From assembly GCF_014058425.1 (NCBI RefSeq), contig NZ_CP049366.1, forward strand, positions 1,178,001-1,242,000: a DNA stretch of 64,000 nt, in the 5' to 3' direction. This stretch comes from Companilactobacillus pabuli (GTDB lineage: Bacteria; Bacillota; Bacilli; Lactobacillales; Lactobacillaceae). The number at the start of each line of letters is the position of its first letter. Position 1 is the first letter of the stretch. Shown piece by piece: positions 1 to 64,000 of this stretch. The notes under the pieces were generated by a model. That model searched no databases and was not told the DNA's origin. It worked only from the letters and a program-made list of their open reading frames with translations. A program made the translations under genes and the position numbers.

Positions 1-759
1 AGTGCCAAAACTATTTCTAGTCAAACTAAGGCTCAAATTCGACTAGCTTTGGAAAGAAACATTAAGGTTGTCCTTTGTTCTGGTCGTCCACACAAAGCCA
101 TGTACAAATATGCTCAACAGCTTGGTATTTATGGAACGAATCAATATATGATCACTAACGGCGGTGCTATTATCGAAAATCTCAATAGTGATATAATCTT
201 TCAAAATACTCTACCAAATATTTTTTATCATTATTTTGTCGATTTTGTTGATAAAAATTCGCTATCTTATTGTGTTTTTGATGTGAACGGCAACGTTTAT
301 ACTAGCAACCATTCTGATATTGATCCTTTTACCATTGCAATGGCCTTTGAAAATGGCGACGGTTTACACATTAGAAATCCCGAAGAAATGCCAAGTAATT
401 TTGAAATAACTAAAGCTGTGATTAATGGTGATGAAGAAAAAATCAATCGTATCACTAATTTTATTAAAGCTGAGTTTAGCGATTACTTTGTTGTTAGAAC
501 TGGTATCGGTTATTTAGAAATTTTTCCTAACGATGTCAATAAAGGAATTGCACTAAAGCATCTTGCCAATCATCTAAATATAAGTCTCAGTGACATTATT
601 GCTTTTGGTGACCGTGACAATGACATTCCTTTATTGGAAACTGTTGGATTAGGTATTGCAATGAAAAACGCCACTGTTGGTACAAAAGCTGTCTGTGACT
701 ACATTACAACTGATAATAATCATGACGGTGTCGGTAAAGCATTGGCAAAATTTGTCTAA
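1..759 (+). CDS. Cof-type HAD-IIB sugar phosphatase, 5' end missing
   Basis: This is a HAD-superfamily phosphatase of the Cof (IIB) class, probably cytosolic and acting on sugar phosphates or similar small phosphoesters. The reading frame is open from the first base of the window, so the gene begins upstream; the TTG at 49 is internal, because the residues before it continue the usual family sequence. The N-terminal DxD motif I therefore lies outside. What remains shows motif II (LCSGRP) near the start, a C2-type cap in the middle, and motif III/IV (FGDRDNDIPLLE) near the C-terminus followed by the usual GIAMKNA block. A strong bidirectional terminator follows directly. The family is certain; the substrate cannot be read from sequence. 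Confidence 0.88.
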   Translation, partial: SAKTISSQTKAQIRLALERNIKVVLCSGRPHKAMYKYAQQLGIYGTNQYMITNGGAIIENLNSDIIFQNTLPNIFYHYFVDFVDKNSLSYCVFDVNGNVYTSNHSDIDPFTIAMAFENGDGLHIRNPEEMPSNFEITKAVINGDEEKINRITNFIKAEFSDYFVVRTGIGYLEIFPNDVNKGIALKHLANHLNISLSDIIAFGDRDNDIPLLETVGLGIAMKNATVGTKAVCDYITTDNNHDGVGKALAKFV

Positions 760-765
760 AAAAAA

Positions 766-800
766 AGAGAATTGAAGTTAACAGCTTCAATTCTCTTTTT
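766..800. terminator. Bidirectional intrinsic terminator
   Basis: A 12-bp perfect stem (766-777 with 785-796, 7-nt loop) is flanked by an A-run on the left and a T-run on the right. It sits between two convergent genes, so it can end transcription from both sides. Confidence 0.85.
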
Positions 801-802
801 GA

Positions 803-1606
803 TTAATAATTCAAATGTTTGTCTTGATCTAAAGCACTGATAGCTTTAATTTCATCATCATCTAAATTGAAATCGAAAATGTCAAAGTTTTCTTTAACAC
901 GAGCAACTTTAGATGATTTAGGAAAGACTACAAAGCCAGTATCAATATGCCAACGCAATACTACTTGAGCAGCAGTTTTGTGATGTTTTTTCGCAATCTT
1001 ATTGATAGTTTCGTCTTCTAGAATCAAATGACCATGTCCAATTGGTGAATATCCTTCATTGACAATACCATTATCTTCATCAAATTTACCCAATTCTGAT
1101 TGAACCTTGTATGGATGACGTTCGATTTGGTTGACCATAGGCTTAACTTTGCACATTGCAAAGACTTTCTTCAATTGGTCCTCTGAGAAGTTTGAAACAC
1201 CAATAGCTTTAACTTTACCTTGTTCATAAAGTGTTTCCATAGCTTTCCAAGTATCTAGTGTCAAATCAAAGTTGTCTTCATTTGGCCAGTGAATCAAGTA
1301 TAGATCCAAGTAATCCATTTGAAGATCTGCCAAAGTTTGTTCAAAAGCCTTTAAAGTCTTATCGTATCCTTGATCGGCATTCCAAACTTTTGAAGTGATA
1401 AATAAATCTTCTCTTTTAACATCTGCTTTCTTAAAAGCTTCACCAATGGCTGCTTCATTACCGTAAATGTGAGCACAGTCAAAATGGCGATACCCAGCAT
1501 CTAAAGCACCTTGAATAGCAGCAGGAACATCAGCGTTATCAATTTCATAAGTTCCAAAACCTAACATTGGAATTGATACACCATTACTAAATTCTTTATA
1601 TTGCAT
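803..1606 (-). CDS. Aldo/keto reductase
   Basis: A cytosolic NAD(P)H-dependent reductase of the aldo/keto reductase superfamily, close to the 2,5-diketo-gluconate reductase-like group common in lactobacilli. With the start at 1606 (267 aa) the classical tetrad is visible: D43 and Y48 in the FDCAHIYGN block, K73 in ITSKVW and H106 in LYLIHWP. The C-terminal cofactor-binding part (VVFPKSSKVARVKEN) is present. I chose ATG 1606 because a GGAG lies 7-8 nt before it; an upstream in-frame ATG at 1633 would place that ribosome site inside the gene. A cre-like sequence upstream suggests catabolite control. Substrate unknown. Confidence 0.9.
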   Translation of the reverse strand: MQYKEFSNGVSIPMLGFGTYEIDNADVPAAIQGALDAGYRHFDCAHIYGNEAAIGEAFKKADVKREDLFITSKVWNADQGYDKTLKAFEQTLADLQMDYLDLYLIHWPNEDNFDLTLDTWKAMETLYEQGKVKAIGVSNFSEDQLKKVFAMCKVKPMVNQIERHPYKVQSELGKFDEDNGIVNEGYSPIGHGHLILEDETINKIAKKHHKTAAQVVLRWHIDTGFVVFPKSSKVARVKENFDIFDFNLDDDEIKAISALDQDKHLNY

Positions 1607-1655
1607 ACAAATTTCTCCATTCTCTTGAGTCATTCTACAATAAATTTAATTAAAT

Positions 1656-1670
1656 AGAACACGTTTACAT
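1656..1670 (-). promoter_or_regulatory. cre-like site upstream of aldo/keto reductase
   Basis: Read on the minus strand this is ATGTAAACGTGTTCT. It matches the CcpA consensus WTGNAANCGNWNNCW with one mismatch (G for W at position 11). It lies 50-64 nt upstream of the chosen start, a plausible place for catabolite repression. Not tested by any genome-wide scan. Confidence 0.5.
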
Positions 1671-1686
1671 TATATCATTTTACAAA

Positions 1687-2571
1687 CTAATTAAGGTAAC
1701 TCTTGAGAAAAGCCATCTCATCATCATTAGCTTTTTTAGCAAGTTCGTCTTTTTGATTAATCAAGAAAACATGTCCACGTGGATTTTTCTCATCACCATA
1801 CATCTTGCAAATATGGGGAATATTTTTGGCTGTCAAAAAGCCATCCATCTTAAAGGCATTATTACGCAAGAAATCTTGATTAGCAGTGGAAATATATGCT
1901 GGCAAGAAATCTTTAGTAATGTATTTTTCGACGTTTAATTGTTCTGAATATTTTTGAACCGACTCTGGAGTAAAGTAACCAGCCACAGCTCCCTTGATAG
2001 CATTTGGTTCGGCCATAAAATTAGCGGCACTATTTAAAACAACTGCTTTAAATTTCAAGTCTGTCATTTCGTAATCGAAAAGTTGTTGATATTTTGGATT
2101 GGTCAAAATCGTGACATATTGTTCTGCCATTTGACCACCAGCACTGTCTCCCATCAAAAAGACATTACTTTTATCCAAGTTATACTCATCAGCGTGTTCA
2201 GCCACAAAGTGAATATAACTATTTACATCATCCAATTCTTTTGGAAAAGCTACATCCGGCGCCAAACGATAATTGGCATTCACGAAGGCGAAACCACGTT
2301 TAGCCCAATTTAAGCCAAAGAATTGATAAGTCTCTTTAGTTCCATAGCACCAACCACCACCGTGAATATTAATAATGGTAGGAATTGGCTTTGTAGTATT
2401 TTTAGGCAAATAAATATCTAATAGGTTCCATTTAGGATCCGGACCATATATTAAATCATTGATCCGTGTCACTTCAGGAATTTCTGTTGGTAATCCAGCA
2501 TCACGTTTATCATCTTGAGTTTTAAATTGTTTTCTCATTTGTAAAATTGCTTCTGTAATATTCCCTTTCAT
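1687..2571 (-). CDS. Alpha/beta hydrolase, carboxylesterase/lipase type
   Basis: An esterase of the alpha/beta-hydrolase fold (hormone-sensitive-lipase/BD-FAE-like), 294 aa from the chosen start, with no signal peptide, so cytosolic. The oxyanion-hole motif HGGGW is at residues 70-74 and the nucleophile elbow GDSAGG at 141-146 makes S143 the nucleophile. A C-terminal GHVFL block supplies the likely catalytic His. The start at ATG 2571 is preceded by GGAGG with 8-nt spacing; the longer TTG reading would include that ribosome site in the gene. It starts 38 nt after the VanZ-like gene and could share its transcript. The natural ester substrate cannot be inferred. Confidence 0.88.
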   Translation of the reverse strand: MKGNITEAILQMRKQFKTQDDKRDAGLPTEIPEVTRINDLIYGPDPKWNLLDIYLPKNTTKPIPTIINIHGGGWCYGTKETYQFFGLNWAKRGFAFVNANYRLAPDVAFPKELDDVNSYIHFVAEHADEYNLDKSNVFLMGDSAGGQMAEQYVTILTNPKYQQLFDYEMTDLKFKAVVLNSAANFMAEPNAIKGAVAGYFTPESVQKYSEQLNVEKYITKDFLPAYISTANQDFLRNNAFKMDGFLTAKNIPHICKMYGDEKNPRGHVFLINQKDELAKKANDDEMAFLKSYLN

Positions 2572-2609
2572 AGAAAGCGCCTCCAATTACATAGTAATTC
2601 TACCATAGA

Positions 2610-3122
2610 CTAAATATGACTCTGTTTAGATGTAGACTTTTCAGTGATTTTTTCATAAACAATCAATAGAATCGTTCCAACGATGATTCCTAAAGCATTG
2701 GCAATTACATCATTAATGTCGCTTGTACGATTGATTAAGAAAATGTGGGATAGGAAAAATTGGGCTGTCTCAATTAAACCGCCAATTAGAAATCCAGCAA
2801 GTGCCATGGATATTATTGAAATTTTTGGAAGATAATATTTGATCAAAAATCCTAATGGTACAGTCAAAATAATATTTTCAGCGAATCCTAGTTCCCAAAT
2901 ATCTAATTGATGTAAATTCACTTGCCCGATACCAGATGGCATCAAGTAAACCGATGAACCATCAAATGAAATTGGCGTGAATAAAATAGTTGCTAGAAAT
3001 GTTAAGTAAATTAAACTGATTAAATTGAAACGACGTTTTTCAAAATCTTTAACAAAATTGAAGATGGTCAATCCTAAACATGAAGCTATTGTCAAAATGA
3101 ATAATAACGGTATATATCGCAT
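2610..3122 (-). CDS. VanZ-like integral membrane protein
   Basis: A 170-aa membrane protein of the VanZ-like family. It has an N-terminal membrane segment (LFILTIASCLGLTIFNF), two or three more hydrophobic helices, and the family block DINDVIANALGIIVG near residue 135-150 with the preceding LIGGLIETAQFF helix. VanZ proteins lower teicoplanin sensitivity in enterococci, but the wider family is mostly of unknown role, so no resistance function is claimed. The start has GGAG 7 nt upstream. Followed by the esterase gene after 38 nt. Confidence 0.82.
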   Translation of the reverse strand: MRYIPLLFILTIASCLGLTIFNFVKDFEKRRFNLISLIYLTFLATILFTPISFDGSSVYLMPSGIGQVNLHQLDIWELGFAENIILTVPLGFLIKYYLPKISIISMALAGFLIGGLIETAQFFLSHIFLINRTSDINDVIANALGIIVGTILLIVYEKITEKSTSKQSHI

Positions 3123-3246
3123 ATTTTTTCTCCTTTCGTCTTTTTTTCTTATTTGTTAGTTACTACTTTAATGGAAAAGTATTTAAACTAGCTTAAGAAA
3201 TGATGACGAAAGTTTGAAGTTAGTGTGGATTATTATTAAACGCATG

Positions 3247-3274
3247 AAAAAAGACTGGAGAAAACTCCAGTCTT
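3247..3274 (-). terminator. Intrinsic terminator of the ABC/GDPD operon
   Basis: A 10-bp perfect stem (3251-3260 with 3265-3274) with a 4-nt loop, followed on the minus strand by six T. It lies 12 nt beyond the stop codon of the phosphodiesterase gene. Confidence 0.85.
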
Positions 3275-3286
3275 ATTTGAATATTG

Positions 3287-4123
3287 TTATAAAGTCTGTC
3301 TATACTGATATAAAATATCTGGCCAATCCGTTTGAATTGCATTAATACCTGTCTTTAGAATTGAGTTCCAACTTGATTTAGGACCTTCTAGCAAAGCTAG
3401 ATTATCATCTAATCCACTAAATAATACAGTTTCATCATTCAATTTAATACTATTAGACAATAACATTAATTCTTCACGACGATATGAATCAATTTTTGGT
3501 GAATTAATCAGTTTAAATTTACCCTCCAAAGACTCAATAATTTCTAAACCAACTAGATTTAAATCTGGAAATTCTTTTAATATTTCAAGTTGTTCTAAAT
3601 CTGTAATTATTGGGAAATATAAATATTTAATACGATGATCATTAAGCTGTCTCAAATATTTTCTCTTTGGAGGTGACTTGAGAATAAAATACTCATGCAT
3701 TTCGGAATACTTATCTAAAAATGGTAAGAATGTCTCCCAATATTCCCATGATCGGTCAATATTAATTAATGTATTGTGATTTACATGCGTATAAAAATAA
3801 TCAAAACTCTCAATTCTTTTTTCAATAGGTTCATCTAAACTATTATGTAATAATTTGGATTTAATTTCTTGTGAAGTCAAATTTTTAATATTTCTTAATT
3901 CATGTAATAGACGCTTTTCTCCTCCGTCATGGAAAATATAAAAATTGTCATCTGCAGACTTGGAAACATCAATTTCTACCATATCAGCATGTTGTAACAA
4001 AGCAACTTTGACAGCATCACTAGTATTTTCAATAATATTTCCGCCATGAGATCCTCTGTGAACCAAAATCAGAAAATCCTTTTCACGAAGTTTTTGTTCA
4101 AGTTGTCGATTATTGATTTTCAT
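3287..4123 (-). CDS. Glycerophosphodiester phosphodiesterase family protein
   Basis: A 278-aa protein of the GDPD/PI-PLC TIM-barrel family, which hydrolyses glycerophosphodiesters to sn-glycerol-3-phosphate and an alcohol. The catalytic/metal block is visible: HRGSHGG near residue 22, ENTSDA, then MVEIDV near 48 and FHDGG near 65. The C-terminal end (INAIQTDWPD) is also typical, where glycerophosphodiesterases carry a GxDGxxTDxP-type end. No signal peptide, so it should work in the cytosol. It is the last gene of a four-gene operon, 6 nt after the permease, which suggests it processes what the transporter imports, as UgpQ does for the Ugp system. The middle of the protein is poorly conserved, so exact specificity is uncertain. 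Confidence 0.82.
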   Translation of the reverse strand: MKINNRQLEQKLREKDFLILVHRGSHGGNIIENTSDAVKVALLQHADMVEIDVSKSADDNFYIFHDGGEKRLLHELRNIKNLTSQEIKSKLLHNSLDEPIEKRIESFDYFYTHVNHNTLINIDRSWEYWETFLPFLDKYSEMHEYFILKSPPKRKYLRQLNDHRIKYLYFPIITDLEQLEILKEFPDLNLVGLEIIESLEGKFKLINSPKIDSYRREELMLLSNSIKLNDETVLFSGLDDNLALLEGPKSSWNSILKTGINAIQTDWPDILYQYRQTL

Positions 4124-4129
4124 TTATCT

Positions 4130-5848
4130 TTATCTTTCTTTTTTAAATAAATTTTTAATTGTATTCTTTCCATCTGCATAGACGAAGAAAAAGATTAGAG
4201 CATTGATTGACATTAAGATTACTGAATAAACAAAATTCAAAGCAATGCCTTCAATTCCCGCATCAGTTGACGAATTATTTTTTATAACGACTCCAATTGG
4301 TTTAGCAATCGGATTATATAAAAAAACTGACAAATCATATTCACTCAATTTTCCATTAAAATTAATTGCTAGCATCGCCAAAACAGTTGGTAGAACAATT
4401 GGTAGAACAATTTTAATAAAAGTATAAGTCGGCTTAGCACCCAAGTTTTTCGCAGCATCTTCTAAAGAGGAATTTACCGCAAAGAATGAAGCTTTCAAAA
4501 ATCTAAACGTATTAGGCATCATGACGATAATATAAGCAATCAACATAATGATTAAGCTTCCTGTTAAAATATTATTCATCACTATCATGTGTGGTCGAGA
4601 ATAAGTTATAACAAGACCCAAAGCAAACATTAACCCTGGGAAAACCCAAGGCGTATATATGATCATTTCTAAAATTGTTGTAAACTTATTTCTCTTCTTA
4701 TAAACAAAATGAGATACTACTAACATTAATAACACTACTATGATAGATGATATTGTCGCATAAAAGACACTTGTTAAAAAAGGACGATACGCTGATTCAC
4801 TTGTCAGTATCATTTTATAATTTTCAAGACTAAAACTATTTAAATACAATTTTCGACTAGCAATAGCTTGAATATCGGTAAATGAGAACAATATTACAGT
4901 CATAAACGGAATCAAATTGATTAACGCAAAAGAATATGCCAAAACATGAGCAATAAAATTAAAGAAAGGATTATGAATTCTAGTGCGTTTAATTCTTGTA
5001 GAAACCTTTGAAATCGATAAAAAATTTCCTTTACGTTCATTACGTTGTATCGCATACAATAACAATAATTGAATAAGACCCAAAAACAACGAAAGAATTG
5101 CGGCTAATGTTCTAGAACTGGGTCTTTGAGTAAATGTCAAAATCAATGGACTGATGGTTTCAAATCCTCTACCACCAACCATCAATGGCGCTGACATTGC
5201 CATCAATCCTGTTTGAAACAATAAAACCGTACAAGTTAGAATTATGGGTTTTAGTGTCGGTAAAATAATTTGGAAAATGATTTTAAAATTAGATGCCCCT
5301 AATCCTCTAGCCGCTTCAACGGTTTGATAATCAATTCCTTTGAAAGAATTACGAAAAAATATCATATACGTTGAAGTACATGCAAATGTCATCAAGAAAA
5401 TCACTGCATGATAACCTGAAAACCAAGATGGATTCATTTTAGGAAATATCTTTAACAAAGAGGTTGTCACAAAGCCTTTAGATCCATAAGTAAAAATATA
5501 ACCATTGGCAACCATAACTCCTCCGAAAATCAAAGGAATCATATAGGCCAAATTGATAACCTTACGAAATCTAATTTCAAAATATTCTAAAAATAATACT
5601 TCCAAAATTCCAACTATTGTCGTAGTTATACTGAGAGTAACTGCCAATATGAAGGAATTTTTAATACCTTGCATCGCACGTTGAGAACTTAGAATTGATT
5701 GGATGGACTCTCCAGCTGACGTTTGTTTGTCAAAAAAGATAGTTTTCATTATCTGAATATTCGGAAAGATCATAAAGGAAACAATAAACCAGAGAAAAAG
5801 AATTAAAAATAAAATCATACTGGGATTTATTCGTTTGATTTTTGTCAT
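4130..5848 (-). CDS. ABC transporter permease, two domains fused
   Basis: A 572-aa membrane protein holding two BPD_transp_1 permease domains in one chain, the layout of FbpB/ThiP-type importers for ferric iron, thiamine or 2-aminoethylphosphonate. I see about 12 hydrophobic helices. Two EAA-type cytoplasmic loops, which dock to the ATPase, lie near residues 180-200 (AARGLGASNFKIIFQIILP) and 470-490 (AAKNLGAKPTYTFIKIVLP). The midpoint has a charged linker (KVSTRIKRTRIHNPF) that marks the fusion. The gene starts 2 nt after the ATPase stop and ends 6 nt before the phosphodiesterase, so these are co-transcribed. The substrate is inferred from the neighbour to be a phosphodiester or organophosphate, not shown. 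Confidence 0.88.
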   Translation of the reverse strand: MTKIKRINPSMILFLILFLWFIVSFMIFPNIQIMKTIFFDKQTSAGESIQSILSSQRAMQGIKNSFILAVTLSITTTIVGILEVLFLEYFEIRFRKVINLAYMIPLIFGGVMVANGYIFTYGSKGFVTTSLLKIFPKMNPSWFSGYHAVIFLMTFACTSTYMIFFRNSFKGIDYQTVEAARGLGASNFKIIFQIILPTLKPIILTCTVLLFQTGLMAMSAPLMVGGRGFETISPLILTFTQRPSSRTLAAILSLFLGLIQLLLLYAIQRNERKGNFLSISKVSTRIKRTRIHNPFFNFIAHVLAYSFALINLIPFMTVILFSFTDIQAIASRKLYLNSFSLENYKMILTSESAYRPFLTSVFYATISSIIVVLLMLVVSHFVYKKRNKFTTILEMIIYTPWVFPGLMFALGLVITYSRPHMIVMNNILTGSLIIMLIAYIIVMMPNTFRFLKASFFAVNSSLEDAAKNLGAKPTYTFIKIVLPIVLPTVLAMLAINFNGKLSEYDLSVFLYNPIAKPIGVVIKNNSSTDAGIEGIALNFVYSVILMSINALIFFFVYADGKNTIKNLFKKER

Positions 5849-5850
5849 AA

Positions 5851-6864
5851 TTAATGTCCTCCTTCCTTATACGGAAGGATATCTAATTTATTTAAACAAA
5901 CTGTGACTTTATCATTGATTTCAAATTGTTCAAGGTTACTTTCACTTTGAAAAGAAAGCATTTCTATACTATTAACCAAAATTCTATAGTAGGTATACAT
6001 TCCATAAAATTCTTTTGAAATAACTCGTCCTCTTAACTGGCTATTATCTTCTTTAGATAAAAGTACCTTTTCTGGCCTAATATAAAACTTATCGTAAGAT
6101 TCCAATTCGACAGTATTCAGATTCATTTTCGTTAAATCAGCTAAAGTATATGCATTTGCATCACCGATAAAATTACAAACAAATTCTGTTTCAGAATGAT
6201 TATAAATTTCATCGGGACTTCCAATTTGTTCCAAATTTCCTTTATTAAAAACAGCAATTCGATCTGATAACATCAGTGCTTCTTCTTGATCATGAGTAAC
6301 ATAAATCATAGTTATACCATATTTTTGTTGAAAATCTTTGATTTCTTTACGTAATGTTTTACGTAACTTAGCATCCAAATTTGACAATGGTTCATCCATC
6401 ACTAAAATTTTAGGCTTTTTTGCGATAGCTCTGGCAATTGCGACTCTTTGTTGCTGTCCTCCTGATAAATTGGACACATTTTTATCCAGTTGATCATCAG
6501 TTAAATCAACCATTGCGGCAATTTCTTGAACTCTTTGATTAATATATTTTTTATCTCTTTTTTCAACTTTTAGTCCAAAACCGATATTTTCTCTAGTAGT
6601 CATCGTTGGAAATAAAGCATAACTTTGAAAAACCATCCCCATCCCTCTTTCATTAATAGGAGAATGGGTAATATCTTGGCCATCTATTTCAATTCGACCA
6701 TTGCTAATTTCTAAAAATCCTGCTAAAGCTCTCAAGGTAGTAGTCTTACCACAACCAGAAGGACCCAATAGGGTGAAAAATTCACCTTCTTTTACTTCAA
6801 AGCTTAAATCGGGTACAGCTAAAAAATCATCATATTTAATCTGCACATTTTTAAAAGTTATCAT
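5851..6864 (-). CDS. ABC transporter ATP-binding protein (FbpC/PotA type)
   Basis: A 337-aa ATPase that powers the fused permease. Walker A (GPSGCGKTT) is near residues 34-42, the Q-loop in MGMVFQSYALFP, the signature LSGGQQQR near 138, Walker B (ILVMDEPLSNLD) near 158 and the H-loop in YVTHDQEEA. After residue ~240 there is a TOBE-like C-terminal domain (FYIRPEKVLL; later RVISKEFYG), as in FbpC, PotA and UgpC. It sits 13 nt after the binding-protein gene and 2 nt before the permease gene. The domain order and partner genes fit an importer of the iron/organophosphate subfamily. Confidence 0.92.
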   Translation of the reverse strand: MITFKNVQIKYDDFLAVPDLSFEVKEGEFFTLLGPSGCGKTTTLRALAGFLEISNGRIEIDGQDITHSPINERGMGMVFQSYALFPTMTTRENIGFGLKVEKRDKKYINQRVQEIAAMVDLTDDQLDKNVSNLSGGQQQRVAIARAIAKKPKILVMDEPLSNLDAKLRKTLRKEIKDFQQKYGITMIYVTHDQEEALMLSDRIAVFNKGNLEQIGSPDEIYNHSETEFVCNFIGDANAYTLADLTKMNLNTVELESYDKFYIRPEKVLLSKEDNSQLRGRVISKEFYGMYTYYRILVNSIEMLSFQSESNLEQFEINDKVTVCLNKLDILPYKEGGH

Positions 6865-6877
6865 CTATAGGATTCCT

Positions 6878-7927
6878 TTACTTCAAAATATTCAATTCGA
6901 CATGTTCTACCCATTTAGATAAATGATTATTAACAAAGTCATAATCTACCTTTTGAGGTGTAGTTTCTTTCATAATTTGTTTTACTCGAGGATCCATTGA
7001 AGATATTGCATCTCTATTTACGGGAGCTGTTCCAAATTTCTTAGCCCACTTGCCTTGCAAATCAGCACTACCTAACCAATCAACAAATTTCTTTGTACTA
7101 TTTTTTTGCTTCTTCTTCTTCAAAATACCAACTTGTTCAATTGTTTGGGGAACCCCGTATGATGGATTAACAACTCCTAAATGAACATTTAATTTCTTTT
7201 CAACTACGGGAACATTACTTAAGAATGTATATGCGTACTTAGCATCACCATTCATCAAAGCGGCAACTTCAGTTTGACCTTCGGATAAAGTTTTACCATT
7301 CTTAAAGTAACTACTTAATTCTTTCCATCCAGCATCAGAAACTCCGAGTTTTTTATTTTTTTCAAGATTATTCATCAATTGTGTGTAAACGACTGCATTC
7401 GTAGTCGCACCACCAAGATTCGTTGGTACAATATATTTACCTTTATTTTGTGGATTAGAATACATATCCTTCCAATCTTTAGCGGCTTCACTCTTTTTAA
7501 TTTTGTCAGCGTTATAAATCATAAATACTCGCTGTTCTGTAAGTGGAGCAAAGTAATCATCTTTATCGCCAAGATTTTTATCGACTTTGCCTAACCAATT
7601 TGGAGTATATTTTTTCAAAATTCCTTTATTCTTTAAAGATGAAAAATTCATTTGGTTCATTCCAAAAGCTACATCGGCTACCGGTGCATCTTTTTCAGCT
7701 ACCAACCGGTTATAGATATCGTTCCCACCTAAATCAACTAACTCTAGTTTGAAACCTTTTTTGGCAGCTTCCTCTTTCAAGAAATCTCCACGACCATTAC
7801 TAATTGAGTTAGAATACACTACAATCTTTTCATTTGCTGCATTGCTTCCTTTTTTGTTTGCACTACATCCTGCTAAAACTGAAAAAAATAAAGATGTAAT
7901 AAGTAATAATTTAAAATATTTCTTCAT
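6878..7927 (-). CDS. ABC transporter solute-binding lipoprotein
   Basis: A 349-aa extracellular binding protein. The N-terminus MKKYFKLLLITSLFFSVLAGC is a lipoprotein signal with lipobox LAGC; the Cys would be lipidated and tethered to the membrane. The body is a type-2 periplasmic-binding fold of the AfuA/iron and 2-aminoethylphosphonate group (KIVVYSNS at the start, IPTNLGGATTNAVVY in the hinge region). I chose ATG 7927 because the signal peptide then begins with MKK and GGGAG lies 8 nt before; a TTG at 7954 also has an excellent AGGAGG 9 nt upstream, giving a nine-residue longer form that cannot be excluded. First gene of the operon, directly behind an operator palindrome. Confidence 0.88.
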   Translation of the reverse strand: MKKYFKLLLITSLFFSVLAGCSANKKGSNAANEKIVVYSNSISNGRGDFLKEEAAKKGFKLELVDLGGNDIYNRLVAEKDAPVADVAFGMNQMNFSSLKNKGILKKYTPNWLGKVDKNLGDKDDYFAPLTEQRVFMIYNADKIKKSEAAKDWKDMYSNPQNKGKYIVPTNLGGATTNAVVYTQLMNNLEKNKKLGVSDAGWKELSSYFKNGKTLSEGQTEVAALMNGDAKYAYTFLSNVPVVEKKLNVHLGVVNPSYGVPQTIEQVGILKKKKQKNSTKKFVDWLGSADLQGKWAKKFGTAPVNRDAISSMDPRVKQIMKETTPQKVDYDFVNNHLSKWVEHVELNILK

Positions 7928-7947
7928 TTTGCCATCTCCCTTATAAT

Positions 7948-7988
7948 GTTTCAATTATTTTCACCTCCTAATTGAAACGTTTCAATTA
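7948..7988. promoter_or_regulatory. 20-bp palindromic operator plus half-site
   Basis: Positions 7969-7988 read TAATTGAAACGTTTCAATTA, a perfect 20-bp palindrome with the central CG usual for LacI-family operators. The right half (GTTTCAATTA) recurs exactly at 7948-7957. The site lies between the divergent binding-protein operon and the LacI-type fusion gene, so it is the obvious target of that regulator. An AGGAGG on the minus strand abuts the palindrome at 7963-7968. A TATAAT-like hexamer for the leftward operon lies just outside, near 7995-8005. Confidence 0.75.
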
Positions 7989-8098
7989 AGACGATATAAT
8001 TATTATATGAGATTTATGTATACGAAAAATCGCTTTTGTGTAAAATTTTTGTAAATTCCATTAATACCTCACGGTAACAATGATCAAAGGAGATTCAT

Positions 8099-10174
8099 AT
8101 GAGCAAAGTAACTATTACAGATATTGCTAAAGAGGCCCAAGTTAGTTTAGGAACAGTATCAAACGTTCTCAACCATCGAGGAAATGTAAAAGCTGATACC
8201 ATCCGTAAAGTCGAACAAGCTGCCATCAAATTAAACTATGTTCGAGATATTTCTGCATTATCAATTAGACAAAAAAAATCCACTCAAATTGCGTTGATGA
8301 TCCCGCAATTGAATGAATTTACAAATGACTTTTATACTAATTTATATCACGAATTAAAAAATATTGGATTGGCCATTAAATTGTATGAAACAAATAACAA
8401 TTTAGAAATCGAAAAAAATTGTCTCGCACAAATTAAGCAAGAGAATTTCTACGGAATTTTCATAATTAATCACCTAGAATCGGCAACTATTATAAGTAAA
8501 TTCCTCAATAATCCCAAAAATCTTATTTTCATCGGTAATTATAAGAATAAGAATATTAGACAGGTATCAATTAATTTAAAATCATTAGAAAATAAATTTA
8601 TCGAACCAACATTCATTATTAAAGATGAATTTGGTATGGGATTTTATAAACAATTCGATACTGCTACCTTTATCAATGACAATATGATTGATATTTATAA
8701 AAAAATCAGTGATTATCCTCAAGGAAATTTTGTCACATTCAACAATAAATTGGCCAGCCGTCTTCAAAACATTTCTAGAACTTTAACTAATAAAATCAAG
8801 ATTATTCTAATAAGTTCAAAAAACATTGTTTCCTTTGAACCTAATACACAAAAAAATGTTTTCCACTATTCAGCAAATAAAATTGCTCTTTCATTAATTA
8901 AAATGCTGAAATTTCAAGAAAAGAAATTAAATATCAATATCTATAATACTGATTACCAACAATTTCAATATAATAAACAAAAGATTTCCTTAAATCTGTT
9001 ATTGTTGGAATCCCCCTTTTCACAAATCATTAAATTCCTACTTCCTGATTTGACTAAAAAGTACAATATCAAAATTAATTTAGCCACTAAGAACTTTTCT
9101 CAAATGCGTATGATTTTAAATAGTAATGAATGGCAAAAGTACGATTTAATCCGACTGGATATTAGTGATTTTAATTGGTTTGGTAAAAAATTTTTTCGTC
9201 CATTGAATCAATTACCAGAATTAGAGGCTGAACTGAATCGTTTAAACAATTGGAATCAATATATTTATCAGGATAAAATTCCCTATGCCCTTCCATTGGA
9301 TCCAAGCGTCCAAATCATGCTTTACAAAAATAAAATATTTAGTAACGAAATTATAAAAAAACAATATTCTGAAAATTATAATCAAGACTTAATCCCACCA
9401 GTGGATTATCAGTCACTTGTCAATTTGGCAAAATTTCTTAATGATTCAAACGAACCAGAAATGAAAGATATAAAATTGTTATCACTAATAGGAACTGCTG
9501 ATACATTAATTGCTTCAGAATTTTTGCCATATTATTATTCATTAAATGGCACAATAAATAAATCAGAAAATGGATTACGATTTGATACAGATATTTTCAT
9601 TAAAACTTATAATTTATACAAAGAACTTAGAAAAGTGAGCAATATTGAATCAAAAAGCTGGTGGAATTCAGAAGTTAACGATTTCAATGATGATAAAACT
9701 GCTATTTTGATTGGCTTTTCTAACCATCTAAACAATCTCAATCCGTCGGAGTATGGAATTGCTCCTATACCTGGAAATAAACCAGCTCTAGGTGGCGGAT
9801 TAATTGGTATCAACAAATTCTCCAAAAAAGATGAAGCCTGTGTTGTATTTTTCAAATGGCTTTTCCAATATCAGATTCAACATGAAATTGCCTTAATGGG
9901 TGGTGATATTCCAGCTAAAGATCTTTTCTTTGAGCGAGAAATTTATGAAAAATTCCCATTCTTATCACATTCAACTGATTTTTATCACAATGGGATTCGT
10001 AAAACCAAACTATCAAATATTACAAATTTATATACACTTCTATTCGAAAAAATAGTTGGTAAAGAAATAAAAAAAGGTATTGATAAAAATTTAGATGCCG
10101 CCTCTGTTTTGATCAATATTAATACTACCTTATTATTAAATCGTGAGAAGTTGATTTCTAAAAGCGGTCATTAA
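8099..10174 (+). CDS. LacI-type regulator fused to a solute-binding-protein domain
   Basis: A 691-aa cytosolic regulator with three parts. Residues 1-50 are a LacI helix-turn-helix (ITDIAKEAQVSLGTVSNVLN) followed by the hinge. Residues ~60-290 resemble a degenerate LacI/PBP1 sensor (TQIALMIPQL at its start). Residues ~297-691 are like a family-1 extracellular solute-binding protein (PBP2 fold): LLLESPFSQIIKFLLPDL, then YALPLDPSVQIMLYKNK, and late GIAPIPGNKPALGGGLIGI as in sugar ABC binding proteins. There is no signal peptide, so the binding domain is inside the cell as a sensor. The start ATG has AGGAG 7 nt upstream. It is divergent from an ABC operon that has its own binding lipoprotein, with a shared operator. 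Similar fusions are known in Firmicutes; the ligand is unknown. Confidence 0.87.
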   Translation: MSKVTITDIAKEAQVSLGTVSNVLNHRGNVKADTIRKVEQAAIKLNYVRDISALSIRQKKSTQIALMIPQLNEFTNDFYTNLYHELKNIGLAIKLYETNNNLEIEKNCLAQIKQENFYGIFIINHLESATIISKFLNNPKNLIFIGNYKNKNIRQVSINLKSLENKFIEPTFIIKDEFGMGFYKQFDTATFINDNMIDIYKKISDYPQGNFVTFNNKLASRLQNISRTLTNKIKIILISSKNIVSFEPNTQKNVFHYSANKIALSLIKMLKFQEKKLNINIYNTDYQQFQYNKQKISLNLLLLESPFSQIIKFLLPDLTKKYNIKINLATKNFSQMRMILNSNEWQKYDLIRLDISDFNWFGKKFFRPLNQLPELEAELNRLNNWNQYIYQDKIPYALPLDPSVQIMLYKNKIFSNEIIKKQYSENYNQDLIPPVDYQSLVNLAKFLNDSNEPEMKDIKLLSLIGTADTLIASEFLPYYYSLNGTINKSENGLRFDTDIFIKTYNLYKELRKVSNIESKSWWNSEVNDFNDDKTAILIGFSNHLNNLNPSEYGIAPIPGNKPALGGGLIGINKFSKKDEACVVFFKWLFQYQIQHEIALMGGDIPAKDLFFEREIYEKFPFLSHSTDFYHNGIRKTKLSNITNLYTLLFEKIVGKEIKKGIDKNLDAASVLININTTLLLNREKLISKSGH

Positions 10175-10179
10175 ATCCG

Positions 10180-10222
10180 AAAGGGGAACATCCTATTTGA
10201 ATTGTAGGATGTTCCCCTTTTA
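10180..10222. terminator. Strong bidirectional terminator
   Basis: A 16-bp perfect stem (10180-10195 with 10205-10220) with a 9-nt loop and T-rich sequence after it. It separates the convergent LacI-fusion and polysaccharide lyase genes. Confidence 0.88.
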
Positions 10223-10224
10223 GT

Positions 10225-12969
10225 TTATTTTCTTAGAGTTAAAACTTGAGTATTACCATCATGACCATTTTCTGTTAACGAAATATTCCAATACCCATTA
10301 ACTAACCGAACTTGAATCCCCTGACTTTTATCCATGACTTTAAACCCATTATCTTTTAATTTAAAAGAAGATTCATTTTTTGAATTTTGACTAGGATCAG
10401 ATAACCCAAAGATTATTTGATTACCGTTATTAATTCTAGTTAGAGATAATGGTGTTGAGAAATTCATATCTTCAATTGTTTCATTGGTATCATTAAATAC
10501 ATTTACACCAATATTATTACCAAATTTCAACGCTTGCACATCATCATTATTCTTTATGATTGTAGGCGTATTTATCTTATTGAAATCAATTAAATTAATA
10601 TTAGGGTATGTGACATAATTATATCTATTATTTTTAGAAGTATGCTCAACAAATATTTCTAAATATTTCCTCAAATATTCATTTCTACTTTGAGCTTTAT
10701 TGATTTCTGACCAAGAACCTTTACGTTCTACTAATCCTAAATTTAAATCTTGAGGAATTATGAACTTATAGCCTATGGATTCACCTGGAACATTAGATTC
10801 TAAGTAAATGGAACGAACATTCTTTAATTCATTTATCTTGTTTAATGGTGTTTGAATGAGACCTCCATTGACATAAACTTTATAATTTGAAGAATCATTT
10901 AGTTTTCTATTGTCAATATAAGTAAAAGCTTTGTATGATGAAGTATTTTGAATATTGCTTCCCAAAGCCGTAACACCATTCTTCATTAAGAACCAGGATT
11001 TATGAGCGGTTAAGTTGTTATCATTGTTTACAAAATCCATTGCAACCGATCCTACATTACCTAAAGCACCTATATTCCCAAATGTTGAAGCTCCAACAAA
11101 TGACTTAGATGAAGTTGTTGTACCACTACCAATTTTTTGTGGTGCATTTGTTTCAGTTGTACCAGGCAATTTTTGTGGATCAACGGTTGCCCAGTAATTG
11201 TCGTTAAATTGGTTGGCATCGTCATTATAAACAAAAACCATACCATCACCTGTATACCAACCATGTGTATTTTCATTATTCAAAGATTCGTAACGTTTGA
11301 TTCTATTTGATGACATTGTAATACCAACAGCATAATTGTGTTGTTTATTCTTGAGTAAGATTTTATCCATACTCTTAAAATTGTATAATTCGTTATCTTG
11401 GTAATCTTTAGCTTCAATGGAAGGATCATTCATAATATTCTCAATCAATGCAACATCACGATAATTTGTCATCTGTTTCAAATAGTTTTGATAATTATCT
11501 CCAAAACTCAACCAATACTTGATAAGACTTTGAAACTTTGCTTTTTTTGGATTTTGATAAGTATCAACGACTCTAGTAAGTGATCTAATTAGGTCTGCAG
11601 CGGCTATATTAGACTGGAATGTTCCTCTAGAAATTGTTCTTCCTCTAACCATATCCATTAAATTTCCTTTATAAATAAATGGTGAAAATCCTTTTTCTAC
11701 CCAAAAATCAATGGAAGCCATGGAATCAGAGCTCAAATTGTATGGCGTATTAGAAAGTATGCCTAGTAATTGCGATACCCCATCTATAAGAACATTCCCA
11801 TAAGATCCATTGTAGCCAACATTCTCATGTTGAATAAATGAGCCATCAGGATAGAATCCTTCTCCCGATGTAACTATTGGAAAAACTTTTTCCATAGCAT
11901 TAATTGCTTTTTTTAAACCAATTTCATCTTTTTCAATCAAGGCTTGTATAATTTTAACCTTACTAATATCTACCTGATTGGCACCAGTAGCCTCTGCCTT
12001 CCATTGAGGATATATACTGCCTCTGAAATAGTCAGGATCTGGTACAAAGAAATTAATTGCATCCATAGAATTTTGGATTTGCTTTTCAGTTAAGTATGGC
12101 TTCATCACAGTAACAATATTATTGATGAATAATGGAGTACCAATTTCCCAATCCCACCAATTTCCATAAGCTTTAATATTTTGATTATATTTGTTAATAT
12201 TCAACCACTCAAAGCCATTTACTATATCCGCAATTAGTTCAGGATTGTTGTAATATTGTGATCCTGGATTGGATGTTGCAATGGCAAGTGCCTCTAGATT
12301 TCTATAATCAGTTGTAATATGTGCTGATGTAGTTAATTCTTCTGCTCCATTCCAAAGATTTTCTCTACCAGAACTCTTATCCATACTAGTCCAGAGATTT
12401 TTAACATTCTTATCTTGTTGTGCAGCGATTTGATTCATTTCATTGTTATTAGACTTATAGTACCGATCTCCAACGGTCACGTCTTTCCATGATTGAAGCA
12501 TTTGGTCAAAATATTGATTATTAGTATCATTTTGAGATTTTGAATAACTAATTATTTTATCCGAATTATCGTTCGAATTATTGGCGACATTAGATAAACT
12601 ATTATTAGAAACTTTGTTAGAAGTATTCAAATTATGTGTATCAGTTTGTTGGCCGTCATCCGTTTGAACCTGTTGATTATATATAATTGTTCTATTATTA
12701 GTATTGATGGAATTGCGAGCACTATTTTTGCTATTCAAATTGTTATTTTGAATGTTTTCATTTTTTGCTGAAGAATTCTTAGAAAGATTTTCTTCATTAT
12801 TAATATCAGTTTTAGAGTTATTTTTCTGACTTTGAATAACGGAAGTTGACTCTGATGTTTGTTCAGATTGATTTTCGTTCTCCTTAGTTTCATCGGCAGA
12901 AACTGTAGTCGTTTGTAATGATAACGCTGATAAAATAGTACCTATATAAACCATATATCTGGTCCTCAT
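10225..12969 (-). CDS. Secreted polysaccharide lyase family 8 (hyaluronate/chondroitin/xanthan lyase-like)
   Basis: A 914-aa extracellular lyase that would cut uronic-acid-containing polysaccharide by beta-elimination. Residues 1-25 form a signal peptide ending near TTVSA/DE. Residues ~26-160 are a low-complexity N/S/Q-rich stretch, probably a spacer. The alpha/alpha-toroid follows: NWWDWEIGTP at 270-279 (aromatic patch), N331 in TGANQVDIS, and H381 and Y390 in DGSFIQHENVGYNGSYGNVL, spaced as the catalytic N/H/Y of streptococcal hyaluronate lyase; RGRTISR supplies the usual arginines. The central and C-terminal beta-domains follow. No LPxTG anchor is seen, so it is likely released. Start has GAGGGG upstream. 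Substrate may be hyaluronan, chondroitin, xanthan or another glycan. No GH88 hydrolase is in this window. Confidence 0.9.
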   Translation of the reverse strand: MRTRYMVYIGTILSALSLQTTTVSADETKENENQSEQTSESTSVIQSQKNNSKTDINNEENLSKNSSAKNENIQNNNLNSKNSARNSINTNNRTIIYNQQVQTDDGQQTDTHNLNTSNKVSNNSLSNVANNSNDNSDKIISYSKSQNDTNNQYFDQMLQSWKDVTVGDRYYKSNNNEMNQIAAQQDKNVKNLWTSMDKSSGRENLWNGAEELTTSAHITTDYRNLEALAIATSNPGSQYYNNPELIADIVNGFEWLNINKYNQNIKAYGNWWDWEIGTPLFINNIVTVMKPYLTEKQIQNSMDAINFFVPDPDYFRGSIYPQWKAEATGANQVDISKVKIIQALIEKDEIGLKKAINAMEKVFPIVTSGEGFYPDGSFIQHENVGYNGSYGNVLIDGVSQLLGILSNTPYNLSSDSMASIDFWVEKGFSPFIYKGNLMDMVRGRTISRGTFQSNIAAADLIRSLTRVVDTYQNPKKAKFQSLIKYWLSFGDNYQNYLKQMTNYRDVALIENIMNDPSIEAKDYQDNELYNFKSMDKILLKNKQHNYAVGITMSSNRIKRYESLNNENTHGWYTGDGMVFVYNDDANQFNDNYWATVDPQKLPGTTETNAPQKIGSGTTTSSKSFVGASTFGNIGALGNVGSVAMDFVNNDNNLTAHKSWFLMKNGVTALGSNIQNTSSYKAFTYIDNRKLNDSSNYKVYVNGGLIQTPLNKINELKNVRSIYLESNVPGESIGYKFIIPQDLNLGLVERKGSWSEINKAQSRNEYLRKYLEIFVEHTSKNNRYNYVTYPNINLIDFNKINTPTIIKNNDDVQALKFGNNIGVNVFNDTNETIEDMNFSTPLSLTRINNGNQIIFGLSDPSQNSKNESSFKLKDNGFKVMDKSQGIQVRLVNGYWNISLTENGHDGNTQVLTLRK

Positions 12970-13071
12970 AATTAAGAATCCCCTCTTAGTATTAAATATA
13001 TATTTAAATAATCAATCCTTCTAATTTATGATTATCAAATATGTACATAATGTATTACCAATATGGTTTGT

Positions 13072-13086
13072 ATGCAAACGTTAACA
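13072..13086 (+). promoter_or_regulatory. Perfect cre site upstream of polysaccharide lyase
   Basis: ATGCAAACGTTAACA matches WTGNAANCGNWNNCW at every defined position. It lies in the 260-nt gap between the leftward lyase gene (start 12969) and the rightward LacI gene (start 13230), so CcpA repression of either or both is expected. The rest of the gap is AT-rich (above 75%) with no other clear element. Confidence 0.7.
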
Positions 13087-13229
13087 TAATTTAATTTTAG
13101 ATATTAAAAATTGTTTATTTAATTTATATTTATTTACTTACCTTATAAAATACATTTAAAAGTCAGATTTATTAATCATGTATTTATACTATAATCATGA
13201 TATCAGCTCTACTTAAGGAGGAAAAATAA

Positions 13230-14195
13230 TTGACAAATATATTTGATGTTGCGAAAAAAGCCAATGTTTCTAAATCAACAGTTTCCCGAGTTTTTAGTGG
13301 TTCACGTCATGTTTCCGAAAAAAGTAGACAAAAAATCATTGCCGCTGCTGATGAACTGGGCTATGTACCTAATATATTAGCCAGACAAATGCGACAACAA
13401 AAGACTAATATTATTGGTTTTGTTGCCACCAGTTATTATCCCGCCGTCGGGTCTTTATTGAGTTACATAACGCATATTGCCGAGGAAAAGGGATATAGTG
13501 TAAATGTTTATTTTACTAAGGATAAAGAACAAGAACTAAATGTTTTGAATTACTTAAAGTTGCACGTTTTAGATGGATTGTTTTTAGTCTCTACAAGAAA
13601 CGGATGGAATACTATCAAGGAATTTGCTAAATATGGCCCTATTTCTACTTGGAGGCGCATTGATAGTTGTTCAATTTATTCCTCTTATATAGATCATTAT
13701 CCTCTTTATAAACAAATTCTATTGTATATAGAGAATACTTATGAAGTTGACAGTATTGGACATATTTTAAACGATCGTAAGAAAAGTAATACTAAAGCTA
13801 GAATAAAAGCCATTAATGAATTTGAACATGACTACCCTTGCACTGATAATAATTGGCAACTATTTTTTCCCGAACAGGGTGGAGCTGGAAAACAAGCAGC
13901 TTTAACCTATTTGAAAACTACTAACCCTCCAAAAGTTGTTTTAGCATATTCGGACTACGTTGCAGCGGATTTTATCTCTACTCTCAGAGAACATCAGGTA
14001 GATGTTCCAAGAGATGTTAAAGTATTTGGATTTGATAATAGCGATTTTGGTAAATACATGAATATATCAACAGTTGATACTTATTTGGAAATTCAAGCCA
14101 TAAATTGTATCAATAACATAATTTCACGTTTGGAAAATAAAAAATTTGAAGAAATAAAAATCACTCCAAAGCTAATCATACGAACCACTTGCTAA
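13230..14195 (+). CDS. LacI-family sugar regulator
   Basis: A 321-aa transcription regulator. The N-terminal helix-turn-helix (FDVAKKANVSKSTVSRVFSG) and hinge helix are followed by a PBP1-type effector domain starting at TNIIGFVATSYY, with the conserved late block RDVKVFGFDNSDFGKYMN. The start is TTG at 13230, fixed by AAGGAGG with 8-nt spacing and by the HTH starting immediately after. It is followed by its own terminator and then by the beta-glucoside PTS/6-phospho-beta-glucosidase genes, which it probably controls through a palindrome at 14279-14294. It could also act on the divergent lyase. Effector unknown. Confidence 0.87.
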   Translation: MTNIFDVAKKANVSKSTVSRVFSGSRHVSEKSRQKIIAAADELGYVPNILARQMRQQKTNIIGFVATSYYPAVGSLLSYITHIAEEKGYSVNVYFTKDKEQELNVLNYLKLHVLDGLFLVSTRNGWNTIKEFAKYGPISTWRRIDSCSIYSSYIDHYPLYKQILLYIENTYEVDSIGHILNDRKKSNTKARIKAINEFEHDYPCTDNNWQLFFPEQGGAGKQAALTYLKTTNPPKVVLAYSDYVAADFISTLREHQVDVPRDVKVFGFDNSDFGKYMNISTVDTYLEIQAINCINNIISRLENKKFEEIKITPKLIIRTTC

Positions 14196-14196
14196 G

Positions 14197-14230
14197 AAAG
14201 GATTATAACTTTTTATAATTCTTTTTTATT
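14197..14230 (+). terminator. Intrinsic terminator after LacI gene
   Basis: A 12-bp stem (14197-14208 with 14213-14224, one G-T pair, 4-nt loop) followed by TTATTTT. It starts right after the stop codon and insulates the downstream PTS promoter. Confidence 0.72.
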
Positions 14231-14236
14231 TTGCCC

Positions 14237-14294
14237 TTGACGTGGGAATATTCCCACGATGTACTATATTGTCGTTGGATGGAACCGGTTCCAT
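14237..14294 (+). promoter_or_regulatory. PTS promoter with two different palindromic operators
   Basis: A -35 TTGACG (14237-14242) and a -10 TACTAT (14262-14267, 19-nt spacer) frame the perfect 18-bp palindrome CGTGGGAATATTCCCACG at 14241-14258. A second, unrelated perfect palindrome, ATGGAACCGGTTCCAT, is at 14279-14294, just after the expected transcript start. The second has the central CCGG seen in several LacI operators. Two sequence-distinct operators in one promoter suggest control by two regulators. Confidence 0.7.
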
Positions 14295-14330
14295 ACGAAG
14301 ATAACAGTAAATGCATTGGAGGGAATTAAT

Positions 14331-16184
14331 ATGTCATACCAAGATCTCGCAAAACAGATCCTAACGTTAATGGGTGGACCGAAGAATATAAAAAAGGTCT
14401 GGCATTGCGCTACTAGATTAAGATTCAATGTTAATGATCCAGACAAAGTTCAACAAAAGAAAATTGAAGCATTAGACGGTGTTATTCAAGTTGTTTATAG
14501 TCGTGAACAATTTCAAATAGTTATTGGGACTCAAGTCGCAGATTTGTATAACGAATTTATAAAATTAGATGGAGTTCACGCTGATGCAAGTTCATCAACT
14601 GAAACCTCAGAAAATGAGCCACAGAAAAAAGGTATTTTGGGATTATTGAATAGGTTTATTTCATTTATTTCAAGTTTATTCATGCCATTCTTAGGAGCTA
14701 TCTGTGGTGCCGGAGTTTTGAAGGGGGCTCTAGCATTATTCTCAACTGTAGGTTGGTTAAGTGAAAAAGGTGGAACATATATTATTTTGAATGCCGCAAG
14801 TGATTCATTGTTCTACTTCTTACCTATTTTTATTGCCTTTACAGCTGCTAAACAATTACATGTTGATAGATTTGTTAGTGTCGCTATTGCCGGTGCACTA
14901 GTTTATCCAAATATCGTTGCTTTAGCGACTAACCATACTACACTACACTTCTTAGGAATTCCTGTAATTCCAATGAGTTACACATCATCAGTTATTCCTA
15001 TCATGTTATCAATTTGGATTTTGAGCTATTTAGAACCTTTACTTAATAAGATTATTCCAAATAGTTTGAAATATGTTTTCGTTGCTTTACTAGAACTAGT
15101 TATCATGGTTCCACTTACCTTGATGGTAGTTGGACCAATCGGATCAACAATCAGCAATGCTTTGGCTGGTTCAATCATGGGAATCTATAATCACGCTGCT
15201 ATTCTTGCTGGAATCATTATTGGTGGTTTATGGCAAGTTATCGTAATGTTTGGTTTCCACTGGATGATTTTACCTTTGATTATGAGTAATATTTCCAATC
15301 AAGGTGTTGATCCTATCTTCCCTATTGCTTGTGCCGCTGTATTTTCACAGGCAGGTGCTGCATTAGGTGTATTTTTGAAAACCAAGAATAAGAAAATGAA
15401 ACAAGTATCTGGTTCTGCATTTATCGCTGCTATCTTTGGCATTACCGAACCAACTCTATATGGTGTTACTTTGAAATATAAGAAACCATTCTACATTGCT
15501 ATTGCAAGTAGTGCGGTTGGTGGAATCATCATTGGACTTGCTGGAACACAAGCTCATGCCTTTGCCTTTCCAAGTTTACTTTCCATCCCTACATACTTAG
15601 GTCATGGTTTTGTTGGAGAAATGATTGGTTTAGCTGTTAGTTTCATTGGTGCAGCCGTTTTGACATATTTATTCGGACTAAAAGGTGTCGAAACTGAACA
15701 ATCAAATGATAATGATACAGAAACTATTCAAACATCTGATCATGATGAATTGATCATGCCTGTTAGTGGTACTAAAACTTCCCTATCTAATGTCAACGAT
15801 GAAGTATTCTCTTCAGAAAAGATGGGAAAAGGAATTGCAATCGTACCAACATCCAATAAAGTGGTCGCTCCTGTTTCAGGAAAAATCACAGCTACGTTCC
15901 CTACTAATCATGCAATCGGAATTACCGATAGCTTTGGTACCCAAGTACTCATTCACTTAGGAATCGACACCGTTAATTTGAAGGGTAAATACTTTAAGAG
16001 TTTGGTCAAAGATGGTGACATTGTCAACCAAGGTCAAGAATTAATCGACTTTGACTATGAAAAAATTGCCGAAGCCGGATTTGACAATACTGTTATGATG
16101 ATTGTTCTAAATAGTAAGGACTACAAAGTTGAACCTGAATTAGATACAAATAGTGATTTAGCAATTAATTTAACATTAAATTAG
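14331..16184 (+). CDS. Beta-glucoside PTS transporter EIIBCA
   Basis: A 617-aa fused PTS permease that imports and phosphorylates a beta-glucoside. Order is B-C-A. EIIB has the phosphorylated Cys at C26 in HCATRLRF; EIIC spans ~residues 100-450 with about ten membrane helices; EIIA at the C-terminus has the two active-site histidine blocks FPTNHAIGI and VLIHLGIDTVNLKGK. The start at 14331 follows GGAGGG by 7 nt; a longer frame from 14259 would run through the operator and promoter and is rejected. The 6-phospho-beta-glucosidase starts 15 nt downstream, so both are one operon. Exact sugar (cellobiose, arbutin, salicin, gentiobiose) is not readable. Confidence 0.93.
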   Translation: MSYQDLAKQILTLMGGPKNIKKVWHCATRLRFNVNDPDKVQQKKIEALDGVIQVVYSREQFQIVIGTQVADLYNEFIKLDGVHADASSSTETSENEPQKKGILGLLNRFISFISSLFMPFLGAICGAGVLKGALALFSTVGWLSEKGGTYIILNAASDSLFYFLPIFIAFTAAKQLHVDRFVSVAIAGALVYPNIVALATNHTTLHFLGIPVIPMSYTSSVIPIMLSIWILSYLEPLLNKIIPNSLKYVFVALLELVIMVPLTLMVVGPIGSTISNALAGSIMGIYNHAAILAGIIIGGLWQVIVMFGFHWMILPLIMSNISNQGVDPIFPIACAAVFSQAGAALGVFLKTKNKKMKQVSGSAFIAAIFGITEPTLYGVTLKYKKPFYIAIASSAVGGIIIGLAGTQAHAFAFPSLLSIPTYLGHGFVGEMIGLAVSFIGAAVLTYLFGLKGVETEQSNDNDTETIQTSDHDELIMPVSGTKTSLSNVNDEVFSSEKMGKGIAIVPTSNKVVAPVSGKITATFPTNHAIGITDSFGTQVLIHLGIDTVNLKGKYFKSLVKDGDIVNQGQELIDFDYEKIAEAGFDNTVMMIVLNSKDYKVEPELDTNSDLAINLTLN

Positions 16185-17639
<1,455 letters not shown>

Positions 17640-17654
17640 AATTTATAGTAAAAG

Positions 17655-17685
17655 AAAAAACACTTCAAAATGAGGTGTTTTTTTG
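17655..17685. terminator. Intrinsic terminator between GH1 and RpiR genes
   Basis: A stem of 17655-17666 with 17672-17683 (one G-T pair), with A-run and T-run on the two sides. It can serve the rightward GH1 gene and the leftward RpiR gene. Confidence 0.75.
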
Positions 17686-17721
17686 ATTTCTACAGAAAAT
17701 GCATTGATTCAAAAATCATTT

Positions 17722-18612
17722 TCATTTTTCTTTTATATTAAACATAGAAGCATTTCTTCTATATTCAAAATTCTCAGAATTCTTAACCTTATACTCGTAA
17801 TTATGTATAAAGTTTCTAGCAAAACAAGAAGCATATATCAAATTAAAAATATGAATAATCGATTCTTCAGTCGTAAAATTACCAATTTTACTATACAGCT
17901 TTTCTCTAGAAGAAATGGTCAAACAGCAATCGACATTTTTTCTAAGATAGTTATCCTCAGAGCTTGTAATGGCGATTAAATTAACATGATTCTTTTTCAA
18001 AATATCAACAAATCTCATGGGCTCTCTAGACGAATTATTCCCAGAGTATGATACAAGTATCGCACAATCTCCTTTATCCATAGCAGTAGCTAATGATCCA
18101 CCTTCATCCGTATTAGCAATGGTTAAAATGATTCCTATACTTTCTAATTTTCTTCTTAGTAACTCTCCCATCAAATTATTAGGACTTATTCCAAACAAAA
18201 TAATATGCTTATTAGCGTTTAGAATTCTATCTACTGCCATGTTAAGAATTGAAATATCCACCAAATCAGCAGTATTTCTAAGACTTTCTATTTGAATCTC
18301 AGTCAATTTTTCAATAATTGAGTCTGTTGATTCCCCCGCTAGAAAAGGCAAATTAGGATCAATATCAGAATAGTGCTTATTTACATAGGTAATTTCTTCT
18401 AAAAAAGTTTGCATAAATTCTTTCCATCCCGAGTAATTGAGACTTTGAGCGAATCGAAAGAGTGTCGATTTCGATGTAAACGTCTGATCGGCGATTTGTT
18501 GCATAGAATAATTACCAATGTGTTCTTTCTCTTTAAGTAAAAATTCAGCAATGTATTTTTTTGCATTAGTTTCTGTAACAGATATTTCTTCCAATTCCTC
18601 AATCAAAGCCAT
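17722..18612 (-). CDS. MurR/RpiR-family regulator
   Basis: A 296-aa regulator with an N-terminal RpiR helix-turn-helix (residues ~1-80, including YSMQQIADQTFTSKSTLFRFAQ) and a C-terminal SIS phosphosugar-binding domain (~125-260, with ILFGISPNNLMGELL and GDCAILVSYSGNNSSREPM). The SIS fold senses phosphosugars, consistent with control of the adjacent genes by a 6-phospho-glycoside. It is the second gene of the operon led by the GH1 gene (19-nt gap) and likely controls that operon and the divergent PTS gene. The ribosome site (GGGGG, 8 nt before ATG) is only moderate. Activator or repressor is not decidable here. Confidence 0.88.
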   Translation of the reverse strand: MALIEELEEISVTETNAKKYIAEFLLKEKEHIGNYSMQQIADQTFTSKSTLFRFAQSLNYSGWKEFMQTFLEEITYVNKHYSDIDPNLPFLAGESTDSIIEKLTEIQIESLRNTADLVDISILNMAVDRILNANKHIILFGISPNNLMGELLRRKLESIGIILTIANTDEGGSLATAMDKGDCAILVSYSGNNSSREPMRFVDILKKNHVNLIAITSSEDNYLRKNVDCCLTISSREKLYSKIGNFTTEESIIHIFNLIYASCFARNFIHNYEYKVKNSENFEYRRNASMFNIKEK

Positions 18613-18631
18613 CTATATACCCCCATAAAAG

Positions 18632-20170
<1,539 letters not shown>

Positions 20171-20229
20171 CTAACTAGCACTAAAAATCCCAGGTTGTTT
20201 CGTTATTATGCGATTTTCAATACTAATTG

Positions 20230-20309
20230 AGGAACGCTGTTCCTATTTATATGAAAGCGCTTGTATAACTATAAAAAATGACGTAAATTACTTCACGTAC
20301 ACCGGTGAA
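20230..20309. promoter_or_regulatory. Divergent regulatory region: inverted repeats and near-cre
   Basis: In the gap between the leftward GH1 gene and the rightward PTS gene I see three elements: AGGAACGCTGTTCCT (20230-20244, a 6-bp inverted repeat around GCT), ATGAAAGCGCTTGTA (20251-20265, one mismatch from the cre consensus), and TTCAC/GTGAA arms (20292-20296, 20305-20309) enclosing CACCGGTG. One of the inverted repeats is probably the RpiR site. Confidence 0.55.
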
Positions 20310-20330
20310 ACAAATATATGAGGTGATTTT

Positions 20331-22205
20331 ATGAGTTCAAATTATCGTCAACTCGCAAAGATGATTGTTGATAATGTAGGTGGAATTGAAAATATTGATT
20401 CATTACACCATTGTCAAACAAGACTTAGATTCAAACTTAAAGATACACAAAAAGCTAACAAAGATAACATATCTAAAAGTAAGGATGTTCTAAAAGTCGT
20501 AATAAGCGGTGGCCAATTCCAAGTTGTCATAGGTATGCAAGTTGCTGATGTTTATGATGCGGTAGAAGATTATATAAAAAGTAAAGATGGATCAACGATT
20601 CAAAAAAAAGAATCTAAAGATCCTACTGAAGAAAAAAAGAAGAGCAAGTTAGATTTAGTTGCAGATTTTATTTCTAGTATCTTCTCTCCTATTATTCCTG
20701 CATTAGCTGGTGCAGGTATGGTTAAAGCTTTACTAGCCTTATTGGTAACATTTAATCTTATTTCCCAGACTAGTCAAAGTTATACTATTTTGAATATGAT
20801 TGGCGATGGAACATTTGCCTTTCTACCAATGCTATTAGCATTTACAACCGCTCAAAAATTAAAGACGAATCCATTCTTAGCAGTCGCAGTGGCAGCTATT
20901 ATGGTCCATCCTACTTGGGCGACTTTGGTAGATTCCGGCAAAGCAATACATTTATTTAATGTAATTCCATTGTATGCCGTTAAATATACCGGAACCGTTA
21001 TTCCTGTTATTTTAGTTATTTTATTACAAGCTCCAATTGAAAGATTCTTAAATAGGGTTATCCCAAATGCGGTAAGAATCGTATTTGCTCCAATGTTATT
21101 ATTCTTAATTATGGGAATTCTTGCATTAACAATTGTCGGACCACTTGGCGATTTTGTTGGATCAGGACTAACCGTCATCTTTACATGGTTGAGTAAAAAT
21201 GCAAGTTGGGCGCCACCATTCTTATTAGGCAGCTTTTATTCAATTTTAGTTGTGTTCGGTCTTCACCACAGTTTAGCTCCAATCGGCTTTATCCAACTCT
21301 CCCAAATGGGATATGATTCTGTTTTTGGCCCTGGTGTTTTATTAGCAAATATTGGACAAGGTATTGCCGCTATAATGGTTGGTACACTTTCAAAAGACAG
21401 TAAAACTAAACAAATTGGTGCCTCTACAGGTGTTACAGCCTTAATGGGTGTTTCTGAACCTGCAATGTATGGATTGAACTTTCCCAAAAAATATCCACTT
21501 GTCGCTGGTGCCATTGGTGGTGCTTGTGGTGGTATTTTTGCCGGAATTACTGCTACTAGAAGATTTGCCACAGGTTCATCTGGACTTCCTGCTGTAATGA
21601 TGTATATTGGCGATAATACAATGAATTATTTCTATAGTATTTTGATTTCACTTGCTATTACGATGATAGTCTCCGCTATAGCAACGGTTGTTTTATTCAA
21701 AAAATTTGAAAAAAAACCTGTTGATGAAGATAAGGAAAAAGACATTTTCGATTCTAAAGGACTATCCGATGAAGTAGATGCTCCAGTTGCTGGAAAAGTT
21801 ATCCCCCTTTCATCTGTAAATGATGATGTGTTTTCTCAAAAACTTTTAGGTGACGGTGTTGCTATACAGCCAACTGATAACCATATTTATGCTCCTTTTG
21901 ATGGAGAAATCACTGCACTATTTCCTACCAATCATGCCATTGGATTAAAATCAATGAATGGAACAGAAGTTTTGATTCATATTGGTCTTAATACCGTTGA
22001 GCTGAAAGGAAAATTCTTTGAACCAAGTATCAAATTAGGAGATCAAGTTCATAAAGGACAACTAATGATGACTGTTGATTTTCACGAAATTCAAAAACGT
22101 GGTTACGACATTATCACCCCAATCGTCATTACTGACACTGAACGTAAAGTTGAAGAATATGGCAGTAACATTGTCCAAAACGGTGATATGATATTAACTA
22201 TTTAA
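20331..22205 (+). CDS. Beta-glucoside PTS transporter EIIBCA (second copy)
   Basis: A 624-aa fused PTS permease, B-C-A order. EIIB Cys is C28 in HHCQTRLRF; EIIC fills ~residues 105-465; a charged linker (KKPVDEDKEKD) precedes EIIA, whose histidine blocks are FPTNHAIGL and VLIHIGLNTVELKGK. It is paired with the divergent 6-phospho-beta-glucosidase and RpiR regulator. Compared with the 14331 copy the EIIC is well diverged, so the two systems probably take different beta-glucosides rather than being a recent duplication. Start is ATG 20331 after GAGGTG. Confidence 0.93.
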   Translation: MSSNYRQLAKMIVDNVGGIENIDSLHHCQTRLRFKLKDTQKANKDNISKSKDVLKVVISGGQFQVVIGMQVADVYDAVEDYIKSKDGSTIQKKESKDPTEEKKKSKLDLVADFISSIFSPIIPALAGAGMVKALLALLVTFNLISQTSQSYTILNMIGDGTFAFLPMLLAFTTAQKLKTNPFLAVAVAAIMVHPTWATLVDSGKAIHLFNVIPLYAVKYTGTVIPVILVILLQAPIERFLNRVIPNAVRIVFAPMLLFLIMGILALTIVGPLGDFVGSGLTVIFTWLSKNASWAPPFLLGSFYSILVVFGLHHSLAPIGFIQLSQMGYDSVFGPGVLLANIGQGIAAIMVGTLSKDSKTKQIGASTGVTALMGVSEPAMYGLNFPKKYPLVAGAIGGACGGIFAGITATRRFATGSSGLPAVMMYIGDNTMNYFYSILISLAITMIVSAIATVVLFKKFEKKPVDEDKEKDIFDSKGLSDEVDAPVAGKVIPLSSVNDDVFSQKLLGDGVAIQPTDNHIYAPFDGEITALFPTNHAIGLKSMNGTEVLIHIGLNTVELKGKFFEPSIKLGDQVHKGQLMMTVDFHEIQKRGYDIITPIVITDTERKVEEYGSNIVQNGDMILTI

Positions 22206-22286
22206 AGCTTGATTATTGATTAAACACCCCTAAACCAATTTACGTTTTTAAAAGTACGTAAAAATTAAACAATATACGGAAAGTAA

Positions 22287-22321
22287 AAAGCATCCAAATC
22301 TAAAATGATTTGGGTGCTTTT
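22287..22321. terminator. Bidirectional terminator
   Basis: A 14-bp stem (22287-22300 with 22307-22320, one G-T pair) with a 6-nt loop, between the convergent PTS and short-chain dehydrogenase genes. The 80 nt before it hold an AT-rich inverted pair of TACGT boxes of unknown meaning. Confidence 0.82.
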
Positions 22322-22343
22322 CGAACGTTTCAATGATATTTTT

Positions 22344-23090
22344 TTATGACATTGTCCATCCACCATCAACTGGTAAAGCATGACCTGTAATATATGATGA
22401 TAAGTCACTAGCTAAGAATAATGCTGCATTAGCAACGTCTGATGGTTCTCCCAAACGTTTCATAGAAATTGGAGCAAGGAATCCTTCTTTAATCTTTGGA
22501 TCTTTTAGTAATTCTTCAGTCATCCCCGTCTTTCCAGTACCAGGGCAAATTGCATTAGCTCTAACGCCCTCTTTAGCGTAATCTACGGCAATTGCGCGCG
22601 TTAAGGAAATGATTCCGCCTTTTGTTGCACCGTAAGAAACAGCATCAGGGAATCCAATGATTCCACCGGCAGAGGCGGTTGAAATAATACTTCCCTTTGT
22701 CTTCTTCAAATAAGGCATAGCAAATTTCACACCATAGAATACCGAATTGAAGTTAACGTCAATTGCTTTCTTCCAGTCGGAAATATCGGTTTGCTCAATG
22801 TTTCCTGGTACGTAGACACCGGCATTATTGAATAAGATGTCAATTTGCCCGTAAGTGTCTACTGCGACTTTAACGAAGTTTTTAACTTGATCAGGATCAG
22901 AAACATCAGCTTTTACGGCTATAGCTTTTTTCCCTGATTCATTGATTTCATCGACCGTACTTTGAACAGCATCCAAATTGTAGTCAACTGCAACAATTTT
23001 TGCTCCTTCCTTTGAGAATAGTAAGGATGTTGCTTTCCCGAAGCCTGAGCCAGCTCCTGTAATAATAGCTACTTTATTGTCTAATAACAT
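22344..23090 (-). CDS. Short-chain dehydrogenase/reductase
   Basis: A 248-aa cytosolic NAD(P)-dependent oxidoreductase of the classical SDR family (glucose-1-dehydrogenase/3-oxoacyl-ACP-reductase-like). The cofactor motif TGAGSGFG is at residues 11-18, NNAG near 88-91, and the catalytic YGATKGG gives Tyr ~152 and Lys ~156, with the serine in STASAG just before. ITGHALPVDGGWTMS at the end is typical. GGAGG lies upstream of the start. A one-mismatch cre sits ~50 nt upstream. Substrate not predictable; databases often over-call these as 3-oxoacyl-ACP reductases. Confidence 0.9.
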   Translation of the reverse strand: MLLDNKVAIITGAGSGFGKATSLLFSKEGAKIVAVDYNLDAVQSTVDEINESGKKAIAVKADVSDPDQVKNFVKVAVDTYGQIDILFNNAGVYVPGNIEQTDISDWKKAIDVNFNSVFYGVKFAMPYLKKTKGSIISTASAGGIIGFPDAVSYGATKGGIISLTRAIAVDYAKEGVRANAICPGTGKTGMTEELLKDPKIKEGFLAPISMKRLGEPSDVANAALFLASDLSSYITGHALPVDGGWTMS

Positions 23091-23140
23091 TTTGTTTCCC
23101 TCCTCTTTTAATTATTATTATAAAAGAATTCCACTAATAA

Positions 23141-23216
23141 TTGAAAGCGCTGTATTTTTTTGATTGTCAAGAATAGGATTTAATCCTATTATATTTAATA
23201 TATACGTTATTAAATA
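23141..23216. promoter_or_regulatory. Near-cre plus two palindromes in a divergent promoter
   Basis: TTGAAAGCGCTGTAT (23141-23155) has one mismatch to the cre consensus and serves the leftward SDR gene. AATAGGATTTAATCCTATT (23172-23190) is a perfect palindrome around one central T. TATTTAATA and TATTAAATA (23192-23200 and 23208-23216) are perfect inverted arms. The two palindromes sit 52-70 and 26-50 nt before the start of the secreted SLAP protein. Confidence 0.5.
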
Positions 23217-23241
23217 TACATAATTTAGGGGGATTGCCTTT

Positions 23242-24057
23242 ATGAAAAAGACAACAATTTTTGGAATATTTGCTGCAGCATTAATATCAGTTGGTGGAAT
23301 TTTCACAGCAACGACAACAGATACCAAAGCAAGTGCCATACCAACGGTTTTTGTAAGAAAAATAACTCGTCTGTATACATCAGATGGAGAATTAATCAAT
23401 AATCGAGCATTAGGGGAATATACTAGTTGGATTGTTGGAAAAACTGGCTTCATTGATGGTGCTGAATATTATCAAGTTGCCACTAACGAGTACGTCAAAG
23501 CTTCTGATGGACAGATTTATAATGATTTAGATAATGATGTTCCATTGGGTACTTATAAACCAGATACTCATAAAATCAGTGATTACTTTGTAAAATATGT
23601 AAATGCTTTACATAAGGCCAATGGTTCTGAACCCGTTCACACGAACGCTGATTTTGAAAATTATGCAATGCAAAGAGCTGCTCAACAAAATGGTAATGTC
23701 TTGGATCATACAACGGCAACACGAAATTTAAATGAAAATCTTTCCAGTGATGGATTAGCTTATTTATTAAAGTGGGGTTATGTTCATTCTGATAGAGATG
23801 TTGCCTATTATGTTTTAAAAGATTGGTATACAGATGAATACAATACTATTCCTATGGGACAAGCCGGACATTTCGGTCATAGCGCTAATGTTTTGTATGC
23901 GGGTCCAACAATAGGATTCGGTATTTCCAATAACGCTGCAGCATTTGTTGCGGATCCAGTTGGAGCATCTTCTTATGATGCCTTCAATTGGCTATATAAT
24001 TACGCAGGAACGACTCCAAATACAAACTTCATATCTAAAGATAGTGTTCCAGAATAA
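23242..24057 (+). CDS. Secreted SLAP-domain protein with CAP/SEC10-like C-terminus
   Basis: A 271-aa exported protein. Signal peptide MKKTTIFGIFAAALISVGG... with cleavage near TKASA. Residues ~35-95 form an SLAP-type module (RLYTSDGELINNRALGEYTSWIV, then YYQVATNEYVKA), which in lactobacilli binds the cell wall non-covalently. The rest (~110-271) resembles the CAP-like SEC10/PgrA domain: VNALHKANGSEPV, then LNENLSSDG and a late HFGHSANVL. No membrane anchor or LPxTG. Enzymatic activity is not expected with confidence; an adhesion or wall role is inferred. It stands alone, between a divergent SDR gene and a terminator. Confidence 0.8.
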   Translation: MKKTTIFGIFAAALISVGGIFTATTTDTKASAIPTVFVRKITRLYTSDGELINNRALGEYTSWIVGKTGFIDGAEYYQVATNEYVKASDGQIYNDLDNDVPLGTYKPDTHKISDYFVKYVNALHKANGSEPVHTNADFENYAMQRAAQQNGNVLDHTTATRNLNENLSSDGLAYLLKWGYVHSDRDVAYYVLKDWYTDEYNTIPMGQAGHFGHSANVLYAGPTIGFGISNNAAAFVADPVGASSYDAFNWLYNYAGTTPNTNFISKDSVPE

Positions 24058-24081
24058 TTAGCAAAAAATATTTAAAATGCA

Positions 24082-24121
24082 AAAAGCTCTCAATGAATTT
24101 ATTCCATTGAGAGCTTTTATT
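24082..24121. terminator. Strong bidirectional terminator
   Basis: A 14-bp perfect stem (24082-24095 with 24105-24118) with a 9-nt loop, between the convergent SLAP and CDF genes. Confidence 0.87.
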
Positions 24122-24145
24122 TCAATATATCCGCCATCCAAATTC

Positions 24146-25123
24146 CTATAAATCCGGAATAGTAGTAACTGTCACATCATAAACATCATATTTTTGATAA
24201 AGTTCATCTTTAATTTTCTTATTTAACTGGTAAATCGACACCGCTGTCTCATCAGCATCAACCTTTACAAATATATCGACAACCAACATGTTCCCGTTAT
24301 ATCTACTAGTCAAATCAACCACACTATGGATTTCCTCAATTTTATTAAGATCATCACGCATATTTTTTTCTAGGATGGGATCAACATAATCTATCAAATT
24401 CAAAGCTGCTTCTTGGAAAATCACAACACCTTGCCACAAAATAAAAATTCCAATCACTATACTTACCGCGCTATCGAGAAAAGCTACTTTCAAAGCAATT
24501 GATATCAACACCGTGATCATGGTACTAAAACTAGTTACAACATCGCCTAAACTATCCTTCGCAGCAGCTTGTAAGGAAGCATTTTTCAATTTCTTTCCAT
24601 TGTGGTAATTAATGAACCAAACTATTAGCATCAAAACAGTTGCAATACTTGCCCCTAAAGCTGAAATTGGATTAGGATTTTCGATATTATTCAAGTTCAG
24701 CAAACCTTTTATGCCACTGTAAATAATTTGAATAGCAATCAAAATAATAATAAAACTAGTCATCAAAGTAAAAACTGTCTCCAACCTAAATCGAGAAAGT
24801 TGCAAAGAGTTTTTACTACGAATATTCTCCTTGGGTAGATCTCGTCCTAAAATATCATCGTCATCAACATTAGTTGCTTCTTTGATACCCAAAATTAATA
24901 CGCCCGTCGATATAACGCCCGAAAGATTATTTAAAGCGTCAGCTCGCAGTGCCTGGGAATTACCAATTTTGGCCAACCAATATTCAATAATGGTAATCAA
25001 AATATAGATGAATATATTAATGTATAAAAATCTTATTGAATAGTTTAATTTATTTATTTCTTTTTCACGAAGTGATCTTTGCAAATGAGATTCTTTAGAA
25101 AAATAATCATTAATTTTTTTCAT
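24146..25123 (-). CDS. Cation diffusion facilitator (metal efflux) protein
   Basis: A 325-aa CDF antiporter that exports divalent metal ions (Zn, Mn, Fe or Co) in exchange for protons. About six membrane helices; the metal-site helices carry ALRADALNNLSGV (helix 2) and LQAAAKDSLGDVVTSF (helix 5); a cytosolic C-terminal domain follows with LIDYVDPILEKNMRDDL. The start ATG 25123 (MKKINDYFSKES) has GAGG 7 nt upstream; a GTG at 25180 would add 19 residues and overlap the broken PTS gene. The metal is not predictable, although a likely Mn-riboswitch ATPase lies 14 kb away. Confidence 0.9.
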   Translation of the reverse strand: MKKINDYFSKESHLQRSLREKEINKLNYSIRFLYINIFIYILITIIEYWLAKIGNSQALRADALNNLSGVISTGVLILGIKEATNVDDDDILGRDLPKENIRSKNSLQLSRFRLETVFTLMTSFIIILIAIQIIYSGIKGLLNLNNIENPNPISALGASIATVLMLIVWFINYHNGKKLKNASLQAAAKDSLGDVVTSFSTMITVLISIALKVAFLDSAVSIVIGIFILWQGVVIFQEAALNLIDYVDPILEKNMRDDLNKIEEIHSVVDLTSRYNGNMLVVDIFVKVDADETAVSIYQLNKKIKDELYQKYDVYDVTVTTIPDL

Positions 25124-25176
25124 AATTTGCCTCGGACTAAGTAAATAACAAAGACCAAAAAATGTAAAGAAAATAC

Positions 25177-25483
25177 TCACTTCATCATCGACAAAGCCAA
25201 ATTCAAAACCTTTTCACCATTCATAGTTCCAAAATCCTTCATATCAATCACAGCAACCGGCACATCAACTTCTTTAATAACTAAATGATACATGTACTGA
25301 ATCTGCGGTCCTAACAAAATAACATCTGGATGATACTTTTTTACATTCGTCAGGAATGATTGATCCAGCGGTCGCAAATATTGATACATCAATGTTTCTT
25401 TTTGCTGCCGCTTTTTCCATTTTCGTCACCAACAACGAAGTAGACATCCCTCCAGCACACGCTAGCATGATTGTTTTTGACAT
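25177..25483 (-). pseudogene. PTS lactose/cellobiose-type EIIB, frameshifted
   Basis: The ~100-aa EIIB of the cellobiose family is split over two frames. The first frame starts at ATG 25483 with MSKTIMLACAGGMSTSLLV, including the phospho-Cys C9, and stays family-like to about IDVSIFAT. The second frame then supplies LDQSFLTNVKKYHPDVILLG and on to NGEKVLNLALSMMK at 25177. A +1 shift (one extra base, or two missing) falls at about 25362-25375. Read as is, the product keeps the Cys loop but loses the second half of the domain. It has a normal promoter-side gap but no EIIC or EIIA next to it. A sequencing error or programmed frameshift are the alternatives. Confidence 0.8.
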
Positions 25484-25522
25484 AAGCTTGCCCCTTTTGT
25501 GTATGCGCTTCCATTATACGAT

Positions 25523-25558
25523 AAAAAAAGACCCAGAAATCAACCGACTTTTGGGTCT
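25523..25558 (-). terminator. Intrinsic terminator of the ABC-F gene
   Basis: Stem 25529-25538 with 25549-25558 (one G-T pair), followed on the minus strand by a run of T (25523-25528). Confidence 0.75.
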
Positions 25559-25568
25559 CACAAACTTA

Positions 25569-27191
25569 TTACTTATCCAATTCACTAATCTGAGCTTGAA
25601 CTTGTTCATTACTTCTAAATTCATCATAAGTAGTATCACTGCGATCAACCACACCATTAGCAGTCAAGTAAACCAAACGGTTAGCAACTGTCTGAATGAA
25701 TTGGTGATCATGTGATGCAAATAAAATTGAACCTTTGTAATCAATCAAACTGTCGTTCAAGGCAGTAATTGATTCCAAATCCAAATGGTTAGTTGGGTCA
25801 TCTAATAATAAGACGTTAGCTTTCAACAACATCATCTTCGAGAGCATGACACGAACTTTTTCGCCACCGGATAAAACGTTGACCATCTTAGTAACATCGT
25901 CACCAGAGAACAACATTCTACCTAAGAATCCACGCAAGAAAGTATCGTCGTCTTCACCTTTTTCGGCAAATTGGCGCAACCAATCAATAATTGGCGTCTC
26001 TTCATCAAACATGGCATTAAAGTCTTTTGGCAAGTAAGCTTGGCTAGTCGTAACACCCCAAGTAACAGTACCAGAATCAGGCGTAATTTCACCCGTCAAG
26101 ATTTTGAATAATGCTGTTGTAACCATATCGTTCTTAGCTAAGAAAGCCACCTTATCATCTTTGTTCAAGATAAAATTAACATTCTTCAAAATTTGCTTGC
26201 CATCGATAGTAACAGATAAATCTTTAACTTGTAGCAAGTCGTTCCCAATTTCACGATTAGGGACAAATTTGATAAATGGATAGCGTCTTGAACTAGGTTG
26301 AATATCGTCCAAAGTAATCTTATCAAGCATTTTCTTACGTGAAGTAGCTTGCTTAGACTTAGAAGCATTAGCCGAGAAACGGGCAATAAATTCTTGCAAT
26401 TCTTTGATTTTTTCTTCTTTTTTAGCATTTTGATCTTGCTTCATTTGTTGAGCTAAAGCTGAAGATTGTTGCCAGAAATCATAGTTACCGGCATAAAGTT
26501 GAATCTTGCTGTAATCAAGATCAGCCATGTATGTACAAACTTTATTCAAGAAGTAACGGTCATGGGATACGACGATAACAGTGTTTTCAAAATTGATCAA
26601 GAATTCTTCTAGCCAGTCGATTGAGTCAACGTCCAAACCATTAGTAGGCTCATCTAGTAGCAAAACATCTGGTTGACCAAAGAGTGCTTGTGCTAACAAG
26701 ACCTTAATCTTTTGACCAGCAGTTAAATTGGCCATTTTTTCTTGATGCAAACTTTCGGGAATATTCAAGCCTTGGAGCATTTGTGAAGCTTCACCTTCTG
26801 CTTCCCAGCCTCCCATTTCACCAAACTTAGCTTCAAGATCGGCTGCTCTTAAACCGTCTTCTTCACTAAAATCAGGTTTCATATAAATAGCATCTTTTTC
26901 TTGCATGATTTCATACAAGTCACTGTGTCCCATGATGACAGTTTCCATAACTGTATAATCATCATAATCAAAGTGGTTCTGTTTCAAAGTTGCTAAACGT
27001 TCATTGGGTCCAAGTTTAACCGAACCAGTAGAAGGTTTGATATCACCAGACAAAACTTTCAAGAAAGTTGATTTACCGGCACCATTAGCACCAATCAAGC
27101 CATAACAGTTACCGGGTGCAAATTTGATATTTACATCTTCAAATAGCTTTCGGTCGGCAAAGTGCAAACTTACATCATTAACAGTAATCAA
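25569..27191 (-). CDS. ABC-F family ATPase (YkpA/YbiT type)
   Basis: A 541-aa soluble protein with two ABC ATPase domains and no membrane part, so an ABC-F ribosome-associated factor rather than a transporter. Domain 1 has Walker A GANGAGKST (~residue 36) and LLLDEPTNGLD; the signature in this domain is degenerate (NLTAGQKIKV). The inter-domain linker (~245-300) is lysine-rich. Domain 2 has LSGGEKVRV and LLLDDPTNHLD, but its Walker A region (AKNDMVTTALFK) is degenerate. I start at TTG 27191 because homologues begin at this ITVNDVSL block and AGG lies 8 nt before it; the longer ATG reading is unlikely. Known ABC-F proteins act in translation or antibiotic protection; a resistance role is not implied. 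Confidence 0.9.
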   Translation of the reverse strand: MITVNDVSLHFADRKLFEDVNIKFAPGNCYGLIGANGAGKSTFLKVLSGDIKPSTGSVKLGPNERLATLKQNHFDYDDYTVMETVIMGHSDLYEIMQEKDAIYMKPDFSEEDGLRAADLEAKFGEMGGWEAEGEASQMLQGLNIPESLHQEKMANLTAGQKIKVLLAQALFGQPDVLLLDEPTNGLDVDSIDWLEEFLINFENTVIVVSHDRYFLNKVCTYMADLDYSKIQLYAGNYDFWQQSSALAQQMKQDQNAKKEEKIKELQEFIARFSANASKSKQATSRKKMLDKITLDDIQPSSRRYPFIKFVPNREIGNDLLQVKDLSVTIDGKQILKNVNFILNKDDKVAFLAKNDMVTTALFKILTGEITPDSGTVTWGVTTSQAYLPKDFNAMFDEETPIIDWLRQFAEKGEDDDTFLRGFLGRMLFSGDDVTKMVNVLSGGEKVRVMLSKMMLLKANVLLLDDPTNHLDLESITALNDSLIDYKGSILFASHDHQFIQTVANRLVYLTANGVVDRSDTTYDEFRSNEQVQAQISELDK

Positions 27192-27265
27192 ATATATAAT
27201 CCTCATTTCATAAACATAGTTAATGTGCATTATACGGACTATTTTCAACTGATGCAAGCGATTTG

Positions 27266-27997
27266 TCAGAATGTCATGGCAATATAATACAAACCACTTA
27301 GTCCAATAAAGATATAAATCAAAGCTTTCATAAAACTTATATTTAAATGACTCACTAATCTATTGGCAATGAAGGTTCCAATAATCGACCCTATAATACC
27401 AACCGCTACGTATTTCAAATTATTCAATGACAAAATTCCATTAGCAAAACGTAAGCTAGTCATAATAAAAGTATCAATCAAAAAGAACGTTTGAATACTT
27501 GAGAGGTATTTTTCCTTGGAATCAGAAATAGTTAAAAAGTACAGCGCCATCAATGGCCCACCGATTCCAAACATCCCATTAAAAAATCCCGATATCAAAG
27601 CAAAGATAACCATAACAAACAGTGGAATTCGACTGATAGTGATCGATTTCCAATTCATAATTACATAATATAAAGATAAAGTTACCAATAACAATCCTAG
27701 AAGTAATTTCAAATGTCCCGCTGGCAACCCACTACTCAAATGTAGTGAAACTATTGCCATCGTAATGTAAATCAAAAAAGGGCCTAAAATTTTTTGCCAT
27801 TCAAAATACTTTCGATAATGCCAGACGACCATAACATTAGCAACGACCATAGTTAACGTTGAAACCCCAGCACTTTGACTGATTGGCATCAAATGTGGCA
27901 AAAAGACCATCATTACAATACCTGATCCAAATCCTGTCACTCCCTGAACAAATCCAGCCATCAACGCTGCCAAAATCATAATAATTATCCAACTCAA
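27266..27997 (-). CDS. TSUP (TauE/SafE) family permease
   Basis: A 243-aa membrane protein with about seven to eight helices and the two family half-repeats: GFVQGVTGFGSGIV near residue 15 and GFFNGMFGIGGPLMALY near 138. Members of this family export sulfite, sulfoacetate or similar small sulfur or carbon anions; the substrate here is unknown. It stands between the ABC-F gene and a PTS EIIC unit, with terminators near both ends, so it is probably transcribed alone or with the ABC-F gene. Confidence 0.88.
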   Translation of the reverse strand: MSWIIIMILAALMAGFVQGVTGFGSGIVMMVFLPHLMPISQSAGVSTLTMVVANVMVVWHYRKYFEWQKILGPFLIYITMAIVSLHLSSGLPAGHLKLLLGLLLVTLSLYYVIMNWKSITISRIPLFVMVIFALISGFFNGMFGIGGPLMALYFLTISDSKEKYLSSIQTFFLIDTFIMTSLRFANGILSLNNLKYVAVGIIGSIIGTFIANRLVSHLNISFMKALIYIFIGLSGLYYIAMTF

Positions 27998-28029
27998 GTT
28001 TTCATCCCCTCATATAGTAATATTCTATC

Positions 28030-28058
28030 AAAAAAAGAAGACTCTTAATTGAGACTTC
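28030..28058 (-). terminator. Intrinsic terminator after the EIIC/hydrolase pair
   Basis: Stem 28037-28044 with 28051-28058, one internal A-A mismatch, 6-nt loop, followed on the minus strand by T-run. Confidence 0.65.
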
Positions 28059-28072
28059 CTTTAAAGAACCCT

Positions 28073-28951
28073 TTATTGACCATTTAAAGAAACTGATTCC
28101 TGACGACTTCGTGGTTGCATCTTTTGCTTTGGATCAAGAATATAACGATTTATCAAGTCAATGATTTGATCATTTTGTGGTAAATCTGAATGTTGAGCAT
28201 CCGAACCAGAAACTGAAATAGTCGTAAAATGTTTAACTTGTCCTTGATAAATATACTTACCGGCCATGACACTACCGAGTGGCACTAAACCATCCGAATT
28301 ATACGTTTCTGTCCCCGCAACAAAATAAACGCTTAAATTCTTAGGAATATTTTTTCGATCAGCAATAAAGTCCGATAGCATTTGTGTCTTGTGATGAACC
28401 GATTTTTCATTGAAATTATATGGTGATCCGATAGTCATTAATTGCTTGATTTTGATTCTATCAGAATATTTAGCAAAATAATTTTCCAAAAAGGCAGTAT
28501 AAATCAAGCCCCCATTTGAATGTCCAATCGCTTTAAAATTATTAAAACTATACTGCTTAGTTAAGGCTTTAAAAGCTATATTAAACCAACGGGCTTGTTT
28601 TTTAATATTGCTATAACCGTCATGATTGTTTTCAAAGCCAACTACAATTATCGGTTCATTATCTCCCCGTCTTAATTTACCGGTTATTTTTAACTTGTCA
28701 TCAGTAGAAACATAGACTTTTATCAAACTATGCGGAGATTTATTATTACGATTTAATTTCTTTACAAGCGTATCAAACCGATTTTGCGTCGCTGAACTTC
28801 CCGGTATCATAATAACAGGTGACAATCTAGAATTATGCAATTTGGTTAACTTAGAAACATTAGTCTGTGACCAATTAAATGACACAACGATCAGAACTAC
28901 TGTAATAAAAATTCCCAACAACCAAAAAAACAATTTTTTAAAGTTTCTCAT
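28073..28951 (-). CDS. Exported alpha/beta hydrolase, DUF915 family
   Basis: A 292-aa protein with an N-terminal membrane anchor or uncleaved signal (LFFWLLGIFITVVLIVVSF). The hydrolase fold is seen from VIMIPGSSATQNRFD (oxyanion region, ~45-60) through the nucleophile elbow GHSNGG (~150) to a late DAQHSDLPQN with the probable catalytic His. DUF915 proteins are common in lactobacilli and presumed cell-surface esterases or lipases without defined substrate. It overlaps the upstream EIIC gene by 14 nt, so the two are translationally linked, an unusual partnership. Confidence 0.85.
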   Translation of the reverse strand: MRNFKKLFFWLLGIFITVVLIVVSFNWSQTNVSKLTKLHNSRLSPVIMIPGSSATQNRFDTLVKKLNRNNKSPHSLIKVYVSTDDKLKITGKLRRGDNEPIIVVGFENNHDGYSNIKKQARWFNIAFKALTKQYSFNNFKAIGHSNGGLIYTAFLENYFAKYSDRIKIKQLMTIGSPYNFNEKSVHHKTQMLSDFIADRKNIPKNLSVYFVAGTETYNSDGLVPLGSVMAGKYIYQGQVKHFTTISVSGSDAQHSDLPQNDQIIDLINRYILDPKQKMQPRSRQESVSLNGQ

Positions 28952-30179
28952 CTATCTCACCCGCTTTCTGACTAATTCGATCAGACAGTTTAACAAACGG
29001 CGAATAGATCAAAACATCTACTATTAGTAAAACTACGCCAAAAATCAAAGTAATCCAGTTACCATTAGTACCAATAAATGCTATCAACGGCCCCGGAGTC
29101 CCGACTGGAACAGGATAAGCAGCAATCGGCAACCAGTGCATCACTATAAACAAACTCGTCACTAACATATTAACCAATGGAACCAAAATAAACGGAACTA
29201 AAAAAACGGGGTTGAACAATATCGGAATTCCGAGCATCATTGGATAATGATTATTAAAAATTGCTGGAAAAATAGACCATTTTGACACATTACGATTCCG
29301 AGATTTCTTTGAAAAAATTAAAATTGCAATAATAAGTGCCAACATAACGCCGCTTCCACCAAAATTAGCGAAACTGTGAAAAATAGTAGTATCGGTGAAT
29401 TTATAAGGAACATTCCAAGAATTACCGGATTTTAGAGCTAAACTGAGATTAGCCATCGCTGGTGCATCAGTGAACGTAGGACTATTAGTAAACGGTCCTC
29501 CAACAGCCATCCATGACAGTAAATCAGTCAAAACACCCATTCCTAGTACGTAAAACAAAGCATTTAACTGCGTATGTTGCATAACAAAACTCGAAACGTA
29601 CGTTGGTATTTCAAGTTTTAAGATCATTGTTCCTAACAAATTAACTATTGCCGCCAAAAATATCACGATCAAAACGGGAAAAATAAACTTATACTTATCG
29701 TTGATTTGAGAATCATCAAAGAAAATCCACAATCGACCACAACCATACCCAACAATCAAAGCTAAAAGCATTCCTTCAGACATCATAAAACGACTAAAGT
29801 TTGGCAATCCCTCTGGCGTAGGTTGAAAAGAGATTATCAAGTATGCCAATAATCCGATAGCACCAGATTTTTCTCCTTCTTTTCCGTAGGCTTTAGTGAT
29901 GTAATACGCTGACCCGTAGGCTGCATACAAGGCAACCATATCAATCGTGCAATGAAAAATAACTCCCATGACCCAGTTCAATTCACTGTTATAAGGTAAC
30001 CACCATGGTATCCCAAACATTCTTGCCATATAACCATTTTTGGTTAGAAAAGTAAACTTAAGTACTTCCGCAAAACTACCTAATAACATTATTGGAAACA
30101 ATAAAGTCAAAGTATTGCGAATTGCATTAACAATCTTTGTATTACGCAACTTGGCTGAATAAAATAACATTTGCTCCAT
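28938..30179 (-). CDS. PTS lactose/cellobiose-family EIIC, orphan
   Basis: A 413-aa PTS permease domain of the lactose/cellobiose family with about ten membrane helices. It begins MEQMLFYSAKLRNTKIVNAI and contains the family block PILFNPVFLVPFILVPLVN and later PVPVGTPGPLIAFIGTNGN. No EIIB or EIIA domain is fused or adjacent; the nearest EIIB is the frameshifted one at 25177-25483. It needs partners elsewhere to function, or it is a leftover of a decayed system. The start has GAGGG 7 nt upstream. Confidence 0.87.
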   Translation of the reverse strand: MEQMLFYSAKLRNTKIVNAIRNTLTLLFPIMLLGSFAEVLKFTFLTKNGYMARMFGIPWWLPYNSELNWVMGVIFHCTIDMVALYAAYGSAYYITKAYGKEGEKSGAIGLLAYLIISFQPTPEGLPNFSRFMMSEGMLLALIVGYGCGRLWIFFDDSQINDKYKFIFPVLIVIFLAAIVNLLGTMILKLEIPTYVSSFVMQHTQLNALFYVLGMGVLTDLLSWMAVGGPFTNSPTFTDAPAMANLSLALKSGNSWNVPYKFTDTTIFHSFANFGGSGVMLALIIAILIFSKKSRNRNVSKWSIFPAIFNNHYPMMLGIPILFNPVFLVPFILVPLVNMLVTSLFIVMHWLPIAAYPVPVGTPGPLIAFIGTNGNWITLIFGVVLLIVDVLIYSPFVKLSDRISQKAGEIDEKL

Positions 30180-30294
30180 GTTTATCCCTCACATGAAATT
30201 AACAATATTTATTGTAATTACTCGCCTATTATTGCCCTATTTGTTATTTTTATCTATCAAAAATAGATAATATTTAAAATAAAATGTTTAAAAT

Positions 30295-30996
30295 TTACTT
30301 TTTTATATTAAATTGTGAATCTCCTGGCAAAGATAATAATTCTGGTTTGCCGTAATAGTAGCCTTGGCGTAAATTAATTCCCAAATCGCTACTCATTTTG
30401 GCATCCTCATCATCTTCAATTCCTTCCAAAATCAAGCGTTGTCCGTATTCTTGACTAATTCCTTGCCACATAATCAATTTTTTTTGTAAATCAGGATCTT
30501 CATTTTGTGAATTGAAATTTTGAAGAGCAAACTTTAATTCCGAGGCCATTGGCAAAAAACATCTGATTGCTTCCAAACTGTTATCACCAGTACCAACATC
30601 GTCCAAAGAAATTTGCATCCCATGTTCCATAAACTTTCTTAAATGTGGAATCAAAAAAGCATCGGAATACTTCTTAGGTCCTTTTTCTTCAGTCAATTCA
30701 ACAACTACCTTCGTCGGAAATAATTGCAATTGACTTTGAATGATAGCATCTTCCATTCTCGTATCGACTAATTGTTCACGATTAACGTTGACTGAACAAT
30801 AATCTACTTTTAGGCCTAGGATTTTAGTCGTAGCAATCAGTAATTTCGAAGTCGTTTCAGTGCTGATTTCGGAAAACGATTTAGGCAATCTCCATCCTTC
30901 AGGAGTAAGCTGTTTGATTAACAACTCATAGCCAAAAATAGTATTTGTTTTTACATCAATTTGTGGTTGTACAAAATAACGATAAATTTTATCCAT
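30295..30996 (-). CDS. Standalone EAL-domain protein (c-di-GMP phosphodiesterase-like)
   Basis: A 233-aa cytosolic protein that is a bare EAL domain. Catalytic positions can be matched: Glu24 in GYELL (the EAL motif reads ELL), Asn in CSVNVN, Glu in VVELTE, the DDVGTG loop with both Asp, Lys in SELKFALQ, Glu in LILEGIED and Gln in LRQGYYYGKP. All the usual metal and catalytic residues appear present, so activity is plausible. It has no sensory or GGDEF domain. Cyclic-di-GMP signalling is sparse in lactobacilli, so this is noteworthy. It is transcribed alone, divergent to the NADH oxidase-like gene. Confidence 0.85.
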   Translation of the reverse strand: MDKIYRYFVQPQIDVKTNTIFGYELLIKQLTPEGWRLPKSFSEISTETTSKLLIATTKILGLKVDYCSVNVNREQLVDTRMEDAIIQSQLQLFPTKVVVELTEEKGPKKYSDAFLIPHLRKFMEHGMQISLDDVGTGDNSLEAIRCFLPMASELKFALQNFNSQNEDPDLQKKLIMWQGISQEYGQRLILEGIEDDEDAKMSSDLGINLRQGYYYGKPELLSLPGDSQFNIKK

Positions 30997-31018
30997 AATC
31001 TTATTTCTTCCTTATGTG

Positions 31019-31065
31019 TCAAAAACGATATATTTACTTTTTATATCAAAAACGTATATACTTTT
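31019..31065. repeat. Two direct repeats in the EAL/NADH oxidase intergenic region
   Basis: TCAAAAACG followed by an AT stretch and ACTTTT occurs twice, at 31019-31041 and 31046-31065, 27 nt apart, which is near 2.5 helical turns. It lies 23-70 nt upstream of the EAL start. It may be a tandem binding site for a regulator; low complexity reduces certainty. Confidence 0.4.
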
Positions 31066-31127
31066 AGTATAGTCCAATTAACGAAATAATTATATTTGGA
31101 TATTAAAAGAAAAGTCGTGATAATTTA

Positions 31128-32489
31128 ATGAAAATAGTCATAATTGGGTGTACCCATGCTGGCATTGCTGCAATTAATCAATGCTTAAAATATTATCCTG
31201 ACGCTACCATAACTGTCTACGAGCGTAATCGAAGTATCTCGTATTTGTCATGTGCAACCTATTTGCATATTGCTGGTTCCGTCAAAGATTTAAATGAAGC
31301 AATGTATGCCAATCCAGAGCAATTTATTAAAAAAGGTGTACAAATGCGAATGCAGCACGATGTTATCGAAATTGATAGCACAGCTCATACTATCTTGGCA
31401 CAAGATCTTCAAACAAAGGAATTCGTCCATGATAAATATGACAAATTAATTATGACGACTGGTTCCAAAACTACTATCCCCGTAATCCCAGGTATTGAAA
31501 GCACTAAAGTAATGCTTTGTAAAACTTGTGATCAGGCTCAGAAGCTTTACAAAGCATCAAAAAATGCCGAAACAATCGCTATTTTAGGAGGAGGATATTC
31601 CGGTGTTGAACTGGCCGAAGGTTATCTAAAATCCGGTCACCAAGTTATTCTCTTCCAACGTAAAAAACAATTATTAAACCAATATCTTGATACAACCATC
31701 GCTCAAAAAGTCAAAAAATTACTATTAGACAATAACGTCAAAGTAATGACTAATACTGTGGTGACTCGTTTTAACGAAACTGATGATGGCAAGATCCTAG
31801 TTAAAACTAATGTTGGTGACTACTCAGTCGATATGGTCACAATCACTCCTGGTGTCTTACCCCAAGCTGATTTACTCAAGGGACAAGTCAAGCTAGCCAA
31901 AAATGGTGCTATCATTACTAACGAATACATGCAATCATCTGACCCAAATATTTTTGCGGCCGGTGACGTTACCGAAGTTCATTACAATCCAACTCTTAAT
32001 TCCAAATATATTCCTTTAGCATCGCATGCTATTAGACAAGGTGCTTTGGCTGGAGCCAACATTCTTAACCCTAGGATAAAAACTATGGGTACTCAAGCTA
32101 CAACAGGTATGCTAGTATTTGGAAACACTGTTGCTAGTACTGGTCTGACTTTACACGAAGCTTTACATGAAAATTTCGATGCCCAAGAAGTCTTCTTTGA
32201 AAGCAACTATCGACCTGATTTTATGCCTACTAATGCTAAAATTAGTATTGAATTAGTTTATGATCGTAAATCACGTCAAATTCTAGGGGCCCAATTGATA
32301 AGTGAACATGAGGTCTCTCAATCGGCCAATACTATTTCAGTCGTTATTCAAAACAAAAACACCATCGATCAGTTAGCTTATCTCGACATGCTCTTCTCAC
32401 CTAATTTTGATGAACCATTCAATTATCTTAATTTGGTTGCCCAAAAAGCGGTCGATAAAGAATATCAATATTTAAAAAATCAAAAATAA
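31128..32489 (+). CDS. NADH oxidase / peroxidase-type flavoprotein disulfide reductase
   Basis: A 453-aa FAD- and NAD(P)H-dependent enzyme of the NADH oxidase/NADH peroxidase/CoA-disulfide reductase family. FAD-binding motif VIIGCTHAGIAA at the N-terminus; redox-active C42 in the SYLSCATYL block; NAD-binding GGGYSGVELAE (~155); second FAD contact FAAGDVTE (~281); dimerisation domain from ~330. It would reduce O2 (to water) or peroxide at a cysteine sulfenic acid. It runs into the small iron-sulfur-like gene 17 nt downstream, hinting at redox or metal stress. Oxidase versus peroxidase is not decidable from this alone. Confidence 0.87.
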   Translation: MKIVIIGCTHAGIAAINQCLKYYPDATITVYERNRSISYLSCATYLHIAGSVKDLNEAMYANPEQFIKKGVQMRMQHDVIEIDSTAHTILAQDLQTKEFVHDKYDKLIMTTGSKTTIPVIPGIESTKVMLCKTCDQAQKLYKASKNAETIAILGGGYSGVELAEGYLKSGHQVILFQRKKQLLNQYLDTTIAQKVKKLLLDNNVKVMTNTVVTRFNETDDGKILVKTNVGDYSVDMVTITPGVLPQADLLKGQVKLAKNGAIITNEYMQSSDPNIFAAGDVTEVHYNPTLNSKYIPLASHAIRQGALAGANILNPRIKTMGTQATTGMLVFGNTVASTGLTLHEALHENFDAQEVFFESNYRPDFMPTNAKISIELVYDRKSRQILGAQLISEHEVSQSANTISVVIQNKNTIDQLAYLDMLFSPNFDEPFNYLNLVAQKAVDKEYQYLKNQK

Positions 32490-32506
32490 TTTTTGAGGTT
32501 GCTTTA

Positions 32507-32860
32507 ATGAAATTAAATATCAAGCCACAAGCTAAAGAGTATTTAGCCAACAAAATTCCAACTAAAAGTAATTTACTTTTAACAACGACCGACGGAGCGA
32601 ATAACTACGCGAATAATAGTGCGACCTGTGCTTTAGTTTATAGTTTTCAACTAATTATTATCAATAAACCAGATTCAAAATTTTCGATTGCAGTTGACAA
32701 TAACGCCGGCTATCAAATTTGGATGAACCCTGCTGAAGAATATTTATTTAATGACGGTCTCAATCTAGATTTTTCACACGGTTCTTTAGTCCTTAGCGAC
32801 AATGGTGGTGTGATGGATTCAGCTGTTCCCGTTATTGATTGGCGCAATCTTGTAAAATAA
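32507..32860 (+). CDS. Iron-sulfur-cluster-biosynthesis-like protein (HesB-like), copy 1
   Basis: A 117-aa protein in the family annotated as iron-sulfur cluster biosynthesis (HesB/IscA-like fold). Blocks shared with the two paralogues at 35102 and 35680 include an N-terminal KLNIKPQAKEYL, a central LLLTTTDGANNY, and a C-terminal VIDWRN. It is the shortest copy: it ends just after DWRN and lacks the ~20-residue tail and final Cys of the others. A Cys (SATCAL) is kept in the middle where the others have GGSCAI. It follows the NADH oxidase gene after 17 nt, so is co-transcribed. The function of the family is not established. Confidence 0.72.
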   Translation: MKLNIKPQAKEYLANKIPTKSNLLLTTTDGANNYANNSATCALVYSFQLIIINKPDSKFSIAVDNNAGYQIWMNPAEEYLFNDGLNLDFSHGSLVLSDNGGVMDSAVPVIDWRNLVK

Positions 32861-32894
32861 AAGTCAGAACCCTAATTGGATTCTGACTTTTTTA
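32859..32894. terminator. Bidirectional terminator
   Basis: An 11-bp perfect stem (32859-32869 with 32881-32891) followed by TTT. It ends the NADH oxidase operon and the converging 94-aa gene. Confidence 0.78.
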
Positions 32895-33176
32895 ATCTAA
32901 ACCGGTTGGTAATTTTTGATGTGCTCGACCACGTGTACCTTCAATCGTAGCTTGATATAATGTATTCAAAGCCTCTGGCCCATGCAAGTGACCCATGCCC
33001 CAGAACTGTAATGACTTGTTGAGAGTTGCTGAAACTTGATGATAATCATTAGAACTCGATAATTGCTTACTTGCTTTATTCAAAATTTCCATTAAATCAG
33101 GATATTTTTTGATTTGCTTATCTTGAATAGCTGTTTTAATGGCTTGCATTAATGCTTGTTCCTTTGTTTCTGACAT
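32892..33176 (-). CDS. Small helical protein, possibly bacteriocin-immunity type
   Basis: A 94-aa, mostly helical, charged protein with no signal peptide or membrane segment. The pattern (KEQALMQAIKTAIQD, then LNKASKQLSSSNDYHQVSATLNKS, then HGPEALNTLYQATI) resembles the EntA-type immunity family, which are ~100-aa helical bundles protecting lactic acid bacteria from class II bacteriocins. No bacteriocin gene is seen nearby, so it would be an orphan immunity gene. The match is by eye only and could be wrong. GGGAGA precedes the ATG. Stands alone between a terminator and a divergent GNAT gene. Confidence 0.6.
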   Translation of the reverse strand: MSETKEQALMQAIKTAIQDKQIKKYPDLMEILNKASKQLSSSNDYHQVSATLNKSLQFWGMGHLHGPEALNTLYQATIEGTRGRAHQKLPTGLD

Positions 33177-33264
33177 TTTCCCATCTCCCTAATATTCATA
33201 GATTAACATTAAATTATTTATATTCCAATGACGCTCAACGCATATTCAAATAAAGGAGTTTTAA

Positions 33265-33879
33265 ATGACTAAAATCCAAATTAAAGAATTCAATCCCACA
33301 GATCTCGAAAAAGTCCGTCAATTTGCTACTACAGGCATGCAATTCGACAAATACATCGAGAATAAATTTGCCCTGTATTTCTACGGTAAAATAGTCGCGG
33401 AAATGGAATTAAAGAACTCCACTATTGCCTTAGGAGCTTACTTAGAAAACAAATTAGTTGGATTCATTTTTGCGAGAGTTAATTTTCAAAGATTAAAATA
33501 CTCCACTCTAAAGAGAAATCTAACCGTCAATTTAGGTAATAAGTTAATTAATCTTTTTGACAATGACGATATGGCAAAAACTTATGACCAAGCCAATCAA
33601 AGAATGCTCAAACGATTTATGAAAAACAAACCTGACGGTGAGATTACCTTCTTTGCTGTTGATTCTAATATCAAACACCAAGGCATCGGTACACAATTAC
33701 TCGAGGCATTAGAAAATAAACTTCAAAATCAACTAATCTATGTCTTCACTGATTCGAATTGTGATTATCAGTTTTATTTGAAAAGGGGATTTAAAATCTT
33801 TGATCAAATTGATGTCACTCTAGATGAAAAAGATTCAACACCGTTAACTTGTTTCCTATTATATAAAAATATTTTGTAA
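33265..33879 (+). CDS. GNAT-family N-acetyltransferase
   Basis: A 204-aa acetyl-CoA-dependent acetyltransferase. Motif A is clear at IKHQGIGTQLLEALE (~residues 136-150), with the Q/RxxGxG/A pattern as QGIGTQ; the preceding strand ITFFAVDSN and the following ANYxFYxKxGF-like YQFYLKRGFKIF are typical. The first ~100 residues are longer than minimal GNATs and probably shape the acceptor site. Start has AAAGGAG 7 nt upstream. Acceptor unknown; single gene with its own terminator. Confidence 0.87.
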   Translation: MTKIQIKEFNPTDLEKVRQFATTGMQFDKYIENKFALYFYGKIVAEMELKNSTIALGAYLENKLVGFIFARVNFQRLKYSTLKRNLTVNLGNKLINLFDNDDMAKTYDQANQRMLKRFMKNKPDGEITFFAVDSNIKHQGIGTQLLEALENKLQNQLIYVFTDSNCDYQFYLKRGFKIFDQIDVTLDEKDSTPLTCFLLYKNIL

Positions 33880-33885
33880 ATTAAA

Positions 33886-33918
33886 AAGCCAACTGGGAAA
33901 TCCCAATTGGTTTATTTT
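33886..33918. terminator. Bidirectional terminator
   Basis: Stem 33886-33897 with 33902-33913, one mismatch and one G-T pair, 4-nt loop, then T-rich sequence. Between convergent GNAT and muramidase genes. Confidence 0.72.
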
Positions 33919-34877
33919 TATCCAACAATATATTTAGCATCAACCCACTCGTTTGTAGCAACACGATGATAAGTAACACCATCGATAGTCTTTGTTTGAT
34001 CAGTTACCCAAGGAGTATTGTTGGCTAAGGCACGGTTAGTTATTGTCTTAGTACTGTTATTTTGAATGGCTACTAAAGGTACATAACTACCATTAGCATT
34101 ATTTACGCTAATTACTCCTTTTGAGGAAATTGCATTATTTGTCGAATTATTATTAGTTTGATTACTATTATCTACACTAACAGTTTGTGGTGCTTGATAA
34201 CTCGTAAAATAATTATCGTAAAGTTGAGAAACATCAAAATTACCATAACTACCATCGAATTGATAATGACTCGTCCATTGCCATCCATGAGCATTTGGAT
34301 ACCAATATTGATCAGTAGCGTCAGAAGGATAAGCGGCTATCCAACCTTTCTTGACTTGCATAACCAAATTGGCCCAAGAGCCCATCGTGTAAATATCAGA
34401 ACGATAACCATACTTTGCTACTTGATTGATGAAAGCAATGTTGCTTTGAGTATTTGTTTCTGGATTGTTATGTTGTTGTTCAGTACTTTCAACATCAGTT
34501 ACCAAAACAGCTCCCGCTGGCAATCCATCGGCTTTAGCAGTCTGAGCAGCAAAATCAGCTTCAGCAATAGCTTCGTTTACATTACTATAGTGAGCATAAT
34601 GATAACCATGAATATAAAGTCCAGCAGCTTGAGCCGTTTTAATATTGTTAGCTGCATAAGCATCCTTATAGGTAGTTCCTTCACTTATCTTAGTAACGGC
34701 AGCTTTTACACCATAATTATTATGCATATCTTGGAAGTTGGCGATTGTCATAGCTCCATTATGATTGGAGACATCGACCATATCCATACGTGCAGCATCA
34801 ACCGTGGTAACGCAGAAAAATAACGTTACTAGTGAAACAATTGTTGCAATAATTGCAGAAATTTTCTTCTTAGACAT
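33918..34877 (-). CDS. Secreted GH25 muramidase with SLAP-like module
   Basis: A 319-aa exported cell-wall hydrolase. Signal peptide ends near TTVDA/AR. The GH25 lysozyme domain (~30-230) opens with DMVDVSNHNG (Asp35) and has the catalytic DxE as VTDVES, with typical GLYIHGYHYAHY in between. After a Q/N/S-rich linker (~235-255) there is one SLAP-like wall-binding module: ITNRALANNTPWVTDQTK, then YHRVATNEWVDA to the end. It would cleave the MurNAc-GlcNAc bond of peptidoglycan in wall turnover or as an autolysin. It is a paralogue of the gene at 39036. Ribosome site GGGGGAG is 6-7 nt before ATG. Confidence 0.9.
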   Translation of the reverse strand: MSKKKISAIIATIVSLVTLFFCVTTVDAARMDMVDVSNHNGAMTIANFQDMHNNYGVKAAVTKISEGTTYKDAYAANNIKTAQAAGLYIHGYHYAHYSNVNEAIAEADFAAQTAKADGLPAGAVLVTDVESTEQQHNNPETNTQSNIAFINQVAKYGYRSDIYTMGSWANLVMQVKKGWIAAYPSDATDQYWYPNAHGWQWTSHYQFDGSYGNFDVSQLYDNYFTSYQAPQTVSVDNSNQTNNNSTNNAISSKGVISVNNANGSYVPLVAIQNNSTKTITNRALANNTPWVTDQTKTIDGVTYHRVATNEWVDAKYIVG

Positions 34878-34966
34878 AATTCTCCCCCTATAACAAAAAA
34901 ATTATTTATTTAAAGTATACCCTCTTTATCGTTGATATAATGGGATTTTCACAAAGCTTAAGAACA

Positions 34967-35050
34967 ATATAATAATTATTTCAGTCATTTAAGTTGTGCA
35001 CAACCAATTTACGTGATATAGTATTAACTGTAATAAAGATTGTACACAAC
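34967..35050 (+). promoter_or_regulatory. Promoter of iron-sulfur-like gene with Fur/PerR-like box and inverted repeats
   Basis: ATATAATAATTATTT (34967-34981) matches the PerR-box consensus TTATAATNATTATAA at 11 of 14 positions. GTTGTGCACAAC (34993-35004) is a perfect palindrome that overlaps a -35 TTGTGC (34994-34999); a 17-nt spacer leads to an extended -10 TGATATAGT (-10 TATAGT at 35017-35022). A variant of the palindrome, TTGTACACAAC, recurs at 35040-35050, and the wider AAGTTGTGCACAA/TTGTACACAACTT arms form an imperfect inverted repeat around the promoter. Confidence 0.6.
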
Positions 35051-35101
35051 TTAATGTTTGGCAATCAATTAAATTTAGTTCCCGAAAGGATCTTATATAA
35101 A

Positions 35102-35512
35102 ATGAAAATCAATATTAAAGAAGAAACTCAAACATATTTAAAAAATAAAGAAGTTCCAACAAATGCCAAAATGATTCTAACAACTGACGATGGTTCAAAT
35201 AAATACTCAAGCCTTGGTGGTAGTTGTGCTATCGGTGATAAATTCCAAATCGTTATTTTAAAGGATGATGATCCTAATTACACAATCGACTTAGAAAATG
35301 ACGCTGGTCTTGATCTTAAGACTTCCCCATCTGATGCTGACTTATTAGGTAATGGTCTTAACATTTCCGTATGGCACAATGCTTTAGCTCTTAAAGATAA
35401 TTCTGGTATTCTTGATGGTTCACTAGCCGTTGTTGATTGGAGAAATGTTAAACCCGAAACTGCACAAGAACGCCGCGACAAAATGATTAAACTTGGTGAT
35501 CAAATCTGTTAA
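35102..35512 (+). CDS. Iron-sulfur-cluster-biosynthesis-like protein, copy 2
   Basis: A 136-aa cytosolic protein of the same HesB-like family as the copies at 32507 and 35680. Blocks: KINIKEETQTYL at the start, ILTTDDGSNKYSSLGGSCAIG (~25-45, with a conserved Cys), DWRNVKPETAQERR near 115-128, and a C-terminal GDQIC ending in Cys. The Cys pair (middle and last residue) might bind metal or an iron-sulfur cluster. Start is ATG 35102, with GAAAGGATC upstream identical in layout to copy 3; an upstream reading from 34994 crosses the promoter and is rejected. DNA identity with copy 3 is high, pointing to a tandem duplication. Confidence 0.75.
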   Translation: MKINIKEETQTYLKNKEVPTNAKMILTTDDGSNKYSSLGGSCAIGDKFQIVILKDDDPNYTIDLENDAGLDLKTSPSDADLLGNGLNISVWHNALALKDNSGILDGSLAVVDWRNVKPETAQERRDKMIKLGDQIC

Positions 35513-35612
35513 TCAATTTATGGTTAATTTACTAAATATCAAAAATATATTTTGTTTTATTGAGCTGATAATTTGCAAGAATTCACAATATGCTGTAACT
35601 TAAAGAGCGTAA

Positions 35613-35649
35613 TGAGAATGATTGTAAACTAATCAGTGTTGCACAATTC
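35613..35649 (+). promoter_or_regulatory. Fur-like box and GTTGCACAA element before copy 3
   Basis: TGAGAATGATTGTAA (35613-35627) matches the 7-1-7 Fur-family core TGATAATNATTATCA at 11-12 of 14 positions. GTGTTGCACAATTC (35636-35649) is a diverged form of the palindrome upstream of copy 2. A -35 TTGCAA, 17-nt spacer and TAACTT lie just upstream (35573-35601), placing the box directly after the start point. Confidence 0.55.
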
Positions 35650-35679
35650 AAATTATTGTAACGGAAAGGATCTTAATTT

Positions 35680-36087
35680 ATGAAAATTAATATTAAAGAC
35701 GATGCACAAAAATACTTAGCTGATAAAATCCCAGCAGGAAGCACAATGATCTTGACTACCGATGATGGTTCAAACAAGTACTCAAGTCTTGGTGGTAGCT
35801 GTGCTATTGGTGATAAATTTCAACTAGTTATTCTTAATGAAAATGATCCTAAATATACTGTTCCGATCGAAAATAATGCTGGCTACAAACTAGCTACTGA
35901 ACCTCAATATACAGACTTCTTTACTGCTGGTCTTAACATTTCCCTATGGCACAATGCTTTAGCTCTTAAAGACAACTCAGGTATCTTAGATGGTGCCCTT
36001 TCAGTTGTTGACTGGAGAAATGTTAAACCTGAAACCGCTGAAGAACGTCGTCAAAAGATGGAAAAACTTGGCGACCAAATCTGCTAA
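35680..36087 (+). CDS. Iron-sulfur-cluster-biosynthesis-like protein, copy 3
   Basis: A 135-aa protein, nearly the same over long stretches as copy 2: KINIKDDAQKYL at the start, ILTTDDGSNKYSSLGGSC, SLWHNALALKDNSGILDG, DWRNVKPETAEERR, ending GDQIC. The ribosome site AAAGGATC and the 167-nt upstream region are also related to those of copy 2. Each copy has its own promoter, so the pair is not simply one operon. Role inferred as metal or iron-sulfur handling because of the family name, the Cys residues and the Fur-like box upstream; no direct proof. Confidence 0.75.
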   Translation: MKINIKDDAQKYLADKIPAGSTMILTTDDGSNKYSSLGGSCAIGDKFQLVILNENDPKYTVPIENNAGYKLATEPQYTDFFTAGLNISLWHNALALKDNSGILDGALSVVDWRNVKPETAEERRQKMEKLGDQIC

Positions 36088-36114
36088 TCATTTACTAAGA
36101 AATTCAAAAATACA

Positions 36115-36153
36115 TAAAAAAGGCCTCGATATCTACTTCGGTATCGGGGCCTT
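36115..36153. terminator. Bidirectional terminator
   Basis: A 12-bp stem (36120-36131 with 36142-36153, one G-T pair) with a T-run on the minus side. Between the iron-sulfur-like gene and the converging P-type ATPase gene. Confidence 0.8.
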
Positions 36154-36169
36154 ACTTTCTTTCCATTTA

Positions 36170-38845
36170 TTACTTTTTACCAGTACGACGTTGGAAGAAT
36201 TTAACAATTTCAACAATCAAAATCATCAATACTCCAGCGCCAAGGACAATCAACCATTGTTCTAGATTCAGTTCAGTAACGTGGAACAAGCTGTTAAATC
36301 CAGGAACAACAATTGTCGCTGCCACCATGATAAATGATGTTAATACACCAATGTTGAACATCTTATTCTTGAACATATGAACTTTAAAGATCGATTGATA
36401 CGTCGATTTAACGTTAAATGCGTGGAACAATTGAATCAAAGCTAATGTTGCATAGGCCATTGTCAAAGCATCAGCATGCATTGCATCATTAGCTGTGTGG
36501 ACTGGGAACATAATGGCTAATCCATAAACTCCCAAAGTAATCAGTCCTTCAAGGATACCTTGATAAACGATCGAAGAACCAATTCCTCCACCTAAGAAAC
36601 TTGAACGGCGCCCACGTGGTTTTTTATCCATAATACCTGGTTCGGTTGGTTCAACACCTAAAGCGATTGCTGGGAAAGTATCGGTTGCTAAATTGATCCA
36701 AAGCAACTGAACCGGTAGTAAAATATCCCAGCCTAGCAAAGTCATCATGAACAATGTCAAAACTTCACCTAAGTTAGCTGAAAGTAAATATTGAATCGAT
36801 TTTTGAATATTAGAGAAGACCTTACGACCTTCTTCAACCGCAACGATGATTGTTGCAAAGTTATCATCGGCTAATACCATATCAGAAGCTCCCTTAGAAA
36901 CTTCCGTACCAGTAATACCCATACCGATACCAATATCAGCGGACTTCAAAGCTGGTGCATCATTGACACCGTCACCAGTCATGGCAACAACTTTACCTTT
37001 ATCTTGCCAAGCTTTGACGATTCTAACTTTATGTTCTGGAGATACACGCGCATAAACTGAATAACGTTGAACATTCTTTTCGAATTCATCGTCACTCATT
37101 TGATCCAATTGAGCCCCAGTAATGACAGCATCATCATCGCCTGCTTTAATGATTCCTAAACGAGCTGCAATCGCTTCGGCAGTATCTTGATGGTCACCAG
37201 TAATCATCATTGGACGAATACCAGCTTTTTTGGCATCAGCAACCGCTTTGGCAGCCTCTGGACGTTCTGGATCAATCATCCCAATCAAACCTGCAAAGAC
37301 TAAATCATTTTCAACGGTCTCTGAATCAACGGTTTGTGGAATTTCATCAATAATCTTATAACCCATGGCTAAAACTCTCAAAGCTTGAGTTGCCATTGCT
37401 TTATTTTGCTTTAAAATTTCTGTCTTATCGGCTTCAGTAAAATCAACTACTTCATCAGAGGTTTTTTGCAATTTAGTAACTCGTTGCAACAACATATCAG
37501 GAGCACCTTTGACCGCTACTAAGAATTTACCATCAGATAACTTGTGAATCGTTGACATCAACTTACGTTCTGAATCGAATGGTACTTCTGCAACACGTGG
37601 TTCCTTTTTCAACTCGTCTTCAACTTGATAGTCGTGATCAAATCCAAATTGAACTAAGGCTGTTTCAGTTGGATCACCTACTAAAACTCCATCATTTTGA
37701 ATCTTTGTATCATTGGCAAACGTCATAACTTGTAGAACTTTATCAGCTCCAGTGATTTTTGACGAGGCATCATTTAGTTTGCCATATTGATAAAACTTTT
37801 CGACTGTCATCTTATTTTGAGTTAACGTACCAGTCTTATCAGAAGCAACAATATCAGTACTTCCCAACGTTTCAACTGCAGGAAGCTTCCTAACCAAAGC
37901 TTTACGCTTAGCCATTCTTGTTGTACCTAACGCTAAAATAATCGTTACGATAGCTGGTAAACCTTCCGGAATTGCAGCAACGGCTAATGAAATTGCGACC
38001 AACATCATATTGATGACTAATTCATTCATTGGCAATCCCGAATGATTATTGAAAATACCAACTGCGAAAATCACTGCAGCGATTCCAAGAATCAACCAAG
38101 TCAAAGTTTTACCAAGAGAATTCAAATTATCTTGCAGAGGTGTGCTTGTTTCCTCAGCTTTATTGATCATTCCAGCAATTTGACCAACTTGTGTATTCAT
38201 ACCAACACCAACTACGATACCGACTCCACGACCGTAAGTAACATTACTATTCATATAAGCCATGTTTTTACGATCACCTAGTGGAATATCCTCATCTGGT
38301 AGAGTTTCTGCTTCTTTTTCAACCGGAACTGATTCACCAGTCAAAGCAGCTTCTTCAATCTTCATCGAGGCCGAATCAATCAAGCGGATATCCGCTGGCA
38401 CAATATCTCCAGCTTCTAGCAAAACAACATCTCCGACCACTAAAGCCTCACTACTAACTGTCTCCAGTTTGCCATTTCGCTTGATATGAGCTTCAGGAGT
38501 CGACATTTCCTTCAAAGCATCAATAGCTTCCTCAGCCTTTGACTCCTGGAAAACCCCAAAAACAGCATTGATAATAACTACGGCCAAAATCAAAGCGGCA
38601 TCAGCCCATTCTTGAGCAACAAATCCTGAAATCAAGGCAGCCACTAATAAAACAATAATCATAAAATCTTTAAATTGATCAAAAAATCTTTGGAACAAAT
38701 TCTTCTTCTTACCTTGTGCTAAAGCATTAGGCCCATTTTCTTCCAAACGTTTTTTAGCTTGGTCAGTACTTAATCCGGCTTCACTAGTTTGGAATTTATC
38801 CAACAGTGAAGTTTTATCCAGTGCATAATATCGAGTATCTTTCAA
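36170..38845 (-). CDS. P-type cation ATPase, probable manganese/calcium exporter under riboswitch control
   Basis: An 892-aa P2-type ATPase that pumps a divalent cation across the membrane. Order: N-terminal cation-ATPase domain (NGPNALAQGKKKN), helices M1-M2, actuator loop with TGES, M3-M4 with the ion-site PEGLPAI, phosphorylation motif DKTGTLTQNK, the hinge MTGDGVNDAPALK, then the C-terminal six helices. The family is usually labelled calcium-transporting. The gene lies behind a yybP-ykoY-like leader, and such ATPases (YoaB in Lactococcus) export manganese. I chose TTG 38845 because GGAGGGG lies 6 nt before it; the open frame to 39031 runs through the leader RNA and is not coding. Confidence 0.9.
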   Translation of the reverse strand: MKDTRYYALDKTSLLDKFQTSEAGLSTDQAKKRLEENGPNALAQGKKKNLFQRFFDQFKDFMIIVLLVAALISGFVAQEWADAALILAVVIINAVFGVFQESKAEEAIDALKEMSTPEAHIKRNGKLETVSSEALVVGDVVLLEAGDIVPADIRLIDSASMKIEEAALTGESVPVEKEAETLPDEDIPLGDRKNMAYMNSNVTYGRGVGIVVGVGMNTQVGQIAGMINKAEETSTPLQDNLNSLGKTLTWLILGIAAVIFAVGIFNNHSGLPMNELVINMMLVAISLAVAAIPEGLPAIVTIILALGTTRMAKRKALVRKLPAVETLGSTDIVASDKTGTLTQNKMTVEKFYQYGKLNDASSKITGADKVLQVMTFANDTKIQNDGVLVGDPTETALVQFGFDHDYQVEDELKKEPRVAEVPFDSERKLMSTIHKLSDGKFLVAVKGAPDMLLQRVTKLQKTSDEVVDFTEADKTEILKQNKAMATQALRVLAMGYKIIDEIPQTVDSETVENDLVFAGLIGMIDPERPEAAKAVADAKKAGIRPMMITGDHQDTAEAIAARLGIIKAGDDDAVITGAQLDQMSDDEFEKNVQRYSVYARVSPEHKVRIVKAWQDKGKVVAMTGDGVNDAPALKSADIGIGMGITGTEVSKGASDMVLADDNFATIIVAVEEGRKVFSNIQKSIQYLLSANLGEVLTLFMMTLLGWDILLPVQLLWINLATDTFPAIALGVEPTEPGIMDKKPRGRRSSFLGGGIGSSIVYQGILEGLITLGVYGLAIMFPVHTANDAMHADALTMAYATLALIQLFHAFNVKSTYQSIFKVHMFKNKMFNIGVLTSFIMVAATIVVPGFNSLFHVTELNLEQWLIVLGAGVLMILIVEIVKFFQRRTGKK

Positions 38846-38863
38846 ATTCAACCCCTCCTTTGA

Positions 38864-38905
38864 TTTAAAAAAAGAGACCTGCACGCCAAATAGCGTACAA
38901 GTCTC
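38864..38905 (-). terminator. Intrinsic terminator forming the riboswitch expression platform
   Basis: On the minus strand a 13-bp stem (38893-38905 with 38874-38886, two G-T pairs) is followed by a long T-run (38864-38873), 20 nt before the ATPase start. The upstream arm includes CTTGT (38897-38901), which also pairs with ACAAG (38977-38981) to close the aptamer, so the two folds exclude each other. Confidence 0.85.
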
Positions 38906-38985
38906 ACTAATTAAGACAAAACCAGACTTACGTCTTGCTGACGATTTTGTCGCAGGCAACTTCTGCAAGTTACTCCCTTGTTTAA
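38895..38985 (-). promoter_or_regulatory. yybP-ykoY-type manganese riboswitch aptamer
   Basis: Read on the minus strand, the leader contains the hallmarks of the yybP-ykoY family: ACAAGGGAGTAAC at the 5' side, AAAATCGTCAGCAAG in the middle, and GTGAGACTTGT at the 3' side. The ends ACAAG and CTTGT pair as P1. Family members turn on Mn(II) exporter genes by preventing terminator formation when manganese binds; here the 3' P1 strand is shared with a terminator arm, which fits exactly. Recognised by eye; no covariance model was run. Confidence 0.8.
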
Positions 38986-39002
38986 GGTCAGTATATCGAA
39001 AA

Positions 39003-39031
39003 TCTATATTTAAATCAAAGAAAAGATGCAA
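39003..39031 (-). promoter_or_regulatory. Promoter of the riboswitch transcript
   Basis: On the minus strand, -35 TTGCAT (39026-39031) and -10 TATAGA (39003-39008) with a 17-nt spacer. The start point would be ~38996, just before the aptamer. Confidence 0.65.
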
Positions 39032-39035
39032 TAAA

Positions 39036-40247
39036 TTAAATTATATATTCGGCATTAACCCATTCATTGGTTGCTACTCGATAATACGTTGTTCCATCAA
39101 CAACCTTAGTTTGATCAGTTTGCCATGATGTATTATTTGCTAATGCTCGATTAGTTATCGTTGTCATGCTTCCGTCATCTTGCAAAGCAACTAATTGAAC
39201 GTAACTAGAATTTGAATTATTTACTTTGATAACATTAGCTGAGCTAGCTGCATCAGTAGTTGAAGAATTTCCAGCTAAGTATTGTGCTGCTACCCATTCA
39301 TTCGTAGCTACTCGATAATATGTTGTTCCATTGACAACTTTTGTTTGATCAGTTTGCCATGATGTATTATTTGCTAATGCTCGATTAGTTATTGTTGTCA
39401 TACTTCCATCATCCTGTAGAGCCATCAATGGTACATAACTGCTAGAAGAATTATCTACTTCAATTACATTAGAACTAGTAGATCCACTATCAGTTACGGC
39501 TGAATCATTATCAGTTGAAGTTGTCGTAGTTGTTGTAGTCGTACTTGAAGAATTAGGTGACTGATATGATGTAAAGAAATCATCATACAACTCAGACACA
39601 TCAAAATAACCGCTACTTCCGCTAAAAGTATAAGAACTCGACCATTGCCAGCCATGATTAGAGGTATACCATTCTTGTCCAGAAGGATTATATGGATATG
39701 ATGCGATCCAACCGGTATCGACACTCATTACACTGCCGACCCAAGAACCCATAGTATAAATTGTCGAACGATAACCATATTTAGCAACTTCTGTCATAAA
39801 AGCTTGATTATCAGCATCATTTTGTGCTTCAGACACAGAACTTTGCTCGGAACTTTCAACATCAGTAGCTAATACAGCCCCTTCGGGTAAGCCATCCGCT
39901 TGAGCCAATTTACCAGCATAATCCGCTTCGGCAATCGCACTAGCAACACTATTGTAGTGAGCAAAATGATAACCGCTAATATACATGCCGGCTTTTTGAG
40001 CATTTGCAATGTTATTTGCAGCTGTACTATCCTTAAAAGAAGTACCTTCACTAATTTTAGTTACAATCGCTTTAACGCCATAGTTGTTGTACATATCTTG
40101 GAAATTGGCAACAGTCATGGCTCCATTATTATTGGACACATCGACCATATCTGTTCTAGCAGCGCTTACATTAGTAGCTCCCAAAAGTACTATCAAGAAC
40201 GAAAATATTGTCGCCAAAAGAATTGTCGTTTTTCTTTTTAAAACCAT
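39036..40247 (-). CDS. Secreted GH25 muramidase with two SLAP-like repeats
   Basis: A 403-aa exported muramidase, paralogue of the one at 33918. Signal peptide with hydrophobic LLATIFSFLIVLLGA and cleavage near NVSA/AR. GH25 domain ~30-235 with DMVDVSNNNG and ATDVES for the catalytic Asp and Glu. A low-complexity S/T linker (a run of eight T) follows, then two nearly identical SLAP-like modules, each with SMTTITNRALANNTSWQTDQ and YYRVATNEWV. I start at ATG 40247 with GGAG 8 nt before; the TTG at 40253 is too close to the ribosome site. The second module probably doubles wall binding. Confidence 0.9.
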   Translation of the reverse strand: MVLKRKTTILLATIFSFLIVLLGATNVSAARTDMVDVSNNNGAMTVANFQDMYNNYGVKAIVTKISEGTSFKDSTAANNIANAQKAGMYISGYHFAHYNSVASAIAEADYAGKLAQADGLPEGAVLATDVESSEQSSVSEAQNDADNQAFMTEVAKYGYRSTIYTMGSWVGSVMSVDTGWIASYPYNPSGQEWYTSNHGWQWSSSYTFSGSSGYFDVSELYDDFFTSYQSPNSSSTTTTTTTTSTDNDSAVTDSGSTSSNVIEVDNSSSSYVPLMALQDDGSMTTITNRALANNTSWQTDQTKVVNGTTYYRVATNEWVAAQYLAGNSSTTDAASSANVIKVNNSNSSYVQLVALQDDGSMTTITNRALANNTSWQTDQTKVVDGTTYYRVATNEWVNAEYII

Positions 40248-40440
40248 TATCAAATCTCCCTCTTGTTGTTATCACAACAAAAGAATTATAGAACTGGTAT
40301 TAAAAAATGAACCAAAAATTACATGATTGTACTTATAAATTAACATAGTAACTATTATTTAATCAAAAATTAACTTGATTTATTGTATTTTTTGAATTTT
40401 ATTTTTAACAGCAATTATTACTTATTTACGGAGGATTTTT

Positions 40441-41121
40441 ATGAACTACAAATATATTTTAATCGACCTTGATGATACTATTCTAGATACAAGGGCCAAT
40501 ACACATAATGCTTTAAAAGAAATGGCTAAATATGTTGATTTTCCATTCAATGATGAACAAATTCAATATTGGTATCAAATGAATGACTATTTGTGGAAAC
40601 AATTGGAAGAAAAGCAGATTAGTCGACAAGAATTGATGGACAGTCGCTTTCCAAATCTATTTAGTCATTTCAACAAAAAAATCGATACTACCAACATAAA
40701 TCAACAATACTTTGATGTACTAAATCAACAGCACGAATTGATGCCCGGCGCTAAAGAGATCCTACAGGAATTAAATAAAACATATCGTCTATTTGCGGCT
40801 TCAAACGGAACCGGCGATAAACAATATTCCCAAACGGCAGGCGCAAAAATTGACCAATACTTTGAAAAGATATTTTTATCAGAAGATATTGGTTTCGATA
40901 AACCTGACAAAAAATTCTTTGAAGCCATTGAAAATGAATTACAGGCAAAACCTGAAGACTTTTTAATGATTGGCGACTCACTTTCCTCAGATATTGCTGG
41001 TGCTAATTATAGTAATATCGATAGTCTTTGGTATAACAAGAATGAGATTAATAATAAGACTGATTTTAAGCCCACTTATGAAGTGACTAAATTAGCAGAT
41101 ATTTGCGCAACTATTAAATAA
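40441..41121 (+). CDS. YjjG-family HAD nucleotidase
   Basis: A 226-aa HAD hydrolase of the YjjG/YfnB type, which removes 5'-phosphate from non-canonical pyrimidine nucleotides in house-cleaning. Motif I is LIDLDDTILDTR (Asp9/Asp11 region), motif II is AASNGT, motif III Lys is in GFDKPDKKFF, motif IV is MIGDSLSSDI. A helical C1 cap sits at ~20-90. Full length, no signal peptide. GGAGG lies 7-8 nt before ATG. Alone, followed by the 367-nt gap with the folded element. Confidence 0.87.
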   Translation: MNYKYILIDLDDTILDTRANTHNALKEMAKYVDFPFNDEQIQYWYQMNDYLWKQLEEKQISRQELMDSRFPNLFSHFNKKIDTTNINQQYFDVLNQQHELMPGAKEILQELNKTYRLFAASNGTGDKQYSQTAGAKIDQYFEKIFLSEDIGFDKPDKKFFEAIENELQAKPEDFLMIGDSLSSDIAGANYSNIDSLWYNKNEINNKTDFKPTYEVTKLADICATIK

Positions 41122-41237
41122 ACTGATTCAATTAATAAAAGAGCGAAAATAGCATCCATTCAAATATAGTCATTTTGACTATTGTTTAAATAGATGCCTA
41201 TTTACTCAGTCATTAAAAATATAAAATTACTATCTAG

Positions 41238-41308
41238 TCCGGAATAGCAAAGGCTCCAAGTCGTACCCACATCGTTCCAGCCAAATTTGCTTTGCTATGG
41301 AGGACGGA
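41238..41308. other. Strongly folded ~71-nt element, candidate non-coding RNA
   Basis: In the 367-nt gap 41122-41488, GC-richer sequence folds into a long hairpin: outer TCCG/CGGA (41238-41241 with 41305-41308), a 9-bp stem ATAGCAAAG/CTTTGCTAT (41244-41252 with 41290-41298) and an inner GGCT/AGCC pair, enclosing a loop of CCCACATCG-like sequence. The palindrome is imperfect with purine bulges, as in structured RNA rather than a protein operator. No coding frame of note runs through it, and no T-run follows, so it is not a simple terminator. The rest of the gap holds an AT-rich hairpin (ATAGTCATTTTGACTAT, ~41165-41181) and the promoter listed next. Strand of transcription unknown. Confidence 0.55.
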
Positions 41309-41376
41309 ATATTACTACTAACCTAACTTAAGAAAGAGCCACAAACCTAAATCTCTCCCTTTTTTCTGAAAATTTA

Positions 41377-41407
41377 TTGTTATCGAACCGGTTCGATAGA
41401 CTAGAAT
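41377..41407 (+). promoter_or_regulatory. Operator/promoter of the organophosphate transporter
   Basis: TATCGAACCGGTTCGATA (41381-41398) is a perfect 18-bp palindrome with the CCGG centre of LacI-type operators. It fills the space between a weak -35 (TTGTTA 41377-41382, or TTATCG) and a -10 TAGAAT at 41402-41407. A second possible -10 TATAAT is at ~41446-41451. The operator is 91 nt before the transporter start and resembles the 14279-14294 site in its AACCGGTT core. Confidence 0.6.
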
Positions 41408-41488
41408 AACCATGATTACAGCGTTTATCCGTTTTCATTGCGTTATAATCGATTTGGTCATAAATAAATTTATTGGGGAGGGATTTTT

Positions 41489-42868
41489 ATGTTACATTAT
41501 TTTGACCTGAAACGTCCTCAAAAATTGGGTTTATCAATTAACGAACAAAAGAGTCGTTGGTTTCGTGAATTCTTAAAGTCATTTTTGGTCGTTTTCTTCG
41601 TTTACTTCTGCATGTATTTGATTCGGAATAATCTTTCTGCAGCACAACCTTTGTTAGTTAAAGATGGGATTTCTACAACTGCACTAGGTTGGATTGGTTA
41701 TGGATTCTCACTAGCTTACGGGATCGGTAAAACTGTTCTAGGCTACGTCGTTGATGGTAAGAATACTAAGAAATTCATGTCGTTCCTTTTGATTCTCGCT
41801 GCTATTATGACGTTAATTATTGGGGTTGCCTTATTAATGAATCAAGCTCCTGTCGGATTGATCTTAGTACTTTGGTCATTGAATGGTATTTTCCAATCTC
41901 CTGGTGGCTCAGCTTCTTTATCCACCATTTCACGTTGGACGACAACTACTACTCGTGGACGCTATATTGGAATTTGGAACATTTCTCACGAATTCGGTGG
42001 TGCTGTTGCTGGTGTTATCGCTCTTTGGGGTGCAAATCATCTCTTTGGCGGTAACGTCGGTGGTATGTTTATTTTTCCCGCCATTATTGGTTTAATCGTC
42101 GGTTTCTGGGGATTATTCTTCGGGGCTGATGACCCACAAGAACTAGGTTGGGACCCTAGTGAAATCATCTTTGGTGAAAATATTTCAAAAGCTGATCAAT
42201 CTGCTTCCAAGATGAGTAAGTGGACTATTTTTAAGACTTTCGTCATGAAGAGTCCTTGGGTCTGGCTATTGTGTATCGCTAACGTCTTCGTTTATGTCGT
42301 TAGAATCGGTATCGTCAACTGGGCTCCCTTGTACACTGTTCAACAGCTTCACTTCACAGTAGCTCAAGGTGCCAATACTTTATTGCTTTTCCAATTAGGT
42401 GGAATTATTGGTAGTGTTGTTTGGGGCTGGTTCTCAGATCTTTTGAAGGGTCGTCGGGCTGTTGTTTCAATCATTTGTTTAGCTCTGACAGCCTTCGTTG
42501 TTTTGGGTTATCGTTACGGGACAACACCTATGATGATCAATACTTCTTTGTTTTTCTTAGGTATGTTGATTTACGGACCACAACTATTGATCGGTGTCTC
42601 TGTTATCAGTTTCGTACCTAAAAATGCTCTAAACGTGTCTGATGGATTGACTGGTACCTTTGCTTACATCTTCGGCGATTTGATGGCACAAGTTGGTTTT
42701 GCGGCCATTGCCGATCCTAAGCAAAATGGTCTCTCAATTCTTGGCATGAACCTTCATGGTTGGAATGATACTTTCATTGTCTTCTACATGGCGGTCGTAT
42801 TGAGTATCATTATTTTAGCTATTATTGCTGTCGGTGAAGAAAAACGGATTCGTCAACAATTAAATTAA
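41489..42868 (+). CDS. MFS organophosphate:phosphate antiporter (UhpT/GlpT family)
   Basis: A 459-aa membrane protein with about 12 helices, of the organophosphate:Pi antiporter family that imports hexose-6-phosphate or glycerol-3-phosphate in exchange for phosphate. Diagnostic stretches are the N-terminal YFCMYLIRNNLSAAQPLL, GYGFSLAYGIGKTVLGYVVD, the SRWTTTTTRGRYIGIWNISHEFGG block and PQLLIGVSVISFVPKNA. Specificity between hexose phosphate and glycerol phosphate is not decidable, though a GDPD-type operon elsewhere in the window makes glycerol-3-phosphate conceivable. GGGGAGGG precedes the start. Single gene with its own operator and terminator. Confidence 0.88.
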   Translation: MLHYFDLKRPQKLGLSINEQKSRWFREFLKSFLVVFFVYFCMYLIRNNLSAAQPLLVKDGISTTALGWIGYGFSLAYGIGKTVLGYVVDGKNTKKFMSFLLILAAIMTLIIGVALLMNQAPVGLILVLWSLNGIFQSPGGSASLSTISRWTTTTTRGRYIGIWNISHEFGGAVAGVIALWGANHLFGGNVGGMFIFPAIIGLIVGFWGLFFGADDPQELGWDPSEIIFGENISKADQSASKMSKWTIFKTFVMKSPWVWLLCIANVFVYVVRIGIVNWAPLYTVQQLHFTVAQGANTLLLFQLGGIIGSVVWGWFSDLLKGRRAVVSIICLALTAFVVLGYRYGTTPMMINTSLFFLGMLIYGPQLLIGVSVISFVPKNALNVSDGLTGTFAYIFGDLMAQVGFAAIADPKQNGLSILGMNLHGWNDTFIVFYMAVVLSIIILAIIAVGEEKRIRQQLN

Positions 42869-42876
42869 TTTGATAC

Positions 42877-42920
42877 AAAAACAGGTTTGATTTTCCTATT
42901 CGAAATCAAACCTGTTTTTT
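42877..42920. terminator. Strong bidirectional terminator
   Basis: A 17-bp perfect stem (42877-42893 with 42903-42919) with a 9-nt loop. Ends the transporter gene and the converging HAD gene. Confidence 0.87.
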
Positions 42921-43731
42921 ATTTTTCTTTTGTAAAATAATCTTCTAAAAATTTGGCTAAGCCGTCTTTAGCGTTAGTTTCAGTCACAAAATTAGCAATT
43001 TTTTTAACTTCGGGTAACCCATTACCCATGGCAACTGAATACTTAGCTTCCTTCATCATCCCGACATCATTCATTCCATCACCAAAAACGAAAGTATGGT
43101 CGTAATCTATGCCCCATTCTTGTTGAATTCGTTTAACTGCCGTTCCCTTATCTGTTTGCAGTGGAATCATTTCCAAATTATCTGGACTAGAAGATGACAT
43201 TTCCATTAAACCGCTATCGATCAACTCATCTCGAACAATATGAAGCTCTGACATATCACCACGACTCAAAACTACGCCATTAGTGATATCGCCAGTAACT
43301 GATTTTAATTCTGAAAAGCTTTCGACTTCCTCATAGCCAAAATCTTCATCAAAATTACCAGCATTTTGGGCGATGAAATCAGGAATTTTTCTTGTGAAAT
43401 AAGCTTTCTCTGGTGTAAAGAGCATCATTGGCAATTGATATTTAGCCGTTACTTTATACGCCAAATCAACCGCCTTTGAACCTAATTTAGTAACCTCTCG
43501 ACCTTTAGCACCATCAAAGACAGCTCCGTTAGACGTTATCATCTTTACATCAGGATTTAACAATCTCTGCGTAATTTTAGCTAATTCATACATCCGCCCT
43601 GTCGCAATGTAAAAAATTACTCCTTTTTGTTGTAGATTCTCAATTGTTTCTTTAGTTCGTGGAGAAATATGCTTATGATCACTCGCTAAAAGCGTTCCAT
43701 CAAGATCCATAAATACTAAATATTTTGGCAT
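42919..43731 (-). CDS. Cof-type HAD-IIB phosphatase
   Basis: A 270-aa phosphatase of the Cof subfamily. Motif I DLDGTLLASD at residues 9-18, motif II IATGR (~43), a C2B cap (~80-190), Lys in DKGTAVKRI, and motif IV VFGDGMNDVGMM (~214) with the following VAMGNG. It likely removes phosphate from sugar phosphates or related metabolites such as pyridoxal phosphate; the family is promiscuous. Start preceded by GAGGGA. It lies 62 nt after the fbp gene and may be co-transcribed with it. Confidence 0.9.
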   Translation of the reverse strand: MPKYLVFMDLDGTLLASDHKHISPRTKETIENLQQKGVIFYIATGRMYELAKITQRLLNPDVKMITSNGAVFDGAKGREVTKLGSKAVDLAYKVTAKYQLPMMLFTPEKAYFTRKIPDFIAQNAGNFDEDFGYEEVESFSELKSVTGDITNGVVLSRGDMSELHIVRDELIDSGLMEMSSSSPDNLEMIPLQTDKGTAVKRIQQEWGIDYDHTFVFGDGMNDVGMMKEAKYSVAMGNGLPEVKKIANFVTETNAKDGLAKFLEDYFTKEK

Positions 43732-43793
43732 AAATTTTTCCCTCGATTTTTAATTAACTTCATAATCTATTGTAGCAAAGTTTTTGTAATCGG

Positions 43794-45680
43794 TTACTTT
43801 ATTCGTGCCAATTGTTCGAGTAATTCTTTTCTTTGTTGTATTAACTTTTTCCCAACGTCCGTTTGGGCGACTCTTTTTCGACTAACAGCTTGTTCAATCA
43901 CCCGTTTGGTTGAAACTACATCAGTCATTTCTCTAATAGCTTTTTCCCTAGTCGTAAAGGGTTCATGCGTTACTAATTGCAATCCGTAAGAATTAGACAA
44001 CAATGTATAACCACCGATACCAGTCGTTTTGTGATAAGGCTTTGACATCCCACCATCTATCACAAAAATTTTTCCATTAGCCATAATTGGCGATTCGCCC
44101 GCTTTGACTGGCGTATGACCATTAATGATATGACCATTTTTCAATCCAAAATCCTGCAATAATTTATCTGCAAACCACTCCTCTTGCCTTAAAGAATAAT
44201 AAGGATTCAAAACTTCTAAGTGAGTACTTTTATCAGCAATAAAATAACGTTCAAATGTTGTCATCTGGTCTTTTCCAAACAAAGGCGACAATTTTCCTGT
44301 CCACAAATACCAAATCATATCGATATTTTGACTAGATTGTTGATCTTTTAACGCTTGACGAATAATCTTATCAAAATAATCAAACAACGCATGTCCAAAA
44401 TATTTATGCCCATGAATTTCTAAACTTAATAAGTTACCCTCAGTATCTACGGGAATGCAACCATGCAATAAGAGATTATCGTTATATTTTAAATACATTG
44501 AACCATTATCGACTAAGTAGTTGATATGACGGTGCAATTTCTTCGATTTAGCAAATTGTTTCATCAAATAGTCAATCATCCTATTTTCATCTTCAGTTAA
44601 TTGATAAGGGTTTTCTCGATCAACTAACTGAAAACAGCCGTCTTGAAGAGGATAAGTCTGACCAGCTAATGTAATTGTCTGATGATCAAAGTCAATTTTT
44701 TCCAATAAAAGTCGATTATTCATCTGAAACTCTGGATGTCTTTTTATCGTCTGACCTTCCAATTTAAATTGCATAATGGCCACAGCCTGTTGAACACAAC
44801 TATCAATTTCTTCTCGTACAGTGGTGATTTTTTTACCCGTATCTGATTTTGGTAAAAAGGTAATTTGTTTATGATAATTCTCTAAGGAAAAATCAATTAT
44901 TTTTTGTAGATCAATTCCGTAGGCATCTTGCAGAATCGTTAAATTATCATAACGGGCACAAATTCTGAGAAGATTTAGTATACATAATTTTGAACCCGCT
45001 AAACTCCCCATCCACAAAATATCATGATTTCCCCACTGAAAGTCAAAACTTTGCCAATGTTTGACCAAATGTTCTATCACGAAATCCGGATGCGGTCCAC
45101 GGTCATAAATATCGCCAATAACGTGAACATGATCCACCACTAAACGTTGAATAGAATGACAAGTAGCAATAATGAAATCATCCGCCATCTTTAAATCAAT
45201 AATGCCATCTAAAATATTTTGATAAGACAATTGTTTCGTTTCCGCATTATTATCAGCATAAAGTAATTCTTCCGTTACGTAGACAAATTCTGGATTAAGC
45301 GTCTTTCTAACTTTAGAACGCGTGTATTTATTGGCAGTATACCTTAACATTTCAATCAAATTATTAAAAGTATCCATATACCATTGTGTCAAATCATCTT
45401 TATTTCTTATTTGAGCTTTCGTACGTTTTAAAATTTCTGACGGATAATAAATTAAAAAAGCTAATTTTTTCTGAGAAACACTAGATAACCGACCAGTAAA
45501 TAATTCCGCAATTTTTTGTTTAGTGTTTCCAGAGCCATTACGCATAATATGTGCAAATTCATCATATTCACCATGAATATCACTGACAAAAACTTCAGTT
45601 CCTTTCGGCAAACCTAAAATCGCCGATAAATTGATCAATTCCGTCTTGAGTTCGTTTCTTTTAGTAAAATCATCAACCAT
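43794..45680 (-). CDS. fbp: Fructose-1,6-bisphosphatase class III
   Basis: A 628-aa manganese-dependent gluconeogenic enzyme (fructose-1,6-bisphosphate to fructose-6-phosphate), Firmicutes-type class III with a calcineurin-like phosphoesterase core. Metal-site blocks are visible: VSDIHGEYDEF (~residue 33), GDIYDRGP (~190), WGNHDILW (~217) and later NGHTPVKAGESP (~525) and IDGGMSKPYH. Length fits the family (~640 aa). AAAGG before the start. It would allow growth on non-sugar carbon or organic phosphates by rebuilding hexose phosphate. Confidence 0.94.
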   Translation of the reverse strand: MVDDFTKRNELKTELINLSAILGLPKGTEVFVSDIHGEYDEFAHIMRNGSGNTKQKIAELFTGRLSSVSQKKLAFLIYYPSEILKRTKAQIRNKDDLTQWYMDTFNNLIEMLRYTANKYTRSKVRKTLNPEFVYVTEELLYADNNAETKQLSYQNILDGIIDLKMADDFIIATCHSIQRLVVDHVHVIGDIYDRGPHPDFVIEHLVKHWQSFDFQWGNHDILWMGSLAGSKLCILNLLRICARYDNLTILQDAYGIDLQKIIDFSLENYHKQITFLPKSDTGKKITTVREEIDSCVQQAVAIMQFKLEGQTIKRHPEFQMNNRLLLEKIDFDHQTITLAGQTYPLQDGCFQLVDRENPYQLTEDENRMIDYLMKQFAKSKKLHRHINYLVDNGSMYLKYNDNLLLHGCIPVDTEGNLLSLEIHGHKYFGHALFDYFDKIIRQALKDQQSSQNIDMIWYLWTGKLSPLFGKDQMTTFERYFIADKSTHLEVLNPYYSLRQEEWFADKLLQDFGLKNGHIINGHTPVKAGESPIMANGKIFVIDGGMSKPYHKTTGIGGYTLLSNSYGLQLVTHEPFTTREKAIREMTDVVSTKRVIEQAVSRKRVAQTDVGKKLIQQRKELLEQLARIK

Positions 45681-45806
45681 TTGTATATACCTTTCTTATC
45701 ATTTTAGAGAAAATCGGTGTACTAACAATGATAATTAAAACTATACCATTTAAAGAAAACGATTCCAAGACATAAAAAAAGACATCCCTTTGGATGCCCG
45801 ATTTTT

Positions 45807-46190
45807 TTAAACTGTTAATTCAATTTGATTCCCCTCTGGATCACAAACAACACTCTCGTAATAACCATCTCCGGTCACCCTTGGGCCACTGAGATGTTTA
45901 TAACCAGCCTTTTCTATTGTTTCAGTTAACTGATCAACTTTTTCTTTTGAGCCTAAGGCAATCGCAATGTGCATATACCCGAGTGGATACCCTTTTTCAT
46001 GGTGCCGATTCAAGTCATCTCTAGTACCAACTTCTAATCTTGCCCCATCTGGAAAAGTCAAAAAGCGTGAAGAGAAAGTCGTTACTGGATTGTGATATTT
46101 GTCTGAAGCTTTTGCCTCAAAATAAGTTTCATAAAACTCGACAGTTCTATCTAAATTGCGAACAAAAAGACCAACGTGTTCTATCCTCAT
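45807..46190 (-). CDS. VOC-superfamily (glyoxalase-like) protein
   Basis: A 127-aa protein with the vicinal-oxygen-chelate fold in two beta-alpha-beta-beta-beta halves: IEHVGLFVRNLDRTVEFYETYF at the start (metal-site His4) and GYMHIAIAL, then DPEGNQIEL at the end. Typical members are glyoxalase I-like, dioxygenase-like or unknown. It starts 9 nt after the aldose epimerase stop, so is the last gene of the maltose operon by position; a weak hairpin follows at 45783-45796. Function unknown. Confidence 0.85.
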   Translation of the reverse strand: MRIEHVGLFVRNLDRTVEFYETYFEAKASDKYHNPVTTFSSRFLTFPDGARLEVGTRDDLNRHHEKGYPLGYMHIAIALGSKEKVDQLTETIEKAGYKHLSGPRVTGDGYYESVVCDPEGNQIELTV

Positions 46191-46199
46191 AAAACCCCT

Positions 46200-47186
46200 C
46201 TAATCTAATTTTCTGTATTTATATTTATTAGTGTAGCTTACTTTCTGATTGGCAGGTAGAATTGTGTTTCCAAAATCTGGATGATGAATAGCATCTGGCA
46301 AAGTTTGTAGCTCCATCGCTAGTGAACTGAATTCATGATTTTGAGCTTTTACTGAATCAATTGGATTAGCGGTGAAAATAACTAATCCACCTCTATCAGT
46401 GTACAAATCAATTGCTCGATGCTCTGACTTCAACGTAGCAGCTTTTTTACCCACAACAAATGCATCATCGAATTCAACTTTATCTAATGGTTTGAGCTGC
46501 TTCAATCCTTGACCAATCTTTTTGAAATTCTTAAAGTCATAAGCATTGGTCGTTGCTAACAATTTTCCAGTAGGAATCTTTTCAGCATCAACATCGACGA
46601 AACGCTTCGAATTGATTTTCAATTGTTGCTGGCGAATATTCTCATCATCAATGTCAAAATAAACGTGACAAGTTGGATTAAATAGCGTGTCATGATCAGT
46701 CTCAGCACTGTAAGTTATTTGTACTTCATCGTCATCATTTAGACTGTATCTGATTTTTACCATCAACGTCCCGGGAAATTCATCCTCACCTTTGACTGTA
46801 TGTGTAAACAAAACCGAATTGTCCGAATCAATCGTACTGTCAAAGTTTTGACTCTGTAATCCATGGTCACCACTGTGCATGACGTTTTTGCCATTATTGG
46901 GTGTCATTTGATAGTCAACACCATTAATAGAAAACTTAGCATCTTTAATTCGACCTGCGACACGTCCAATTGTTTTACCTACCATATAAGGTGTTTTAAT
47001 ATAATCATCCAAATCATTGAAATGCTCAATCAACGAGTGCTTCACGCCATCTTCAACCACTTCAAAATTTTGCCATGTAGCAGCGTAAGTCAAAACATTG
47101 ATGCTAGTTTGATTTTTATTAGTTATTTTGTATGAATAAACGGGATCAGTTCCAATTTCCCCAAAAATTGTCTTCGTTACTGTCAT
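46200..47186 (-). CDS. Aldose 1-epimerase (GalM/maltose epimerase-like)
   Basis: A 328-aa enzyme that interconverts alpha and beta anomers. The family blocks include NGKNVMHSGDHGLQ (with the His of the active site), LFNPTCHVYFDID (second His) and a late SSLAMELQTLPDAIHHPDF with the general-base Glu. Maltose phosphorylase makes beta-glucose-1-phosphate and leaves free glucose; an epimerase in the operon helps supply the right anomers of maltose or glucose. I start at ATG 47186 (MTVTKTIFG), the usual family N-terminus; a longer reading adds only seven residues. The ribosome site is weak (GGGTAG). Confidence 0.88.
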   Translation of the reverse strand: MTVTKTIFGEIGTDPVYSYKITNKNQTSINVLTYAATWQNFEVVEDGVKHSLIEHFNDLDDYIKTPYMVGKTIGRVAGRIKDAKFSINGVDYQMTPNNGKNVMHSGDHGLQSQNFDSTIDSDNSVLFTHTVKGEDEFPGTLMVKIRYSLNDDDEVQITYSAETDHDTLFNPTCHVYFDIDDENIRQQQLKINSKRFVDVDAEKIPTGKLLATTNAYDFKNFKKIGQGLKQLKPLDKVEFDDAFVVGKKAATLKSEHRAIDLYTDRGGLVIFTANPIDSVKAQNHEFSSLAMELQTLPDAIHHPDFGNTILPANQKVSYTNKYKYRKLD

Positions 47187-47234
47187 ATTTCTACCCATTC
47201 TGTGCAATCAATATCTGATACTGTGATTAGATAA

Positions 47235-47906
47235 TTAATCCATAGCCTTTTTAATATTTTCAAGTGTTACTTCAGAAGTATCGTTAAAGTTTAAATCTGC
47301 TTCATTAAGCATCTTTGGATCACCGATTCCAAGAGAAGTTTCATGTGCACCGTTGATTGATTTAATCCCGGCAATCGCATCTTCTAAACCGATACATTCC
47401 TCAGGCTTTAGATTCAAAACCTCTGCTCCACGAACATAAATTTCTGGATCGGGTTTTCCGTGTGTCAAAGTAGCTGGATCAACTTTTCCGTCAAAATATT
47501 TGGCCAAATCTAATTTTTTCAAGACAATTGGTGAATTTTTTGAAGAAGAAGCTAAAGAAATTAAATAATGATGATCTGATAATTCTTCAATAAATTCTTT
47601 CATTCCTGGCAAAATATCATCTTGGCTCAAAGAGTCCAACAGCCCTAAATAATTATCATTCTTTTTGGCAGCTAATTTTTCTTTTTCATCTTCCGTGTAA
47701 TCATTTTCTTTGCCGCCAGCTTTAAGGATCAAATTCAAAGAATCCATTCTAGCTACACCCTTTAGCTGGTTGGCTAAATCTTCTGTCCAAGTAACGCCTA
47801 ATTCATCGGCCAATTGATGCCAAGCTTTACCATGGTAAAGTGACGTATTAGCAATTACACCATCTAAATCGAAAATAAAACCTTTAATTTGTTCAAATTT
47901 AACCAT
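47235..47906 (-). CDS. pgmB: Beta-phosphoglucomutase
   Basis: A 223-aa HAD-type mutase that converts beta-D-glucose-1-phosphate to glucose-6-phosphate, feeding glycolysis from maltose phosphorylase. Motif I FIFDLDGVIANTSLYHGKAW (Asp nucleophile near residue 12 and acid/base two residues on), helical cap with GVARMDSLNLI, motif II SLASSSKNSP, Lys in LTHGKPDPEIY, and GLEDAIAGI at motif IV. Full length. It lies 62 nt after the phosphorylase gene, with an imperfect hairpin between them. Confidence 0.94.
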   Translation of the reverse strand: MVKFEQIKGFIFDLDGVIANTSLYHGKAWHQLADELGVTWTEDLANQLKGVARMDSLNLILKAGGKENDYTEDEKEKLAAKKNDNYLGLLDSLSQDDILPGMKEFIEELSDHHYLISLASSSKNSPIVLKKLDLAKYFDGKVDPATLTHGKPDPEIYVRGAEVLNLKPEECIGLEDAIAGIKSINGAHETSLGIGDPKMLNEADLNFNDTSEVTLENIKKAMD

Positions 47907-47922
47907 ACTATTCTCCTTTGAT

Positions 47923-47954
47923 AAAAAAGTGCCTGAATAAAATTATCCAGACAC
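47923..47954 (-). terminator. Imperfect hairpin with T-run between malP and pgmB
   Basis: Stem 47929-47940 with 47943-47954 with two mismatches, followed on the minus strand by six T. It may act as partial terminator, lowering pgmB relative to the phosphorylase. Confidence 0.5.
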
Positions 47955-47968
47955 CTTTATTTTCACAA

Positions 47969-50212
47969 TTATTTAAGCATTTGTGGCTTACCGTAAACTT
48001 GAATCTGTAATGGTTCTCCAGAAATCAATTTGAATTGTGGTCCATCGCTTGAGACAGAAACTTCAATTACACGATTTCTAAAGACTTGTCTAAATGAATA
48101 ACTATTCCATTTCTTAGGCAAGAATGGCTTATAACTAAGCGTACCATCATCAGCTACACGCATACCAGCAAACCCTTGAACCATTGCTAGCCAGCCACCG
48201 GTCATTGAAGTAATGTGCAAACCATCTGCGGTGTCATTATTATAATTGTCTAAGTCTAGTCTAGCGGTCCTCTCATATAATGCAACCGCTTTCTCTTCGT
48301 AGTGAAGATCAGCTGCTAAAACTGAATGGATTGCAGGTGAAAGACTTGACTCGTGAACTGTCATAGGTTCATAGAAGTCAAAGTTACGCTTCTTTTCACG
48401 TTCACTGAATTCGTCGATGAAGTCCCAAATTCCTTGAAGAACATCACCTTGTTTGATATATGGTGAACGTAAAATCTTATCCCATGACCAGTGCTGGTTG
48501 ATTGGCAATTGATCTTTTGGAATAGTTGAAACAGGGTCATGATTTTTATTCAAGTATCCGTCGTGTTGAACAAAGATACCCAAATCCTCATCATATGGCA
48601 AGTACATCTTATCAATGATATCTTGCCACTGATCCATTTCAGCTTTGGAAACGGCTAGCTTATCAAATTGTTCTTTTGAAACTTCACCGAGAATTTGTAA
48701 CGTATACTTCAAAGTCCACTTAGCTAAGAAGTTCGTATACCAGTTATTATCAACATTATTCTCATATTCATCTGGTCCGGTAACGCCGAAAATCATATAA
48801 CGGTCATGACGCTTACTATAGTCAACCCGATCAGCCCAGAAACGAGAAATTTCAGTTAAGATCTTACTACCTTCATTGAGAACAAAGGACTTATCACCTG
48901 TATAACGAGTATAGTTGTAAATAGCAAACGCTATATCACCGTTACGGTGAATTTCTTCAAAGGTGATTTCCCATTCGTTATGGCATTCAATTCCATTGAA
49001 AGTAACCATTGGGAACAAAGCACCTTTTAATCCTTGCTCTTTGGCATTGACGTAAGCTCCGTCCAATTGGTTATAACGATACATTAGCAAGTTTCTCGAA
49101 ACATCTGGTTGAGTGATACCTAAGTAAACTGGAATACAAAAGGCTTCGGTATCCCAATAAGTAGCACCACCATACTTTTCACCAGTAAAGCCCTTTGGAC
49201 CAATGTTTAAACGAGAATCTTCTCCAGAATAAGTTGTCAATAAACCGAATAAATTGAAACGCATACCTTGTTGAGCATCCGTATCGCCATCAATTTTAAT
49301 ATCTGATTGGCTCCAACGTTGATCCCAAACATTTTTATGCTCGCTAAGCAATTGTTCATAAGAGAATTTGGTTGTTTTAGCACTGACAGCTTCTAGTGCA
49401 TCTCTTAGATCATCAACTGTTTCATAATCGCGTGATGTCAAAACAACGACACGCTTTTCGATCGAACCGACTTCTTCTGGTTTCAAAGTCTTTTGGAAAG
49501 TTCTGCTTGTTTCTAAATCAGTAACCTTTTGATCAACTTCATCTAAGTCTGTCACATATTTGGCATCCATCCCCGAAGTAAATCTTGGTGTACCAAAGTC
49601 ATTAGGCTTAGTCTTAGCAATCAAATAGTCTTCGTTAATTTCTAGAACTTGCCAGAAACGTTCGTCATAGTTAGCATCTTCATTTTTTACGTCAGCATCA
49701 ATACTTGAGATGACCTTAACAGTCACATTTTGATCAGAAAGGTTCTCAAAAGTTACTTTTTGAACTGATAAATTCTTTTGAGCAGCACTCAAAAATCTAA
49801 TGAAATTAAATTTAATCTTCTTACCATCTTTATCAACGATAAATGATCTCGATAAAGTGGCATCTTTCATATTTAAGTCGAGAGTGAAATCACTAATTGT
49901 ATCTTTATTTAAATCTAATTTTGATCCATCGATCAAGAAATTCATTTTAATAAAGTTGACTGCATTAATGACCTTTCCAAAATACTTAGGATAGCCATTC
50001 TTCCACCAACCGACACGTGTTTTATCAGGGAACCAAACCCCTGCTAAGTAAATTCCCGGAAGACTATCCCCTGAATAATCTTCTTCGAAATTACCTCTCA
50101 TCCCCATGTATCCGTTACCTAAACTCGTAATACTTTCTTGGAGTCTTTTATTATCTTTATCTAAATTGTGGGTTAAAACATTCCAAGGACTAACTTCAAA
50201 AATCCTTTGCAT
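47969..50212 (-). CDS. malP: Maltose phosphorylase, GH65
   Basis: A 747-aa cytosolic enzyme that uses phosphate to split maltose into glucose and beta-glucose-1-phosphate. The N-terminus (RIFEVSPWNVLTHNLDKD, then LPGIYLAGVWFPDKTRVGWW) is as in lactobacillus maltose phosphorylases. The catalytic centre NEWEITFEEIHRNGD carries the acid Glu, and the phosphate-binding HESSLSPAIHS block is present. Length matches the family. GGAGG precedes the start. The neighbouring MalEFG and beta-phosphoglucomutase support maltose over trehalose or kojibiose. Symbol given for role; mapA is also used. Confidence 0.93.
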   Translation of the reverse strand: MQRIFEVSPWNVLTHNLDKDNKRLQESITSLGNGYMGMRGNFEEDYSGDSLPGIYLAGVWFPDKTRVGWWKNGYPKYFGKVINAVNFIKMNFLIDGSKLDLNKDTISDFTLDLNMKDATLSRSFIVDKDGKKIKFNFIRFLSAAQKNLSVQKVTFENLSDQNVTVKVISSIDADVKNEDANYDERFWQVLEINEDYLIAKTKPNDFGTPRFTSGMDAKYVTDLDEVDQKVTDLETSRTFQKTLKPEEVGSIEKRVVVLTSRDYETVDDLRDALEAVSAKTTKFSYEQLLSEHKNVWDQRWSQSDIKIDGDTDAQQGMRFNLFGLLTTYSGEDSRLNIGPKGFTGEKYGGATYWDTEAFCIPVYLGITQPDVSRNLLMYRYNQLDGAYVNAKEQGLKGALFPMVTFNGIECHNEWEITFEEIHRNGDIAFAIYNYTRYTGDKSFVLNEGSKILTEISRFWADRVDYSKRHDRYMIFGVTGPDEYENNVDNNWYTNFLAKWTLKYTLQILGEVSKEQFDKLAVSKAEMDQWQDIIDKMYLPYDEDLGIFVQHDGYLNKNHDPVSTIPKDQLPINQHWSWDKILRSPYIKQGDVLQGIWDFIDEFSEREKKRNFDFYEPMTVHESSLSPAIHSVLAADLHYEEKAVALYERTARLDLDNYNNDTADGLHITSMTGGWLAMVQGFAGMRVADDGTLSYKPFLPKKWNSYSFRQVFRNRVIEVSVSSDGPQFKLISGEPLQIQVYGKPQMLK

Positions 50213-50223
50213 TTTGACACCTC

Positions 50224-50264
50224 CTATAAAAAAAGGTAATTAGGTAAACACCTAATTACCTTTT
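50224..50264 (-). terminator. Perfect terminator inside the maltose operon
   Basis: A 15-bp perfect stem (50231-50245 with 50250-50264) with a 4-nt loop; on the minus strand it is followed by a T-run and, almost at once, by the GGAGG of maltose phosphorylase. It would stop most transcripts coming from the ATPase gene, so the phosphorylase either has its own promoter or is under attenuation. Confidence 0.83.
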
Positions 50265-50271
50265 ATAATCC

Positions 50272-51375
50272 TTAAAGAATTGTTTCTTCTGTATCTTTGT
50301 CAAAGTAATGTGCTTTTGTCATTTCAAAAGCCATTTGAACGTTATCGCCAGGTTCTCTATGATCACGTGCATCAACTTTTGCAATAAAGTCAGTTCCACC
50401 GAGATTAGAGTAAAGGATTGATTCAGCACCTAGCAATTCGGAAACTTGAATCTTAGCATTAATTATGGCATCAGGGAAAGCTTGAATTGCAACTTCTTCG
50501 GCATGAATGTCTTCTGGACGAATACCAAATATGACATCCTTACCAACATAACCTTTTTGTTCGAGCACTTTGTATTGACCTTCAGGGATGGCAATGTTGA
50601 TACCACCGTCATTGACAATCTTGCCATCTTCAATCTTAACATCGAAGAAATTAGTAGCCGGAGAACCAATGAACCCAGCAACGAATTTGTTTTCTGGTTT
50701 GCTGTACAACTCGGCAGGAGTACCAACTTGTTGAATCATACCGTCATTCATGATAACGATACGATCAGCCATAGTCATAGCTTCGACTTGGTCGTGAGTA
50801 ACATAGATAAAGTTACGTCCCAAACGTTGATGCAATTGAGCAATTTCAGTACGCATCTGAACTCTCAATTTAGCATCCAAGTTTGACAATGGTTCATCAA
50901 GTAAGAACAAGTTTGCATCACGGACAATGGCACGACCTAAAGCAACACGTTGTCTTTGACCACCTGATAGAGCGGCTGGCTTACGTTTCAAATATGGTGT
51001 CAATCCTAAGATTTTAGCGGCATTATCAACCCGTTTCTTAGTATCTTCCTTATCGTTTTTACGAATATTTAAACCAAAAGCCATATTATCAAAGACTGTC
51101 ATATGTGGATACAAGGCATAGTTTTGGAAAACCATCGCGATATCACGATCTTTTGGTTGAACCTTATTCATGACCTTGCCATCCATCTTAAAGTCACCTT
51201 TAGTAATATCCTCTAGTCCCGCTATCATACGTAATGTGGTGGATTTACCACATCCGGAAGGTCCAACGAAGACAATAAATTCACCATCTTTAATGTCTAG
51301 GTTGAAATCACTAACTGAATAGTCAGTATTACCTTGATAGCGTTTGTAAATGTGATCCAAATTAATTTTTACCAT
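50272..51375 (-). CDS. msmK: Sugar ABC transporter ATPase, MsmK/MalK/UgpC type
   Basis: A 367-aa ATPase for carbohydrate importers. Walker A GPSGCGKST (~residue 37), Q-loop MVFQNYALYPHM, signature LSGGQRQR, Walker B LFLLDEPLSNLD, then a C-terminal TOBE/MalK regulatory domain (GIRPEDIHAE; ELLGAESILYS). It is in the same leftward cluster as the MalEFG genes. In lactobacilli one such ATPase can serve several sugar importers. GGAG is 8 nt before ATG. Confidence 0.92.
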   Translation of the reverse strand: MVKINLDHIYKRYQGNTDYSVSDFNLDIKDGEFIVFVGPSGCGKSTTLRMIAGLEDITKGDFKMDGKVMNKVQPKDRDIAMVFQNYALYPHMTVFDNMAFGLNIRKNDKEDTKKRVDNAAKILGLTPYLKRKPAALSGGQRQRVALGRAIVRDANLFLLDEPLSNLDAKLRVQMRTEIAQLHQRLGRNFIYVTHDQVEAMTMADRIVIMNDGMIQQVGTPAELYSKPENKFVAGFIGSPATNFFDVKIEDGKIVNDGGINIAIPEGQYKVLEQKGYVGKDVIFGIRPEDIHAEEVAIQAFPDAIINAKIQVSELLGAESILYSNLGGTDFIAKVDARDHREPGDNVQMAFEMTKAHYFDKDTEETIL

Positions 51376-51463
51376 TTTTAACGCTCCTTTTATTTTTTGA
51401 CTTCCAGTTAACTAATAAGTTTAATCTTACTAATCAATCTAGATGTGTCCTCCACACCCAAAG

Positions 51464-52120
51464 TCAATCCTTTTTGGCTACTTGACCACCTAATAATCTG
51501 TATGAGACATACGTTGCAAGCGAGACACTGCAGATCACACTCAAGAAGGCCAATTGCAAAACGAAATTCAACAATATCAAGATTAAAAATACTATTACTG
51601 AGATTATAATTGGTAGAGGCTTTTCAACGAATAAAGTTAAAATACTTTCAAACTCATTTGTTGCCAGTTGGAAACTAACAGCGACTAAAGCCATGAAATA
51701 AACAAATGTTAAAATCATCACTGCTACGTGCCACTGCGTATTTCCCATTGCAACTTTATTTAATAAAATGAACAAACTTGCAACGAAACCTAAACCAAAA
51801 TTGAGAAGATAGTTTTTCTGAAAATCAAACCATTTTTTAAAAAAATATTTAAAAAAACTCACACTACCGTTTAGTTGCCATTCTTGAACAGCTGCATAAC
51901 TAGCAACCAATCCAGGAATTGTAAAAACTGATAACATCAACCATACGATAACTAACAACATCGTATAAGTAGCTGAAAACTTCAAACTGAACAAGATGAT
52001 TGCAGTCAATATCACTGGAAAATTGATAATAAAGAATGAGAAGTTAATGGTAAATAATGACCAAAGCCAGTTACCACTCGCCATTAATCTTTGTCCATTT
52101 TTCGATTTTAGATTGATCAC
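51464..52120 (-). CDS. YesL-like DUF624 membrane protein
   Basis: A 218-aa membrane protein with about five helices, of the YesL/DUF624 family often found beside carbohydrate ABC transporters in Firmicutes. N-terminal GNWLWSLFTINFSFFIINFPV and the following TIPGLVASYAAVQEWQ with the cytosolic FFKYFFKKWFDFQKNYLL loop are characteristic. Its job is unknown; a regulatory or assembly role with the permease is a guess from context. It starts 21 nt after malG and ends 88 nt before the ATPase gene. Confidence 0.85.
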   Translation of the reverse strand: MINLKSKNGQRLMASGNWLWSLFTINFSFFIINFPVILTAIILFSLKFSATYTMLLVIVWLMLSVFTIPGLVASYAAVQEWQLNGSVSFFKYFFKKWFDFQKNYLLNFGLGFVASLFILLNKVAMGNTQWHVAVMILTFVYFMALVAVSFQLATNEFESILTLFVEKPLPIIISVIVFLILILLNFVLQLAFLSVICSVSLATYVSYRLLGGQVAKKD

Positions 52121-52141
52121 AATAATCTGTCCTTTCTTTAA

Positions 52142-52954
52142 TTACTTAACAGCACCATCGGTAACACCTTTGATGATCCATTTTTGTGCGAATAGATAAA
52201 ATAGGATAACCGGAATGATGGAAATAGTGATACCAGCTAAGGCTAAGTGCCATTGCTTTGTGTATTCACCGAAGAAATTAAACATTTGAAGTGGAATTGT
52301 GTATTGCGCTTGTGGCAATACTAGTGATGGCAATAGATAATCGTTCCAGATAGCAATGATATTCAAGATTGCTACGGTAACTGTGATAGGACTGAGCATT
52401 GGGAAGATAACTTTAGTAAAGATCTGCCAACGACTTGCCCCTTCTAGTTCAGCTGATTCATCCATTGCGATAGGAATACTTGATAATGTACCTTGATACA
52501 AGAAGACTGACAAACTGCAGTCAAAACCTAGATACATGATGACAAGTCCCCACATGTTTAGAAAATGTACAGCACCGAAGTTAGCTGTCAAAGGAATCAT
52601 AACGGATTGGAAAGGAATCAACATAGCGGAAATAAATAGTAACAACAATCCACTACTCAATTTACTATGATTTCTTTGAAGTGCATATGCAGCCATTGAT
52701 GAAGCTAAAATAATGACTAACACACTGCAAATTGTAATAATCAATGAATTCGTCAATGAAGCGATAAAGTGCAACGCTTGAAACGAATTAACATAGTTAT
52801 CAGTTGTACTTGGATGTGGTAATGACAAAACTGATGCAAAGATACCTTTTGGTGTCTTAAATGAATTTGATACGATCAAATAAAATGGGAACAACCATAA
52901 GATACCTAACAAGAGCCCGACAATTCCAATAATGGTTCTACCTTTTGTTTTCAA
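52142..52954 (-). CDS. malG: Maltose/maltodextrin ABC permease, MalG-like
   Basis: A 270-aa membrane subunit with six helices and the EAA loop as ESAELEGASRWQIFTKVIFP (~residues 170-190), which docks on the ATPase. The N-terminus FPFYLIVSNSFKTPKGIF and the end FAQKWIIKGVTDGAVK (VKG motif) are typical of MalG/MsmG permeases. Its start overlaps the stop of malF by 4 nt (ATGA), a translationally coupled pair. Substrate assigned from the operon. Confidence 0.9.
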   Translation of the reverse strand: MKTKGRTIIGIVGLLLGILWLFPFYLIVSNSFKTPKGIFASVLSLPHPSTTDNYVNSFQALHFIASLTNSLIITICSVLVIILASSMAAYALQRNHSKLSSGLLLLFISAMLIPFQSVMIPLTANFGAVHFLNMWGLVIMYLGFDCSLSVFLYQGTLSSIPIAMDESAELEGASRWQIFTKVIFPMLSPITVTVAILNIIAIWNDYLLPSLVLPQAQYTIPLQMFNFFGEYTKQWHLALAGITISIIPVILFYLFAQKWIIKGVTDGAVK

Positions 52955-53814
52955 TGGAGATCAGCCTCCCTCTTACGGTTATAAGCAACTTGCAATAGTG
53001 AAATAGCAGCAACAATTACGAAGAATACAATAGCTTTTGCTTCTGACAAGGAGAAGTTAGCTGAGTTATAAGCGGTGTTAACAATATCCATCGCTAACAT
53101 TTGTGTTGAATTGTAAGGACCACCATTTGTCAATGACAAGTTTTGATCATAAATCTTAAAACCATTTGATAAAGTTAAAAACATGCAAACTGTGAATGCA
53201 GGAGCAATCATTGGGAACGTGATTTTTGTGAAACGTTGCCATGCTGAAGCTCCGTCAATCTTTGCAGCTTCAATGATTTCATTAGGGATATTTTGTAGAT
53301 AAGCAATATAAATGATCATGATATAACCACTCATTTGCCAAACTGTAACAATAACTAGTCCCCAGAAACCAGTTGTTTCATTTGTTAGCCAATTCAATAG
53401 CCAATGCATATGCAAGGCATTACCTAAAGCTTGAAAACCTTGAGTAAAAATGAATTGCCAGATGAAACCTAAAATCAAACCACCAATCATATTTGGCATA
53501 AAGAAAACGGTACGTAAGAAATTATTTCCCTTGAATTTTTGTGTTACTAATAATGCTAAGCCCAAGCCTATTACGTTCAGCATAATGACAGTGACAATTA
53601 CAAACCCCACTGTAAACCAAAAGGCGTTAATAAACGCCTTATCGTGGAACAATGTTATGTAATTTTGAAATCCTACCATCTTGGTAAAAGTTAAACCGTC
53701 CCAATCAGTAAATGAGTAAAACAATCCTTCAATTACCGGAATAAATACTACCAAAGCTAACGCAATGAGGGTTGGTGTTAAAAATAGCCAAAACGAAAGA
53801 CTTCTATTTTTCAT
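52951..53814 (-). CDS. malF: Maltose/maltodextrin ABC permease, MalF-like
   Basis: A 287-aa permease subunit with six helices; EAA loop EAAKIDGASAWQRFTKITFP near residue 180-200; N-terminal LFLTPTLIALALVVFIPV and the periplasmic EGLFYSFTDWDGLTF block as in MsmF/UgpA permeases. GAGGG lies 8 nt before ATG 53814 (MKNRSLSFW); the ATG six bases earlier is too close to it. Lies 24 nt after the binding-protein gene. Confidence 0.9.
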   Translation of the reverse strand: MKNRSLSFWLFLTPTLIALALVVFIPVIEGLFYSFTDWDGLTFTKMVGFQNYITLFHDKAFINAFWFTVGFVIVTVIMLNVIGLGLALLVTQKFKGNNFLRTVFFMPNMIGGLILGFIWQFIFTQGFQALGNALHMHWLLNWLTNETTGFWGLVIVTVWQMSGYIMIIYIAYLQNIPNEIIEAAKIDGASAWQRFTKITFPMIAPAFTVCMFLTLSNGFKIYDQNLSLTNGGPYNSTQMLAMDIVNTAYNSANFSLSEAKAIVFFVIVAAISLLQVAYNRKREADLH

Positions 53815-53838
53815 ATTCATTGCCCTCTTTTGTTACTT

Positions 53839-55146
53839 TTAGTTATTAGATGATTTTTGTTGTTTTGCCCAACCATCTTTCATATTTTGAACTGTCTTAT
53901 CCCAGCTTTGTTTGCCTGATAAGTACTTTTGTAGATTTGGTTGTGCAACGTCTGGATCCCATGAAGTACCAGTGTATCCTGGGAATGCCCAGCCTGTTGT
54001 CTTGTGATTTTGTGAGTATTCAAAGACTGCTGATGTCAATGGATCGCTCATCTTGAAGTTACTGTAACCTTTGTATGCAGGTACGAAGTGTAACTTGTTT
54101 ACAACTTGTTTCTTACCTTCTTTAGATGTGTACATCCAGTCTAAGAAGTCTTTAGCAGCTTTTTGTTCTTGTGTTGATTTCTTGCTATTAACTGCCCAGT
54201 ATAGTGAAGTACCAACAGGCATCTTGCCTTCTTCACCAGGTACAGGAATAGGAATCATACCAACGTCATTCTTAGCAAAGTCTTTATCGATACCTTCGAT
54301 TGTAGGATAGATCCAGTCACCTTGTTGAATCATAGCAACTTTACCTTGTGAGAAGTATTGGTTAACTTGTGCTGAGTAATCTAGTTGCATGATTGGTTGG
54401 ATAGAATAAGTCTTTTCAAGATCAATCATAGTCTTCATATCATTAGCCTTTGTGAATGGCATCTTCTTTGATTTGTAAAGTTTCAAAGCGTTACCATTGA
54501 AGTCTTGACCAATGTATAGGTTAGCTAAGTGATCTGAGAATACCCAAGCTTCTTTACCAGGTGTAGCAAAGACGCCTTTGATACCTAATTCACTCTTTTG
54601 CGCATCAATTTGTTTGATAGCTGCTTCAAGTTTATCCATAGTTGTCAAACTGTTTGGATCAATGCCAGCCTTTTGGAAGACTTGCTTGTTATAAACCAAA
54701 CCATAACCTTCAACGTTGAATGGAAGTCCAACGGTCTTGCCGCCAGTCTTAACAGCGCTCAAAGTACCAGGTTGTGCAGCTTTTGCTGCCTTTGTGTCTG
54801 ACAAATCTGCTTCATGTGCCTTGAATTGTTGCACATCAGCTGGACCAGCCAAACTGAAGATTGTTGGTGCATTACCAGATGAAATTCTGGTCTTTAGAAC
54901 TGGATCATATTGAGTACCACCACCGATTGATGTAACTTCAATCTTTACATGTGGATGTGACTTTTCATAATCCTTAGCAATTTGTTTGAATTGCTTGTTG
55001 TTCTCAACCTTTCCTTGAAGAATTGTAATCTTAACATCCTTACCTGAGGATGAATTACCACAAGCTGCCAGCATAAACGCTGCACTAGCGGCCAGAGCAA
55101 CAACTGCTATACGCTTTCCAAAGCGTTTCCAGAAGTTCTTCTTCAT
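53839..55146 (-). CDS. malE: Maltose/maltodextrin-binding lipoprotein
   Basis: A 435-aa extracellular binding protein, family 1. The N-terminus MKKNFWKRFGKRIAVVALA with lipobox LAAC (FMLAACGNSS) directs lipid anchoring. Body: ILQGKVENNKQFKQIAKDYEK, then GLPFNVEGYGLVYNKQVF and late GFPx-like PIPVPGEEGKMPVGTSLYWAVN. GGGGG lies ~8 nt before ATG 55146; a TTG six bases upstream is possible. First gene of its transcript, behind a well-formed promoter with cre and MalR-type sites. Substrate maltose or maltodextrin is inferred from the operon. Confidence 0.9.
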   Translation of the reverse strand: MKKNFWKRFGKRIAVVALAASAAFMLAACGNSSSGKDVKITILQGKVENNKQFKQIAKDYEKSHPHVKIEVTSIGGGTQYDPVLKTRISSGNAPTIFSLAGPADVQQFKAHEADLSDTKAAKAAQPGTLSAVKTGGKTVGLPFNVEGYGLVYNKQVFQKAGIDPNSLTTMDKLEAAIKQIDAQKSELGIKGVFATPGKEAWVFSDHLANLYIGQDFNGNALKLYKSKKMPFTKANDMKTMIDLEKTYSIQPIMQLDYSAQVNQYFSQGKVAMIQQGDWIYPTIEGIDKDFAKNDVGMIPIPVPGEEGKMPVGTSLYWAVNSKKSTQEQKAAKDFLDWMYTSKEGKKQVVNKLHFVPAYKGYSNFKMSDPLTSAVFEYSQNHKTTGWAFPGYTGTSWDPDVAQPNLQKYLSGKQSWDKTVQNMKDGWAKQQKSSNN

Positions 55147-55191
55147 TACCAAAGCCCCCTATAAAAATATTATTTCCTTACTACAGTTTCC

Positions 55192-55246
55192 ATTATGTTT
55201 CTAAAAAGGTTTCTTTGCAACCGCTTTCTCGATGTTACCGATAACA
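55192..55246 (-). promoter_or_regulatory. malE promoter with perfect cre and MalR operator
   Basis: On the minus strand, -35 TTGCAA (55215-55220), 17-nt spacer and -10 CATAAT (55192-55197). TTGCAACCGCTTTCT (55215-55229, read on plus) fits the cre consensus at every position and overlaps the -35. TGTTACCGATAACA (55233-55246) just upstream is the exact reverse complement of the site at 58366-58379 and is the probable MalR operator. Confidence 0.82.
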
Positions 55247-55278
55247 GGTTTGTAACACGATTGAAATTTAAGGCATTC

Positions 55279-55317
55279 AAAAAGCAGTCAATTATTAATC
55301 TAATCGACTGCTTTTTT
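55279..55317. terminator. Terminator after the GH13 pair
   Basis: An 11-bp perfect stem (55279-55289 with 55306-55316) with a 16-nt loop and T-run. It ends the two-gene GH13 transcript before the malE promoter. Confidence 0.75.
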
Positions 55318-55318
55318 G

Positions 55319-56614
55319 TTATTCGTTATTTTTACCTTGAATGATAATTGGATCATAGTCTAACATCACGATTCCATCCTTAACTTTGATCAAGGAATTG
55401 TCAATCATGTTAGTGTAACTGTCGCTTGCCAAAGCTACAGGAACCTCTCCTGGCATCCCTTTAAGAGTGAAGATACCAATTCTGATAATGTCTCCCATCT
55501 TATAAGTTACTTCAACGATATCATTTTCTAGAGCAGTAATCTTATAAGTTCCTGACACTTGAATATCACTCTGACTCATCTGATGCATCTTGAAAATCAA
55601 AGAACTGAGGTTCATCTTCTTATCATCCCAGTCCAATTTATCTTTATCAAAAAGACTTGGTGTGTGTTTAAATCCATACTCTTGACCAGCATAAACTAAA
55701 GTTGAACCTTTCTGAAATTCTGAAAAGGCTGTCCAATTATAGACATCATTTTCATTGATAAAGAGACTATGAGCTCTTTCTTGATCATGATTCTCCAAAG
55801 CTCTCATCTTAATATAATTTGAAGGATAAATTACTCCTTGAGTATTCAAAGCTTCAACATACTTCTTTAAAGGCAAGTCACCCTTAACATATTTACGGAA
55901 AGTCTGGTCAATATCATAATCGTAAGTCATGTCAAAGGCACTGTATAATTCTGCATCCGAAGAAACGTGATACCCTTTGGCATTCAATGTCTTAATATAA
56001 TCAGGACCAGTAGATTCAGCTAACCAAATGGTCTTAGGGTTAACCTTAGCAACTTCTTTGCGGGCTTCCTTCCAGAATTCGATTGGTACTTGTGGAGCAA
56101 CATCGCATCTGAAACCATCAACGATTTTGGCATAACGTTTAAGAGTTTCGATTTGATAATTCCACAAAGCCTTGTGAGAATAATCTAATTCAGCTACATC
56201 TGTCCAGTCTTCATTCTTATTGTACAAATTACCTTCATGGTCATGTAAGAACCATTCTGGATGTACTTGTAATAATACTGAATCACGAGAAGTATGATTG
56301 TAAACAATATCCAACATAACTTTCATACCACGATCATGGATAGATTTTACTAACTCTAGAAAATCTTGCCATGTTCCTAGTTTTGGATCGATAGCACGGT
56401 AGTCCTTGATTGAATAAGGTGAACCGAGCTTACCTTTGCGGTCTTTTTTACCAATTGGAAAAATAGGCATCAACCAAATGCAATCAGTACCCAAACTCTT
56501 AATTCGATCCAAGTCCGGTTCAATTGCTTTTAAAGTACCTTTTTTAGTATGATTTCTTACAAAAATGCAATAAATTTGCATCTTTCTTAATTTAACATCT
56601 GTTTGACTTGCCAT
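55319..56614 (-). CDS. GH13 alpha-amylase-family enzyme (short, cytosolic)
   Basis: A 431-aa GH13 enzyme without signal peptide. Conserved regions: I as MLDIVYNHT (~99), II GFRCDVAPQVP with the nucleophile Asp (~178), III WLAEST with the acid Glu (~208), IV LENHDQER with the transition-state Asp (~278). It opens ...IYCIFVRNHTKKGTLKAIEPD. At 431 aa it is compact, and likely trims malto-oligosaccharides or acts as a maltogenic amylase/glucosidase. The C-terminal domain is short. It starts 15 nt after the next GH13 gene. GAGGGG before ATG. Confidence 0.87.
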   Translation of the reverse strand: MASQTDVKLRKMQIYCIFVRNHTKKGTLKAIEPDLDRIKSLGTDCIWLMPIFPIGKKDRKGKLGSPYSIKDYRAIDPKLGTWQDFLELVKSIHDRGMKVMLDIVYNHTSRDSVLLQVHPEWFLHDHEGNLYNKNEDWTDVAELDYSHKALWNYQIETLKRYAKIVDGFRCDVAPQVPIEFWKEARKEVAKVNPKTIWLAESTGPDYIKTLNAKGYHVSSDAELYSAFDMTYDYDIDQTFRKYVKGDLPLKKYVEALNTQGVIYPSNYIKMRALENHDQERAHSLFINENDVYNWTAFSEFQKGSTLVYAGQEYGFKHTPSLFDKDKLDWDDKKMNLSSLIFKMHQMSQSDIQVSGTYKITALENDIVEVTYKMGDIIRIGIFTLKGMPGEVPVALASDSYTNMIDNSLIKVKDGIVMLDYDPIIIQGKNNE

Positions 56615-56629
56615 TAATTACACACCCCT

Positions 56630-58288
56630 CTAATTAGATTCAAAAGCACAACAACCCCATGCACCTAGTTTGACGATTCCATCCTTAACCTCACTAGATT
56701 CGTTAGCTAACACTTTTTCCCAAACACCTTCTGGCAAAGTAAAGTTGACTTTCTTATCAGAAAAATTAGCTACAACTAAACCTTGATTATCAGCTGTCTT
56801 TCGTTGATAAGCATAAATATTTGGGGCAGTAATTAGTAAACAATAATCGCCACTAGTAAAACAGTCATGCTTTTTTATTTTTAAAAGTTCTCTATAAAAA
56901 TTCATAATACTATTGGGATCAGCAATCTCTTGATCGACACAATTGGAATCAACTTTGGCCCAATTCCAAGGTCTTTCTTCAGAAAAGCCTCGATACTTCG
57001 TTGAATTCCACTGCATTGGACCTCGAGCTGTCATCTCATCTTGATTATTCAACAGTCGTAAAATCTGGTCATCAGTAAACGACTTGTGGCGCAAATTATT
57101 AATCAGATCTACTGCTCTTTGATCAGTGAAATCTGCAACCTTTTGATACTTCAATCCGTGCATACCGATTTCTTCACCATAGTAAATTACTGGTATTCCA
57201 CGTTGTAAAAATAGCATTGTTGCTAATAATTTGGTAATTTTATCATCATGCACTGGCAAGTTCAGTCGATCCAAAACTCGACTAATATCATGATTGCCCC
57301 ATGTTAAAGTTGGCAAACTGACATGATCCAAAATACTTTCCCAAGTTACATAAGTTTTTTTCAAACTATCAAGCGATAACTTTCGATCTTGGAAAAACTT
57401 AGGTATATCCGGATTACTATCATCATAAACTTCACCATAATTATCTGAATTAACGACCACATCACAAACGTGCTCATCTGGTCGTGTGTATTCAGCAGCA
57501 TCACGAGCCTGGGCAGATGACGCTTCACCAAACAAGAATACATCTGGCTTAATTTTTTTGATTTCTCTAACAAAACCTGACATATAGTCTTTTACTGCGG
57601 GCAACTTAGCATAGAATTGGTCATCAATTGGAAATTTAGTACTACTATCCAACGAGTTCTGTTCAAAATTTGCCTTAGCGATATGAATGAAGGCATCCAA
57701 ACGAAATCCGTCAACGCCCTTTTCGAGCCAAAACTTAGCAATATCAGCGATTGACTTTTGAACCTCTGGATTTTTCCAATTCAAATCAGGCATTTTTTTA
57801 TCGAAAAGATGAAAATAATACTCGTTTGGATTGGTTGGATTCTTCTCCCAAACGCTACCACCAAAGAATGATCCCCAATTGTTGGGCTCATGTCCGTCAA
57901 CAGCTGGATGCCAAATATAGTAATCTCGAAAAATACTATGTGGATTATTTAAAGCATCTTGAAACCATGGATGTTGGTCGGACGTATGGTTGATTGGCAA
58001 ATCTAAAATAATATGAAGTCCCAATTCATGAGCCTTAGTCATCATTTCCGAAAAATCACTTGTATCCCCCAAAATTGGATCGATGGCAAAATAATTAGAA
58101 ACATCATAACCATTATCAATCTGTGGTGAGACAAAAATTGGATTCAACCAAATGGTATTAAATCCCATATCTTTAATGTAACCTAAATGTTTGATAATCC
58201 CCTGTATGTCACCAATACCATCATCATTAGTATCTTGAAAACTCTTAGGATAGATTTGATAAATTATTGCTTGATCATACCAATTCAT
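56630..58288 (-). CDS. GH13 alpha-glucosidase / oligo-1,6-glucosidase
   Basis: A 552-aa GH13 enzyme (subfamily 31-like) splitting alpha-1,6 or alpha-1,4 glucosidic bonds in small oligosaccharides. WYDQAIIYQIYPKSFQDTNDDG at the start, LDLPINHTSD (region I), MPDLNWKNPEV (region V), GVDGFRLDAFIHI with the nucleophile Asp (~199), FLFGEASS with the acid Glu (~253), LTWGNHDISR with the third Asp (~327). No signal peptide. First gene after the MalR-type operator at 58366-58379, in an operon with the shorter GH13 gene. Substrate choice (isomaltose, panose, dextrin) is not certain. Confidence 0.9.
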   Translation of the reverse strand: MNWYDQAIIYQIYPKSFQDTNDDGIGDIQGIIKHLGYIKDMGFNTIWLNPIFVSPQIDNGYDVSNYFAIDPILGDTSDFSEMMTKAHELGLHIILDLPINHTSDQHPWFQDALNNPHSIFRDYYIWHPAVDGHEPNNWGSFFGGSVWEKNPTNPNEYYFHLFDKKMPDLNWKNPEVQKSIADIAKFWLEKGVDGFRLDAFIHIAKANFEQNSLDSSTKFPIDDQFYAKLPAVKDYMSGFVREIKKIKPDVFLFGEASSAQARDAAEYTRPDEHVCDVVVNSDNYGEVYDDSNPDIPKFFQDRKLSLDSLKKTYVTWESILDHVSLPTLTWGNHDISRVLDRLNLPVHDDKITKLLATMLFLQRGIPVIYYGEEIGMHGLKYQKVADFTDQRAVDLINNLRHKSFTDDQILRLLNNQDEMTARGPMQWNSTKYRGFSEERPWNWAKVDSNCVDQEIADPNSIMNFYRELLKIKKHDCFTSGDYCLLITAPNIYAYQRKTADNQGLVVANFSDKKVNFTLPEGVWEKVLANESSEVKDGIVKLGAWGCCAFESN

Positions 58289-58305
58289 GATAGTTGCCCC
58301 TTTCG

Positions 58306-58379
58306 TGTAAACCCTTACACCTCAGTATAAAAAAGTAAGCCTCGCCTAAGCAAGACTATCTGAAATGTTATCGGTAACA
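58306..58379 (-). promoter_or_regulatory. Promoter of the GH13 operon with MalR operator
   Basis: TGTTATCGGTAACA (58366-58379) is the exact reverse complement of the site in front of malE. On the minus strand a -35 TTGCTT and -10 TATACT with 18-nt spacer follow (about 58325-58354). TGTAAGGGTTTACA (58306-58319, minus) looks like a cre with its central CG changed to GG, so CcpA binding there is doubtful. Confidence 0.7.
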
Positions 58380-58381
58380 GG

Positions 58382-59329
58382 TTAATCCCTAAGAGTACCG
58401 CCAAAACTAATCTTGGGTTCAAAGACTAAAGCTCCTTGGCTTTCTTTAGTTTCAATTTTATCTAGTAAGTTCTCACCACAAGCACTCCCCATTTCAATTA
58501 TCGATTGTTTAATCGTCGTAATTTTTGGCGAAGCCACTTGATTCAAAAAGACACCATCAAAACCAGTTACGCCAAAATCCTCTGGAACTTTGCCACCAGA
58601 ACGTACGATTCCCCGTAGAATACCAATGGCCAAACGATCTGAGGCACATAAAAAGGCAGTGTTGGGTTTGATTTTCTTCCAATTAGATTCGATAAATTCT
58701 TCTGCCAAATGGCTATGGTTATCGAATCGATGCAATTCTGGAAGCATCCGACGCTCTTGGACTTGTTGTAAATAACCAGCTTCTCGAGAATATTCAAATG
58801 ATTCCTTACTGTCGATTCCAATATAAACTAGTTTCTCATAGCCTTTTTGCAAAGCTAACTCTGCTAATTTATAAAGACCAGCCTTATTGTTAGTATCCAC
58901 AAAATCAAATCCATAACGATTTTCACCAAAAATAATGACCGGCTTTTTTAAATTCTTGATCCAGTCAACGTCTTGTTGACGCATCCCAGTGATAATATAA
59001 CCGTCACAATTACCAATGTCAAAGTTCTTGCGAGTAACCAATTGCAATGAATACTGGTGTAAATCTAAAGTTTTAGCTATACCAATCATTAAATTCATGT
59101 AGTACGGTTCAGTTGTATCGATATCTTCCAAAATACATAGCTTGATAATTCTTGTACTTTTATCCACCAACGCTTTAGCAATCATATTTGGATGATAATC
59201 CAATTCACGCATGGCTTCATAAACTAACGCCTTCAATTCATCGGTAACTTTGTCTGGATGATTGATAACTCGAGACACAGTCATCTTTGAAACGTTGGCT
59301 TTCTTTGCAACATCAACTAAAGTAGTCAT
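58382..59329 (-). CDS. malR: LacI-family maltose regulator, MalR-like
   Basis: A 315-aa regulator: helix-turn-helix LVDVAKKANVSKMTVSRVIN at residues 3-22, hinge, then a PBP1-type effector domain with KLVYIGIDSKESFEYSREAG and a late VTGFDGVFLNQVASPKITT. ATG 59329 has GGAGGGG 7 nt before it; a longer reading would include the ribosome site. It ends two bases before the operator of the GH13 operon, and it is the natural owner of the two matching operators here. Probably a repressor released by maltose or maltodextrin; the effector is inferred from position. Confidence 0.88.
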   Translation of the reverse strand: MTTLVDVAKKANVSKMTVSRVINHPDKVTDELKALVYEAMRELDYHPNMIAKALVDKSTRIIKLCILEDIDTTEPYYMNLMIGIAKTLDLHQYSLQLVTRKNFDIGNCDGYIITGMRQQDVDWIKNLKKPVIIFGENRYGFDFVDTNNKAGLYKLAELALQKGYEKLVYIGIDSKESFEYSREAGYLQQVQERRMLPELHRFDNHSHLAEEFIESNWKKIKPNTAFLCASDRLAIGILRGIVRSGGKVPEDFGVTGFDGVFLNQVASPKITTIKQSIIEMGSACGENLLDKIETKESQGALVFEPKISFGGTLRD

Positions 59330-59525
59330 GCTCTTCCCCTCCATATACCACAATTTTATTATACCAATTTAAAGCCTTTGCAGTCTTTTTTTTATAAAAT
59401 TATCAACATTTTTAAATTATTTTTATATTGGTACATCTTTTTTATTTACAACAATTATATTAAACAACTTGTTTGAACATCTTCGGTTCATGTGCAAAAA
59501 TTTAGTTGGATAAACTATTAACGAG

Positions 59526-60824
59526 ATGATGCATATGATTATTTACTTGATTGCAATTACTATCTTTATTATCCAATGCGCAATTATGTATTTTATTTAT
59601 TTCAAAGATCACAAGCTATTTAAATCAGAAATGGCAGCCGCCTATCATGTAAATAATAATCTAGATCAATTCTTTTATTTCTTACTTGTACCTTGTTTAA
59701 ATGAAGAAAAAGTTATCCAAAATACTTTACAAAATTTGCTAAACTTAGCTGGTCAAAAAGAAATCATTGTCATTGATGATGATTCAGATGATCAAACCGT
59801 TCAAAAAATTAAAGCAATGTCAGGACCTATTAGTACAGTGGAAAGAAAATTACCCAACGCTAGAACTGGTAAAGGTGATTCTTTGAACAATGCGATGTCT
59901 TTAGTACACAAAATAATTAAACAAAGACATCTTGATCCGAAAAAATGTATTGTTGGTGTCATCGACGCCGATGGAATTTTAAGTGCTAATTGTATTTACA
60001 AATTAAACAATGCCTTTGAAGATGAAAACGTCGATGCTGTTCAATTAAGAGTCAAAATGAAACAACCGACGACCGTTTTACAAACTTTTCAAGATATCGA
60101 ATTTTACACGATCAATCACTTGATTCAACTGATCCGTGGCAAAATGCATGCGGTCGCTCTCTGTGGCAACGGACAATTTTTCAGATATAAAACCGTTACC
60201 CAAAGAATGGGAATTCAACCTTGGGGCAATGCCTTACTGGAAGATTTCGAACTTACTTTGAAATTCGAATTAAATGGTTTGAGAATCAAATATTTAGACG
60301 ATGCTTATGTTGACCAAGAAGCCTTATTAAATTTTAAGGCTTTAGTCAGACAAAGATCACGTTGGGCTCAAGGCGGATTAGATTGTTGGAAATATCTATT
60401 TCGAGTCACAAAGTCACCTATCATGTCCAATGCACAAAAATTTGATACTTATTTCTTTTTAACTCAACCATTATTAAATGTCTTAGCTGATTTCAGTATT
60501 ATTTATTTGACGATAAAGTACGTCATTTATGCGATTGGAAATCCAAGTTTCTTCGTTATTTCCCTATTCTTCTTAATCATAATCGGTTCAATTTTTGGAA
60601 TGATCTTCACTTTGATTTATCTTCACGAGCTGAGGATAACTCAAAAAGCTGATATTGCTATTGAAGAAAGTGACATGTTGAATTTGGATATGAAAATTGG
60701 CAAATTTTTATTGACTGTTGGTTTGTTATCTTATATCTATGTTGTTTTATTTTTGAGTCTGATGAAGTCTATTTATTCTAAAATCCGTGGCAACACTCAC
60801 TGGGTTAAAACTAAACGCAACTAA
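59526..60824 (+). CDS. Processive family-2 glycosyltransferase, membrane-bound
   Basis: A 432-aa membrane glycosyltransferase like the poly-GlcNAc, hyaluronan or cellulose synthase group. One N-terminal helix (~4-24), then GT2 catalytic domain: PCLNEEKVIQ (~57), IDDDSDD (~85), GVIDADG with the DxD-type Asp (~145), EDFELTLKF (catalytic Asp), and QRSRWAQGG (QxxRW motif, ~276-284), then three helices at the C-terminus. All residues for processive transfer are present. The start MMHM has no good ribosome site; a downstream ATG is possible. No partner genes (export, modification) lie beside it. Product unknown: exopolysaccharide or glycolipid. Confidence 0.87.
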   Translation: MMHMIIYLIAITIFIIQCAIMYFIYFKDHKLFKSEMAAAYHVNNNLDQFFYFLLVPCLNEEKVIQNTLQNLLNLAGQKEIIVIDDDSDDQTVQKIKAMSGPISTVERKLPNARTGKGDSLNNAMSLVHKIIKQRHLDPKKCIVGVIDADGILSANCIYKLNNAFEDENVDAVQLRVKMKQPTTVLQTFQDIEFYTINHLIQLIRGKMHAVALCGNGQFFRYKTVTQRMGIQPWGNALLEDFELTLKFELNGLRIKYLDDAYVDQEALLNFKALVRQRSRWAQGGLDCWKYLFRVTKSPIMSNAQKFDTYFFLTQPLLNVLADFSIIYLTIKYVIYAIGNPSFFVISLFFLIIIGSIFGMIFTLIYLHELRITQKADIAIEESDMLNLDMKIGKFLLTVGLLSYIYVVLFLSLMKSIYSKIRGNTHWVKTKRN

Positions 60825-60865
60825 AAAATAAGCCATTCCCAATAAAAGGAATGGCCTATTTTTTT
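60823..60865. terminator. Intrinsic terminator after glycosyltransferase
   Basis: Stem GCCATTCC/GGAATGGC (60832-60839 with 60848-60855), extended by an A-T pairing beyond one mismatch, then TATTTTTTT. The ~130 nt beyond it, up to the inverted repeat, show nothing I recognise. Confidence 0.78.
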
Positions 60866-60994
60866 AGTTACGGAGTCAACATAACTTCTGTTAATCTTGT
60901 CAGATTGCGATTACATGAACGGTTTAAGAGATTCAAAAATGTTCTGACAACACCAGTGACAACATAAAGCAATTTTTTGCCTAATTCCTACATA

Positions 60995-61063
60995 TGGTAG
61001 ATTGTAAAATTAATCCGAACGCTGTTCGGATAAAAAAGATCGGATTAAATTTGCAATCTACCA
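60995..61063. repeat. 24-nt inverted repeat at the end of the specificity-subunit gene
   Basis: Arms 60995-61018 and 61040-61063 are inverted copies of each other with two mismatches. The right arm contains the last codons of the specificity gene (coding NGRLQI and stop on the minus strand); the left arm, read on plus, holds GGTAGATTGTAA, i.e. GRL and stop. Inside lies a perfect hairpin ATCCGAACGCTGTTCGGAT (61013-61031), which on the minus strand is followed by TAATTTT and may serve as the terminator. Confidence 0.7.
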
Positions 61064-62148
61064 TTAATGTATTGTAAATAGTCATTGTACTTCTGGATCA
61101 TCTTGTTCTTAACGTATTGTTCCATATAATCAAAGTCTGGTGTTCCATCAGAACTAGCCGGCAGCATAACTCGATCAACATGTAAATGTTTAGCGTTACG
61201 TTTATAACCATGGCCATACTTTGGTTTAATCAAGTCTTGGCTTCCAACAAAGAACAAACCCGTATAAAGGTTCAGCCAATCAGCATATCCATAAATAACA
61301 TCGGTTGTTGATATGAATGATTCTTTCTTATAAATAGCATATCCAGCAGCACCATCACCATTTTTTATAAAGCCAATACAATTTCCCGGTTGAACCATAA
61401 GTTTAGATGTATCATCTAATGCCACACGACACAAAACACCATTATTACGATTAGTTGCACCCAAATACTCAATGCCACCAGAACTAACCTGGTGTAAATG
61501 AACTAAGCCTTTCCCTTTACCACCAACTAATTTAGAAAACAAGTTACCAATGGTAAAAGGTTCCCAGTCCACAGAGTCAATAGCCGCCACTGGTTGAATA
61601 TCACCTAACTTTGCTAATTGGGCATGAGCATAATCCAAATAAGCCCGCTGCTTTTGGTCCAATCGTTCTCTAACATAACTAGACATAAATTGATAATCCG
61701 GTTGGTCGTTATCGTCAACTGGTAGCATAATTTGCAGTCGTTCCATACGTGACAATGTAGCACCATTGCCGCCCCAGTTAAATTTAGCAGTCATTTGAGA
61801 ACGAAGCAATGGCAACAGGAATTGGATCACCAACGGTGTCAATTGCTTACCAGTAATAACATGAACGTTCTGTCCAGTAACAAACTTATAAGGTTGATAA
61901 AATGCTGTTTGCGTATCCAAGCCAACGGTTATACTTCCACCATTATCTGATCCATATTCATAATTAGCAGCACTAACAAAGCCAGAAACACCATTGCTAC
62001 CACCAGAACGGGTCACATAAGGAACTACATTAGCACCACCAGCAATCAGCTTATTCTTGTCAATACTACTTGACGTTGTATGAATGTCAAACAGTCCATT
62101 CTCACCAAACGCATTAAACGTTTTCCATTTTCGATCAGTCAGTTTCAT
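61045..62148 (-). CDS. Type IIB (BcgI-like) restriction-modification specificity subunit
   Basis: A 367-aa DNA-recognition subunit. It has two target-recognition halves, each ending in the same kind of segment: LPVDDNDQPDYQFMSSYVRE (~170) and LPASSDGTPDFDYMEQYV (~340), followed by a helix. This doubled layout is that of BcgI-B-type S subunits, which read a bipartite site. It overlaps the nuclease-methylase gene by ~14 nt, hence same operon. I start at ATG 62148 or the ATG just before; GGTGAT is the only ribosome-like site. The recognition sequence cannot be predicted. Confidence 0.85.
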   Translation of the reverse strand: MKLTDRKWKTFNAFGENGLFDIHTTSSSIDKNKLIAGGANVVPYVTRSGGSNGVSGFVSAANYEYGSDNGGSITVGLDTQTAFYQPYKFVTGQNVHVITGKQLTPLVIQFLLPLLRSQMTAKFNWGGNGATLSRMERLQIMLPVDDNDQPDYQFMSSYVRERLDQKQRAYLDYAHAQLAKLGDIQPVAAIDSVDWEPFTIGNLFSKLVGGKGKGLVHLHQVSSGGIEYLGATNRNNGVLCRVALDDTSKLMVQPGNCIGFIKNGDGAAGYAIYKKESFISTTDVIYGYADWLNLYTGLFFVGSQDLIKPKYGHGYKRNAKHLHVDRVMLPASSDGTPDFDYMEQYVKNKMIQKYNDYLQYINGRLQI

Positions 62149-64000
62149 CATGATCACCAGCCTTATCATTAAACAGATATTCACGACCAGCCATAATCAT
62201 TGAGAACTCAAAGTCTAAATAATCACTAATTGACTTATCAAAATCTGCATCAGTAGGGATTTCATCGTTAAAGTAATAGAAACTATGCAACCATTCATCA
62301 GTTGGTTTAACCGTTGATTTAACACAGAATTTAGTCGGTGCTTCGACATTGCCACGCCAAACATCTAGTAAATATTGTTTACGATCCTTAACACGTGAAG
62401 TCGCAACCAGCCCAATATGTGGGCTAACCTCATAGCCATCATTACGAAAATCAATAAACTTAACTTCTTTGTTAGCCGGGTGCGGTTCATGAGCTGTAAA
62501 TACAGCAATAACCGGGTTAGTTCCAACTCGATAGAAAGTATTCGGATTGCACGTTATGACCCCTTCCAAAGTGTGATCCTTTAGAATTGCTTCTTTGTAT
62601 TGTCTTTCTGCTTTTGACTTACCAACCATAGTCGACTGTGGAACAATTACAGCAGCTCTTGCACAAGGTAATAAGCTATCAAGTAAATGTTTAATGAAGT
62701 TAATTTCGTACTGCGATGAATCCTTCGTTGACCCCTGAGAATATGGTGGATTCATCATACCAACGGTAGACATTGTCTCTGTCTGGAGCTTTGCAGCCGG
62801 TTGTTGCAAGAAATCTTCATTCTTCAGATTTGACTTACCATCACCACGGAGAATCATATTCGTTGTAGCAATAGTAAACATGTAATCTTGTAATTCAATT
62901 CCATATAGCTGATTACGACGAATATCACGTCGCTGCTGGTCATCAGAGGCCTGTTTAAGCATATTGTGCATTGCAGCGATTAGAAAGCCAGCAGTCCCAC
63001 AAGTAGGGTCAAATACATGGTCGGTAGGTTTTAGGTCTACAAGGTCACAAAACAGCTCTGTGATATGCTTAGGCGTCAAAATAATACCTAAACTTTGCCC
63101 GTCACCACCTGAATAACTCATAAATTTACCATAGAACCGACCCAGATAGTCCTCTGTAGAGTTGGTATAACGAATATCTTGATAAATAGTACGATTGATA
63201 AACTCGGTGTAATAACGTAATGGAGTCATACCAAGTCGAGCATCTTTAGTATTCAGCTTAGCTGAATCCTTGATGATGCTGAATTGACTCAATAACTTAT
63301 CTAACTTGGTCTGTGGTTGGACATTAGAACGCCGCAAATTAGATTTAATGGCGTCCATTAGCTTATCTCCGTCAGTAGTAACCGTATCGCCGGTTAATGA
63401 ATCAATGCTAAAATTACGTGCTTCTCCTTCACGCAAAGCTAAAAGAATACCAGATACGACCAACGGTTTATCAACATCTTTTAACTGACCGTATGTCCGT
63501 AAATTCTCGTGAAGTTGTGCAGCATCTTTAAGAATGTCGGCAGTAGTCTTTTCCTCGTTGGTATCCTCATGAAGGACTTCTTTTAGATAGTATTCATCAA
63601 TGTTTTTCTCGTTAAAACTAATAAAAGACTCAACGTCTGGTAGCACATCATAGTCACCACGTTCGTTAACAAACATTGGGGTGATTTTATGCATCTTTTC
63701 ATTACCCGAAACACCAAAAGCAAAGCACTTCTTATACGAAGTACGTTCCAAAATATGCCGAGCATAATGCAACGCACCATTTAACGCATATTTAGGAACA
63801 ATCACCGGATCATCAGTCGTAATAACATCGTGATCAGTATAAACATGATTGGAAATATCAGCCTTATCTTCAATCACCAGCAAATAGTCCTTTACGACCC
63901 CAACATACTCAGGATAACCAGATTTCCTATTTAATTTTTTACTAGCAGTATGAAGTGCATCATCAATATTTTTTATGTGAGAGCTTTGATAGTCCAAATC
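62135..64000 (-). CDS. BcgI-like fused nuclease / N6-adenine methylase subunit, cut by window end
   Basis: At least 621 aa, open to the last base of the window, so its start lies outside. N-terminal part: YPEYVGVVKDYLLVIEDKAD, a D...ExK pattern (VIEDK) of PD-(D/E)XK nucleases near residue 20-50. C-terminal two thirds: HsdM-like N6-adenine methylase with LTPKHITELFCDLVDL, motif I FDPTCGTAGFL and motif IV NPPYSQGS. Nuclease plus methylase in one chain together with a separate S subunit fits the type IIB BcgI family (A subunit ~640 aa), which cuts on both sides of its site. If the start lies just outside, only a few residues are missing. Confidence 0.86.
   Translation of the reverse strand, partial: DLDYQSSHIKNIDDALHTASKKLNRKSGYPEYVGVVKDYLLVIEDKADISNHVYTDHDVITTDDPVIVPKYALNGALHYARHILERTSYKKCFAFGVSGNEKMHKITPMFVNERGDYDVLPDVESFISFNEKNIDEYYLKEVLHEDTNEEKTTADILKDAAQLHENLRTYGQLKDVDKPLVVSGILLALREGEARNFSIDSLTGDTVTTDGDKLMDAIKSNLRRSNVQPQTKLDKLLSQFSIIKDSAKLNTKDARLGMTPLRYYTEFINRTIYQDIRYTNSTEDYLGRFYGKFMSYSGGDGQSLGIILTPKHITELFCDLVDLKPTDHVFDPTCGTAGFLIAAMHNMLKQASDDQQRRDIRRNQLYGIELQDYMFTIATTNMILRGDGKSNLKNEDFLQQPAAKLQTETMSTVGMMNPPYSQGSTKDSSQYEINFIKHLLDSLLPCARAAVIVPQSTMVGKSKAERQYKEAILKDHTLEGVITCNPNTFYRVGTNPVIAVFTAHEPHPANKEVKFIDFRNDGYEVSPHIGLVATSRVKDRKQYLLDVWRGNVEAPTKFCVKSTVKPTDEWLHSFYYFNDEIPTDADFDKSISDYLDFEFSMIMAGREYLFNDKAGDHDETD

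Follow-up and report, generated by a model that had tools for sequence, protein, structure and literature searches.

A probable decayed MITE-like element in Companilactobacillus pabuli and the covarying folded arms that it shares with other Lactobacillaceae

We analysed a folded stretch at positions 41238-41308 of the window, i.e. the whole 64,000-nt segment of Companilactobacillus pabuli DNA under study, and conclude, with good confidence in the account as a whole, that it belongs to a decayed, gene-less, MITE-like Companilactobacillus element which would be mobilized in trans, insert into terminator loops and keep its folded arms for its own benefit. According to this account, a transposase acting in trans would cut at the terminal repeats, and copies would insert into the loops of intrinsic terminators with duplication of ~7 bp, a choice of target that would place them harmlessly after genes. 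The arms would be retained since their folded sense strand (as RNA or as single-stranded DNA) serves the element, to judge from their conservation. The copy in the window is itself probably inert and without function.

The stretch was initially singled out as richer in GC than its surroundings, which holds true (GC of 0.507, the window as a whole having 0.345). It lies in an intergenic gap of 367 nt (41122-41488), downstream of a gene for a YjjG-type HAD nucleotidase and upstream of a transporter gene; the latter was predicted to handle organophosphates, and its best name is UhpT, hexose-6-phosphate:phosphate antiporter (NF007107, 660 bits for a cut-off of 497). The gap was also taken to be the only one above 300 nt, which is true at a 60-aa ORF cut, but a second one (25181-25568, 388 nt) emerges at a 90-aa cut. 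As to the fold, the three nested stems of the original prediction are all present: TCCG (41238-41241) with CGGA (41305-41308), ATAGCAAAG (41244-41252) with CTTTGCTAT (41290-41298) and GGCT (41252-41255) with AGCC (41279-41282). They cannot, however, all form in full because G41252 is claimed by two of them, and the foot of the minimum-energy fold of 41236-41308 is closed by GTCC/GGAC instead. This 73-nt sequence folds no better than its shuffled versions (z = -0.64; 46 of 200 shuffles equally good), and the same goes for the 111 nt around it (z = -0.46, 62 of 200 shuffles as good; z = -0.69 for the opposite strand). Such a damaged fold speaks against the suggestion that this copy encodes a small RNA. 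No terminator-like site (a stem followed by a T-run) was detected in 41000-41520, so that the stretch is not an intrinsic terminator, and a scan of the window against Rfam, a check proposed at the outset, gave no match at the gathering score.

A sequence search of the C. pabuli genome returned 77 matching pieces. Its core pattern, GTTCCAGCCAA-N13-TGGANGACGG, occurs at 55 genomic places with at most three mismatches, and the terminal repeat pattern at 26 sites with the same tolerance; the corresponding controls (the reversed pattern in the case of the core) gave none. The full element is ~527 bp long and consists of 22-bp terminal inverted repeats, two outward-facing arms of ~160 nt and a central hairpin between them; many copies are deletion derivatives of it. 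It has several hallmarks of a MITE: it is short and devoid of a transposase gene (the longest ORF in the 527-bp reference is of 71 aa), and it is bounded by terminal inverted repeats, both ends being found at 23 sites of the survey given below. A search of the genome with a covariance model of the arm (R1), in which 150 of 1136 candidates were scored, identified 112 arms, which are distributed over 80 places as 30 divergent pairs, 49 single arms and one triple, so that the guess of a dispersed palindromic repeat proved correct. When a mechanical ORF caller was applied to the surroundings of 74 of these 80 elements, 70 proved to be clear of any ORF of at least 90 aa, and among the 65 for which both neighbours were called, 41 lie between codirectional, 20 between convergent and 4 between divergent ORFs. 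Two loci, L029 and L030, each have a copy of the 527-bp element that encloses a different element, one with a single arm and ends like GGTTCTTGCTAAAAATTGGTTAG; the nesting was read from the sequence in L029 and from a similar match pattern in L030.

The window copy (Table 1) retains the central hairpin, the right arm minus 93 nt and the right terminal repeat; its left half is gone. The region of the central hairpin (41140-41205) folds at z = -4.53. Intact arms of the type found on the right are 165 nt long, as compared with 72 nt in the window, where the exact core pattern spans 41274-41307 (0 in 100 shuffles). Since TAGCAAAG is doubled in 22 of the 94 distinct intact arms, always with a spacing of 93 nt, recombination between its two copies would fit the deletion seen in the window arm. 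The same shortened form is present in two other loci (L009 and L012).

Table 1. Parts of the element copy in the window
Feature	Position	Strand	Remark
Inserted segment, whole (element remnant and a few ambiguous flanking bases)	41125..41355	+	~11 bp in C. formosensis instead
Central hairpin of the element	41147..41203		Inside a stretch matching positions 234-348 of the 527-bp reference (75.7%)
Right structured arm, internally deleted, 72 nt	41236..41307	+	Covariance model R1, positions 1-157, E = 2.7e-4
TAGCAAAG, putative deletion scar	41245..41252	+	93-nt deletion between two TAGCAAAG copies
Right terminal inverted repeat, GGCTCTTTCTTAAGTTAGGTTA on minus strand	41319..41340	-	0 mismatches to the pattern

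The structure of the arms was examined on 110 extracted sequences (three more arms were not extendable), of which 94 are distinct and 27 remain below 90% identity. An alignment of 20 diverse Companilactobacillus arms out of these 27 contains 97.9% standard pairs, and 40 of its 57 pairs have changed on both sides, a level attained in 0 of 500 shuffles; structures slid along the alignment reach 46.4% of pairing at most. A second alignment, of 29 arms, draws 17 of them from 12 genomes belonging to six other genera; 53 of its 57 pairs have two-sided changes (as many in 0 of 500 shuffles), it being understood that it was fitted to R1 and thus leans towards the R1 structure. An intact arm folds at z = -9.5 and -9.2 as RNA, depending on the strand, and at z = -10.4 as DNA, and a second, GC-rich one at z = -10.1. 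Besides the pairs, several non-Watson-Crick features are conserved in the second alignment: a T.T mismatch in stem P3 (28 of 29 arms), an A.G mismatch in P4 (26 of 29), a GGA/GGA internal loop (17 of 29) and the positions of a GTTCCA motif (27-28 of 29 each). Watson-Crick pairs fill 1520 of the 1584 pairing cells, G-T pairs 25 and A-C combinations 12. The conserved T.T, A.G and GTTCCA argue that the folded strand is under selection, rather than that a palindrome is merely being corrected.

What the folded strand does for the element may be viewed in several ways. It is quite conceivable, though short of probable, that the arms act as DNA: as folded single strands or cruciforms close to the element ends, they would be recognized by a transposase or a replication enzyme. 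The strict Watson-Crick pairing and the strong DNA fold of the arm given above point in this direction, and so does the constant layout, the arms being divergent in 30 of 30 two-arm elements of the C. pabuli genome and in 7 of 7 pairs less than 600 bp apart in other genomes. On the other hand, in the repeats of other genera the arm has different flanks and terminal repeats do not stand out clearly (four other repeat classes were checked), and the hairpin-recognizing Y1 transposases are absent from the C. pabuli genome.

More tentatively, the arms may encode a structured non-coding RNA or form part of one; this RNA, either free-standing or bound to protein, would travel on mobile elements, and its sense strand would be that of R1. 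The two-sided changes of the second alignment are as expected of an RNA, its conserved mismatches, internal loop and GTTCCA motif make structural sense on the R1 strand, and G-T cells outnumber A-C cells. Yet G-U pairs, at 25 of 1584 cells, are very rare for an RNA compared with their usual frequency, and single arms located between codirectional ORFs have no clear strand preference (14 on the same strand versus 11 on the opposite one, in a list made by hand). A scan of 16 arm-bearing loci against Rfam gave only sub-threshold matches (E = 0.17-0.85) and a PyrR site, which lies outside the arm and is unrelated to it. An RNA role for the intact arms found elsewhere is a doubtful but not negligible prospect. 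A wider reading, which we put forward as a speculation that the evidence leaves somewhat on the unlikely side, makes the arm a folded nucleic acid absent from Rfam 15 (most daringly, a structured RNA acting in trans or within a ribonucleoprotein), carried and kept by mobile elements of varied build across many Lactobacillaceae genera and present in >100 copies here.

It is improbable that conservation of the palindrome is a mere by-product of template-switch correction between the strands of the hairpin: the predominance of Watson-Crick cells would be explained, but such correction should erase the T.T and A.G mismatches, which persist across genera.

The distribution of the arm extends well beyond C. 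pabuli. Using R1 on Lactobacillaceae, arms were found in at least 81 of 301 genomes and at least 14 of 40 sampled genera, these counts being lower bounds since 9 candidates were scored per genome under strict filters. Within the genus, DNA comparison detected the element in 25 of 36 genomes; there was no match in the other 11, which counts against the mobile-element account. Since the arm occurs with different flanks in other genera, it is probably older than the 527-bp element. In one genome (G282, loci L280-L286), one and the same arm and downstream part are found behind two different upstream parts, an arrangement which suggests modular exchange. No match was obtained when an arm of the C. 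pabuli type was compared with plasmids, or one distant arm with phages, and one P3 pattern was not found in viral contigs. Among the titles and abstract openings listed by searches of the open-access literature, nothing was recognized as this family.

Target sites were surveyed in 104 fetched loci (64 from the C. pabuli genome and 40 from relatives), where 24 rows with both ends correspond to 23 sites, L141 appearing twice. Duplications of 7-11 bp, another feature of MITEs, flank the element at 10 of these 23 sites, a count made without shuffle control on AT-rich flanks and with some wobble of the ends; the other 13 have no duplication of 7 bp or more, and the window copy, which has no left end, cannot be assessed in this respect. 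The matching duplicates may extend into the element ends; outside the GG...CC of the ends, 7 bases are repeated in several copies, as judged by eye. When the element and one duplicate were removed, the rejoined flanks folded at z below -2 at 12 of the 23 sites, including 9 of the 10 with a duplication, the exception being L137 (z = -0.2). These nine rejoin as terminator-like hairpins; judged by eye, the duplication extends across the loop in eight of them and over the 3' arm in L139.

At the locus of the window itself, the orthologous gap of C. formosensis lies between the same two neighbour genes, with flanks 91.1% and 91.7% identical, and has no counterpart of the inserted segment; it could instead have been deleted there. 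In C. futsaii (G008) and in a further genome (G005), the two genes are separated by about 3.5 kb of extra sequence, the locus being rearranged there and therefore uninformative on insertion. A perfect 18-bp palindrome, TATCGAACCGGTTCGATA, which looks like an operator, is found upstream of the UhpT-like gene at 41381-41398 and is present in C. formosensis too. The idea that the stretch regulates the transporter gene as a leader or operator has its position upstream of that ORF in its favour but is highly improbable. It was rejected on account of the empty site in C. formosensis, where the downstream promoter-side sequence and the palindrome are kept, and is opposed by the fact that nothing of the kind is seen in the 400 nt preceding the transporter gene in C. 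futsaii and G005.

For the preferred account, that of an element mobilized in trans, candidates for the driver enzyme were sought, and it counts against this account that no transposase with such ends turned up. A search for inverted terminal-repeat pairs spaced by more than 700 bp gave none in 1.0 Mb examined, which represents part of the genomes only. None of the 18 ORFs located in six stretches that separate neighbouring arms belongs to a transposase family: 16 have matches to other families of Pfam and 2 have none. At L320 (1513-5505), a minus-strand block of three genes is located between two arms; it codes for a 790-aa DEAD/Helicase_C_2 helicase and for two proteins of 238 and 306 aa with no Pfam match.

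Two families of insertion sequences were considered and rejected. The C. pabuli genome has no ISLre2 transposase, and no arm was found in 13 ISLre2 loci, several of which are fragments. The apparent link with ISLre2 on plasmids arises because an arm sits inside one ISLre2 type, a single event seen twice: in a plasmid of L. brevis (L248, 2981-3118) and in one of L. plantarum (L249, 2981-3119), the arm lies between the transposase stop codon and the right end of the ISLre2. The resident ISL3 is present in eight chromosomal copies (L049-L056), seven of which are 98.5-99.9% identical to the first; several adjoin terminator-like T-runs, with 8-bp duplications by eye. The element ends start with GGYTCT, as do those of ISL3, but diverge further in, so that GGYTCTTT alone is common, and at one end; with these different ends and duplications read as 8 bp, ISL3 was not retained as the driver.

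Some likeness to other systems is apparent. REP sequences and REPINs, which depend on RAYT (Y1) transposases, are dispersed folded units, often in inverted pairs, with G[GT]A at the foot of the stem. All these traits are found here, but our arms are ~160 nt long and a RAYT/REP origin was discarded, no Y1 transposase (PF01797) being detected in the C. pabuli genome (as compared with matches in 18 of 36 genomes of the genus). Group IIC introns target terminator hairpins, as the element seems to do; unlike them, it has terminal inverted repeats and no ORF >71 aa. Another parallel is QMITE2 of Coxiella, outlined as a bacterial MITE that is short and intergenic, with terminal inverted repeats, duplications of 7-9 bp and strong predicted folds (PMC10969869). 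The Companilactobacillus element resembles this outline in all these respects, whereas no related transposase was found here, and the arms, which covary, are common to several genera with different flanks. BOX, RUP and SPRITE of Streptococcus pneumoniae are summarized as many-copy folded repeats, BOX being modular and expressed in multiple cases, which are reduced in S. mitis and very infrequent in other streptococci (PMC3049150). The arms differ from that summary by their presence in at least 14 of 40 sampled Lactobacillaceae genera.

In conclusion, what was a vague folded gap has become a defined repeat family with a testable rule of insertion into terminator loops. The analysis brings to light a folded unit that is missing from Rfam and displays very strong covariation across a family of food and gut relevance, and such abundant folded repeats can have a bearing on where transcripts end as well as on annotation and assembly.
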